Of a DNA stretch of 38,535 nucleotides, positions 1-38,535 are shown one piece after another (positions within the stretch are counted from its first letter, which is position 1; the number at the start of each line of letters is the position of its first letter). Below the pieces are notes generated by a model. That model saw only the letters and a program-made list of their open reading frames with translations, did no database searches and was not told the origin of the DNA. This stretch comes from an uncultured archaeon (GTDB taxonomy: Archaea > Thermoproteota > Bathyarchaeia > 40CM-2-53-6 > CALIRQ01). The stretch covers positions 1 to 38,535 of the forward strand of contig CALIRQ010000014.1 in assembly GCA_938042195.1 (NCBI GenBank), in the 5' to 3' direction. The position numbers and the translations under genes are program-made.

Positions 1-448
1 TCCCTTCAAAATCCTCCAGGAATGCCACCTTCAGCCCCTTCAAGCCGCCCAGGATGGGCTCCATCTCCTTCTCGACGCCTTTGAAGAGGGGGATCGCCCT
101 AACCGCTTCCGCTGTCGCTATCACATAGCAATCCGGTAGCGATATCCCCAGCGACTTCCTGAGCTCCCCAGCCCTGATGGCAATGCCTTCGTTCACCTCA
201 GCCATCTTCGCCCTCCTTTTGACCCATAGGATGTAGTCGAGCGCGTCCCCATTGGGATCCTTCGCTCCAGCTATCCCATATATTCGCGACGCTATGTAGA
301 GCGCCTCGCTTAACGTAATTGGGCTCACGTATAGCTCGAACTCGCCGGCAGAGGCCTTCTCGAAGAGGCCAACCGCTTTGCCCCTATGGGGAGATGATTT
401 GACTATATACTCGGCGAGGACGCTCGTATCAACGACAAGCCTCGACAA
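1..448 (-). CDS. vapC: VapC-like PIN-domain toxin (C-terminus off the left edge)
   Basis: PIN-domain RNase of a type II toxin-antitoxin pair, expected to cleave RNA in a metal-dependent way when not bound by its antitoxin. The translated minus strand begins RLVVDTSVLAEYI, the usual first PIN aspartate (D in VVDTS). It continues with an ITLSEALY acidic motif about 45 residues in and LPDCYVIATA with a third conserved aspartate near residue 107. The proposed start is a TTG at 446-448, inside the last 20 bases of the upstream AbrB-type antitoxin gene, which is the normal coupled arrangement. About 149 codons are visible with no stop before the window edge, so the C-terminus is missing. Family assignment is firm; the non-ATG start is inferred from homology and overlap. 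Confidence 0.88.
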   Translation of the reverse strand, partial: MSRLVVDTSVLAEYIVKSSPHRGKAVGLFEKASAGEFELYVSPITLSEALYIASRIYGIAGAKDPNGDALDYILWVKRRAKMAEVNEGIAIRAGELRKSLGISLPDCYVIATAEAVRAIPLFKGVEKEMEPILGGLKGLKVAFLEDFEG

Positions 449-674
449 GCCTCTTGGCCCCCTTCCCCTCCAGCCCGCCCTCTTCGGCGAGCAGCCCCTC
501 GACGAGCTTCGGGTCGATGTCCACTACTTTAGGCTTGAGGGGCCTCAAAAAGAGCGCCCCATTGGACGCTTCGGCAACGAGCTCATCGCCCTCATCGACG
601 CCCAGCCTCTCCCTAAGCCCCTTGGGAAGTATCAGAACGCCCTTCCTCCCGATCCTAAGTATGGCCTCGGCCAT
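429..674 (-). CDS. vapB: AbrB/SpoVT-type antitoxin (VapB)
   Basis: An 81-residue protein with an N-terminal swapped-hairpin AbrB domain (residues 5-45; RKGVLILPKGLRERLGVDEGDEL is the typical core). A C-terminal tail (residues 46-81) would wrap the toxin. It should bind its own promoter and neutralise the PIN toxin encoded immediately downstream, with which it overlaps by 20 bases. The ATG at 672-674 follows a TATA box by about 35 bases, implying a very short leader. Two inverted repeats surround that promoter and are plausible autoregulatory operators. Assignment rests on domain pattern plus the adjacent PIN gene. Confidence 0.9.
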   Translation of the reverse strand: MAEAILRIGRKGVLILPKGLRERLGVDEGDELVAEASNGALFLRPLKPKVVDIDPKLVEGLLAEEGGLEGKGAKRLVEACR

Positions 675-681
675 ATGGTTT

Positions 682-722
682 ACCCATTGATCATGGGTTT
701 AACTTATTTATAAAAGTTAACC
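682..722 (-). promoter_or_regulatory. vapBC promoter with two inverted repeats
   Basis: TTTATAAA at 707-714 sits 33-40 bases ahead of the vapB ATG. It is framed by a near-perfect inverted repeat (GGTTTAACTT at 696-705, AAGTTAACC at 714-722). A second exact inverted repeat, ACCCAT (682-687) and ATGGGT (693-698), lies near the expected transcription start. Overlap with the TATA box suggests repression by VapB or VapBC; this is inference. Confidence 0.6.
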
Positions 723-994
723 AAATAGGGCATTCGACCGATCATAATTCAAAATTGACTCCGAGGAACCATGGGGTCCAAGCGGCATTCATCGGATGGT
801 CGGACATGCTATTGCGCGAGCGAAATAACAGATGCCCTTGGAGCTGAAGGAGCCCTGAGGCATCGTTGCGCATGAGGGAAACTTCTATTAGCTTGGGCGA
901 TGCGTTTTCACGAGGGGAGCTCGTCGGTGGCGATCCGGATCGTTGCGCGCTGATGGAACCCCCATATTGGCCCGCTAAATTTGTGGTGGGGCAC

Positions 995-1747
995 ATGATG
1001 GTGAAGATGGGATGTTGTGGCTTCCCAGTTGCGATGAGGACCTATTTTTCTCGGATGAAACTGGTCGAGGTCCAGAGCACGTTCTACAACATCCCGAGTC
1101 GAAGATCGATCAATAATTGGCTCCGCGATTCTCCCCAAGGCTTCGAATTTTCCGTGAAGGGCTGGATGGCGATCACCCACCCAATCAACAGCCCTGTCTG
1201 GCGGAGGTCCAAGGCCAGCCCGCCCGGGGATCCCGCGAACTACGGCTTCTTCAAGCCCACGGAGGAGAATATTTGGGCTTGGGAAAGGACGAGGGAGGTA
1301 TGCGGGGCGCTGGGGGCGAGGATATGCGTCCTCCAAACCCCGCCCGGGTTCGGGGCCTCGAAGGCCAACGTCGAGAACATGGTGAACTTCCTCTCCTCGA
1401 TTAGGAGGGATGGCTTAAGGATAGCGTGGGAGCCAAGGGGCGAGTGGAAGGATCGGAGGGAAAAGGTCGGGGAGATCTGCGAACAGCTGGACCTGATACC
1501 GATATTCGACATCCTAAGGCATGAGCCCATGGCCATCGGCCCGATCGCCTATACGAGGCTACATGGCCTCGGGAAGGGGGAATATAACTACGGGTATAAA
1601 TACACGGATGAGGACCTGAATAGGCTGTTGGATAAGGTATTCTTATTGGAGGCATCGGGGGTAACGGAGGTTTATGTCCTTTTCAATAACATCCATATGT
1701 TCGATGACGCATTAAGGTTCATGGAGCTGCTCGGCGATCGAGGCTGA
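995..1747 (+). CDS. DUF72 (YecE-like) family protein
   Basis: A 250-residue TIM-barrel-like DUF72 protein of unknown biochemical role. Visible family features are the N-terminal MGCCGFP segment, VEVQSTFYNIPS (residues 26-37, the conserved E/N-S-T-F-Y region), the FEFSVKGW strand, IAWEPRGEW in mid-protein and YTRLHG in the C-terminal third. The reading frame is open further upstream (to 866), but family members begin right before the first beta strand. GGTGGGG at 985-991 is a suitable ribosome-binding site for ATG 995, with ATG 998 and GTG 1001 as alternatives. The gene stands alone on the plus strand and converges on polB1, with 11 bases between the stops. Confidence 0.82.
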   Translation: MMVKMGCCGFPVAMRTYFSRMKLVEVQSTFYNIPSRRSINNWLRDSPQGFEFSVKGWMAITHPINSPVWRRSKASPPGDPANYGFFKPTEENIWAWERTREVCGALGARICVLQTPPGFGASKANVENMVNFLSSIRRDGLRIAWEPRGEWKDRREKVGEICEQLDLIPIFDILRHEPMAIGPIAYTRLHGLGKGEYNYGYKYTDEDLNRLLDKVFLLEASGVTEVYVLFNNIHMFDDALRFMELLGDRG

Positions 1748-1758
1748 TGTGTGGGGGC

Positions 1759-4287
1759 TTACCCGAAGAAGGACTCCAGCCTCCTCACCCCTATCAGCTC
1801 ATCGAACTCTATCCCGAGGGCATCGAGGACCTGATCGAACGTGGAGCTTATGTATTCCAAATATTTCTCCGTATCTATCTCGTTCTTCGAGGCGAGCTGC
1901 ACCGGCTTTACCCCCGGCTCTCCGGTGACCTTCACGAAGGCTATCAAATCGCCAGGCTTGACCTCTATCCCCCTTTGGGACAATAGCCTAGCGGCCTTGA
2001 CGTGCTGCGGCGTCGTCTTCGTATAGCCCTCCGGGGATTTGCCCATCATCACGTTGAAGGCCAATTCCTCCAGCTGATATTCTCGGTTCTTTAGCTTGGT
2101 ATAGCACTCCTTCACTATGCGCTTTATCCTCTCCCTGGCCGAATTGAACTCATCGAAGGATCTGACCTCGCTCAAGATTTGGATCATCTGGTAGAAGGCC
2201 TTTTGGAGAAACTCCGGGACGTGCCTCTTCTTCCCGGTCAGGCCCTTTATATCGACGCTCCCGTCCTCCCTGACCCCCAAGTAGTTCTTCTTCCTAGAGC
2301 TGAGGGCCAGGTATCTATAGTACTTGTCTATCTCCAACTCCATGCCCAGCTCCTCCTTCGACCACCTCACGAGCTCGCTCAATAGGGCCTGATCCGTGGT
2401 CCCTAGGAAGATCGAATCCGTATCGCCGTAAAGTACCTCGACCCCCAAGGACTTGGCCTTCTCTATGGCCCTGCTTATGACGTATCTCCCTACGGCCGCC
2501 GTCGCCTCGGCCACGGGCGGGCAGTAGAGGTCGAAGGTCTCGGCTCCGAATACCCCGTATGAGGCATTAAGGATGACCTTGAGGGCATCCTGGACGACCA
2601 TATACCAGTCCCTCTTGGGCTCCGGGAGGGAGGGATCCTTGGATTTCGGCTTATACCATTTCACCCTCACATCCCTAAGGGATCCTATCAGGACGCTTTG
2701 CATCGCCCTTCTCTTCCTGCAGATCCAATGGGGAGTCCCCGGGACTAGGTTGTCCCTGCAATTCTCATGCGGGCATAGGATCGTTTCGTACCCGAGGTTC
2801 CACATCTTTATTATGGAGGGGTATAGTGACGCGAAGTCCAAGACGGCCACTCCGAAATGGACCCCCGGCTTGGGCTCAACTACGATAGCCCCCTTATACT
2901 TCTTGCCCTTTATGGTCGCCTCCGTTGCCACCGTGCCCTTCAGCTCCAAGATCTCATCCGGCCTTGGGATCAGGTATCCCCTCCTCCTATGCTCCTTGTA
3001 TAGCATGCTCCTTATCCAATTGGAAACCCCCTGCCTGCTCACCTCCTCGATCCCCAAGCAACTTATCCTCGAAAGGGCCACGATCAGCTTCATGACCAGC
3101 TCATCGTCGTAGGTGGATAGGCGCATCGTGAGCTCCGCGTCCTTCATGCAATATGCGGCGAGTTCCGAATAGCTCATATCGGAAACAGATGCCTCGCTCT
3201 TCCTCTTCCCCTCGCCGAGCAGCGCCATGCCGACGTCATCCAGCGTCATCTCGCGATATTTCTGCCTGAAGGCGTAGACCTGCATCGATTTGTTCACGAA
3301 GAATTTGTAAAGGTCCAAGTGGACGCCGCTCTTGATGGATATGTATTCCCTCCCAACCTCGAGGGGGATCTCCTCCTTCCCGATCCCAAGCCTCTGGGCC
3401 CTATGCCAAATATAGTTGAGGTCGAAATCATCTCCGTTGAAGGTCAGGAGTATCGGATACTCGCGGATGAGCTCGAATGCGGCCCTTAGCATATCGGCCT
3501 CGGATTTGAAGAAGATCGCCTCCAAATCGCTTGGGAGGGCCTCCCCCTTGAACCCCTCCCCCCTATCCAAGATCAGTATCCTCTTCCTCCCCTCGTTATC
3601 GAAGAACCCGATGCAGAGTATCGGATGCTCCGCCTCGCTCGGATCCGGGACCCTCGTGGCTATCGGGGAATACACCTCTATGTCCAATGCGACCCTTTTG
3701 AGCTTCGGCATTGGGGCCTCGAGGAGCGATATCCACTCGCGCACGGCTTTCCTATGCTCCTCGTCCTCCCCCTCAAGCGCCCCCTCCAAATGGGCCATGG
3801 CCTCCCTCGGGAGCTCTTGGGTTATCGGGTACAAACGCCCATTGGAAACCCTATAGGGCATGCAGGGCGTAAATCCGAGATCGTAAATGTAGCTCTCCAC
3901 GTATTTTATATTGGCCTCCCAAGCCCTCACGAGGTCCCTTATTGAGCCCGAGGGCCTCCCGCCTATGGCGAGCGGATCCTTTCCATATATTATGGTCACG
4001 CCCAAGCGCCGATCCCTTAGGGCATCATATCTCTCGGCCCTCTCCAATCTGGCGAGCCCGGGGTGCTTGGAAACGGCCTCGTTCCTCTCGAGCTCCTCCA
4101 AGGGGTCCTTCGATATGCAATATGGAAGATGGCCCGTGTCGTCGTACCATATCTTTATCCTATCGTCGCCCTTATCATAGAGCTTCAGGAACGCCCTTCT
4201 CTGATCTCCATCGTATCCCGCCGATAGGAGATACGCATCCTCGATATTCAAGCCTTGATTGCTTTGGAGCGATGTCCCAGCGCTCAT
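1759..4287 (-). CDS. polB1: Family B DNA polymerase, PolB1/Dpo1 type
   Basis: Replicative DNA polymerase with 3'-5' exonuclease, 842 residues, close to the roughly 880 of Sulfolobus Dpo1. All motifs are intact: Exo I ALDIEVYSP (D202, E204), Exo II TFNGDDFDLNYI (near 289), Exo III YCMKDAE (near 383), Pol A LDFASLYPSII (483-493), Pol B KVILNASYG (570-578), Pol C YGDTDS (620-625) and KKNYLGV. Wording around these motifs (TGHLPY, YKGAIVV, WNLGYET, NTPQHVKAA-like region) matches Dpo1 rather than euryarchaeal PolB. A CPHENC...WIC cluster (505-523) may bind metal. The C-terminus LESFFG resembles a PCNA-interacting box. A TATA-like TTCTTAAG around 4338-4346 and GAGG about 10 bases upstream support the ATG at 4287. 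Confidence 0.96.
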   Translation of the reverse strand: MSAGTSLQSNQGLNIEDAYLLSAGYDGDQRRAFLKLYDKGDDRIKIWYDDTGHLPYCISKDPLEELERNEAVSKHPGLARLERAERYDALRDRRLGVTIIYGKDPLAIGGRPSGSIRDLVRAWEANIKYVESYIYDLGFTPCMPYRVSNGRLYPITQELPREAMAHLEGALEGEDEEHRKAVREWISLLEAPMPKLKRVALDIEVYSPIATRVPDPSEAEHPILCIGFFDNEGRKRILILDRGEGFKGEALPSDLEAIFFKSEADMLRAAFELIREYPILLTFNGDDFDLNYIWHRAQRLGIGKEEIPLEVGREYISIKSGVHLDLYKFFVNKSMQVYAFRQKYREMTLDDVGMALLGEGKRKSEASVSDMSYSELAAYCMKDAELTMRLSTYDDELVMKLIVALSRISCLGIEEVSRQGVSNWIRSMLYKEHRRRGYLIPRPDEILELKGTVATEATIKGKKYKGAIVVEPKPGVHFGVAVLDFASLYPSIIKMWNLGYETILCPHENCRDNLVPGTPHWICRKRRAMQSVLIGSLRDVRVKWYKPKSKDPSLPEPKRDWYMVVQDALKVILNASYGVFGAETFDLYCPPVAEATAAVGRYVISRAIEKAKSLGVEVLYGDTDSIFLGTTDQALLSELVRWSKEELGMELEIDKYYRYLALSSRKKNYLGVREDGSVDIKGLTGKKRHVPEFLQKAFYQMIQILSEVRSFDEFNSARERIKRIVKECYTKLKNREYQLEELAFNVMMGKSPEGYTKTTPQHVKAARLLSQRGIEVKPGDLIAFVKVTGEPGVKPVQLASKNEIDTEKYLEYISSTFDQVLDALGIEFDELIGVRRLESFFG

Positions 4288-4392
4288 GCCCGAACCTCGG
4301 CCTGGGGCGGATCCGAAGGTATCGTGGGGCGGCGTAGCTTAAGAACCTTTGCGAATGGCCCATTCCCGGAGGAGGGGCGCCCCCGACGACCT

Positions 4393-5289
4393 TCAGCGCT
4401 CTCCCTTGGAGGCCTCTATGGCGCATAGGGCCTCCAAAAGGAGCTTGACCCCTTGGGCCCCGGTGGAGCCGTTATCATAGGCCGGGACGTACTCGCATAG
4501 ATCGATTCCAACGACGCGGGCCGAGGCGGCCCTCTTGAGGATGGGGAGGAGCTCATCCGGATAAACTCCGCAACCCTCCGGGTTCCCGACCGCCGGCGCG
4601 AAGGCCGGGTCCAAGACGTCCAAGTCTATTGAGATATACCTGTTTGGCGCTGGATCGCCCAATATGGCATCGAGGCCGGGCTCCCCCCTTCCAAGGCCCT
4701 TCAGGTCTAATGCCGTTACAGCCTTGACGCCCTCCCCTTTTATGAAGCCCAGCTCCTCCTTGGATATGGCCCTCAGCCCAACATACCTTATGTCCCGGAG
4801 CCCCAGATCCTCGAGGGCCCTCCTCACGAAGGTCGCATGGGATAGCCTCAGCCCCTCGTATTCATCCCTCGCATCGGAATGTGCATCGAAGTCCACCACA
4901 TCGAATTTCATACCGAGGCCCGAGAGGGCCCCCATGGCGCCGTATGAAATCGTATGCTCCCCGCCCAATAATATCGGTACCTTCCCGGACCCCATCACCT
5001 CCGATACGATCTTTCTAACCCTCCCCAAGGTTTCCTCGACGCTCGCGGAGACGGAAAGGTTTCCGGCGTCGTGGATCCTCAGGTCCTCGGCATCGACCTC
5101 CGATATGAAGCTATACGTTTCCACGTTCAGAGAAATCTCCCTGAGGGCATTCGGCGCGAACCTGGATCCGGGCCTATAGGTGCTCGTCCTATCGAATGGA
5201 ACCCCGATGAGGACATAGTCCGCTTTGGGAAATGGGGCGGACCTCCCCAAGAACTCCAACGGAGGGGCCATGAGGAAATCGATCCCCAT
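4393..5289 (-). CDS. speB: Agmatinase / ureohydrolase
   Basis: A binuclear Mn hydrolase of the arginase/agmatinase family, 298 residues. It most likely converts agmatine to putrescine and urea in polyamine synthesis. Metal ligands are visible: GGEHTISYG (H112), DFDAHSD (D135, H137, D139) and SIDLDVLDPAFAP (near 216-228), with SHATFVRR between them. The sequence after the last metal motif reads AVGNPEGCG rather than the commoner G-x-G-x-P-E-P-G-G, as in several archaeal members, so substrate (agmatine versus another guanidino compound) is not certain. TTTATAAA-type DNA at 5326-5338, about 40 bases upstream, fits a short leader. The gene is co-directional with polB1, 105 bases apart. Confidence 0.9.
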   Translation of the reverse strand: MGIDFLMAPPLEFLGRSAPFPKADYVLIGVPFDRTSTYRPGSRFAPNALREISLNVETYSFISEVDAEDLRIHDAGNLSVSASVEETLGRVRKIVSEVMGSGKVPILLGGEHTISYGAMGALSGLGMKFDVVDFDAHSDARDEYEGLRLSHATFVRRALEDLGLRDIRYVGLRAISKEELGFIKGEGVKAVTALDLKGLGRGEPGLDAILGDPAPNRYISIDLDVLDPAFAPAVGNPEGCGVYPDELLPILKRAASARVVGIDLCEYVPAYDNGSTGAQGVKLLLEALCAIEASKGER

Positions 5290-5325
5290 CCAGGATCACG
5301 CCCTTTAGGGATCGGGGCCTTGGCA

Positions 5326-5338
5326 TTTTATAAATCTT
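5326..5338 (-). promoter_or_regulatory. TATA box of the agmatinase gene
   Basis: AGATTTATAAAAT read on the minus strand lies about 40 bases ahead of the ATG at 5289, implying a leader of roughly 10-15 bases. Confidence 0.55.
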
Positions 5339-5343
5339 AAATG

Positions 5344-5861
5344 CCCCCGTTAATCCAATGGGGCTTCTTATCGAAGCCCTCATCCCTTCATGTCGTTCCA
5401 CGCCCAGATGAACGATCCAAATGAATTATTAATGCTATGAGTGAAGATTTCTGATGATGTTGGAAGACTTGGGATTGGGGTCCCTCAATAGGATCAAGGC
5501 GAGCTCCGATCGAGCCGATTGGATATTCTGAAGGGGATTTGAAAGGATGATTGCTTGGGGAAGCGGTTTCGCCCTGAAGTATTGGGCGAGGGAATGGTGC
5601 CGCATGAGAGGGGATCCGACGCGCTCGGGCATGGAACGAACATCGAACCCATGATGGGGCACGCGATGCCCGCGCGTTCGATATGGCGCAGCGAAGGGAT
5701 GGGTTCGATAGCCAATCGATGGCGGATCCACCATGGGGGCCCGCCCTTTTCCTCGACGACTTGTTAAAATGGGCTTTGGCCCCCCCCGTTCGGTGGATGG
5801 CGCATTTTTCAAAAAGCTTTAATGAACAGTCCCCCGGCCCATCGTGGGAAGATGGCGGATC
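5344..5861. other. Gene-free gap of about 520 bases
   Basis: No reading frame here looks protein-like on either strand: frames are short or rich in R/P/S/H shadow composition. I find no tRNA, RNase P or SRP RNA signature. An AT-rich segment at 5420-5434 (AATTATTAATG) could be a promoter for an untranslated RNA starting near 5450, where CTGATGATG resembles a C box. CTGA at 5527 and 5572 resemble D boxes, but the spacing is wrong for a standard C/D guide RNA. CAAAAAGCTTTAATG near 5810-5824 may be the promoter of the downstream zinc protein and topoisomerase. Confidence 0.4.
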
Positions 5862-6080
5862 ATGGCCTGCTCGCTATGCGGGAGGACGAAAGCGGTGGAA
5901 TCGGACCTCTGCGAACTCCATTTAATGGCGGAGCTGAGCTTGGAGGCGGCCTATGAGGATTGGTCCAAGGCATATGGTGGAAAGCTCCAGTATCGAGAAT
6001 TTCTCGAGGAGCTCTTGGAGCTGAACGAGACCGGGTGGGCCGTGAAGGACTTGATCAGGCGGAAGATGGGTTCAACATGA
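5862..6080 (+). CDS. Small Cys/His metal-binding protein coupled to topoisomerase
   Basis: A 72-residue protein of unknown function. It begins MACSLCGRTKAVESDLCELH, i.e. CxxC (residues 3 and 6) and CxxH (17 and 20), a compact zinc-binding module. The rest (21-72) is predicted mostly helical and ends in basic RRKMGST. ATG 5862 places the first CxxC right at the N-terminus; an in-frame ATG at 5844 would add six residues. The TGA overlaps the topoisomerase ATG in an ATGA tetranucleotide (6077-6080), so the two are translationally coupled. The context suggests a helper or regulator of the topoisomerase, but that is inference. Confidence 0.75.
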   Translation: MACSLCGRTKAVESDLCELHLMAELSLEAAYEDWSKAYGGKLQYREFLEELLELNETGWAVKDLIRRKMGST

Positions 6081-8149
6081 AGAGCATATTCATAATATGC
6101 GAGAAGGGGGACGCCGCCAAGAGATTGGCGGAGGCCCTCTCCGACGGCGGGGAGATTAGGGAGATTTCCCGATACGGCCACCGCGCGTTCGAGATCCTCA
6201 GAGAAGGCGAGCGAATAGTGATATGCCATGCCCTCGGCCACCTTTACGAGGTAGGGCCCGCCCGAGGCCAGCGCGGATTGGGATACCCGATCCTAGATTT
6301 TTCCTGGAGGCCCAAGTCGGAGGCTAAGGGGGGCCGAAGGAGGTCAGGCGCCCTCATATCGGCGATATCGGAGCTCTCCAAAGGAGTTGACGTATTCATC
6401 AACGCTTGCGATTATGACCTCGAGGGGGAGCTCATAGGATATATGGTTCTCAAATACGCCTGCGGGGGCGCCGAGGGTAAGGCCAAGCGGATGAGGTTCA
6501 GCACTTTAACCCATTGGGAGCTGAGGAGGGCCTACGATAACCCGCTCCCGAGCTTGAATTTCAAGCTCGTGGAGGCCGCCAAGTGTAGGCATGAAGTGGA
6601 TTGGATTTACGGGATAAACCTCTCCAGGGCGCTGATCAATTCGGTCCGCAGCGCGAGCGGGCGCTATGAGGCCCTCAGCATAGGGAGGGTCCAAGGGCCG
6701 ACTTTGAAATTCGTTATCGAAAGGGAGCTGGAGATAGCGACATTCGTCCCCAGGCCATATTGGTTGATCGGCTCGGAGGTGGAAATAGGCGGCGCGATCC
6801 TGAACGCTGAACATGATGGGGGGGCCATATCGCGCAAGGAAGAAGCCGATGGAATCGTCAGGGCTGTGTCTGGGAAGGAAGGGGTCGTGGAGCGCGTTGA
6901 GACCAAGGTTTCGGAGATGGCTCCACCGACCCCCTTCAACCTCCCCGACCTTCAGGCCGAGGCGTATGAGCACTTCGCCCTGACTCCCAAACAGAGCCTC
7001 TCGATATTGGAGCGCCTCTACCTCAACGCGCTCATATCGTATCCTAGGACGTCGAGCCAAAAGCTCCCTAAGGGAATCGACTATTTATCCATAATCGAAT
7101 CTCTCTCAAGGATTCGCGAATATGGGGTCCCTTGCTCGAGGCTATTGGCAATGAAGGAGCTGAGGCCAAATGAGGGGGATAAGGACGACCCAGCCCATCC
7201 AGCCATATACCCGACGGGGAATCATCCAACGGATGCCTTGGATAAGCGATCCAGGGCCCTCTTCGACCTGATAGTCAAAAGGTTCCTTGCGACCTTCGGG
7301 AAGCCCGCTTTGAGGAGGCTCGAGGTAGCCACCTTGGCGTGCGAGGGGCATAGGTTTCGCGTTAGCGGGGTTAAATACTTGGATAGGGGATGGATCGATC
7401 TATATTCCCCATACGCGGATTTTGGAGAGGAACCCCTCCCCCCGCTCCGCGAGGGGGAGGAGGCCCTCTTCAGGAAGGTCGAAGCGATCCTCCGATTCAC
7501 CAAGCCCAAGCCCCGCTTCAATCCGAGTAGCCTGCTCAGGGCCATGGAGGATGAGGGCATAGGGACTAAGGCGACTAGGGCCGACATAATCGATATACTC
7601 TTCCGAAGGGGATACGTGGCCGGCAAAAGGATCGTAGCCACCCCGCTCGGGATGAAGGTTGTGGAAACTCTTTCGAAATATTGCCCGAAGATCCTCGATG
7701 CCAAATTCACCAAGGAGCTGGAGGCATCGATGGAGGCGATAGCTAGGGGGGAGGCGAGGAGGGAGGAGGTCCTCGCGATCGCGATCGAATTCCTTAAGCC
7801 CATACTTTTGGATTTGAAGTCGAGGGAGGGGGAGATAGGCGAGGAATTGGCGAAATCGATGTGGGAGGCGAGGTCGGGCCTCTCAGAGCTGAGCATCCCT
7901 TGTCCGCATTGCGGATCCCCGCTATCGATCCTCAGGAGCAAGCGAACCGGGAAGAGGTTCATAGGATGCTCGGGCGCTTGGGCCAAAGGATGTAAATTCG
8001 CGCTCCCATTGCCCCAACGCGGCAAGCTATTGCCCCTGAATATGAGGTGTAAGGATTGCGGCTTTCAACTGATCCAAGTGAGGCCCGTGGGGAGGAGGCC
8101 CTTCCTCATATGCCCCAAATGCTTCGCGGAGGGGAGGTTGAGGTCATGA
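6077..8149 (+). CDS. topA: Type IA DNA topoisomerase
   Basis: A 690-residue enzyme that relaxes or decatenates DNA through a 5'-phosphotyrosine intermediate. The Toprim domain opens at SIFIICEK (residues 3-10), with the metal triad in ACDYDLEGE (D112, D114, E116). The catalytic tyrosine is Y322 in LISYPRTSS. The C-terminus carries two zinc ribbons: CPHCG...GCSGAWAKGCKF, then CKDCG...CPKC. There is no helicase domain, so this is not reverse gyrase. The frame is open back to 5960, but the family starts at MKSIFII. The start at 6077 overlaps the stop of the small Cys/His gene. It resembles archaeal topoisomerase I/III proteins; the exact subtype would need a phylogeny. Confidence 0.95.
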   Translation: MKSIFIICEKGDAAKRLAEALSDGGEIREISRYGHRAFEILREGERIVICHALGHLYEVGPARGQRGLGYPILDFSWRPKSEAKGGRRRSGALISAISELSKGVDVFINACDYDLEGELIGYMVLKYACGGAEGKAKRMRFSTLTHWELRRAYDNPLPSLNFKLVEAAKCRHEVDWIYGINLSRALINSVRSASGRYEALSIGRVQGPTLKFVIERELEIATFVPRPYWLIGSEVEIGGAILNAEHDGGAISRKEEADGIVRAVSGKEGVVERVETKVSEMAPPTPFNLPDLQAEAYEHFALTPKQSLSILERLYLNALISYPRTSSQKLPKGIDYLSIIESLSRIREYGVPCSRLLAMKELRPNEGDKDDPAHPAIYPTGNHPTDALDKRSRALFDLIVKRFLATFGKPALRRLEVATLACEGHRFRVSGVKYLDRGWIDLYSPYADFGEEPLPPLREGEEALFRKVEAILRFTKPKPRFNPSSLLRAMEDEGIGTKATRADIIDILFRRGYVAGKRIVATPLGMKVVETLSKYCPKILDAKFTKELEASMEAIARGEARREEVLAIAIEFLKPILLDLKSREGEIGEELAKSMWEARSGLSELSIPCPHCGSPLSILRSKRTGKRFIGCSGAWAKGCKFALPLPQRGKLLPLNMRCKDCGFQLIQVRPVGRRPFLICPKCFAEGRLRS

Positions 8150-8352
8150 ATGGCATACTCAAATGGCCTCCCCGATGATCGCGGCGGCATCCGCCCATGC
8201 GCATGTTCTCTCCCCCTTCGATCGAAAAACTAAATTCGCCGATCTTCTAAAATCCAAGCCCTCGATGCCTCGGCCAAGTTGGGCTTCGGATCCTGAGCTT
8301 GCCGGATCCCCAAAGATTTTTATTTGAAGCGGCAATCTCTTATCGCTAGGGG

Positions 8353-9687
8353 ATGGACTACCCGCTCAGTTGGCTCACTGCGCCCCAACAGGCCGTGCTG
8401 ATATCGCTCTCGATAGTTACAATGCTATTGGGCATCTACGGCCTGAATTGGCTGGCCCTGACCGCCATCTCCTTGAGGAGACATTCCTCGAGGAGGCCCA
8501 GGCCCAGTGAGCCGAAAGATTGGCCTAGGGTTTCCATACACATACCCCTTTTTAACGAAAGGAGGGTCGCCTCGAGGATCTTGGATGCCTGCTTGGCCTT
8601 GGATTATCCGAGGGATAAGTTGGAGATATTGGTCATCGATGATTCCAACGATGGTACATCGGAGATCGTCGATGGTTATGAATCCAGATTCCCAGGTCTC
8701 GTCAAGGTCCTCAGGCGACCCGATCGAAGCGGCTACAAAGCCGGGGCCCTCCAATTGGCGTTGAGGATCTCCTCCGGGGATTTCATAGCCGTATTCGATG
8801 CCGATTACGTGCCCCCGAGGGATTTCCTCAAGGCGACGATCCCCCACTTCTATGAGGATGAGCGCATAGCCTTCGTCCAAACCCGGCTGGGGTATCTGAA
8901 CAAGTTTTCGTCTTGGCTAACGCTCGGCGCCTCGCTGGCCATGGACGCCCATGACCTAATAGACCAGATGGCCAGGTATAAGGCCGACCTCTTCCCGCAC
9001 TTCAGCGGGACCGGAGGGGTCTTCAGGAGGGCGGCAATAGAATCGGTCGGCGGCTGGTCCCCCGATACCTTAGCCGAGGATCTCGACCTCTCCATGAGGC
9101 TGTTGCTGGGGGGCTGGAAATACAGGTACCTTCCCGAGGTCATATGCCCCGGCGAACTCCCCCCCACATTCTCGGCTTTCAAGAGGCAACAATACAGATG
9201 GGCGAAGGGCTTCACCGAATGCCTGAAGAAATATTGGTGGAGGATAATCTTCGAGAGGGGCTTATCGCCCCTCAAGAAGCTGGCCATCCTCCTTCAGTTG
9301 AGCGCCTACGTGGTCTTCCCCCTTTCGGCCATCGGGATGCTCCTCACAATTCCCTATTATCTGGTCTTCCCGGTGAATTTCTTCTTCGTCAATTATTGGA
9401 GGCTATCCATCACGCCCTTGATGCTGGCCTCCACGGCCGCCGTTTATCTATCACCCATGGTCGTATACGGCACGGCGATCTCGAAGTTGCACGAGGGATG
9501 GATGGACGGCCTCAGGAGGCTGGCCTGCCTCGGCGCCTTGGCGTGCGGCATAATCTTCAGCAATTCTAAGGGAGTCCTCGAGGCCCTATTGGGCTTGAAA
9601 TCTCCCTTCATCAGGACTCCGAAGTACGGCCAGATCGACCCCCGCTCCCTCGAACAATCCCTATTTGAAATGATCCCTTTTGGCTAG
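8353..9687 (+). CDS. Processive family 2 glycosyltransferase (cellulose synthase-like)
   Basis: A membrane glycosyltransferase of 444 residues that should polymerise or extend a sugar chain on the cytoplasmic face from a nucleotide sugar. There is one N-terminal membrane segment (residues 14-40) and a cytosolic GT-A domain. Its motifs are VIDDSNDGT (D96-D97), FDADY (149-152), TLAEDLDLS (EDxD near 242) and QQYRW (279-283), the BcsA/hyaluronan synthase-type signature. Three or four further membrane helices lie in 305-420. ATG 8353 follows the TATA-like TTTTTATTTG (8315-8325) by about 30 bases, so the mRNA may be nearly leaderless. It overlaps the 3' end of the convergent membrane-protein gene by 27 bases. 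The polysaccharide made is unknown. Confidence 0.88.
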   Translation: MDYPLSWLTAPQQAVLISLSIVTMLLGIYGLNWLALTAISLRRHSSRRPRPSEPKDWPRVSIHIPLFNERRVASRILDACLALDYPRDKLEILVIDDSNDGTSEIVDGYESRFPGLVKVLRRPDRSGYKAGALQLALRISSGDFIAVFDADYVPPRDFLKATIPHFYEDERIAFVQTRLGYLNKFSSWLTLGASLAMDAHDLIDQMARYKADLFPHFSGTGGVFRRAAIESVGGWSPDTLAEDLDLSMRLLLGGWKYRYLPEVICPGELPPTFSAFKRQQYRWAKGFTECLKKYWWRIIFERGLSPLKKLAILLQLSAYVVFPLSAIGMLLTIPYYLVFPVNFFFVNYWRLSITPLMLASTAAVYLSPMVVYGTAISKLHEGWMDGLRRLACLGALACGIIFSNSKGVLEALLGLKSPFIRTPKYGQIDPRSLEQSLFEMIPFG

Positions 9688-10038
9688 GAAGATCGATGCC
9701 GCTATGGCCGAAACGGCCGCCAAGCCGAGCAAGGAGGCGTGGAAGGCCATCGTTGCCGCATCGGGGGCGGGGCCGCTTAGGGCGATTGAATAATACAGCG
9801 CGGCTATAGCCAATGTGAGCGTCAGGGGCGCCGCCGAGAGGGAGGCCCAGAGCCCCCAGCGCCACGCCCTCAGCCCCCCCACGGCGGCCGCGATCAAGAG
9901 GGCCGAGATGGCGTAGAGGTGGAACATCGTCCGATCGAGGAATATGGCCATCGCGATCAAATAAGCGGCCGCGATCAAATGAAGGGCGGAGGAGGCCAAT
10001 AGGATCCTCCCCGGCCCTCCGCCTTTATCCTCGCCCAA
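9661..10038 (-). CDS. Small four-helix membrane protein, unknown function
   Basis: I do not recognise this family. The 125-residue product has a short charged N-terminus (GEDKGGGPGR), about four hydrophobic helices (roughly 12-33, 40-58, 62-87, 98-118) and a charged tail KRDHFK. The start is a TTG at 10038. AGAGGGG some 15 bases upstream and a TATA-like AAGATTTATC near 10085-10095 support expression from here. It converges with the glycosyltransferase gene, overlapping by 27 bases, and lies downstream of another unknown membrane protein on the same strand. Confidence 0.6.
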   Translation of the reverse strand: MGEDKGGGPGRILLASSALHLIAAAYLIAMAIFLDRTMFHLYAISALLIAAAVGGLRAWRWGLWASLSAAPLTLTLAIAALYYSIALSGPAPDAATMAFHASLLGLAAVSAIAASIFLAKRDHFK

Positions 10039-10101
10039 GCCCGCCCGAACCCCTCTTGAAGCTCAATGAAGGGGATGGCATGGAGATAAATCTTTCCGAC
10101 C

Positions 10102-10617
10102 TCAGCCCCTCCTCCTGAGGGCATAGGCCGCGAGGGCGGAGGCCGCGGAGGCGAGGTTCAGGGATATCAGGTATCTCCATACGCCCTCCAATCTAAAGAA
10201 TCGAAGGGCGAGGTCCGAAAGGTTCTGCATCGATCCCTCCAAAGCGGGGGCGATCGAAACCGCGCTCCTCAAGATCCCCATGAAGGCATCGGAGGCTAAG
10301 AGGTTGGGGAGGTAGGCCCCGGCCCCGAAGGACCACAGGATGGCCGAAAGGGCCAAGGCCTTGCTCCGCGGCCCTAACGCCCTTGGGCCGCCCTTCGGGG
10401 AAACGGCCTCAAACCAACAGGAGGCGGCGAGGGCGGCGGCCGCTAGGGCGGGAAGGAGCGAGAGGAACGCTGAGGCCAAGGGGCCCATCGTTGAGAGCTG
10501 GGCCGAAGGGTTGAAGCCCATGCTTTGGAGGTGGGAGATTAACAAGCCCTCCAAGCCGAGGGCTGTTGCGAAGGCGGCTAATGCCCAAGCCATGGGGCGT
10601 TCCGCAGCCATCCCCAA
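10102..10617 (-). CDS. Alanine/leucine-rich membrane protein, unknown function
   Basis: An unrecognised 171-residue protein. It has four probable membrane helices: roughly 9-30, 43-68, 84-105, and a C-terminal one at 148-167 ending in RRRG. There is a polar stretch, FEAVSPKGGPRALGPRSK, between helices 2 and 3. The start is TTG 10617, with ATG 10611 as an alternative. GATTTTTATC at 10648-10658 is a plausible TATA box placing transcription start within ten bases of the TTG. The high alanine content makes shadow coding a concern, but the regular hydrophobic periodicity and promoter favour a real gene. Confidence 0.55.
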   Translation of the reverse strand: MGMAAERPMAWALAAFATALGLEGLLISHLQSMGFNPSAQLSTMGPLASAFLSLLPALAAAALAASCWFEAVSPKGGPRALGPRSKALALSAILWSFGAGAYLPNLLASDAFMGILRSAVSIAPALEGSMQNLSDLALRFFRLEGVWRYLISLNLASAASALAAYALRRRG

Positions 10618-10696
10618 TCAACTCGCTAACCCCATTGAATCAAGCTTGATAAAAATCCTATCGCGCCTGCCTACTCGGTCAGATGGCCTCGGGGCC

Positions 10697-11365
10697 TCAA
10701 ACGGGGATCGCCTCCAAGTGGAAATCAAGGAAAGAATCGGAACCATCGGATATCGCGATCTCCTTCGAGAGGGTCCCATAGCCGTCCGAATAACAAATGA
10801 TCAAATAGCGGCCTCCCTTAAGCCATAGCTCGAAGGATCCATCTAAGGTCGGCGCGGAATCTCTCGAATCGATGCCGATGGCATCGACCCTCGCCCAGTT
10901 GAAGTATTTAAGCCTCCCGAAGCAATCGAAGCTCTCGGCGCGCCCGATCAAATGCGCCAGCCGCTCGAGGCCTAGGATGATATGTCGCCTCCCTGAGGAG
11001 GTGCCGGCGTTACGATTTCCCCGCTTTGCATTAAGCCCGGCACATATACTAGCATCCTATAGGAGTCGGCCGCCAGCCCGTAATCGCGTTGTGCCGAGCC
11101 ATCGGTTATATCGTAGTAGTTGACCCACTTCGATCGGAATAGTTGCCCGCGTACCTCCTGAAGCCAGCCGGCAATAGGCTGAAGCTTTTTGGAGTCCGAC
11201 GGTATGTGGGGGGATCGCCGGCCACGACCTGCCTGATCGCCGAGGTCCTGATAACGCTCTCGGCCACCGTCCTGCCCCGGGCCAGCAACGGCATGGCCCC
11301 ATGGGCTAAGTTTCCCAATTCCCGAAGAGGGAGCCCCAAGGCTAACGAATCTCCAGCCTGTTTCG
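10697..11365 (-). pseudogene. Decayed C-terminal fragment of a large secreted/surface protein
   Basis: Minus-strand coding similarity is spread over three frames. Segment one (about 11365-11165) gives ...ARGRTVAESVIRTSAI...SFSLLPAG. Segment two, after a frame change near 11160, gives VRGQLFRSKWVNYYDITDGS...RMLVYVPG and reads to a stop at 10972-10974. Segment three, after another change, gives LGLERLAHLIGRAESFDCFGRLKYFNWARV, then DGSFELWLKGGRYLIICYSDGYG and ISDGSDSFLDFHLEAIPV. The last part looks like a carboxypeptidase-regulatory-like beta-sandwich (FELWLxxGxY...SDGSxxxxDFxLE), common at the ends of archaeal cell-surface proteins. No single intact start or frame remains, so I call it a remnant. 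Sequencing error could mimic one of the shifts but hardly all of them. Confidence 0.6.
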
Positions 11366-11591
11366 GCCATCAACGCAAGGATCCATACATGATCCTTGGA
11401 TCATCGCGGGCCATGAAAAAGCTAATCCGTCCCCCATCGGCTCTCCCCCGCGGGCTCCGCTGGCGCCCTTATAAGCTTTGAGCACGATTGTTAACTGAAA
11501 TGGGATTTCTAAGCCTTCGCATGGAATGGCCGAAAGAGGCTCGAACGATAAAAGGTAATTAAGGGAGACCCGATAAATCCCATCGGGGACA

Positions 11592-13352
11592 TTGAGGTAC
11601 TCGATCATAGCGGATGCGTATGAGAAGATAGAGGCCACCACCAAAAGGCTCGAGATGACGGAGCTATTGGCGGATCTACTCAAGCGAACGCCTAAGGAGA
11701 TCATAGATAAAGTCGTATACCTTTCCCAAGGGAAGATCTATCCCGATTATGTCGGGATCGAGCTCGGCGTGGCGGAGAAGCTCGCCATAAGGGCCATCGC
11801 CGCCTCCTCGGGCAGGCGGGAGGGGGAGGTGGAGGAGCTCTATCGAAGGGTCGGGGACCTCGGGAAGGCCACCGAGGCCCTGTTGGAGAGGAGGTCCCAA
11901 TCGACCTTGTTTCGCGAGGCCCTCACCGTGGAGGACGTCTACGACGCATTCGATAAGATCTCCCGCTCCACGGGCCCGGGCTCGGTCGATTCGAAGATAA
12001 GGCTCCTCACGAAGCTCCTCAACAACGCCTCCCCGAAGGAGGGCAAATATATCGTCAGGACGGCCCTGGGGAAGCTGAGGCTCGGGATCGCGGATATGAC
12101 GATCCTCGATGCCCTATCGGTGGCCTTCGCGGGCACCAAGGAGCTGAGGGAGGAGATAGAGAGGGCGTACAACTTATCGTCGGACTTGGGCTATGTGGCC
12201 AAGAGGGTCGCCGAGGAGGGGCTGGAGGGCATAAAGAGGTTCGGGATAATGCTGGGGAGGCCGATAAGGCCCATGCTGGCGGAGAGGCTCTCGTCCCCTT
12301 CAGAGATATTGGAGAAGTTGGGCGGGCGGGGATCTGCGGAATACAAGTACGATGGACTCAGGGTTCAAGCCCATATCTCGGGCGATTCCATCCTCCTATT
12401 CTCGAGGAGATTGGAGAACATAACCGGGCAATTCCCGGATGTGGTATCGCACCTGAGGGAAGCCGTGGAGTCGAATGGGGCGGTTTTGGAGGGCGAATGC
12501 GTTGGGGTCGATCCGAATACGGGGGAAATGCTTCCGTTTCAGATGATCTCCCAGCGGAGGGGGAGGAAGTATATGGTCGAGGAGATGGCGGAGGAGATAC
12601 CGGTGATCTTCTTCGCCTTCGACGCCCTATACGCGGGCAGGGATCTAACCCGAGAGCCCTATCCGGTTAGGAGGAGGGAGCTGGAGGGCATCGTGAGGGA
12701 GACGGACTTCGTGAAGATCGCGGAGAGGAAGATCGTCGAGGACCCTGATGAGCTAGAGGCTTACTTCGAGCACGCTATCTCCTTGGGCTGCGAGGGGTTG
12801 GTCGTGAAGAGCTTGCAGGACAATTCGATTTATCAAGCCGGGGCCAGGGGTTGGCTCTGGATAAAGTACAAGAGGTCCTATAAGGCGGAGGCGATAGATA
12901 CGTTCGACTTGGTCCCCGTGGGCGCCTTCATGGGGCGCGGGAAGAGGGCGGGCACGTATGGCGCGCTCCTGATGGCCGCCTATAACGATGAGGAGGATGT
13001 ATTCGAAACGATATGCAAGCTCGGGAGCGGATTCACCGACGAGGACCTGAAGTCCCTGCCGGAGAGGATGTGGCCCTACATAATCAATCATAAGCACCCC
13101 CGGGTCAAATCCCAGATCGAGCCCGATATATGGCTCGTGCCATCCTTGGTGATGGAGATAGCCGCGGATGAGATCTCCCTATCTCCGCTTCACACTTGCT
13201 CGAAGGATTCCGTTCGGAAGGGCAGCGGCTTCGCCCTGAGGTTCCCGCGGTTCACCGGGAACTGGAGGGCCGATAAATCCCCGGAGGATGCCACCACCTC
13301 CAGGGAGGTCGCTGAAATGTATAGGAATCAATTGAAGAGGATATCGGAGTGA
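11592..13352 (+). CDS. lig: ATP-dependent DNA ligase
   Basis: Archaeal/eukaryotic type I replicative DNA ligase, 586 residues, the usual archaeal length. Residues 1-200 form the DNA-binding domain (MTELLADLL...IIDKVVYLSQGKIYPD). The adenylation motif EYKYDGLRVQAH gives the AMP-accepting lysine K252. FSRRLENIT, EGECVGVD, FFAFDALY, EGLVVKS and WIKYKRSY are motifs III to V, and an OB-fold follows. It seals nicks in Okazaki fragments and repair. The start is TTG 11592 (MRYSIIADAYEKIE aligns with the family N-terminus). A TATA-like CGATAAAAGG near 11547 gives a short leader. It converges with the AOR-HPS gene, stops 3 bases apart. Confidence 0.95.
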   Translation: MRYSIIADAYEKIEATTKRLEMTELLADLLKRTPKEIIDKVVYLSQGKIYPDYVGIELGVAEKLAIRAIAASSGRREGEVEELYRRVGDLGKATEALLERRSQSTLFREALTVEDVYDAFDKISRSTGPGSVDSKIRLLTKLLNNASPKEGKYIVRTALGKLRLGIADMTILDALSVAFAGTKELREEIERAYNLSSDLGYVAKRVAEEGLEGIKRFGIMLGRPIRPMLAERLSSPSEILEKLGGRGSAEYKYDGLRVQAHISGDSILLFSRRLENITGQFPDVVSHLREAVESNGAVLEGECVGVDPNTGEMLPFQMISQRRGRKYMVEEMAEEIPVIFFAFDALYAGRDLTREPYPVRRRELEGIVRETDFVKIAERKIVEDPDELEAYFEHAISLGCEGLVVKSLQDNSIYQAGARGWLWIKYKRSYKAEAIDTFDLVPVGAFMGRGKRAGTYGALLMAAYNDEEDVFETICKLGSGFTDEDLKSLPERMWPYIINHKHPRVKSQIEPDIWLVPSLVMEIAADEISLSPLHTCSKDSVRKGSGFALRFPRFTGNWRADKSPEDATTSREVAEMYRNQLKRISE

Positions 13353-13355
13353 GGC

Positions 13356-15854
13356 CTAGGAGCTCGAGCGGATCGATTCAACGATCCTCTTCGTCGCCAT
13401 CATCGGATCGGCCGCCCTCGTCACCGCAGCTCCGACGATTATTATCTTGGCCCCCGCCTTCACGAGCTTCCTAGCGGTATCGTAGCGAATCCCCCCGGCA
13501 ACCGCTAGCGGGATCGATATCGACCTCGCTAGGTCCGCTATGAGGGATACCTTCCTATCGACCTCCTGATCCCTGTCCCTTTGCACGTCTATCGCCGAAT
13601 GGGCGCAGATGTAATCCGCCCCCAGGGCCTCTATCTCTTTGGCGCGCTTGATGGGATCCATCACCTCCAATAGGTCGACCATGACCTTTGCCCCATATTT
13701 CTTCGCGCATCCCACGGAATCCCTTATGGTGTTATCGCTGGCCAATCCGGATATTGAAACGATATCCGCGCCCGCCAAGACCGCTATCTCAGTTTCCAGC
13801 CAACCAGTATCCAAGGTCTTGAGATCGGCTACGATCGTCGCCGATGGGAACCGCCTCCTGAGCTCGCTGACGGCCCTCATGCCCGCGCTCTTGACCAAGG
13901 GCGTTCCCGCCTCCAGCCATTCGGCCCCGCCCCTGTGGGAGAGCTCTGCTATCCTGAGGGCTTCCTCAAGGTCCCTAAGGTCCAAGGCGACTTGGAGCTT
14001 CGGCCACGTGGGCTGCGAGATTACCCCCAATTCATGGAGCTTCTTATCGGATGGAACGCCGTTGGGCATCCATCCCCTGATGGCATAATACTCATCCAGC
14101 ATCGAGTCCAAGTCTGCGATCTGGCCCTCTGCTGGCCCGGAGGGCATCGGGATCTCGCTCAACCTCGGCGGCAGCGAATCGTCGGCCCTCCCGAACCCCT
14201 CGCGGACGTTGAATAGGCGCTCGATGTTGTAAATCCTCTCCCCGGCCCGGCGGAACTCCTCCTCATCGAAATAGAATCCCGTCGCCGTCGTGAGGAGGCG
14301 GGCGTAGAAGTAAGGCTCATATTCCAAGGTCTTGAACAGGGCCAGCGTGGTGTATTTGCATACTATCATGCTGTCCAAAACGGCGAATACGTCCTGCATC
14401 CTCTTAACGAGCCCAGCCTTCCCTTCGGCCTTCAGGGGATCCAGATAACGCGGAAGGCTCAATATCTCGCTCTCTATCATATAGGCCCTGAGGTGACAAC
14501 CGCCCCTGTTCGATGTGGCGTAGGCGAGCCCTTGGCCCTTCGCCCCCCTCGGGTCGTAGGCCGGGAGCTCCATTCCCTTCACGTGCATGGCGAACTCCTT
14601 CCCGCCGATCCTCTCCGAAACCCTCTTCACGCCCTCCGAGGCCAGCTCACCGATCCCCCTTCGCTCAGCAGTCAGCCTTACCATCCTCTCGACGGCCTCG
14701 TGGTTCCCCCATTTCAGGTCCGGCTCCTTGAGCTCCAATAACCCCCTCTCCCGGGCCTCCATCAGGAAGCCGATCGTATTGCCGAAGGAGATCGTATCTA
14801 GCCCATAGAGGTTGCAGAGATGGTTTATCAGGGCTATCCTGCCTATATCCGAGATCCCGCAATTCGGGCCGATCGACCATACGGTTTCGTACTCCGGCCC
14901 CTCGCTCGTTATCTCCCCATCCGGGCCCTTTATCCTAGTGATCCTCCCGCACATTATCGGGCAGGCGAAGCAGCCCTTCTTCTTGACGAGGATGCTCTTC
15001 GCTATCGCCTCCCCGCTCACCGCCTCCGCCTCCTCGAAGGTCCCCTGCTGGAAGTTCCTCGTTGGCAATATCCCGGCCCTGTTTATTATGTGGACCAAGG
15101 AGGCAGTGCCGTATCTCCCCAAGGTATCGCCTGTCAAGGGATTCCGGGAAAGCACTTCGTTAACGATCTTGACCTCCTTCAGGAAGGCGTGCTCGTTCGC
15201 GGGCTCAATCCTCTCATCGCCCAAGGCGGCCACCGCCTTAAGCCCCTTCGATCCCATCACCGCCCCCAAGCCCCCCCTCCCCGCGGCCCTATGGACATCG
15301 GCCATTATGGAGGCGATCCTGACCCGGTTCTCCCCGGCCGGCCCTATCGAGGCCACCCTAACCCTATCGTCTCCTACCTCGCTTCTTATTCCCTCCTCGG
15401 TCTCATCCACGAGCTTCCCCCAGAGGCGCTCGGCCGGCCTGAGCTCGGCCCTCCCGTTGCGGATTAGGAGATAAACCGGGCTTGGGCTGGCTCCCTCTAC
15501 GATTATCGCATCAAAACCCGCTCTCTTCAGCTCCACCCCTATGCGGCCACCGCAATTCGAATCCATTATGGTGCCGGTTAACGGGCTTTTGGCGGAAACG
15601 GAGAACCTTCCAGAGGTTGGCGCCGGGAGCCCGGTCACGGGCCCTGTGGCGAATATCAGGATGTTCTCCGGGGATAGGGGGTCCAAGCCCTTCGGGAGAG
15701 CATCGTAAAGGAGCTTCGCCGCATAACCCCTTCCGCCAACGTATTTGGCCGCAACCTCCCAATCCAGCCCCTCCGTCTCAATCGATCCAGAGGAAAGGTC
15801 CACCCGGAGGACTCGGCCCATATATCCGCCGTATTTGCCCAAAGCGCGCTCCAC
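13356..15854 (-). CDS. Aldehyde:ferredoxin oxidoreductase fused to hexulose-6-phosphate synthase
   Basis: A continuous 832-residue fusion. Residues 1-605 or so are an AOR-family tungsto/molybdopterin enzyme: YMGRVLRVDL, TGPVTGLPAPTSGRFSVSAKSP, GRGGLGAVMGSKGLK, the 4Fe-4S ligands CFACPIMC plus a distal cysteine in DSMIVCKYT, and LDTISFGNTIGF. Residues 618-832 (bases 13356-14003) are a complete HPS/KGPDC-type barrel: LQVALDL, EAGTPLVKSAG, ADLKTLDTG (the D-x-K-x-x-D catalytic set) and AVAGGIRYDTA...IIIVGAAVTRAADP. The AOR half oxidises aldehydes to acids with ferredoxin. HPS interconverts hexulose 6-phosphate with ribulose 5-phosphate plus formaldehyde. The frame is open to 15971, but TTTATC near 15890 and the upstream terminator favour GTG 15854; TTG 15842 and ATG 15821 remain possible. 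Confidence 0.93.
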   Translation of the reverse strand: MERALGKYGGYMGRVLRVDLSSGSIETEGLDWEVAAKYVGGRGYAAKLLYDALPKGLDPLSPENILIFATGPVTGLPAPTSGRFSVSAKSPLTGTIMDSNCGGRIGVELKRAGFDAIIVEGASPSPVYLLIRNGRAELRPAERLWGKLVDETEEGIRSEVGDDRVRVASIGPAGENRVRIASIMADVHRAAGRGGLGAVMGSKGLKAVAALGDERIEPANEHAFLKEVKIVNEVLSRNPLTGDTLGRYGTASLVHIINRAGILPTRNFQQGTFEEAEAVSGEAIAKSILVKKKGCFACPIMCGRITRIKGPDGEITSEGPEYETVWSIGPNCGISDIGRIALINHLCNLYGLDTISFGNTIGFLMEARERGLLELKEPDLKWGNHEAVERMVRLTAERRGIGELASEGVKRVSERIGGKEFAMHVKGMELPAYDPRGAKGQGLAYATSNRGGCHLRAYMIESEILSLPRYLDPLKAEGKAGLVKRMQDVFAVLDSMIVCKYTTLALFKTLEYEPYFYARLLTTATGFYFDEEEFRRAGERIYNIERLFNVREGFGRADDSLPPRLSEIPMPSGPAEGQIADLDSMLDEYYAIRGWMPNGVPSDKKLHELGVISQPTWPKLQVALDLRDLEEALRIAELSHRGGAEWLEAGTPLVKSAGMRAVSELRRRFPSATIVADLKTLDTGWLETEIAVLAGADIVSISGLASDNTIRDSVGCAKKYGAKVMVDLLEVMDPIKRAKEIEALGADYICAHSAIDVQRDRDQEVDRKVSLIADLARSISIPLAVAGGIRYDTARKLVKAGAKIIIVGAAVTRAADPMMATKRIVESIRSSS

Positions 15855-15969
15855 CGTTGCCGATGGACCTTCAGTTGCTCGCGTAGGAGATAAAGGTTGT
15901 CCAGATAAGGCCTTCTGGATTTTGAAATTCGCACCCATGGGGTATTGGGGAAATGGCATTAGGGCTTTC

Positions 15970-16009
15970 AAAAAAAAGGTGGATCCCGCCCCAATGGGAA
16001 AGGGGGCGG
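15970..16009 (-). terminator. Hairpin plus oligo-T terminator of the small-ORF operon
   Basis: On the minus strand CCGCCCC (16009-16003) pairs exactly with GGGGCGG (15992-15986) across a ten-base loop. Eight T residues (15977-15970) follow after a short spacer. It lies 26 bases past the last tiny ORF and just ahead of the AOR-HPS gene, so it insulates the two units. Confidence 0.6.
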
Positions 16010-16034
16010 TGATTCGGAATCTCCGCCTATGCCT

Positions 16035-16133
16035 TCAGCGGCTCCTCTTCAACCTCCAATTGCCATCCGCATCGCGATAATAGTCCTCGATGGAATAGAT
16101 CGCGAACGGATCCGGCTTCTTGAATCTCCCCAT
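16035..16133 (-). CDS. 32-residue charged microprotein (third gene of tiny operon)
   Basis: MGRFKKPDPFAIYSIEDYYR followed by DADGNWRLKRSR: a small soluble protein with basic ends and an aromatic acidic centre. Its ATG (16131-16133) overlaps the stop of the preceding 30-residue membrane ORF in TGATG, a translational-coupling arrangement. It ends 26 bases before a hairpin-T8 terminator. I recognise no family. It could be a cytosolic partner of the membrane microprotein; that is inferred only from the overlap. Confidence 0.5.
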   Translation of the reverse strand: MGRFKKPDPFAIYSIEDYYRDADGNWRLKRSR

Positions 16134-16225
16134 CACTCCAACCACTCCATGGGCATCATTATCAGGAACGCGAACAGCATCGCGATGCCGCTCAGCACCC
16201 CGGCCAGGAAATGGGATATCTCCAA
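16133..16225 (-). CDS. 30-residue single-pass membrane microprotein
   Basis: Starting from TTG 16225 the product is MEISHFLAGVLSGIAMLFAF then LIMMPMEWLE, one hydrophobic helix from residue 6 to about 25. The TTG is six bases beyond a strong Shine-Dalgarno, GGGAGGTGA, that doubles as the end of the upstream gene. It is in the same frame as that gene, separated by one TGA and two codons. The stop overlaps the next ATG by one base. Very small for ordinary annotation, but the ribosome-binding site, hydrophobicity and overlaps support it. Confidence 0.55.
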   Translation of the reverse strand: MEISHFLAGVLSGIAMLFAFLIMMPMEWLE

Positions 16226-16231
16226 CGCATC

Positions 16232-16510
16232 TCACCTCCCGGGGGCCAATTGCATGGCGAGGGGCGCGCCTGCCCCATGCTTGGTTTTATTCTCAAGCTG
16301 GAGGACAAATTTCCTGAGGGTCTTCTCCGCGTCCTCCAACCTAGCCACGGTGATTTCTCCGACCTCTTCTAGCCCATCTAGGCCGCGGACCAATTCCCTA
16401 ACCCGCATAACTATATTGAACAGCTTAGCGGCCTCTATCTTGAGTACGAGCATCCTCCTCTCCTCCATCGACAAATTAGCGAAGAGCCTCTGCCGCTCCA
16501 ACCCGATCAC
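16232..16510 (-). CDS. Helical 92-residue protein, first gene of tiny operon
   Basis: An unrecognised, charged, mostly helical protein: ERQRLFANLSMEERRMLVLKIEAAKLFNIV, then two further helices with leucine heptad character (VRELVRGLDGLEEV; VARLEDAEKTLRKFVLQLENK) and a flexible tail. GTG 16510 lies 28-30 bases from a CTTAAATAT TATA box, as expected for a leaderless archaeal message. The frame also allows TTG 16528, adding six residues, but that lies too close to the TATA box. The stop is embedded in the ribosome-binding site of the following membrane microprotein. Likely an oligomeric adaptor or regulator; no function is claimed. Confidence 0.6.
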   Translation of the reverse strand: MIGLERQRLFANLSMEERRMLVLKIEAAKLFNIVMRVRELVRGLDGLEEVGEITVARLEDAEKTLRKFVLQLENKTKHGAGAPLAMQLAPGR

Positions 16511-16530
16511 CGGAGATGGTGAAGACAATC

Positions 16531-16544
16531 CCGATATTTAAGTG
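16531..16544 (-). promoter_or_regulatory. TATA box of the small-ORF operon
   Basis: CACTTAAATATCGG on the minus strand; its distance to GTG 16510 predicts a transcription start at or within a few bases of the start codon. Confidence 0.6.
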
Positions 16545-16576
16545 TTTCTGTGTGCTACATATCAACAATAAGGGGG

Positions 16577-16592
16577 TTGGCCGATCGGCCAA
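16577..16592. promoter_or_regulatory. Perfect 16-bp palindrome upstream of the small-ORF operon
   Basis: TTGGCCGATCGGCCAA is an exact palindrome located 35-55 bases upstream of the TATA box, in the non-coding stretch between that promoter and the end of the Gfo/Idh gene. It is a candidate site for a dimeric transcription factor. Confidence 0.4.
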
Positions 16593-16653
16593 GTTCACAT
16601 GGGAAAAGAAAAAGGTAGCCCGAGAGGTGATCGCCCGGTGGCCCTCAATGCCC

Positions 16654-17538
16654 TTAATCGGCGACGGAGATTCCCTCGCCGCTCAGCCCCCTCTCTATGA
16701 CTTCCAAGGCCTTTATCCCATCCCGGATCCCGGGCGAGGGCTCCGCGCCGTTCAATATGGAGCTTAGGAAGTGGTCCAGCTCGGCGTCGAGGGGCATTCG
16801 CCATTCAACCGGTATTTCTGAGCCGCCCTCGAATAGCCTCCATCTATCGCCTTGGAAATGCGCGTGCAAAGTGCTCCCCCTCATCTTCACCACCCACCTC
16901 CTAACCTTTGGGCCCAAGCAATCCGCCACTATCATGGCCTTGGAGCGATGGAAATCCAGCTCCACCTTCCCCCAATCGAAGCTCTCCTCAATTTGGACCC
17001 TAGCGGACTTCGGCATGCCGAGGCACCAGATCAGGAGATCGATATCGTGTATGGCTAGGTCCAATATCACGCCCGTTTGCCTGGTTACCGAGGCGGGGAT
17101 CCCGGACCTTTGACAAAAGACCATGGAGGGGGGCTCCACCCTCAGGATCTCCCGGATCCTTTGGAAAACCGGATTGAAGCGTTCAATGAACCCCACCATG
17201 ACCTTGGAGCTCGGATTCCTCCTAGCGGCCTCCTCGAGCTTGAGGGCCTCCCCTAAATTGACCGCCACGGGCTTCTCTATGAAAACGTGCTTTCCCGCCC
17301 CTATGGCCCTGATGCCTATCTTAGTGAGGGACGTCGCTGGGACGACCACATCGACCGCTTCGACCTCCTCCAGCAAGCTGTCCAATGAATCGAAGAACCA
17401 GCCCCCCCGATAAGCCGGGTCATATACGCCCTTAAGATCCGCCTTAGGGTTCTTCGAGAGGGCGGCGAAATGCTTCCTGCCCCAAGCCCCATAGCCCACC
17501 AACCCGATCCTGACCTGATCGGCCAAGCCCCATCGCAC
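16654..17538 (-). CDS. Gfo/Idh/MocA family NAD(P)-dependent oxidoreductase
   Basis: A 294-residue dehydrogenase with an N-terminal Rossmann fold (IGLVGYGAWGRKHF, residues 11-24). The family hallmark VFIEKPVAV (near 84-92) has the catalytic-region E-K-P. The C-terminal alpha/beta domain carries DLAIHDIDLLIW (the conserved H-D-I-D near 159-163). Members oxidise sugars or nucleotide sugars at a ring hydroxyl or make related cyclitol changes; the substrate cannot be read here. Nearby glycosyltransferases make a nucleotide-sugar role reasonable. It begins at ATG 17538, or possibly the TTG or GTG just inside. It diverges from the ferredoxin operon across a 100-base promoter region with AT-rich repeats. 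Confidence 0.88.
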   Translation of the reverse strand: MRWGLADQVRIGLVGYGAWGRKHFAALSKNPKADLKGVYDPAYRGGWFFDSLDSLLEEVEAVDVVVPATSLTKIGIRAIGAGKHVFIEKPVAVNLGEALKLEEAARRNPSSKVMVGFIERFNPVFQRIREILRVEPPSMVFCQRSGIPASVTRQTGVILDLAIHDIDLLIWCLGMPKSARVQIEESFDWGKVELDFHRSKAMIVADCLGPKVRRWVVKMRGSTLHAHFQGDRWRLFEGGSEIPVEWRMPLDAELDHFLSSILNGAEPSPGIRDGIKALEVIERGLSGEGISVAD

Positions 17539-17593
17539 CTTCGATCAGATACCCAATGCCCCGCTTTGAGGGATCGCAAGAACTAAGAGGAGA

Positions 17594-17626
17594 GGGTATT
17601 TTAACTAGTAGCCGCGGGTATTTTAA
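17594..17626. promoter_or_regulatory. Duplicated TATA-like element in divergent promoter
   Basis: GGGTATTTTAA occurs twice exactly, at 17594-17604 and 17616-17626, offset 22 bp or two helical turns. The region lies between the divergent oxidoreductase and ferredoxin genes, so the copies could be tandem TATA boxes or a TATA box plus a regulator site. Confidence 0.5.
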
Positions 17627-17639
17627 TGCCGGAAAAGGG

Positions 17640-17864
17640 GTGGCGATCCTGGAGAGGGTGGTCATAGATCCGGAGCTTTGCAAGGGCTGCGGGATATGCG
17701 TCGAGTTTTGTCCAACCAGGGCCCTTGCCTTCGGCGAATCCCTGAACTCCAAGGGCGTAAGGCCTGTCGTCCTGAGGGACCCGAGCGCCTGCAGGCTATG
17801 CGGCCTTTGCGAGCTCTATTGCCCGGACTTCGCGATCGCCGTTGCTAAGGTGCAGATGGCTTGA
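17640..17864 (+). CDS. 2[4Fe-4S] ferredoxin-type protein
   Basis: A 74-residue low-potential electron carrier, or delta-type subunit, with two complete cluster motifs: CKGCGICVEFCP (residues 14-25) and CRLCGLCELYCP (50-61). There is a 24-residue insertion between them. It begins MAILERVVIDPELCKGCG from GTG 17640, preceded by GGAAAAGG. The open frame back to 17556 has no ferredoxin character. The spacing resembles the small subunits of 2-oxoacid:ferredoxin oxidoreductases, but no alpha/beta subunit genes are nearby, so a free ferredoxin is equally possible. The last codons overlap the next gene's TTG (TTGA). Confidence 0.88.
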   Translation: MAILERVVIDPELCKGCGICVEFCPTRALAFGESLNSKGVRPVVLRDPSACRLCGLCELYCPDFAIAVAKVQMA

Positions 17865-18391
17865 GCGAGGAGGATTTGAAGAGACTGGCCGATGCGAAGG
17901 CCTTCCTCGAGAGGAGGATAGGGGAGCTGGAGGCCGAGGCCGCGAACCTAAGGTCCTTGGTCGAGGTCGTGGACGTTTTATTGGCGGAGAAGAGCTTCAA
18001 GAGGGTTAAGCTGCCAAAGGCGGAGCTCGAGGCCCCAACGCAATCAATACCGATAAAGACCGAGGATGGCGTCCACTTGGCTGACCTCGACGTCTTCAAG
18101 GACCACATGGTCGTCAGGATAGATGAGGGTTTGAAGCTCGATGCCGGCTCCCCCCCATTGAGGGCCTTTTTGATAGGGAAGGTCCTGGAGCCCCTCCAAG
18201 CCAAGGATCTGGAGGCCGTCAAGGCCGGGGAGATTCCCCCGGATATGGCCATATCGTATGAGTTGGATCAGGAGGATGGCCGCGTAAAAGGGCTGATCAT
18301 AAGGAACTATGGCACCGAGAAGAGGCTTCTGGAGCTGAAGAACGCGATCAGGTGGACTTTGAGAAGGGCATATGAGAGGTCCAAGGTTTAA
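17861..18391 (+). CDS. Conserved-looking archaeal protein with N-terminal coiled coil
   Basis: A 176-residue protein of unknown function. Residues 1-45 form a coiled coil (EEDLKRLADAKAFLERRIGELEAEAANLRSLVEVVDVLL). A compact alpha/beta domain follows (DGVHLADLDVFKDHMVVRID, then LRAFLIGKVLEPLQAKDLEAV) and a basic C-terminal helix (LLELKNAIRWTLRRAYERSK). The TTG start overlaps the ferredoxin stop by four bases, so the two are co-translated. The pairing hints that the protein may act with the ferredoxin, but there are no cysteines or cofactor motifs to say how. Confidence 0.7.
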   Translation: MSEEDLKRLADAKAFLERRIGELEAEAANLRSLVEVVDVLLAEKSFKRVKLPKAELEAPTQSIPIKTEDGVHLADLDVFKDHMVVRIDEGLKLDAGSPPLRAFLIGKVLEPLQAKDLEAVKAGEIPPDMAISYELDQEDGRVKGLIIRNYGTEKRLLELKNAIRWTLRRAYERSKV

Positions 18392-18394
18392 TTC

Positions 18395-18631
18395 TTATTG
18401 GACGTAGTTGTCCCATTGGTTCAAATTCATTGGGACTTCGTTCTCGAAGAAATTGAAGCCCCTCATGACCTTCCCATCAAGGCTCGAGAATACATAGATG
18501 TGGTATTTTTTATTCCTAAGATCTTTCTCGAACTCGAACAATACCTCTCCGTCCGAGATGTACCTGACCGTTTTTACATTCCATCCATACTTCTTTGAAT
18601 CCTTTATCAGTTCTTCCCACTTCATCTCCAT
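18395..18631 (-). CDS. AT-rich orphan, 78-residue hypothetical protein
   Basis: Unrecognised small protein beginning MEMKWEELIKDSKKYGWNVK. It is rich in lysine, tyrosine, phenylalanine and asparagine (RNKKYHIYVFSSLDGKVMRGF). GAGGTGATGG immediately precedes the ATG and serves as ribosome-binding site. Base composition is visibly lower in G+C than its neighbours and amino acid use differs accordingly, consistent with recent acquisition or a fast-evolving orphan. It converges on the preceding coiled-coil gene, three bases apart. Confidence 0.6.
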   Translation of the reverse strand: MEMKWEELIKDSKKYGWNVKTVRYISDGEVLFEFEKDLRNKKYHIYVFSSLDGKVMRGFNFFENEVPMNLNQWDNYVQ

Positions 18632-18747
18632 CCATCACCTCATAGGGCTTCGGAGATCCCTTTGGGGTTTTGGGTAGCCCAGAAGCTCCGATGCCTCGAG
18701 AAAGGTTTTTTCCGCGATCCCCTAATAAAGCTTTCTAGTGGTCCCCG

Positions 18748-18975
18748 ATGGGCCGAGAGGAGGATGGCCAGGAGCGGTCGGAGATCGATCTCTGGGGGAT
18801 ACTCGTCGAAACGGTTCACAGCCTCCCCATGTACAAATACCATAAGAGGTACATCTCGGAACAAATCCTGCCGGAGAGGCCCGATATAACCCCTGAGGAG
18901 TTGGCGGAGGAGCTCGATATACCTTTGGGGGAAGCCCTCGTGATTAAGGCGGAGCTCGATAAGGAGCGGGGGTGA
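18748..18975 (+). CDS. Small HTH-like protein upstream of nucleotidyltransferase
   Basis: A 75-residue acidic protein. The C-terminal half, ITPEELAEELDIPLGEALVI (residues 47-66), has the spacing of a helix-turn-helix with a conserved L-G/P turn, preceded by a helical region VETVHSLPMYKYHKRYISEQILP. CTAATAAAG at 18722-18730 is about 22-25 bases upstream, so the message appears leaderless. The stop overlaps the GTG of the nucleotidyltransferase gene (GTGA at 18972-18975). The pair may act as regulator plus modifying enzyme, but the HTH assignment is by eye only. Confidence 0.6.
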   Translation: MGREEDGQERSEIDLWGILVETVHSLPMYKYHKRYISEQILPERPDITPEELAEELDIPLGEALVIKAELDKERG

Positions 18976-19505
18976 CCGGATCCACGTCCCAAAGGCCCGC
19001 ACCGGCAAAGAACTCCCTCGAAAGCTTAAAGGACTTCGTGCTCGCAATCGGGAGGAAATATGGGGCCGGGATTGAAGCGATCATAATTTATGGTTCCAGG
19101 GCGCGGGGGGACTATTCCTTCGATAGCGATTTGGATGTCCTCGTCCTACTCGACGATCGAACCGATCTTGGGACGTTCGTACAGTTCTCGGCCGAGGCTA
19201 GGATGATGGCCCACAGGATCGGCCCACTGAAGCTCTTCATATGCCCGAAGGAGATCTTCAAAAGGATCATGAGGGAGAACGAGTTCTTGGGGGCTTTTTG
19301 TTATATAATTTGCGAGGAGGGTATGGCCATATATGATCCAAACGGGGCCTTCTGGAGGATGAAGAAGGAGGTGGAATCGATGGGGAAAGGGGAACGGCTA
19401 TTGTTCTATGAAAGGTGCAAGAGGATGAGCGAGGAGCTGGGATCCCCGAGGTGGATTAAATATTGGGGGGAGAAGGCCAAGAGGTTGAGGCGGGGGGATC
19501 CATGA
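18972..19505 (+). CDS. MNT-type nucleotidyltransferase domain protein
   Basis: Pol-beta superfamily nucleotidyltransferase, 177 residues. The active site is IIYGSRARGDYSFDSDLDVLVLL (near 40-61), with GS and the paired aspartates DLD. The third acidic residue may lie in LKLFICPKE. Unlike minimal MntA proteins (about 100 residues) it has a C-terminal helical extension (110-177) with many basic residues, which could bind RNA or a partner. No HEPN gene is adjacent; instead it is coupled to a small HTH-like protein. It may adenylylate or otherwise nucleotidylate a protein or small molecule; the target is unknown. The GTG start at 18972 is set by the overlap. Confidence 0.8.
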   Translation: MTGSTSQRPAPAKNSLESLKDFVLAIGRKYGAGIEAIIIYGSRARGDYSFDSDLDVLVLLDDRTDLGTFVQFSAEARMMAHRIGPLKLFICPKEIFKRIMRENEFLGAFCYIICEEGMAIYDPNGAFWRMKKEVESMGKGERLLFYERCKRMSEELGSPRWIKYWGEKAKRLRRGDP

Positions 19506-19586
19506 ATGGCCGCGGAGTGCATCGCTAGCCATTTTGGGAACCAAAAACGGGGCGGTCTCCAATGCGCGGGCGATGGCTTACCTAAT

Positions 19587-20765
19587 CTATAGCGATTCGA
19601 TGTAATCCTTTATCCTAGAAACGGCGTCCGGCTCGTCACTTAACTCGAATCTAATCTCCCTGCCGAGCAAATCCTCGATGGCATCCAAGAGTGCGATGTC
19701 GGACAGGTCCTTTTGATGCAATATCCTCCCCAAGCCCAATCTCTCAACCTTCTCCGCATTCCCATATTGCTCTGTATGGTCTGGGGTCGGGACTAGTATC
19801 ATGGGCTTCCCGAATGATATGCACTTCATTATGGTCCCATGCCCGGCCCGGCATAGGACTAACCTAGAGGCCCTCATGAGGCTATCCTGGTCATCGACCC
19901 AATCGAATATTACGGCGTTCCCAAGCCTCTTGGAACCCCTCCCCAAGGGATCCCCGCAGGACATAACGAACTGGTATCCGGAGCGCCTTATCAAATCTGA
20001 TTTGAGTACGGCCTCCAACTTCTCTATGAGGAATTGCCTCTCCCTCCTTGGCCCGCTGACCGCCAAGTAGATCAATGGATCGTCTCCCCCCAAGCCCAGC
20101 TCCCGAAGGATCCTATCCCTCTCGCCTCCATCCTCGCGCCTGATCATCGGACCCACGAACTCGACCTTCCTTAAGGTCCTCTTCGGCAACCTCAAGTTCC
20201 CCTCCGATATTGTCAGCGGCGGCGGGAAATCCGGGATGAAGATCCTGTCGGCGAGCTCCCATACGCAGGAGAGCAGGACCCCTAGGTATATCCAAGCCAG
20301 GTTGGCTATAAGGAAGAAGATCCTGTCGGAGAGCTTCGAGGACCCGTTCGATGGTGCCCTAACTATCCTGATCCTGAATTGGTTCAGGATCAATGCGCAT
20401 GGTATCCCGAGCAGCTTGGCAGCTATGAGCGAGGAGGCCCTCGAGTCGGATACGACGACATCGGGCTTGTACCATTTCATATGCTCGATCTCTCGAACCA
20501 ATTGCTTGAGGAATCTATGGACTCCTAACGAGAAGCCGCTAGATGTCGCCGTCCTCTTGAAGTCCACGGACCCATCCGGCCCGGTCCTGTAATTTATCGG
20601 CAGCGCCCTCACGGTCTTGAAACCCCTCCTCAGGGCATACGCATATCCGTCGGAATATGTGGATACTAGGACATCGCTCCCGCTGCCCATCAGGCGCGAG
20701 ATTAGGGGATCGCACCTAGCGATATGCCCGTTCCCTATGCCGCAGGCCGAAACGTACACCTTCAT
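19587..20765 (-). CDS. MJ1255-like GT-B glycosyltransferase
   Basis: A 392-residue GT-B fold enzyme of the MJ1255/MurG-like group, using a nucleotide sugar donor. The N-terminal domain opens with VYVSACGIGNGHIARCDPLI, the glycine-rich GxGHxxR acceptor loop. The C-terminal domain has IYLAVSGPRRERQFLIEKLE and the donor-binding stretch VLCRAGHGTIMKCISFGKPMILVPTPDHTEQYGNAEKV (near 310-347). A hydrophobic segment, IFFLIANLAWIYLGVLLSCVW (149-169), suggests membrane association. The ATG directly abuts the stop of the AMMECR1 gene (TAGATG). The acceptor could be a lipid carrier or surface glycan. Confidence 0.85.
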   Translation of the reverse strand: MKVYVSACGIGNGHIARCDPLISRLMGSGSDVLVSTYSDGYAYALRRGFKTVRALPINYRTGPDGSVDFKRTATSSGFSLGVHRFLKQLVREIEHMKWYKPDVVVSDSRASSLIAAKLLGIPCALILNQFRIRIVRAPSNGSSKLSDRIFFLIANLAWIYLGVLLSCVWELADRIFIPDFPPPLTISEGNLRLPKRTLRKVEFVGPMIRREDGGERDRILRELGLGGDDPLIYLAVSGPRRERQFLIEKLEAVLKSDLIRRSGYQFVMSCGDPLGRGSKRLGNAVIFDWVDDQDSLMRASRLVLCRAGHGTIMKCISFGKPMILVPTPDHTEQYGNAEKVERLGLGRILHQKDLSDIALLDAIEDLLGREIRFELSDEPDAVSRIKDYIESL

Positions 20766-21389
20766 CTATTCGCTCTTCAACCTCTTCTCAAAGACTTCCC
20801 CATTCGGGGACCTCTCGGAGAATATCGTGGCCTTAAATTTGTAGATCTTCGTCCCCTCCATTAGCCAAGCATCCGGCGGGAGCCCGGCCTTTATGCAACA
20901 ATTGCTAAGGAACTCCTCCGGATCCCATCCCCATTCCACGGCGACCTGCGGCAATAGGAGGCCCTTGGCCCACCCCCTTTCAACGATGAGCCCATCCTCG
21001 CCTATTTCGATCATCGGGGGGCATTCCCTCGGGTCCTTGAACCGGATGGGCTCCGGATCGGTCAATATGCTCAGCTCCAGGACTATCCTCCTTTCGAGCT
21101 CCTCCAAGGTCACGGGCGGGAACCTGGGATCGCTCGTGGCGGCTTCTATGGCCGAATCTATAACGGCTTCGATCAATCGATTCGTCGGGAACGGGAAGCC
21201 TATGCACCCCCTCAGCTCCCCGCTCTCGTGATCCGTTAGGGTCGTGAAGACGCCCCTTCTACTCAGGAATTTTTCGTTGATCCCCGCCGGAGGGGATATC
21301 CTCTCGGAGGTCCTCAAAAACTCCCCTATTGCCCTCCGCGCCAGTTTCACCAGAAACCTTCCATCTTCGAGGGAAAATTCATTCGGCAC
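20766..21389 (-). CDS. AMMECR1-domain protein
   Basis: A 207-residue single-domain protein of the AMMECR1 family, conserved in archaea and eukaryotes with no settled reaction. The diagnostic segment is ELRGCIGFPFPT (near 58-69), followed by SDPRFPPVTLEELERRIVLELSIL and the downstream GLIVERGWAKGLLLPQVAVEWGWDPEEFLSNCCIKAGLP. It starts at GTG 21389, directly after the TAG of the Mut7-C gene, and its own stop directly precedes the glycosyltransferase ATG, so three genes are read as one block. Archaeal AMMECR1 genes often sit near radical-SAM or MEMO genes; neither is present here. Confidence 0.92.
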   Translation of the reverse strand: MPNEFSLEDGRFLVKLARRAIGEFLRTSERISPPAGINEKFLSRRGVFTTLTDHESGELRGCIGFPFPTNRLIEAVIDSAIEAATSDPRFPPVTLEELERRIVLELSILTDPEPIRFKDPRECPPMIEIGEDGLIVERGWAKGLLLPQVAVEWGWDPEEFLSNCCIKAGLPPDAWLMEGTKIYKFKATIFSERSPNGEVFEKRLKSE

Positions 21390-21878
21390 CTAGGGCACCT
21401 CGCCGGCCAAACGCCATTTGAAATCCTCAAGCGCCTTTAACCTTTCCCCTATCCTTCTCCAATGGCTCCCCATCCAATAAACCTTGCCGCACCCTTCGCA
21501 TTCCCAGAACTCTTCATAAAGCGCGAGGCTCTTGGCCGGAACCCTTCCCGCCACCTCATCCCTCCCGACCTCCCTCAAAGCGGATCCGCAAAGCGGGCAT
21601 CGCGATTCGCTGGATGGATTCACATCTATCGCGCCGAGTTCCACGAGCCTCGTCAATTGCCCAAACAGGTCCTTCTCCTCCAATAGTATCGCTCCTATCC
21701 CCCTCCTCTTGGCCATTGCGTACAGGCTCCGATCCCTCGTAAGCATAATGCGCCCCTCCTCCTCAGCCCCCCTCAAAAGCTCTTCATCGGCGGCGTTCCT
21801 GACGTACTTCACATCGTATCCGATTATCCTCAGCCACCTGGAAAGCCTGCCGAGCATACCATCGGTAATGAACTTCAT
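21390..21878 (-). CDS. Mut7-C RNase domain protein with zinc ribbon
   Basis: A 162-residue protein with a PIN-like Mut7-C domain: MKFITDGMLGRLSRWLRIIGYDV (first aspartate D6), then DEELLRGAEEEGRIMLTRDRSLY (acidic residues and the TRD motif near 49-51). A zinc ribbon follows: CPLCG...CEGCGKVYW (residues 91-133). Members are predicted single-strand RNA nucleases. The start at ATG 21878 overlaps the dihydroorotase stop (ATGA). The same frame is open upstream across the antisense of dihydroorotase, but that stretch has shadow composition. It lies between pyrimidine and glycan genes with no obvious pathway link. Confidence 0.9.
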   Translation of the reverse strand: MKFITDGMLGRLSRWLRIIGYDVKYVRNAADEELLRGAEEEGRIMLTRDRSLYAMAKRRGIGAILLEEKDLFGQLTRLVELGAIDVNPSSESRCPLCGSALREVGRDEVAGRVPAKSLALYEEFWECEGCGKVYWMGSHWRRIGERLKALEDFKWRLAGEVP

Positions 21879-23191
21879 CGCGAAGGCCTCAGGAGGGCTC
21901 CAACGCCTGGCCTCCCCACGATCTTCCCCCCATCCATTACGATCTCCCCATTCACGATCGTTTTGACGACTCGCCCCCTCACCCTCCACCCATCGAATGG
22001 GGAGTACTTCGCCTTCGACTTGAAGGCCGACGAGTCCAGTACGTATTCCGCCCTCGGATCCACGATGATCAAATCTGCCATGAATCCCTCCTTTATCTCC
22101 CCTCTCCCCTTGATCCCAAACAGCTTGGCTGGCCTCGCCGATAGCGCCTCCATCATCTTCGGGAGCGGTAGGTCGCCGTTCGCGACCAATGTGAACAGAA
22201 GCGGGAAGGTTGTTTCCAAGCCGGGTATACCCGGTGGCACCTCCCACACGGACTCCCTAAGCTTCTCATCCCTTGAGTGGGGCGCGTGGTCGCTGGCCAC
22301 GACGTCTATCTCGCATTTGAGGAAATGGTTCATTAATCCCCTTGCCTCCTCCGGGGATCTCAAAGGGGGAAGGGTTATCGCGAGGTTCCCGAGATCCCCA
22401 TAGCGATCGCGGGATAGCAATAAATGATGCGGGGTCGCCTCGCAGGTAATGGCTCCGCCGAGCCGCGAGGCCCTCAGCCTCTCGACCGATTCGGGGAGCG
22501 ATATGTGGCATATGTGACCCCTTGCCCCCGTACGGCGTATCAAATCGATCACCTTCTCGACGGCTGAGACCTCGAGCCGAGGGTCGTGGGCCCTCAAGAA
22601 CTCCTCTATGCCGCGACCACCCTCCTGCGGCGGTCCCTTCCCCATAAAATAGCCCGCCTCCGCGTGGAACGTTACCGGCAGGGAGCGATCCCTACACGCG
22701 ACTAGGACCCTTTCAAAAGTCTCCTCCGACCAATCGCAGCGATCCATGAAAATCTTCAAGGAGAAGATCCCGAGCTCAGCCATCCCTTCCAGAGCGTCCA
22801 AATCGCTGGTCATCATTCCGTGAAAGCCAACGTTGGATAGGATCTTCCCCCTTGCCACCTCGATCTTCTCCACTAAGCGCTCTGGGGAATCCGTCGGGGG
22901 CATGGTGTTTGGCATATCCAGCACGGTTGTGAATCCGCCGCATACGGCCGATGCCGTTCCAGAGCCATAATCCTCCTTATAGGAAAGCCCCATGTCCCTC
23001 ATGTGGACGTGGACGTCTATTAGCCCGGGGAGGACTATGAGCCCATTCGCGCTCATCCTCTCATCCGATGGGGGTAGGCTCGCCTCCTTCCCTATCCTCC
23101 TTATCCTGCCGCCCTCTATCGAAAGCCCGCAGTCTACCAAAGAACCATCCAAGTATATCCTGCCGTCGACTATGTTAAGGTCCGCCCTCAT
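21875..23191 (-). CDS. pyrC: Dihydroorotase (amidohydrolase family)
   Basis: A 438-residue cyclic amidohydrolase converting carbamoyl-aspartate and dihydroorotate in pyrimidine synthesis. The metal ligands are all there: GLIDVHVHMRD (two His), FSLKIFMDRC (lysine likely carbamylated), TFHAEAGY, GHICHIS, and VVASDHAPHSRDEK (Asp). EATPHHLLLSRDRYG and GIPGLETTFPLL are typical of the type I dihydroorotase/allantoinase clade. ATG 23191 follows GGAGAGG and begins MRADLNIVDG; an in-frame start at 23227 would overlap the CBS gene by 20 bases and looks less likely. Presence of pyrE and pyrG in this window favours dihydroorotase over allantoinase. Confidence 0.9.
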   Translation of the reverse strand: MRADLNIVDGRIYLDGSLVDCGLSIEGGRIRRIGKEASLPPSDERMSANGLIVLPGLIDVHVHMRDMGLSYKEDYGSGTASAVCGGFTTVLDMPNTMPPTDSPERLVEKIEVARGKILSNVGFHGMMTSDLDALEGMAELGIFSLKIFMDRCDWSEETFERVLVACRDRSLPVTFHAEAGYFMGKGPPQEGGRGIEEFLRAHDPRLEVSAVEKVIDLIRRTGARGHICHISLPESVERLRASRLGGAITCEATPHHLLLSRDRYGDLGNLAITLPPLRSPEEARGLMNHFLKCEIDVVASDHAPHSRDEKLRESVWEVPPGIPGLETTFPLLFTLVANGDLPLPKMMEALSARPAKLFGIKGRGEIKEGFMADLIIVDPRAEYVLDSSAFKSKAKYSPFDGWRVRGRVVKTIVNGEIVMDGGKIVGRPGVGALLRPSR

Positions 23192-23207
23192 CGACCTCTC
23201 CGGTAGT

Positions 23208-23783
23208 TTAAGTGGATTCTTCCCCAAGATCGCTGAGGCAATCCTCGCACACGTACTGGCCGTCCTTCGGCCTTAGCCCATCCGACCAAGCCCCGCATAA
23301 ATCGCAATATCCCATCAGGGAGCTCACCTTTGGCTCGGGTGCGGCCGGCCCGATCCTGGACCTCTCGAGCAATATCTCTATTATGGAGGGGGTCACTCGG
23401 ATTATATCCCCGCTGGAGACGATCCCCACGAGCGCCCCCTTCTCCATGATCGGGAGCCTCTTAACCCCCAGTTGTCTCATTAACTTGGCAGCTTCCTCAA
23501 TGCCCAGCTCCGGGGATATCGCCCTAAGCGGCTGGCTCATTATATCCTCCGCCTTAGTCCTCTCCGGGTCGAGCGTCCCCGAGGCCATTATCCTGACGAT
23601 GTCCCTCTCGGTGATTATCCCTATGGGATTCTTCTCCTCATCGACGACGATCACGCTCCCTATCTTATTGTCGATCATCAATTTCGCGACCTTCGCAGCG
23701 TTCTCCCCCTTTTTCACGGTGATCACGGGGGAGGACATGATCTCCCTCACGGAAACCTTTGGCAAATCGGCGCGCCTGCTCAA
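23208..23783 (-). CDS. CBS-pair protein with C-terminal zinc ribbon
   Basis: A 191-residue regulatory protein. Two CBS motifs (VREIMSSPVITVKKGENAAKVAKLMIDNKIGSVIV and AEDIMSQPLRAISPELGIEEAAKLMRQLGVKRLPIM) form one Bateman module that usually senses adenosine nucleotides. They are followed by YCDLCGAWSDG...YVCEDCL, a four-cysteine zinc ribbon. The frame is open to 23840, but GCTTTAATAAAAAACG (about 23812-23827) looks like a TATA box and GGAGGT lies six bases before TTG 23783, so I start there (MSRRADLPKVSVREIM). It lies between RqcH and dihydroorotase and may tune a partner by energy charge; the target is unknown. Confidence 0.87.
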   Translation of the reverse strand: MSRRADLPKVSVREIMSSPVITVKKGENAAKVAKLMIDNKIGSVIVVDEEKNPIGIITERDIVRIMASGTLDPERTKAEDIMSQPLRAISPELGIEEAAKLMRQLGVKRLPIMEKGALVGIVSSGDIIRVTPSIIEILLERSRIGPAAPEPKVSSLMGYCDLCGAWSDGLRPKDGQYVCEDCLSDLGEEST

Positions 23784-23836
23784 GCCCGAACCTCCAAGCC
23801 CCCAATGCGCGTTTTTTATTAAAGCCTTATCCCCCG

Positions 23837-25789
23837 TCATCCCTTGGCTCTTGCCAAATCCCCCCTACCATACGGCAAGAGGGCTTGCACTTTGGAGAGG
23901 GCCTCCTCGCCGAGTGCCTTCGAGATCGCCTTAGGGAGCTTTTCGACCAAGCGATTTAGGATCGCCTCGGCCAATCTTCGGGAGGGGATTTCCCCGGGGA
24001 CCACCTCCACGAAGTATGGGGTCCTTCCCTCGACAGCAGCCCTGGGCCCGGCCAAGACCTCCATGGTATTGGGATCGATCCCTATGGCGAGCCGAAGCTC
24101 AACGCCCCTGACGTAGTTCCTGCGCCCCCTTATCATGAAGGCCCCCTTCTTCAGATATTCGCCGCTTGGGGCCCTCTTCTCAACTTGATCGGGGTTGACC
24201 CAAAATACGTCCAAGGAGCTCATCCCCTCGGCCCAAGCCTTGCTATAAGAAGCGGCCGCTATGGCCGCCTCCATCTTGGAGGCCTCATCCAGAGCCCCCC
24301 CGCATTTGACCACCACGAAGGGGGCGCCCGGGATCTCGGCGTGAAATACGACATCGCCCTCCCCCAAGTACTTCTTTATGAGGAGCTCATTGCTCGAGGA
24401 ATCCCTCCCTATGAGGACGAGCTTCCCGCTCGAAGAATGGAACCACCTGAACTTCTCATACCATTTCTTCTCGGCCTTCTTCGAGAGCCTCAATCCATTC
24501 TCAATCCGCCTCGAGAACCCCTTCTCCATCGAGGCTATTTGGGCCTCTGTCGCCTCGATTAGGGCCCTCAGCCTTTCGGCCTTCCCCTCCAACTCCTTGG
24601 CCCTTTCGTACAATAGGTTCGCGGCCTCCCCCGGCCCCATTCGCTTGGAGATCGAAAACGGCACGCCATTTAACGAAAGCCTCAATTCCCCGGAGGCCCC
24701 ATCCCATCCCAAGACCTCGATATCGCCTTCAAGAAGCCCCTTGGCGCTCTCCAATGCCTCCTCCTCGGATTTGCCCCCCTCCAAACTTGAGAAGAACGAA
24801 TGCGCAATCCATTTCACCTCATTCATCCTCGAATAGATCGCATCGGCCGCCCCCCTCAGGGGACCTATCATCTTCGAAATTCTCTCGAGCTCCTCCCTTT
24901 GGGCCCTTAGGATCCTCTCCATCCTCTCGAGCTGCTTGGAATGGGCCTCCTTAAGGAGGACCTCCTCTCTTTTCCTCTCCGTTGCCATAAAGAAATCGTC
25001 CAAGGCATCATTGAAGGAGGAATATTCCTTAACTTGAAGGCCCTCATAGAATTTCAACTTCAACGGCGTCGCATCTAAGAGGTCCCCGGAGCGATCCAGG
25101 ACCACGACCGGGCTCGGCCCTTCGGAAAGCAGGGATACGGCCGCGTTCCCTATCCTTTCGAAATCCGATGGGCTCAATCGGCTACAATCGGCATCTGGGC
25201 TCAGCCCCGCCCTGAGGGCCAGCTCCGAGGCGTAAAGCCTATTGATCCCTAGGGCCCCCATCAATGATCTCCAGAGGGGCCCTCCCATTCGCCCGAGGCA
25301 TGAGAGTTGCTCGGGCGTGAGGTATCTGGGGTCCAACCCGCCCCTTGGCGGGAGGTTAAACTCAGCGTTGGGGACTATGCTCCTATCCTTCATCCTCGCA
25401 TACTTCCATGCGAGCGATATTTTCCCATCCTTCACCAGAACCAGATTCCCCCTCTTCAACAACTCCACGTAAAGGCGGAGGGCCTCTTGGCCCCTTTCTA
25501 TTTCGATCTCGACGATCCTTTCGAACCCGACCTGTTCGATATTCGAAACCCTCGAGTCGACCAAGCGCCTCCTGAGGGCCATGCAGAGGGGGGTCGGCTC
25601 CTTGGGCTTCTTGATGGCATAGTTAGTTATGTGGATCCTCCTCCCGGGCTGGAGCAGGAGCTCGACGTTCCCGGGCCTCATCTTTATCACGAACGTATCA
25701 TCCGAGATTTGATATACGTTATCGATCACCTTACCAACGATCCTGTCTTTGAGTTCCGGGATCAGGAAGAACAGGTCGAAATTGCTCAT
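23837..25789 (-). CDS. rqcH: RqcH/NFACT family ribosome quality-control protein
   Basis: A 650-residue archaeal homologue of RqcH/NEMF/Rqc2, which binds obstructed large ribosomal subunits and supports C-terminal tailing of stalled peptides. The N-terminal NFACT-N domain is recognisable (FVIKMRPGNVELLLQPGRRIHIT, then PTPLCMALRRRLVDSRVSNIEQVGFERIVEIEI). A long coiled coil follows (around residues 290-330 and 400-460). The NFACT-R domain is near 470-560 (WYEKFRWFHSSSGKLVLIGRDSSSNELLIKKYL...VVFHAEIPGAPFVVVK). The start could be ATG 25789 (GGAAGG upstream, MSNFDLFFLIPEL) or ATG 25825. A TATA box at 25877-25888 is shared with the divergent membrane-protein gene. Confidence 0.9.
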   Translation of the reverse strand: MSNFDLFFLIPELKDRIVGKVIDNVYQISDDTFVIKMRPGNVELLLQPGRRIHITNYAIKKPKEPTPLCMALRRRLVDSRVSNIEQVGFERIVEIEIERGQEALRLYVELLKRGNLVLVKDGKISLAWKYARMKDRSIVPNAEFNLPPRGGLDPRYLTPEQLSCLGRMGGPLWRSLMGALGINRLYASELALRAGLSPDADCSRLSPSDFERIGNAAVSLLSEGPSPVVVLDRSGDLLDATPLKLKFYEGLQVKEYSSFNDALDDFFMATERKREEVLLKEAHSKQLERMERILRAQREELERISKMIGPLRGAADAIYSRMNEVKWIAHSFFSSLEGGKSEEEALESAKGLLEGDIEVLGWDGASGELRLSLNGVPFSISKRMGPGEAANLLYERAKELEGKAERLRALIEATEAQIASMEKGFSRRIENGLRLSKKAEKKWYEKFRWFHSSSGKLVLIGRDSSSNELLIKKYLGEGDVVFHAEIPGAPFVVVKCGGALDEASKMEAAIAAASYSKAWAEGMSSLDVFWVNPDQVEKRAPSGEYLKKGAFMIRGRRNYVRGVELRLAIGIDPNTMEVLAGPRAAVEGRTPYFVEVVPGEIPSRRLAEAILNRLVEKLPKAISKALGEEALSKVQALLPYGRGDLARAKG

Positions 25790-25876
25790 TGACGCCTTCC
25801 TTGCGCCGCTCCCGGGATCTGGCATGGAGGCCAACCCCCGGCCCTCCGGATCGGCCTTCGATATTGGCCAACTCAC

Positions 25877-25888
25877 CTTTTATATATC
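25877..25888. promoter_or_regulatory. Bidirectional TATA element, rqcH / small membrane protein
   Basis: CTTTTATATATC reads as a TATA box on both strands and is the only AT-rich element between the two divergent genes. Confidence 0.5.
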
Positions 25889-25933
25889 GGGATTCATAAG
25901 CCCATTAGGCTCAGCATCGCGGGATGGAAAGGA

Positions 25934-26215
25934 ATGCCATTTAATAAACCTACCCCATCATCGGTGGTCTATTGGTCGAGGCTCTTCTTGGCCATAGCGG
26001 TGGCCTTCGCCTGCCACATCCTAAGGATCGTTGGATATTATGGGCTGGGGCTGGCGATATCCGCCTTCATTTTATCATGCGTCATCATCAGGTTCTCGCC
26101 CAGCCTGTGGGGTAGCATGGGGAAGAAATATAAATTCGTCACGACCGGTATCGGGACCTACTTCTTAGTATGGTCGATGGTCTTCATTTTATTGAATACG
26201 CTCCAATATCGTTGA
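25934..26215 (+). CDS. Small three-helix membrane protein, unknown function
   Basis: A 93-residue protein with three membrane helices, roughly 11-32, 34-53 and 70-88. A basic loop, GSMGKKYKFVTTG, follows helix 2, and the tail is NTLQYR. GGAAAGGA immediately precedes the ATG. I do not recognise the family. It diverges from rqcH through a shared TATA element. The last 20 or so bases and the stop are part of a 24-bp sequence repeated exactly 60 bases further on, so the C-terminal coding end seems to have been duplicated. Confidence 0.65.
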   Translation: MPFNKPTPSSVVYWSRLFLAIAVAFACHILRIVGYYGLGLAISAFILSCVIIRFSPSLWGSMGKKYKFVTTGIGTYFLVWSMVFILLNTLQYR

Positions 26216-26278
26216 ACCTGAAAATGGGCCTTTCGAACAATGAGCCGATTTTATAATACGCTCCAATATCGTTGAACC
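26195..26278 (+). repeat. Perfect 24-bp direct repeat, 60-bp period
   Basis: The 24 bases at 26195-26218 (AATACGCTCC...GTTGAACC) recur exactly at 26255-26278. Upstream TTTTAT is also shared, with a two-base difference in spacing. The first copy encodes the end of the membrane protein and its TGA; the second is non-coding but in the same phase because 60 is a multiple of three. Confidence 0.85.
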
Positions 26279-26332
26279 CTTTGGCCGGATGCCCGCCTTT
26301 AAGCCGCTCACAATGATGGCTCCAGCCTCATC

Positions 26333-26662
26333 CTATGGGGCCGCCTTCTCGAGGGTCCTCACGTATTCCACCATGCAACTGAAGTATCCCCTATCGTACT
26401 CGGCATGGAGCTCATCCTTCGAGTGCTTTAGGAACTTCATTTTCAATTTTCTCAAATCTTGCTTCGTCAACGCATTCTTATTGAAGAAGAGGTATTTGTC
26501 ATTAGGATTTTTCTGAGCCAGCAGAAGGCCCTCGAGGGCCTTAACGAATCCCCGCTCCCACTCGGAGCCCCCTTCGCCCCCAACCCTAGATAGCTCCTTC
26601 TCAGCCTCGTTTATCTTCTTCTCAAGCAATAACCTAAAAAAATTCTTGAGATCCATCTCCAC
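26333..26662 (-). CDS. Helical protein coupled to radA, unknown function
   Basis: A 109-residue charged helical protein: MEMDLKNFFRLLLEKKINEAEKELSRV, SEWERGFVKALEGLLLAQ, then DLRKLKMKFLKHSKDELHAEYDRGYFSCMVEYVRTLEK. GTG 26662 follows the strong GAGGAGGTAA ribosome-binding site that includes the radA stop, and it overlaps the end of radA by nine bases. Coupling to radA suggests a recombination accessory role, but nothing in the sequence proves it. The gene is somewhat AT-richer than radA. No cysteine pairs, nucleotide motifs or membrane segments are visible. Confidence 0.7.
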   Translation of the reverse strand: MEMDLKNFFRLLLEKKINEAEKELSRVGGEGGSEWERGFVKALEGLLLAQKNPNDKYLFFNKNALTKQDLRKLKMKFLKHSKDELHAEYDRGYFSCMVEYVRTLEKAAP

Positions 26663-26669
26663 TCGCGCA

Positions 26670-27659
26670 TTACCTCCTCTTCTTCTGATCCTCTTCGGTG
26701 ACATCCTTCACTCCGCTCGAGGTTATCTTGAAGACGCTCTCCCCCTCCGGCAGGTAGGGACTAGAGACGAGCTTCGCTATCCTAACCGGCCCGCTCGCCG
26801 CCTTCCTGACGAATACCCTCGTATGGGAGGTGTGGGCCACTATGTGGCCCCCCACGGCCTCCAAGGGGGCCGAGAAGAAGGCATCGGGCTTCGCCATGAC
26901 CTGATTCGTGACGACGGCCGCCGCGTTGAACGCCCTCGCTAGCCTAAGCAATTTATGCATGTGATTATTCAGCTTCTGTTGCCTCTCAGCCAGCATCTCC
27001 CTCCCCAAATATTCGCTCCTGAAATGGGCTGTTAGTGAGTCTATTATTATCAATTTTATGTTATTTTCCTTTATTATCCTATCGGCCTTCTCCAATATCA
27101 GTATTTGATGATCGCTGTTATATGCCTCGCTATATATTATGCGTTGCGAAACGGAATCCGGATCTAGTCCCAAGTCTTGGGACATCCTCACTATCCACTC
27201 CGGCCTGAAGGTCTGCTCGGTGTCCACGTAGAGCGCGCCCCCATCCAACCCTCCCTTATCTAGGGGTAGTTGAACGTTCACAGAGAGCTGATGGCAAAGT
27301 ACGCTCTTTCCGACACCGTACTCCCCATAGAATTCGGTTATCGTTTGGGTCTCTATTCCGCCGCCGAGAAGCTCGTCGATCGCCTTACTGCCCGTTGTTA
27401 GCCTGAGGACGTTCTGCCTCATCCTTATGAGCTCCTTAGCCGGGATGAATGTGAGCGCTATGCTATCCCGAGCCTCGGAAATGATCCTCTGGGCCTGCTT
27501 CTCCCCGATGCCGGCCGGGATCAGCTCTTTGACCGTGGCGGTCGCCAAGGATTCTATCGTGTGGAAGCCCATCTCCCTGAGCTTATCCGCCGTCGCCGGC
27601 CCGACGCCGGGTATGTCCTCTATGAACTCGTACTTCCTCTTCGCTGGTTCCAAGCCCAA
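26670..27659 (-). CDS. radA: RadA recombinase
   Basis: Archaeal RecA/Rad51 homologue, 329 residues, the standard length. It forms filaments on single-stranded DNA and performs strand exchange. The helix-hairpin-helix N-domain is residues 12-65 (EDIPGVGPATADKLREMGF...GIGEKQAQRIISEAR), followed by the FIPAKELIRMR linker that includes the polymerisation motif. Walker A is GEYGVGKS (112-119), slightly unlike the usual GEFGSGKT. Walker B is LIIIDSLTAHF. The NHMHKLLRLARAFNAAAVVTNQV region and C-terminal GGHIVAHTSHTRVFVRK are normal. The start is TTG 27659, with TATA-like DNA at 27688-27710. Confidence 0.96.
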   Translation of the reverse strand: MGLEPAKRKYEFIEDIPGVGPATADKLREMGFHTIESLATATVKELIPAGIGEKQAQRIISEARDSIALTFIPAKELIRMRQNVLRLTTGSKAIDELLGGGIETQTITEFYGEYGVGKSVLCHQLSVNVQLPLDKGGLDGGALYVDTEQTFRPEWIVRMSQDLGLDPDSVSQRIIYSEAYNSDHQILILEKADRIIKENNIKLIIIDSLTAHFRSEYLGREMLAERQQKLNNHMHKLLRLARAFNAAAVVTNQVMAKPDAFFSAPLEAVGGHIVAHTSHTRVFVRKAASGPVRIAKLVSSPYLPEGESVFKITSSGVKDVTEEDQKKRR

Positions 27660-27687
27660 TACCGAGTCTCCCGCGATCTTCGTGGAA

Positions 27688-27710
27688 GATAAAAGTTGCC
27701 CTTATATAAG
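27688..27710 (-). promoter_or_regulatory. radA promoter
   Basis: Two TATA-like elements, AACTTTTATCTT (27687-27698) and CTTATATAAG (27701-27710), precede the radA TTG by 30 to 50 bases; either would give a leader shorter than 25 bases. Confidence 0.5.
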
Positions 27711-27772
27711 CTTGAGGAGCTCCGAATGCCCCGGAGGGATCGATGAAAATGTCCCTTGGCTCTCGGAAAAGG

Positions 27773-27782
27773 CTTTTATATC
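27773..27782 (+). promoter_or_regulatory. TATA box of the LSm gene
   Basis: CTTTTATATC lies about 45 bases before TTG 27822, giving a predicted leader near 20 bases that contains GAGGGTG (27805-27811). Confidence 0.5.
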
Positions 27783-27821
27783 TTTACCCAAAATCTCAGT
27801 TCAAGAGGGTGTGTAGGCGCT

Positions 27822-28055
27822 TTGGAGCCTTCGAGGAAGCCCTTGAACCTCTTGATGAGGAGGTCGAAGAGGGAGGTCATGGTAAAACTGAAGAATAATA
27901 CGGAATATAGGGGGACGATGGTGGATTGCGATAGCCATATGAACATAGTCTTGGAGGGGGCGACCAAATTCAACAACGATAGCCCCATTGCCAGCTTCGG
28001 AAGCGTGATCGTGAGGGGGAACAACATACTATACGTTTGCATCCCCCCGGAATAG
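27822..28055 (+). CDS. LSm/Sm-like RNA-binding protein
   Basis: A 77-residue archaeal Sm protein that should form a heptameric ring binding U-rich RNA. The Sm1 motif is VMVKLKNNTEYRGTMVDCDSHMNIVLEGA (residues 20-48) and Sm2 is FGSVIVRGNNILYVCIPP (58-75), with N64-type RGNN in place of RGDN. The start is TTG 27822 (MEPSRKPLNLLMRRSKREVMVK). GAGGGTG sits ten bases upstream and the promoter is placed correctly for this start rather than for the longer open frame beginning at 27756, which would cover the TATA box. It diverges from radA and converges on pyrG. Confidence 0.92.
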   Translation: MEPSRKPLNLLMRRSKREVMVKLKNNTEYRGTMVDCDSHMNIVLEGATKFNNDSPIASFGSVIVRGNNILYVCIPPE

Positions 28056-28118
28056 ACCGCTCGAGGCGCCAGGCCGGCCCTTGGCCGGGCCCCCGGCGAT
28101 GAGCCCTCCCAGCCATTC

Positions 28119-29849
28119 TTACGGCTTGGATCGGCCGAGCCTTCTCTCCAAGCAGGCCCTCACGAACCCCAGATAGGGAGGGGAGGGCCTGTTGGGCCTT
28201 GATTTGAACTCAGCGTGGAACTGCGTCGCCATAAAGAAGCGCATCCCCGGCAATTCGACGATCTCCGCCCTCAGGCCATCCTCGCTCATCCCGGAGAAGA
28301 CGAGCCCGCCACGCTCCAAGGCCTCCAGATACCTCGGGTTCACCTCATACCTATGCCTATGCCGCTCGGTTAAGATCTTCTTCCCGTAGAGGCGCATCGC
28401 CATGCTCCCCTCCTTCAGGACTATCCTATGGGCCCCGAGCCGCATCGTGGAGCCCATCAGGTTGATCGACTTCTGCTCCGGCATAAGGTCTATGACTGGG
28501 CTCTTCGTGTAGGGATCTATCTCGGTGCTGTTCGCGTCCTTGAACCCTATCGATCTGGCGAACTCCACTATCGAAAGCTGGAATCCATAGCAGATGCCCA
28601 AGAAGGGGATATCGTTGGATCTGGCAAAGGATATGGCCCTTATCTTCCCCTCCGCGCCGCGGGCCCCGAAGCCGCCGGGTATGAGTATCCCATCGTAGTC
28701 CCTTAGGAGCTCGAGCCCCTCCTCATCCTCCTCGAACTCCTCCGTGCCGATCCAATCTATATGGACCTTGGAGTCGCAGGCGGCGCCGGAATGCTTAAGG
28801 GCCTCGTTAACGCTAACGTAGGAATCCGCCAGCTCGGTGTATTTCCCGCACATGGCTATCCTGACCGAATATCTCGGCTCGATGAACCTCTTCACGAGGG
28901 CCCTCCAATTGGACCAATCGGGCTGGCTGCTCCCCCTTAGGCCGAACCTCTCAACTAGGTAGTCTCCAGCCCCCTGCTCGTCCAATATCAATGGGATCTG
29001 ATAAATGCTCTCCACATCGGGGGATGTGAATACGGCGCGCTCCTCGACGTTGCAGAACAGCGCTATCTTCTTCTTCGAGGTCTCAGATAGGGGCCTTTTG
29101 CTCCTTGCGATTATGGCATCGGGCTGTATTCCGATCCTCCTGAGCTCTTGAATGCTGTGCTGCGTGGGCTTCGTCTTCTGCTCGCCAACGACATCTAAAA
29201 CCGGGACGAGGGTCACGTGGACGTTGATGACGTTCCCGAAACCCTCCTCCAGCCTCATCTGCCTCGCCGCCTCCAAGAATGGGAGGCCCTCTATGTCGCC
29301 GACCGTTCCCCCTATCTCCACCAAGACCACATCGACCGGGTATTTGGCTGCGATCCCCTTTATCCTGGATTTTATCTCATCCGTCACATGGGGTATTATC
29401 TGGACGCATTTCCCGAGGAGATCTCCCCTCCTCTCCTTCTCTATCACCGATAAGTAGATCTGCCCAGTGGTTATGTTATGTTCCTTCGTCAGGTTCAAGT
29501 CGAGGAACCTCTCGTAGGTCCCGATGTCCATATCCACCTCCCCGCCGTCCTCGGTTACGAATACCTCCCCGTGGACCAATGGGTTCATGGTCCCCGCATC
29601 AACGTTGAGGTATGGGTCTATCTTCATCACCGTGACCGAGAAGCCCCTCGCCTGCAATATCTTCCCCAGGGAGGCCGTGGCTACGCCCTTGCCTATCCCG
29701 GACATGACGCCGCCGGTCACGAAGAGGTACTTGGCTCGCTTCCCATTTAATCGGGCCACTCCAAAGTCCGTATCAGCCCACCCCGGCCGTTCGGATCCTT
29801 CGTCGCCATCGTTGCCCTCTGGCTTTTCGATCATTATAAAATTACCCAA
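28119..29849 (-). CDS. pyrG: CTP synthase
   Basis: Makes CTP from UTP, ATP and glutamine, the last step of pyrimidine nucleotide synthesis; 576 residues. The synthase domain has [15 protein letters not shown] (near 42-56), [16 protein letters not shown] and [24 protein letters not shown]. The glutaminase domain has [14 protein letters not shown], the nucleophile elbow GICYGFQ (Cys) and TQFHAEF (His, Glu). Compared with typical proteins starting about seven residues before VTGG, this one has about 35 extra, acidic N-terminal residues ([21 protein letters not shown]). The start is TTG 29849 with GGAG just upstream, or ATG 29834. The promoter is shared with hypC. Confidence 0.96.
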
Positions 29850-29888
29850 TGGCTCCTATGGGGGCCGACCGGGCGGCGCTGAGAACAA

Positions 29889-29900
29889 ACTATATTTAAG
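29889..29900. promoter_or_regulatory. Bidirectional TATA element, pyrG / hypC
   Basis: ACTATATTTAAG reads CTTAAATATAGT on the other strand. It lies about 25-35 bases from the hypC ATG (29925) and 40-50 from the pyrG TTG (29849). Confidence 0.6.
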
Positions 29901-29924
29901 CGCGCTTCATCATCCGGCTGCGAG

Positions 29925-30146
29925 ATGTGCCTAGCGATCCCGGGGAGGGTCATCGAGGTCGAGGGCGGATTGGCTAAGGTAGACTTCGGAGGGGTTATGA
30001 GGGAGGTCGACGTTTCCTTGGTCAACCCCAAGGTCGGGGACTACGTGATAGTCCACGCGGGCTTCGCCATACAGATACTCGATGAGGAGGAAGCCAGGAA
30101 GACGTTGGAGCTATGGGACGAGATATTCAAGCTGGGCGCGGAATAG
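29925..30146 (+). CDS. hypC: [NiFe]-hydrogenase maturation chaperone HypC
   Basis: A 73-residue HypC/HupF protein beginning MCLAIPGRV, with the essential Cys2 that carries the Fe(CN)2CO precursor together with HypD and binds the hydrogenase large subunit. The rest is the standard small OB fold (EVEGGLAKVDFGGVMREVDVSLV...GDYVIVHAGFAIQILDEEEA). The ATG is within seven bases of the predicted transcription start. HypD follows at once. No hydrogenase structural genes are in the window. Confidence 0.96.
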   Translation: MCLAIPGRVIEVEGGLAKVDFGGVMREVDVSLVNPKVGDYVIVHAGFAIQILDEEEARKTLELWDEIFKLGAE

Positions 30147-30163
30147 GCGGGCGGCGTTTGAAT

Positions 30164-31291
30164 ATGGGCGCGGAGGCCCATCCCATACAACCGAGGTTCA
30201 GGGATAGGGGCTTGGCCGAGAGGATCTTGGAGGGGATAAGGGACCTTGGGGTGGAGGCGAACATAATGCACGTCTGCGGAACGCACCAGGATACGATCAT
30301 GCGCTTCGGGCTCGATCCGCTCCTAAGGGGATGCGGCATCAGGGTCATATCCGGGCCCGGATGCCCCGTTTGTGTTACGACGCAAAGGGAGTATGAGGAG
30401 GCGGGGCTTTTGATGGAGAAGGGGAAGATCATAGCCACTTTCGGGGATGCCGCTAGGGTTAGGGGGCCGAGGGGCTCGCTGCTAGATCGGCGGGCGGAGG
30501 GCGGGGACATAAGGGTCGTATACGGCGTAAGGGATGCGGCCGATATCTCCAAAAGGTTGGGAAAGGAGGTCGTTTTCTTGGCCATAGGGTTCGAAACGAC
30601 GGCCCCGGGCACCGCCTCCTTATTGCTCTCCGATCCTCCGGAGGGCTTCTCGATATTATGCTGCCACCGCTACATACCCCCCGTGCTTGATGCCATATTG
30701 GGGATGGGGGAGGTTGGAATACAAGGCTTCATACAACCGGGCCACGTGAGCACGATAATAGGGGTCAAGCCCTATGAGCGCCTTTCCTCCAAATATGGAA
30801 TCCCGCAGGTCATCGCCGGGTTCGAGCCATTGGATGTGCTCGCCGCGGTCTACATGCTCGCCAAGCAGATAAGGGATGGAAGGGCAGAAGTGGAGAACGA
30901 GTATACTAGGGCCGTTAGATATGAGGGGAACCCCAAGGCCCTCGAAGCGATGGATCGGGTCTTCGAGCCCGTGGACATCCCTTGGCGCGGCTTTCCCGTC
31001 GTGCCCGGATCCGGAATGGCCTTGAGGAAGGAGTTTGAGGCGTATGACGCGAGGAAGGTTTACGAGGATGAGCTATCGGATGTGGCCGCGCTGGAGATCT
31101 CGGAGGATCCGAATTGTAGATGCGGGGAGGTCCTTCGAGGGGTCGCCGAGCCCGAGGATTGCCCCCTATTCGGGACCGCTTGCAACCCCGCGCATCCCCG
31201 CGGCCCCTGCATGGTTTCGATAGAGGGGGCTTGCTTCATAAGCTATAGGTACGGGCCCCGGGCGCGGGCCGGGCTCGGTCAAAGGGCATAA
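30164..31291 (+). CDS. hypD: [NiFe]-hydrogenase maturation protein HypD
   Basis: An iron-sulfur scaffold on which the Fe(CN)2CO unit of [NiFe] hydrogenase is built; 375 residues. Conserved features are MHVCGTHQ (near 33-40), ISGPGCPVCVT (near 63-73), FLAIGFETTAPGTA, CCHRYIPP, GFIQPGHVSTIIG, and the C-terminal cysteine cluster CRCGEVLRG...CPLFGTACNPAHPRGPCMVSIEGAC that holds the 4Fe-4S cluster. The start is ATG 30164, with TTG 30158 as alternative, 17 bases past the hypC stop. hypE is not next in line: it lies on the other strand beyond an ABC exporter. Confidence 0.95.
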   Translation: MGAEAHPIQPRFRDRGLAERILEGIRDLGVEANIMHVCGTHQDTIMRFGLDPLLRGCGIRVISGPGCPVCVTTQREYEEAGLLMEKGKIIATFGDAARVRGPRGSLLDRRAEGGDIRVVYGVRDAADISKRLGKEVVFLAIGFETTAPGTASLLLSDPPEGFSILCCHRYIPPVLDAILGMGEVGIQGFIQPGHVSTIIGVKPYERLSSKYGIPQVIAGFEPLDVLAAVYMLAKQIRDGRAEVENEYTRAVRYEGNPKALEAMDRVFEPVDIPWRGFPVVPGSGMALRKEFEAYDARKVYEDELSDVAALEISEDPNCRCGEVLRGVAEPEDCPLFGTACNPAHPRGPCMVSIEGACFISYRYGPRARAGLGQRA

Positions 31292-31330
31292 TGGCGGTTA
31301 TGGCCAAAGGCCTTGGCGGCGAATCGGCCG

Positions 31331-32341
31331 ATGGGCGGGCTGAAGGAATTGGCGGTAGAGGTCAAGGGGCTTGTGAAGGCATACGAGGGCGGATTCAGGG
31401 CATTGAATGGCGTCGATCTGGAGGTGGGGGCCGAGAGGATATTTGCCCTATTGGGCCCGAACGGCGCTGGGAAGACGACGCTGATGAGGATATTGACGAC
31501 CCAGCTCAGCCCTACATCTGGGGAGGCCCGCGTCTTCGGGCTGGATGTGGTCCGCGAGGGCGCGAAGGTGAGGAAGCTCATCGGCTACGTGCCCCAAGAG
31601 ATGAGCGTTTGGACCGACATAAGCGGCTATGAGAACCTCCTCACTTACGCCGAGATATATGGCGTGGCGCCGAGCGAAAGGAAAGGGATCGTATGGAGCT
31701 TGTTGGAATACATGGGCTTAGGCGATGTCGCTCACAACCTCGTCAAAACCTATTCTGGCGGGATGATCAGGAGGCTCGAGGTCGCTTGCGCAATGTTGAT
31801 CAGGCCCAGGATAATGTTCTTGGATGAGCCGACCATCGGCTTGGACCCATCCGCCAGAAAGCTCGTTTGGGAGAGGCTCTCCTCCTTCAGGAGAGAATAC
31901 GGCACAACGATATTCTTCAATACGCACTACATGGACGAAGCCGACCTATACTCCGATGAGATGGCGATAATAAACGCTGGAAGGATAGTGGCGTTGGGCT
32001 CGGGCGATGAGCTCAAGCGATCGGTTGGTAGGGAGGTAATCCTGTTGGGCCTTGGGGAGGATGCCGTTATGGAGAGGGTTCTTGATAAGATTAGGGAGCT
32101 GGAATCGGTCGGTTACGTCATCGCTAACGGATCGGAGCTTAGCGTGATCGTTGATGAGGCCGAAACCGCATTGCCGCGCCTAATGGAGGCCCTGAGGAGG
32201 GAGGGGATATCGATCAAGAAGATTTCCATGAGCAAGCCCACATTGGACGATGCCTTCCTGAAGTATGCTGGCATCAGGTTTGAATCGAAGGGGAGGATCA
32301 GCGAGGTCAGGCAAATGAGGCGAATGATAAGGAGGGGATAG
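31331..32341 (+). CDS. ABC exporter ATP-binding subunit (DrrA/CcmA-like)
   Basis: A 336-residue ATPase for an ABC-2 type exporter: Walker A GPNGAGKTT (near 43-51), Q-loop YVPQE, signature YSGGM, Walker B RIMFLDEPTIGLDP and H-loop NTHYMDEAD. The C-terminal 100 residues (from GLGEDAVMERVL) form the accessory domain of DrrA-type subunits, ending in ISMSKPTLDDAFLKYAG. The start could be TTG 31313 or ATG 31331; I prefer the ATG. The permease gene begins five bases after the stop. The substrate is unknown: this group exports drugs, lipids or glycans. It lies 40 bases behind hypD, so it may be co-transcribed. Confidence 0.92.
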   Translation: MGGLKELAVEVKGLVKAYEGGFRALNGVDLEVGAERIFALLGPNGAGKTTLMRILTTQLSPTSGEARVFGLDVVREGAKVRKLIGYVPQEMSVWTDISGYENLLTYAEIYGVAPSERKGIVWSLLEYMGLGDVAHNLVKTYSGGMIRRLEVACAMLIRPRIMFLDEPTIGLDPSARKLVWERLSSFRREYGTTIFFNTHYMDEADLYSDEMAIINAGRIVALGSGDELKRSVGREVILLGLGEDAVMERVLDKIRELESVGYVIANGSELSVIVDEAETALPRLMEALRREGISIKKISMSKPTLDDAFLKYAGIRFESKGRISEVRQMRRMIRRG

Positions 32342-32345
32342 GGCC

Positions 32346-33110
32346 GTGAGGGATTCCTTCAGGATGATGTCCGCCATGGTGAAGCTCGAGCTCAGGAGGC
32401 TTAGGCACGATAGGGCCGAGTTATACACGAGGGCCGTCCAGCCGGTGCTTTGGCTGATGATCTACGGGCCCATAATGGGCACGGTGAAGGCCATACCGAC
32501 GGGCGGCATACCGTATACGGATTACATAGCCCCCGGGGTATTGATACAATCGACCACGTTCGTCTCGGTCTTCTTCGGCTTGACGATAGTCTGGGAGAGG
32601 GAATCCGGTATCTTGAAGAAGCTCCTCGTGGCCCCCGCATCCAGATACGCCACGGTGATCGGCAGATCCATGGCATCGGGCATAAGGGCAATATTCCAAA
32701 CCTTCGTCATCATACCGCTGGCGCTGCTCATTGGGGTGAAATTCGTCCCGAATCCCGCCCATTTCATCTTCGCCCTCTTGATAATATTCTTCGCATCTGG
32801 CGGCTTCTCGGCCACATCGATCTTAGTGGCATCCTTCATGAAGACCAGGGAGAGGGTCATGGGCATGGGCCAAGCCATAATCTTCCCGCTCTTCTTCGCG
32901 AGCAATGCGCTCTATCCCGTCAAGATGATGCCCCAAACCCTACAATACTTCGCCATGATCAATCCCATGAGCTACGTCGTCGATGCCGTTAGGGGCCTGC
33001 TCATAAGCGGGGACCTATCCAACTTGGCGATCGATCTGGCAGCGATAGCCCTCTTCGATGCCATAATGTTCGCGGCCACCTCCATCAGCTTCAGGAGGAT
33101 CATCGAATGA
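32346..33110 (+). CDS. ABC-2 type exporter permease
   Basis: A 254-residue membrane subunit with six helices and the ABC-2 pattern. It has an N-terminal amphipathic RDSFRMMSAMVKLELRRLRHDRAELYTR and the cytosolic coupling motif WERESGILKKLLVAPASRYATVIGRS. FFASNALYPVKMMPQTLQYFAMINPMSYVVDAVRGLL occurs near the end, as in the DrrB/NodJ family. The start is GTG 32346, five bases after the ATPase stop, so the two are coupled and work as one transporter. It converges on hypE. Confidence 0.92.
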   Translation: MRDSFRMMSAMVKLELRRLRHDRAELYTRAVQPVLWLMIYGPIMGTVKAIPTGGIPYTDYIAPGVLIQSTTFVSVFFGLTIVWERESGILKKLLVAPASRYATVIGRSMASGIRAIFQTFVIIPLALLIGVKFVPNPAHFIFALLIIFFASGGFSATSILVASFMKTRERVMGMGQAIIFPLFFASNALYPVKMMPQTLQYFAMINPMSYVVDAVRGLLISGDLSNLAIDLAAIALFDAIMFAATSISFRRIIE

Positions 33111-33142
33111 GCCGGATCGGGCAGGCCTCGCCCTCGATCGGC

Positions 33143-34189
33143 TCAGCATATCCTCGGGATGGGGTCCCCAACGGGGGGCGGGAGGACCCTCAAGCCGCCC
33201 ACTTGGGTCCTCATGACCACTCCCTCGTATCGCTTTGTTGCATATCCGATTATCTCAGCGTCCCTGCCGAGCTCGTGGCGGCGGAGCTCCTCCAATACCT
33301 CCTCGGCCTTTTCCGCAATGGTCCCTATCACCAATTTTCCCTCGTTCCCAACGTCCAGGGGATCTATGCCCAGCATTTCGCATGCCGCCCTGACCTCCCC
33401 CTTGATTGGGATCCTGTCCTCGTGGATCAAGATGCCGACGTTCGATTTCTGGGACCATTCGTTCAAAGCATTTGATAGCCCTCCCCTAGTGGGATCCTTC
33501 ATGCTCACTATGCCGCCAACTTCGAGCAAGGACTCGACCAGAGCGTTGAGGGGGGCGACGTCCGATGAGATGCTCCCCTCGAACCCATAGCCCTCCCTGC
33601 AGGACATTATCGCCATCCCGTGGTCGCCGATCGTGCCCGAGACTATTATGGCGTCCCCATCGGCCAAGTTGGAATCCAATAGCCATCGGGAGCTCAAGGC
33701 CCTCCTTCGCCTAACCTCCGCTAGGTTCGAATCGAGGGCCGGGCTCCTGATCCCAATCCCCGACATGTTTATCACGATCCCGTCGATCCCCCCCTTCTCC
33801 ACGACCTTCGTATCCCCGGTCACCACGAAGACGCCGGCCTCGGAGCAGGTTTTGGTCATGCTCTCCAAGACCCTATCAAAGTCTTGGAGCGGGAAACCCT
33901 CCTCAATTATGAGCCCCGATGCCAACGCGAGAGGCCTCCCGCCCATGACCGCTATATCGTTGACGGTCCCGGAAACAGATAACCTTCCTATATCCCCGCC
34001 CGGGAAGAATATCGGCTTGACTGTATAGGAATCGGATTTGAGGACTATGCCATTCACTACGGCGGAGTCGTCCATCGCCTCCAATGGGACCTCGACGCCG
34101 CTTCCACCGAGGCGCTTCACGATGCGCTCCTTGATGAGGCGCTGCATGGCCGCTCCGCCGGCCCCGTGTTCCATCCTTATGGCTTCCAT
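33143..34189 (-). CDS. hypE: [NiFe]-hydrogenase maturation protein HypE
   Basis: A 348-residue ATP-dependent dehydratase that turns the carbamoyl group on its C-terminal cysteine into the thiocyanate used for the CN ligands of hydrogenase. The C-terminus is exactly PRIC, as required. Other landmarks are MEHGAGGAAMQRLI, DDSAVV, FFPGGDIGRLSVSGTVNDIAVMGG, TGDTKVVEKG, GTIGDHGMAIM, KDPTRGGLSNALNEW and the AEIIGYATKR tail. Its ATG overlaps the end of the LarA-like gene by 13 bases, giving a coupled pair on the strand opposite hypC and hypD. Confidence 0.96.
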   Translation of the reverse strand: MEAIRMEHGAGGAAMQRLIKERIVKRLGGSGVEVPLEAMDDSAVVNGIVLKSDSYTVKPIFFPGGDIGRLSVSGTVNDIAVMGGRPLALASGLIIEEGFPLQDFDRVLESMTKTCSEAGVFVVTGDTKVVEKGGIDGIVINMSGIGIRSPALDSNLAEVRRRRALSSRWLLDSNLADGDAIIVSGTIGDHGMAIMSCREGYGFEGSISSDVAPLNALVESLLEVGGIVSMKDPTRGGLSNALNEWSQKSNVGILIHEDRIPIKGEVRAACEMLGIDPLDVGNEGKLVIGTIAEKAEEVLEELRRHELGRDAEIIGYATKRYEGVVMRTQVGGLRVLPPPVGDPIPRIC

Positions 34190-35385
34190 CGCTGACCGCC
34201 CCCGGACTGGACATCCCCCGCCAAGGATAAAAAGTTCTTAGAGGCGTTCGCAATCGCGTATACCGGCGAATCCTCGCCGAGCGCCCTCTTGGCGCTCTCT
34301 AGGGCCGAATTTGCGGATCTGAAGATCTTTATCTTGAGGGGCCTCAGGAGGGCCTCTGGGACCGCCGAGACCAAGAGGACCCTGAACTCCTCGAAGACCC
34401 TCATCAGGAGATAGGAATGGATCCACGCCTCCGAGGGCTCTTTCTCGAGGATCCCCCTGAGCCTCTCCTTATTCCCATATCGGGCGAAGGCATCGATCAG
34501 GGCGATATTGCCAATACCGCTTCGGCATTCGGCCAGCAACAAAATAGCCCCTCCCACCTCCAAGCCACTGAGGACGTTGAAAATCGAGCGCGAGGCCGAC
34601 TCGAAGTGAAGGTCGCTTGGGGCACCGCCGGCACTCGATATGGCGATCTTCGCCCTCCTGCTGATCCTCCTGGAATACAATTGCCCATATTTCTCCTCTC
34701 CGGCCCTTAATGCCTCATCAAGCCCCCCTTGGGCGCAATCCACGAACCTTCCATCTAGGCCCTCTATGAAGAAGAACGCGTAATCGATCCCAGCGATCTC
34801 AGCGCATTCACATCCATCCAGATAGGATGGGTTCCTCTCCGCGCCCGCCTTCGGATCCCACTCGAGCGCAAGCGCTACGTTGGCCCGGATGGTTTCCGGG
34901 CTGGCAATGCATTCCAAGAGCCCCCTCACCCATCCATGGCCGTGGATCGGATCCCTCTCCAGCTTTCCCAATAGGATCCTGCGATCCGATCGATGGAAAT
35001 CCCCATCGATCTGTACCTTGTTGCCATGCCCCGTCCTCCCCAGGTCCTCGAATGGGCGATCGGGAGATCCCCCGCGCCGCCACTCCAAGCCCGGCAGGGC
35101 CGGCAGGGGGCCATCGGCGTTTGTGAAGGCTTTGAAGCTGGCGCTTGGCAGGGAATCCTTCAGGGCCCTCAGGACCTCCTCCCCATCCTTGGATCTAATG
35201 AGTTCGCCGTCGATGGCGAGGGAGATGGTCCTCGCCTCTGAGAGAGCGGGGATCGCGCGGCCCAAGATCGATTGGATCGATATCTCGCCCTGGGGGGTTT
35301 GGAACTCGAAGAACCCGAGCAGGCGCTCGGCGGGCACGTTAACGAATACCTCAGTATCGCCATATGGCAACCAGAGCTCAACCAC
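34177..35385 (-). CDS. LarA-like (DUF2088) protein coupled to hypE
   Basis: A 402-residue protein resembling nickel-dependent lactate racemase LarA. VVELWLPYGDTEVFVNVP aligns with the LarA N-terminus. GRTGHGNKVQIDGDF, ASPETIRANVALALEWDP and SSAGGAPSDLHFESASRSI match the domain-linking and C-terminal motifs. Several key positions look changed: the GYSGGxK loop that carries the pincer-bound lysine is replaced by GHGWVRG--LLE, and the GGYPKD motif reads GGAPSD. So it may not hold the nickel pincer cofactor or may do other chemistry. Start at GTG 35385 (SD GGGGGAGGG; TATA 35441-35458); the frame is open to 35487. The 13-base overlap with hypE hints at nickel biology. Confidence 0.72.
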   Translation of the reverse strand: MVELWLPYGDTEVFVNVPAERLLGFFEFQTPQGEISIQSILGRAIPALSEARTISLAIDGELIRSKDGEEVLRALKDSLPSASFKAFTNADGPLPALPGLEWRRGGSPDRPFEDLGRTGHGNKVQIDGDFHRSDRRILLGKLERDPIHGHGWVRGLLECIASPETIRANVALALEWDPKAGAERNPSYLDGCECAEIAGIDYAFFFIEGLDGRFVDCAQGGLDEALRAGEEKYGQLYSRRISRRAKIAISSAGGAPSDLHFESASRSIFNVLSGLEVGGAILLLAECRSGIGNIALIDAFARYGNKERLRGILEKEPSEAWIHSYLLMRVFEEFRVLLVSAVPEALLRPLKIKIFRSANSALESAKRALGEDSPVYAIANASKNFLSLAGDVQSGGGQRWKP

Positions 35386-35440
35386 TCCGCCCTCCCCCCG
35401 ACCGATCCCATATCCACCGATTCGAGGATCTCCAAAGCCG

Positions 35441-35458
35441 TATAATATATAATGTATA
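35441..35458 (-). promoter_or_regulatory. TATA region of the LarA-like/hypE unit
   Basis: An AT-only stretch (TATACATTATATATTATA on the minus strand) lies 56-73 bases ahead of GTG 35385 and inside the gap after sfsA, so this pair can be transcribed apart from sfsA. Confidence 0.55.
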
Positions 35459-35493
35459 TCGAGGGCGCGCCCGTCCGAGGGGAGCAAGGCCCT

Positions 35494-36237
35494 CTATACT
35501 AGGACGGGCAGGTCATCGTTAAATAGGAGTATCCTAAGCTCCCCATTCACAAGCTTCCCCTCGATCCCCAATGCCCTCACCTCCACCCCAGCGCATCGCG
35601 CCTCCTTAAGCAACCGGGCCATCTCTGGATCGCCCCGCCCATATGGCTTGAAGGCCTTGGCGCCGGGCAGAGCGGCCACGAAGGCCACAATCCCGCGCCC
35701 CCCATCCCTCGCGTACCTCATGAGCCTCTCAATCTGCCTCCTCCCCCTGGGGGTTGGGCAATCCGGATATCCGGCCTTATCGCCCTCATGGAGCAATACG
35801 GCGCTCTTGAGCTCCAATAGTGCATCGCTCCCGCCGCAATCGAGGAGGTAATCGAGGACGCTATCGCCGAGCCTCGGGCCCCTCTTGGCTATGGAGCATC
35901 CCCTCAGCCAACCGATCAGCCCCTTGCCGATCGCGGCTTCGAAGGCCAGCGCTTGCGTCCGCGTATCCACTATCGCCAAACCGCGCCCAGGGGCCTCGAT
36001 CGCGATCAATATGCGATCGGTCATCCCGCTCCTCTTGGGCTTGCAGATAGCCCCCCTTCCAGCAACTATGAGGTCCTCCAGCCTCCCGGTATTGGTGTTC
36101 AGGGCCCTTCGATGCTCCCCATCGATGATCACTTCCACCACGAACCTATTGACCCTCCTCGAGATCGTGCAGCGCTCCACCGACCCGATCTCGATCAGCT
36201 CCATTGAGGATCCCGGGAGCATTCGTGAGAACGGCAT
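35494..36237 (-). CDS. sfsA: SfsA-family protein
   Basis: A 247-residue homologue of SfsA, a nucleic-acid-binding protein with a PD-(D/E)xK-type fold whose role in archaea is unsettled. Visible landmarks are VERCTISRRVNRFVVEVIIDG and HRRALNTNTGRLEDLI (OB-like N-domain), then LLELKSAVLL (the E-x-K), the diagnostic YPDCPTPRGRRQIERLMRYA and GIVAFVAALPGAKAFKPYGRGDPE. The frame is open to 36402, but a TATA box at 36279-36290 places transcription start near 36258. ATG 36237 is then the first start; ATG 36204 (MELIEIG) is nearest the family start. Downstream lie the LarA-like and hypE genes. Confidence 0.9.
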   Translation of the reverse strand: MPFSRMLPGSSMELIEIGSVERCTISRRVNRFVVEVIIDGEHRRALNTNTGRLEDLIVAGRGAICKPKRSGMTDRILIAIEAPGRGLAIVDTRTQALAFEAAIGKGLIGWLRGCSIAKRGPRLGDSVLDYLLDCGGSDALLELKSAVLLHEGDKAGYPDCPTPRGRRQIERLMRYARDGGRGIVAFVAALPGAKAFKPYGRGDPEMARLLKEARCAGVEVRALGIEGKLVNGELRILLFNDDLPVLV

Positions 36238-36278
36238 AAAAGATCCATCCCAGAAGGGCCCGGGGCACGGGCCATTGA

Positions 36279-36290
36279 TATTTTTATAAC
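36279..36290. promoter_or_regulatory. Bidirectional TATA element, sfsA / pyrE
   Basis: TATTTTTATAAC (GTTATAAAAATA on the minus strand) lies about 40 bases from both the sfsA ATG (36237) and the pyrE TTG (36320). Confidence 0.55.
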
Positions 36291-36319
36291 CCCCCGCGCC
36301 ATAGAGGCCTAGAAGCCCA

Positions 36320-36955
36320 TTGAAATCCGATGCGGGCCCATCCAAGAAGGAGATCGTGAAGATACTCGTCAGGACCGGTGCCCTGAAGTTCGGGATTTTC
36401 ACCCTATCGAGCGGGAAGCTCAGCCCATACTACATAGACCTCCGGGTGATCCCAAGCCTACCGGCGGAGTTCGAGAGGATAATGGAGGCGTACGGGGCAA
36501 TAGCGAGCGGGATCAAGACCGAGAGGGGCTTCGACGCGATCGCCGGCATACCGACGGCCGGGATGCCCTTCGCCTCCGTATTGGCCTTCAAGATGAGGGC
36601 CCCCCTCGTCTACGTCAGGCGGGAGGCCAAGGCCCATGGGAGGGAGAGGAGGATCGAGGGCATACTCTCGCCGGGTAGCAAGGTCCTCCTCGTGGACGAT
36701 TTGATCACCACCGGGAAGAACTTGGCATCGGCGGCCCATTCCATAAAGGCCGAGGGCGGGATCGTCGAGGACGCGCTCGTCCTAATAGATAGGGAGGAGG
36801 GGGGAGAGGGCTTATTGAATGGGGAGGGGATCCGCCTTCATAGCTTCCTCAGGATCTCCGAGATAGCCCGCATGATGCTCGATATGGGGGCCATCTCGGA
36901 GGAGGAGTACGAGGCGATAATCGCTCAATGCGAGGGATCCCCTCATCGGGGATAA
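36320..36955 (+). CDS. pyrE: Orotate phosphoribosyltransferase
   Basis: Transfers ribose 5-phosphate from PRPP to orotate in UMP synthesis; 211 residues. ALKFGIFTLSSGKLSPYYIDLR (residues 20-41) is the orotate-site region. GIPTAGMPFASVLAFKM, the VYVRREAKAHGRERRIEG flexible loop and the PRPP-binding VLLVDDLITTGKNLASAA (near 121-138) are all intact. The start is TTG 36320; GTG 36356 with GGAG upstream is a shorter alternative that would trim the first helix. It diverges from sfsA and overlaps the convergent UPF0173 gene by 13 bases. Confidence 0.95.
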   Translation: MKSDAGPSKKEIVKILVRTGALKFGIFTLSSGKLSPYYIDLRVIPSLPAEFERIMEAYGAIASGIKTERGFDAIAGIPTAGMPFASVLAFKMRAPLVYVRREAKAHGRERRIEGILSPGSKVLLVDDLITTGKNLASAAHSIKAEGGIVEDALVLIDREEGGEGLLNGEGIRLHSFLRISEIARMMLDMGAISEEEYEAIIAQCEGSPHRG

Positions 36956-37593
36956 TCCAAGACGAATATCTCGGTTTCGCTGGGCAGGTCCTCTCGATTC
37001 AGCTTTATCTTGTTTGATCCAATCCTCCTAACCTTGCCCTTTCCCTCAAGGAAATCCTCCACTGGGGATATGGGGAAATCTATGACCGGCGTTTTGTAAT
37101 GCATCGGTATGGCCACCCTGGGCGCTACCAGCTTCAATACCCTATCCGCCTCCTTGGGCCCTATGGTGAAATATCCGCCCACGGGGATCATCATGACATC
37201 GACGCGCCCCATCTCATCAACTTCTTTCCCAGAGAGCGCGTGGCCCAAATCGCCCAAATGGGCAACCCGGATGCCGTCCAATTCGAAGGAGTAGATTATA
37301 TTCCTGCCCCTCTTGCTCCCCCTCGCATCGTCGTGGTATGTCCCAATGCCCTTGACCTCGATCCCCTTAACCCTATGAAGCCCCTCCGACCTTACGACGA
37401 TGGGCCTCCCCTTTATGACGTGAACCTTATTATGATCGAAGTGCTCATGGGATACCAGGACTATATCCGCGACCACATCCGGGGTCTTATACCCAACGTC
37501 CCTCCCCTCGAAGGGGTCCATCACGATGGAGGTGCCGTCCGAACCGGTCACCCTGAAGCACGCGTGGCCGAGCCATTCTATCTCCAAGGCCAT
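36943..37593 (-). CDS. UPF0173 metal-dependent hydrolase (metallo-beta-lactamase fold)
   Basis: A 216-residue hydrolase with the motif VSHEHFDHN (HxHxDH with one E, near 49-57) and further ligands in HLGDLGHAL and AIPMHYKTP, the pattern of the UPF0173/UlaG-like group. WLGHACFRVTG at the N-terminus is typical. The physiological substrate is unknown; related proteins hydrolyse lactones or phosphoesters. CTTTATATCC near 37620-37629 is about 30 bases before the ATG, so the message is nearly leaderless. Confidence 0.9.
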   Translation of the reverse strand: MALEIEWLGHACFRVTGSDGTSIVMDPFEGRDVGYKTPDVVADIVLVSHEHFDHNKVHVIKGRPIVVRSEGLHRVKGIEVKGIGTYHDDARGSKRGRNIIYSFELDGIRVAHLGDLGHALSGKEVDEMGRVDVMMIPVGGYFTIGPKEADRVLKLVAPRVAIPMHYKTPVIDFPISPVEDFLEGKGKVRRIGSNKIKLNREDLPSETEIFVLDYPR

Positions 37594-37644
37594 TCAATCG
37601 AATCCCATTGGCCTTTGGATATAAAGATTGGGGGGCGAAGGCCT

Positions 37645-38520
37645 TCATTCCCCGAGCCTCGCCATCGAGGCCACGACCTCCTCCGCATCCCTCCCCTCCG
37701 CGATCGCTATGCCGTAGAGCTTGGCAAGCCTCCGCGCGCCATCCGAGAGCCTCGGCATGGCGACGAGCACGGCCTTCGCGGGGCGTGCGTCGAAAACCTT
37801 GGCGAAGAACTCCATCACCTCCTCCTCCCCGACCTCCGAATCGGAGGAGGCTATGGAGATGGCGAGGTAATCCCCGCCCCTCTTTGCGACCAAATCGAAC
37901 GCATGCTCCGCGCCCGAGGCCCCCCTCAGGGCGCTCAGGTCCTCGATCCGATAGCCCCTCGATTCCAAATAATCGGATATCGAGGCCCCTAGGGAGCAGG
38001 CCAACGCAACCTCCCCCCTCAAGGCTTCGTTGAACCTATATTCGCATATATGCCTCAGGTGGGCTTCCTCGTGGGTGAATTTGAAACCGCAGGCCATGCA
38101 TATATGGCGCACGAGCGGGGTCGCGAAATTCGCCCCGCAATCCAAGCATTCGAAGGAGCCGCGCATGCGGCCATAATCCGCCCCCGCCGATATGAGGCGC
38201 CCCCCGCATTTAGGACAGGCCAGCCCATTTCCCCTCGCGAACACCTCCCCTGGACCGATGAAGCCGCAACGGTAATGCTCGATTAGCTCCCCCCTCCCGA
38301 GCCTCGGGCTTCGGCAGGAGGGGCATAGATATCTATCGTAGAACTCCGGGGAATCGCATCTCGGGCAAAGGGGTTGCACATCGATTATATCCTTATGGAA
38401 GAGGCCCAGGTTCGATAGTTCCTCCAAAATCCCCAAGCCCACGCCCTCCGGGGCCCCATCAAGATCCAGCGCGTAAAGGCCCCCCTCCTCCTTGGGCATT
38501 ATGGATCCATGGCCATCCAT
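37645..38520 (-). CDS. Multi-zinc-ribbon (TackOD1-like) protein with nuclease-like C-terminus
   Basis: A 291-residue protein whose frame stays open through the window edge, so the true N-terminus may lie outside. Residues 49-160 hold a string of zinc motifs: CPRC...YLCPSCRSPRLGRGELIEHYRCG, CPKCGGRL, ECLDCGANF, and CMACGFKFTHEEAHLRHIC. The first part resembles the TackOD1 output domain described from Thaumarchaeota. Residues 165-291 look like a restriction-endonuclease-type fold: helix, then EHAFDLVAKRGGDYLAISIA, then KAVLVAMPRLSDGARRLAKLYGI. The D is present but the E-x-K of the strand reads ISIASS, so catalytic ability is doubtful. It could sense or bind nucleic acid. Family calls are by eye. 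Confidence 0.65.
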   Translation of the reverse strand: MDGHGSIMPKEEGGLYALDLDGAPEGVGLGILEELSNLGLFHKDIIDVQPLCPRCDSPEFYDRYLCPSCRSPRLGRGELIEHYRCGFIGPGEVFARGNGLACPKCGGRLISAGADYGRMRGSFECLDCGANFATPLVRHICMACGFKFTHEEAHLRHICEYRFNEALRGEVALACSLGASISDYLESRGYRIEDLSALRGASGAEHAFDLVAKRGGDYLAISIASSDSEVGEEEVMEFFAKVFDARPAKAVLVAMPRLSDGARRLAKLYGIAIAEGRDAEEVVASMARLGE

Positions 38521-38535
38521 GACCCAGCTCAGGAA

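Follow-up and report, generated by a model that had tools for sequence, protein, structure and literature searches.

An aldehyde:ferredoxin oxidoreductase fused to hexulose-6-phosphate synthase in Thermoproteota, a probable formaldehyde-disposing counterpart of Fae-HPS

A single polypeptide, composed of a predicted tungsten-dependent aldehyde:ferredoxin oxidoreductase (AOR) followed by a hexulose-6-phosphate synthase (HPS), is encoded in the window, a 38,535-nucleotide stretch of DNA from an uncultured archaeon (contig CALIRQ010000014.1). Judging from its residues and from the genes that accompany it, this protein is probably a bifunctional enzyme, which makes pentose phosphate while disposing of formaldehyde and which takes the place that Fae-HPS has in related archaea. 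Many archaea obtain ribose by running HPS and the isomerase PHI backwards, and one toxic formaldehyde is released per pentose. The AOR-HPS fusion offers a concrete answer to the fate of that formaldehyde in species lacking Fae, and one that can be tested, in Methanosuratincola among others.

The fusion gene has 871 codons when counted from the first TTG and contains no stop codon down to 13356 (Table 1). An earlier sequence-only reading had described it as a single-chain fusion in one frame at 13356-15854. The frame is as described there and full-length fusions occur in 17 further instances elsewhere. However, the strand is to be given as minus, and the start is uncertain: it might be the ATG at 15821 or a TTG or GTG a few codons upstream. 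The junction, which had been placed near 14003, is located by the domain limits at about 14003-14024. The alignment of the AOR half to the AOR of Pyrococcus furiosus spans the full length, and a few residues separate the usual AOR C-terminus from the start of the barrel, so that there is almost no linker between the two enzymes.

Table 1. Position of the AOR-HPS fusion gene, its domains and its principal motifs in the window
Feature	Position	Strand	Remarks
AOR-HPS fusion gene	13356..15821	-	single open frame; 821 aa from ATG at 15821
AFOR_N domain (tungstopterin-binding, N-terminal)	15219..15818	-	Pfam PF02730, residues 7-206, E 2e-80
AFOR_C domains 2 and 3	14025..15170	-	Pfam PF01314, residues 223-604, E 7e-147
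Hexulose-6-phosphate synthase domain (HUMPS barrel)	13383..14003	-	PF00215 OMPdecase/HUMPS, residues 612-818, E 1e-33
Junction of AOR C-terminus (HELGVIS) and HPS start (PKLQVALDL)	14004..14024	-	domain limits
CFACPIMC, three of the four Fe4S4 cysteines (C284, C287, C291)	14949..14972	-	invariant in 18 fusions
Fourth Fe4S4 cysteine, C488	14358..14360	-	invariant in 18 fusions and across the AOR alignment of 64 rows
D-x-K-x-x-D catalytic motif (DLKTLD; D666, K668, D671)	13809..13826	-	invariant in 18 fusions
Catalytic histidine H741 of the HPS barrel	13599..13601	-	invariant in 18 fusions

The fusion is genuine, and it is conserved. In a scan of 84,980 species genomes the 17 other full-length fusions were recovered, which are 59-92% identical to the window protein. 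All of them are archaeal and are labelled Bathyarchaeota, Hecatellales, Methanomethylicota or relatives, among them Methanosuratincola. Upon reading of the contigs, each was found to be one uninterrupted frame. The plain AORs in the same scan are 35-54% identical and end where the AOR ends. Whole-genome searches yielded more fusions inside the class and inside the phylum. The main group of fusions, clade A, was found in 34 sampled genomes belonging to nine families of Thermoproteota, in two of which (G385 and G449) the fusion is present only as fragments at contig ends. The search of archaeal genomes for the same domain order, which had been suggested from the sequence, thus recovered it in about 34 sampled genomes. 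Both halves are strongly conserved among the 18 aligned fusions (59-92% identity).

The AOR half has complete AFOR_N and AFOR_C domains and, as had been claimed, all four Fe-S cysteines, which are invariant in the 18 fusions. The second-shell residues T239, E312, Y422 and H443 are likewise invariant in this alignment. They are the equivalents of Thr243, Glu313, Tyr427 and His448 in the numbering of the P. furiosus enzyme, and the roles of these four residue types have been described (PMC12096430). The AOR half scores 585 bits against AOR (PDB 1aor) and 377 bits against formaldehyde:ferredoxin oxidoreductase (FOR, PDB 1b25), and its structure model has a TMt of 0.96 to 1aor, to which it is 48% identical, and of 0.91 to FOR. 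Membership of the FOR family is excluded by both comparisons. By its sequence the half is a complete AOR sensu stricto tungstoenzyme of the predicted broad-specificity type, having the fold, the Fe-S ligands and the second-shell residues of 1aor and other AORs sensu stricto. The solved AORs lack an HPS domain, and those that are fused make up a lineage of their own with fusion-specific conserved residues. A characterised AOR oxidises formaldehyde with a Km of 93 uM, but prefers acetaldehyde (9.7 uM; PMC10816221). The assignment to the broad-specificity AORs rather than to FOR and the preference of the characterised enzyme for longer aldehydes both speak against a formaldehyde sink. Two further AOR genes are present in the window genome. 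On its contig C19 (L003:325-2553) there is an AOR-family protein in which N-terminal 4Fe-4S ferredoxin-type domains are fused to AFOR_N/AFOR_C.

The genome to which the window belongs (G000) is 1.27 Mb in size and 93.6% complete, so that absences from it are not certain. The fusion is the sole HPS found in this genome. PHI is a separate gene (product of 199 aa) on contig C5, situated between ECF/ABC transporter-type genes and an amidohydrolase gene (L175:5324-7259), away from the fusion. The sequence-only reading had pointed to PHI, Fae and the oxidative pentose phosphate genes as the ones to look for; in this 93.6% complete genome PHI is present, whereas Fae and 6-phosphogluconate dehydrogenase (6PGD) were not detected. 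Nor were Mch of the H4MPT pathway, a transketolase N-domain or McrA found there. Fae was also not found in G022 or G023, and the fusion protein itself has no Fae domain. PHI is present in 30 of the 34 clade A genomes. Among the 32 fusion genomes searched, 6PGD is absent from 31 and the transketolase N-domain from 24. Several fusion genomes keep Mch, and in eight fusion genomes an HPS-RraA-like frame provides a second HPS.

As neither an oxidative nor a non-oxidative pentose route was found, HPS and PHI are likely the pentose source of the window genome, which would make formaldehyde an obligatory by-product. The HPS half most likely runs toward ribulose 5-phosphate, releasing formaldehyde, because it is the sole HPS and is accompanied by PHI, and because neither Fae nor Mch, 6PGD or the transketolase N-domain was detected. 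In the proposed mechanism, the separate PHI would convert fructose 6-phosphate to hexulose 6-phosphate, which the C-terminal HPS domain would cleave to ribulose 5-phosphate and formaldehyde. Oxidation of formaldehyde to formate would then take place in the N-terminal tungsten domain, with two electrons passed to ferredoxin. Removal of formaldehyde would pull the unfavourable cleavage forward and prevent toxicity. The formate may feed formate-dependent purine synthesis via PurP, and two PurP-type (DUF1246) genes are present in the window genome. The suggestion that the fusion is a formaldehyde-disposal module, made originally from the sequence, is thus supported in part, by its genome context, to which the exclusion of Fae-HPS within the class is to be added; formaldehyde as the AOR substrate, the direction, channelling and energy conservation are what we infer.

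The arrangement resembles that of the Fae-HPS fusions of methanogens and Bathyarchaeia, in which a C-terminal HPS likewise follows an N-terminal enzyme able to capture the formaldehyde of the reverse RuMP pathway. The N-terminal sinks differ: that of AOR-HPS is a tungsten oxidoreductase, predicted to yield formate and reduced ferredoxin, whereas that of Fae-HPS is Fae, which loads tetrahydromethanopterin. The Fae part of Fae-HPS has been proposed by Kono et al. to capture the released formaldehyde at once (PMC5241800), and a role of Fae-HPS in ribose 5-phosphate synthesis has been proposed as well (Goenrich 2005, as cited in PMC5241800 and PMC8407382). The distribution of Fae was examined in a panel of 60 genomes, 34 with a clade A fusion, two with a clade B fusion and 24 without a fusion, which is not a random sample and in which relatives are not independent. 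Fae is present in four of the 34 clade A genomes and in 14 of the 24 that have no fusion (p 0.0003 by genome). In the class of the window none of the eight fusion genomes has Fae, as against 12 of the 15 non-fusion genomes (p 0.0003 by genome, but only 0.07-0.09 by family). Nearly all of the Fae-bearing non-fusion genomes have Fae-HPS fusions of about 370-490 aa. The contrast is also seen in the order to which the window belongs: AOR-HPS occurs in family f1, where both Fae and Mch are lacking, whereas families f3, f4 and f6 have Fae-HPS together with Mch.

Among the sampled genomes, Fae-HPS and clade A AOR-HPS are thus mutually exclusive within the class. AOR-HPS looks like a replacement for Fae-HPS and is best understood as answering the same problem with another sink. 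This replacement is not a strict one: a stand-alone Fae is kept in four f54 fusion genomes, the clade B genome G028 encodes Fae in a separate frame, and Mch occurs in several fusion genomes. The retention of Mch also excludes that the fusion is strictly tied to a lost H4MPT pathway.

In the tree, the HPS domains from 32 clade A fusions group together with support 100/98. Their clade is sister to an HPS-PHI fusion (PDB 9lj9) and is not of the Fae-HPS lineage. The HPS domains of the clade B set (G028, G355 and G118) are placed elsewhere in the tree, nearer to Fae-HPS, and forced joining of the clade A and clade B domains was rejected (p-AU 0.0008). The AOR halves of all the fusions, in contrast, form one lineage, which contains no free-standing AOR among those sampled except the TAG-split G118 (SH-aLRT 99, quick tree). 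In G118 (L113, about 6689) AOR and HPS lie in one frame with a single in-frame TAG between them, and may represent a split pair, the remains of a fusion that has decayed, or a case of TAG read-through. Fumarase beta and alpha genes are found inverted directly downstream of the fusion both in clade A Methanomethylicia and in the clade B genome G355 (L010:10592-12014; L190:2223-3622).

The simplest reading is one old locus, in which the HPS part was exchanged or strongly diverged. A single ancestral locus fits better because the AOR halves are one lineage and the fumarase genes are inverted downstream in both clades. Two wholly independent fusions would account for the two HPS lineages, yet not for the one AOR lineage and the common fumarase genes, and were rejected. 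Functional coupling would predict such a pattern, in which an HPS partner is always retained although it is not always the same one. A gene for a ThiS/MoaD-like protein adjoins the fusion, divergently, in seven loci of Methanomethylicia (L011:7574-7849; equivalents in L012-L015, L018 and L019). The protein is of a kind used in pterin-cofactor synthesis and is possibly tied to the synthesis of tungstopterin. Frames of 613-643 aa in two other loci (L192 and L193, genomes G488 and G480) have a C-terminal HPS and an N-terminal domain of about 390 aa without Pfam hits, in which a CxxC-type motif is kept. A weak profile match to the clade B AOR (E 0.002, probability 14%) suggests that this domain may be an eroded AOR half.

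A structure model of the fusion, built in one piece from a 64-row alignment, has a mean pLDDT of 94.1 and a pTM of 0.93. It replaced a model from 18 rows, which was poor in the AOR half. The high pTM suggests that the two domains have a defined mutual arrangement in the predicted structure. A more specific form of the proposal is put forward tentatively, namely that the protein is a channelled enzyme with two active sites, in which formaldehyde from HPS would pass straight into the tungsten site to give ribulose 5-phosphate, formate for purine rings and reduced ferredoxin. It would be an H4MPT-independent alternative to Fae-HPS, and one AOR lineage would have taken up two HPS domains.

It is unlikely that the two halves are both active but uncoupled, the AOR acting on other aldehydes, of amino acid or sugar origin, while the fusion serves stability, assembly or co-expression. 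The broad-specificity type of the AOR half would suit such a role, as would the two additional AOR genes of the window genome, which show that aldehyde oxidation is a wider activity there. However, all sampled members of this AOR lineage adjoin or are joined to an HPS, including HPS domains of two lineages of different ancestry, and no clade A fusion genome of the class panel has Fae.

Coupling in the opposite direction, in which low-potential ferredoxin would serve the AOR in reducing formate and HPS would fix the resulting formaldehyde onto ribulose 5-phosphate, is improbable as well. AORs can reduce acids, the uphill reduction of formate would be drawn forward if it were tightly coupled to HPS, and a route from formate via formaldehyde into RuMP, using other enzymes, has been proposed for Desulfurococcus amylolyticus (PMC7143981). 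Net assimilation of formate nevertheless requires that ribulose 5-phosphate be regenerated, and this direction is less likely because the transketolase N-domain needed for it was not found in the window genome, nor in three quarters (24/32) of the fusion genomes. Absence of 6PGD is almost general in these genomes, and the cell needs a source of pentose, for which no other was found.

The disposal of formaldehyde presupposes that the C-terminal barrel is an HPS. Its residues D614, E637, D666, K668, D671 and H741 are invariant in the 18 aligned fusions, which agrees with the complete D-x-K-x-x-D set claimed earlier. Alignments showed HPS-type residues (D716, I744 and A775) at three positions that we take to be those separating HPS from KGPDC. 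The same positions carry the mutations E112D/R139V/T169A in a KGPDC variant crystallised with D-ribulose 5-phosphate (from the PDB titles). The best PDB match of the half is 9lj9, with 48% identity over the barrel. The window protein reaches 191.5-195.7 bits against the TIGR03128 model of HPS, just under the curated cut-off of 200, and D745 is replaced by S in the fusions of Methanomethylicia. Both observations would be compatible with another HUMPS-family enzyme, for instance one with a different sugar phosphate as its substrate. This is very improbable, as most of the orthologous fusions pass the cut-off (202-217 bits), the specificity positions are of the HPS type, the half groups as sister to an HPS-PHI of solved structure, and PHI accompanies the great majority of clade A fusions. 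There is practically no doubt that the fusion is not an artefact of assembly or annotation: in spite of the TAG between the halves in the distant relative G118, the frame is uninterrupted in about 30 separately assembled genomes, and the join near 14003, where a missed stop or an assembly error had been considered, is conserved in all 17 further fusions.

Fusions of HPS to PHI and to Fae were those listed in the sequence-only reading. Both exist, but the list is incomplete, as an HPS-RraA/MenG-like fusion (PRK07028) is also known in archaea. In the latter HPS is N-terminal and its partner is not a redox enzyme, whereas in AOR-HPS the HPS is C-terminal. HPS-PHI, the closest characterised relative of the AOR-HPS barrel, has as its partner the isomerase that is separate in the window genome. 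In agreement with that reading, no fusion of HPS to an AOR was found in the open literature searched, where the two are only mentioned together without a fusion; a prior mention in subscription papers, preprints or supplements is possible. A survey of archaeal fusions reports HPS-PHI and contains no word beginning with "aldehyde" in its main text (PMC11237513). AOR-HPS, carried by some deep-branching archaea, looks like a previously undescribed solution, in which HPS is fused to a formaldehyde sink as in Fae-HPS and the sink itself is unprecedented. For Brockarchaeota, oxidation of formaldehyde by a separate AFOR alongside HPS and PHI has been proposed (PMC8065059), so that the idea, though not the fusion, has a precedent. 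The reverse RuMP pathway was already inferred for most hot-spring Bathyarchaeia (PMC8407382), and one species of Methanosuratincola has been isolated and grown with tungstate in the medium (PMC12244365). If the proposal is correct, a tungsten AOR would have a specific anabolic role and the supply of ribose would be linked to formate and ferredoxin.

In the window itself, a gene for an ATP-dependent DNA ligase is convergent with the fusion gene and lies 3 bases from it. Close to the far end, at 37645-38520, a protein is encoded in which an Mrr-type endonuclease-like domain comes after a TackOD1 domain.
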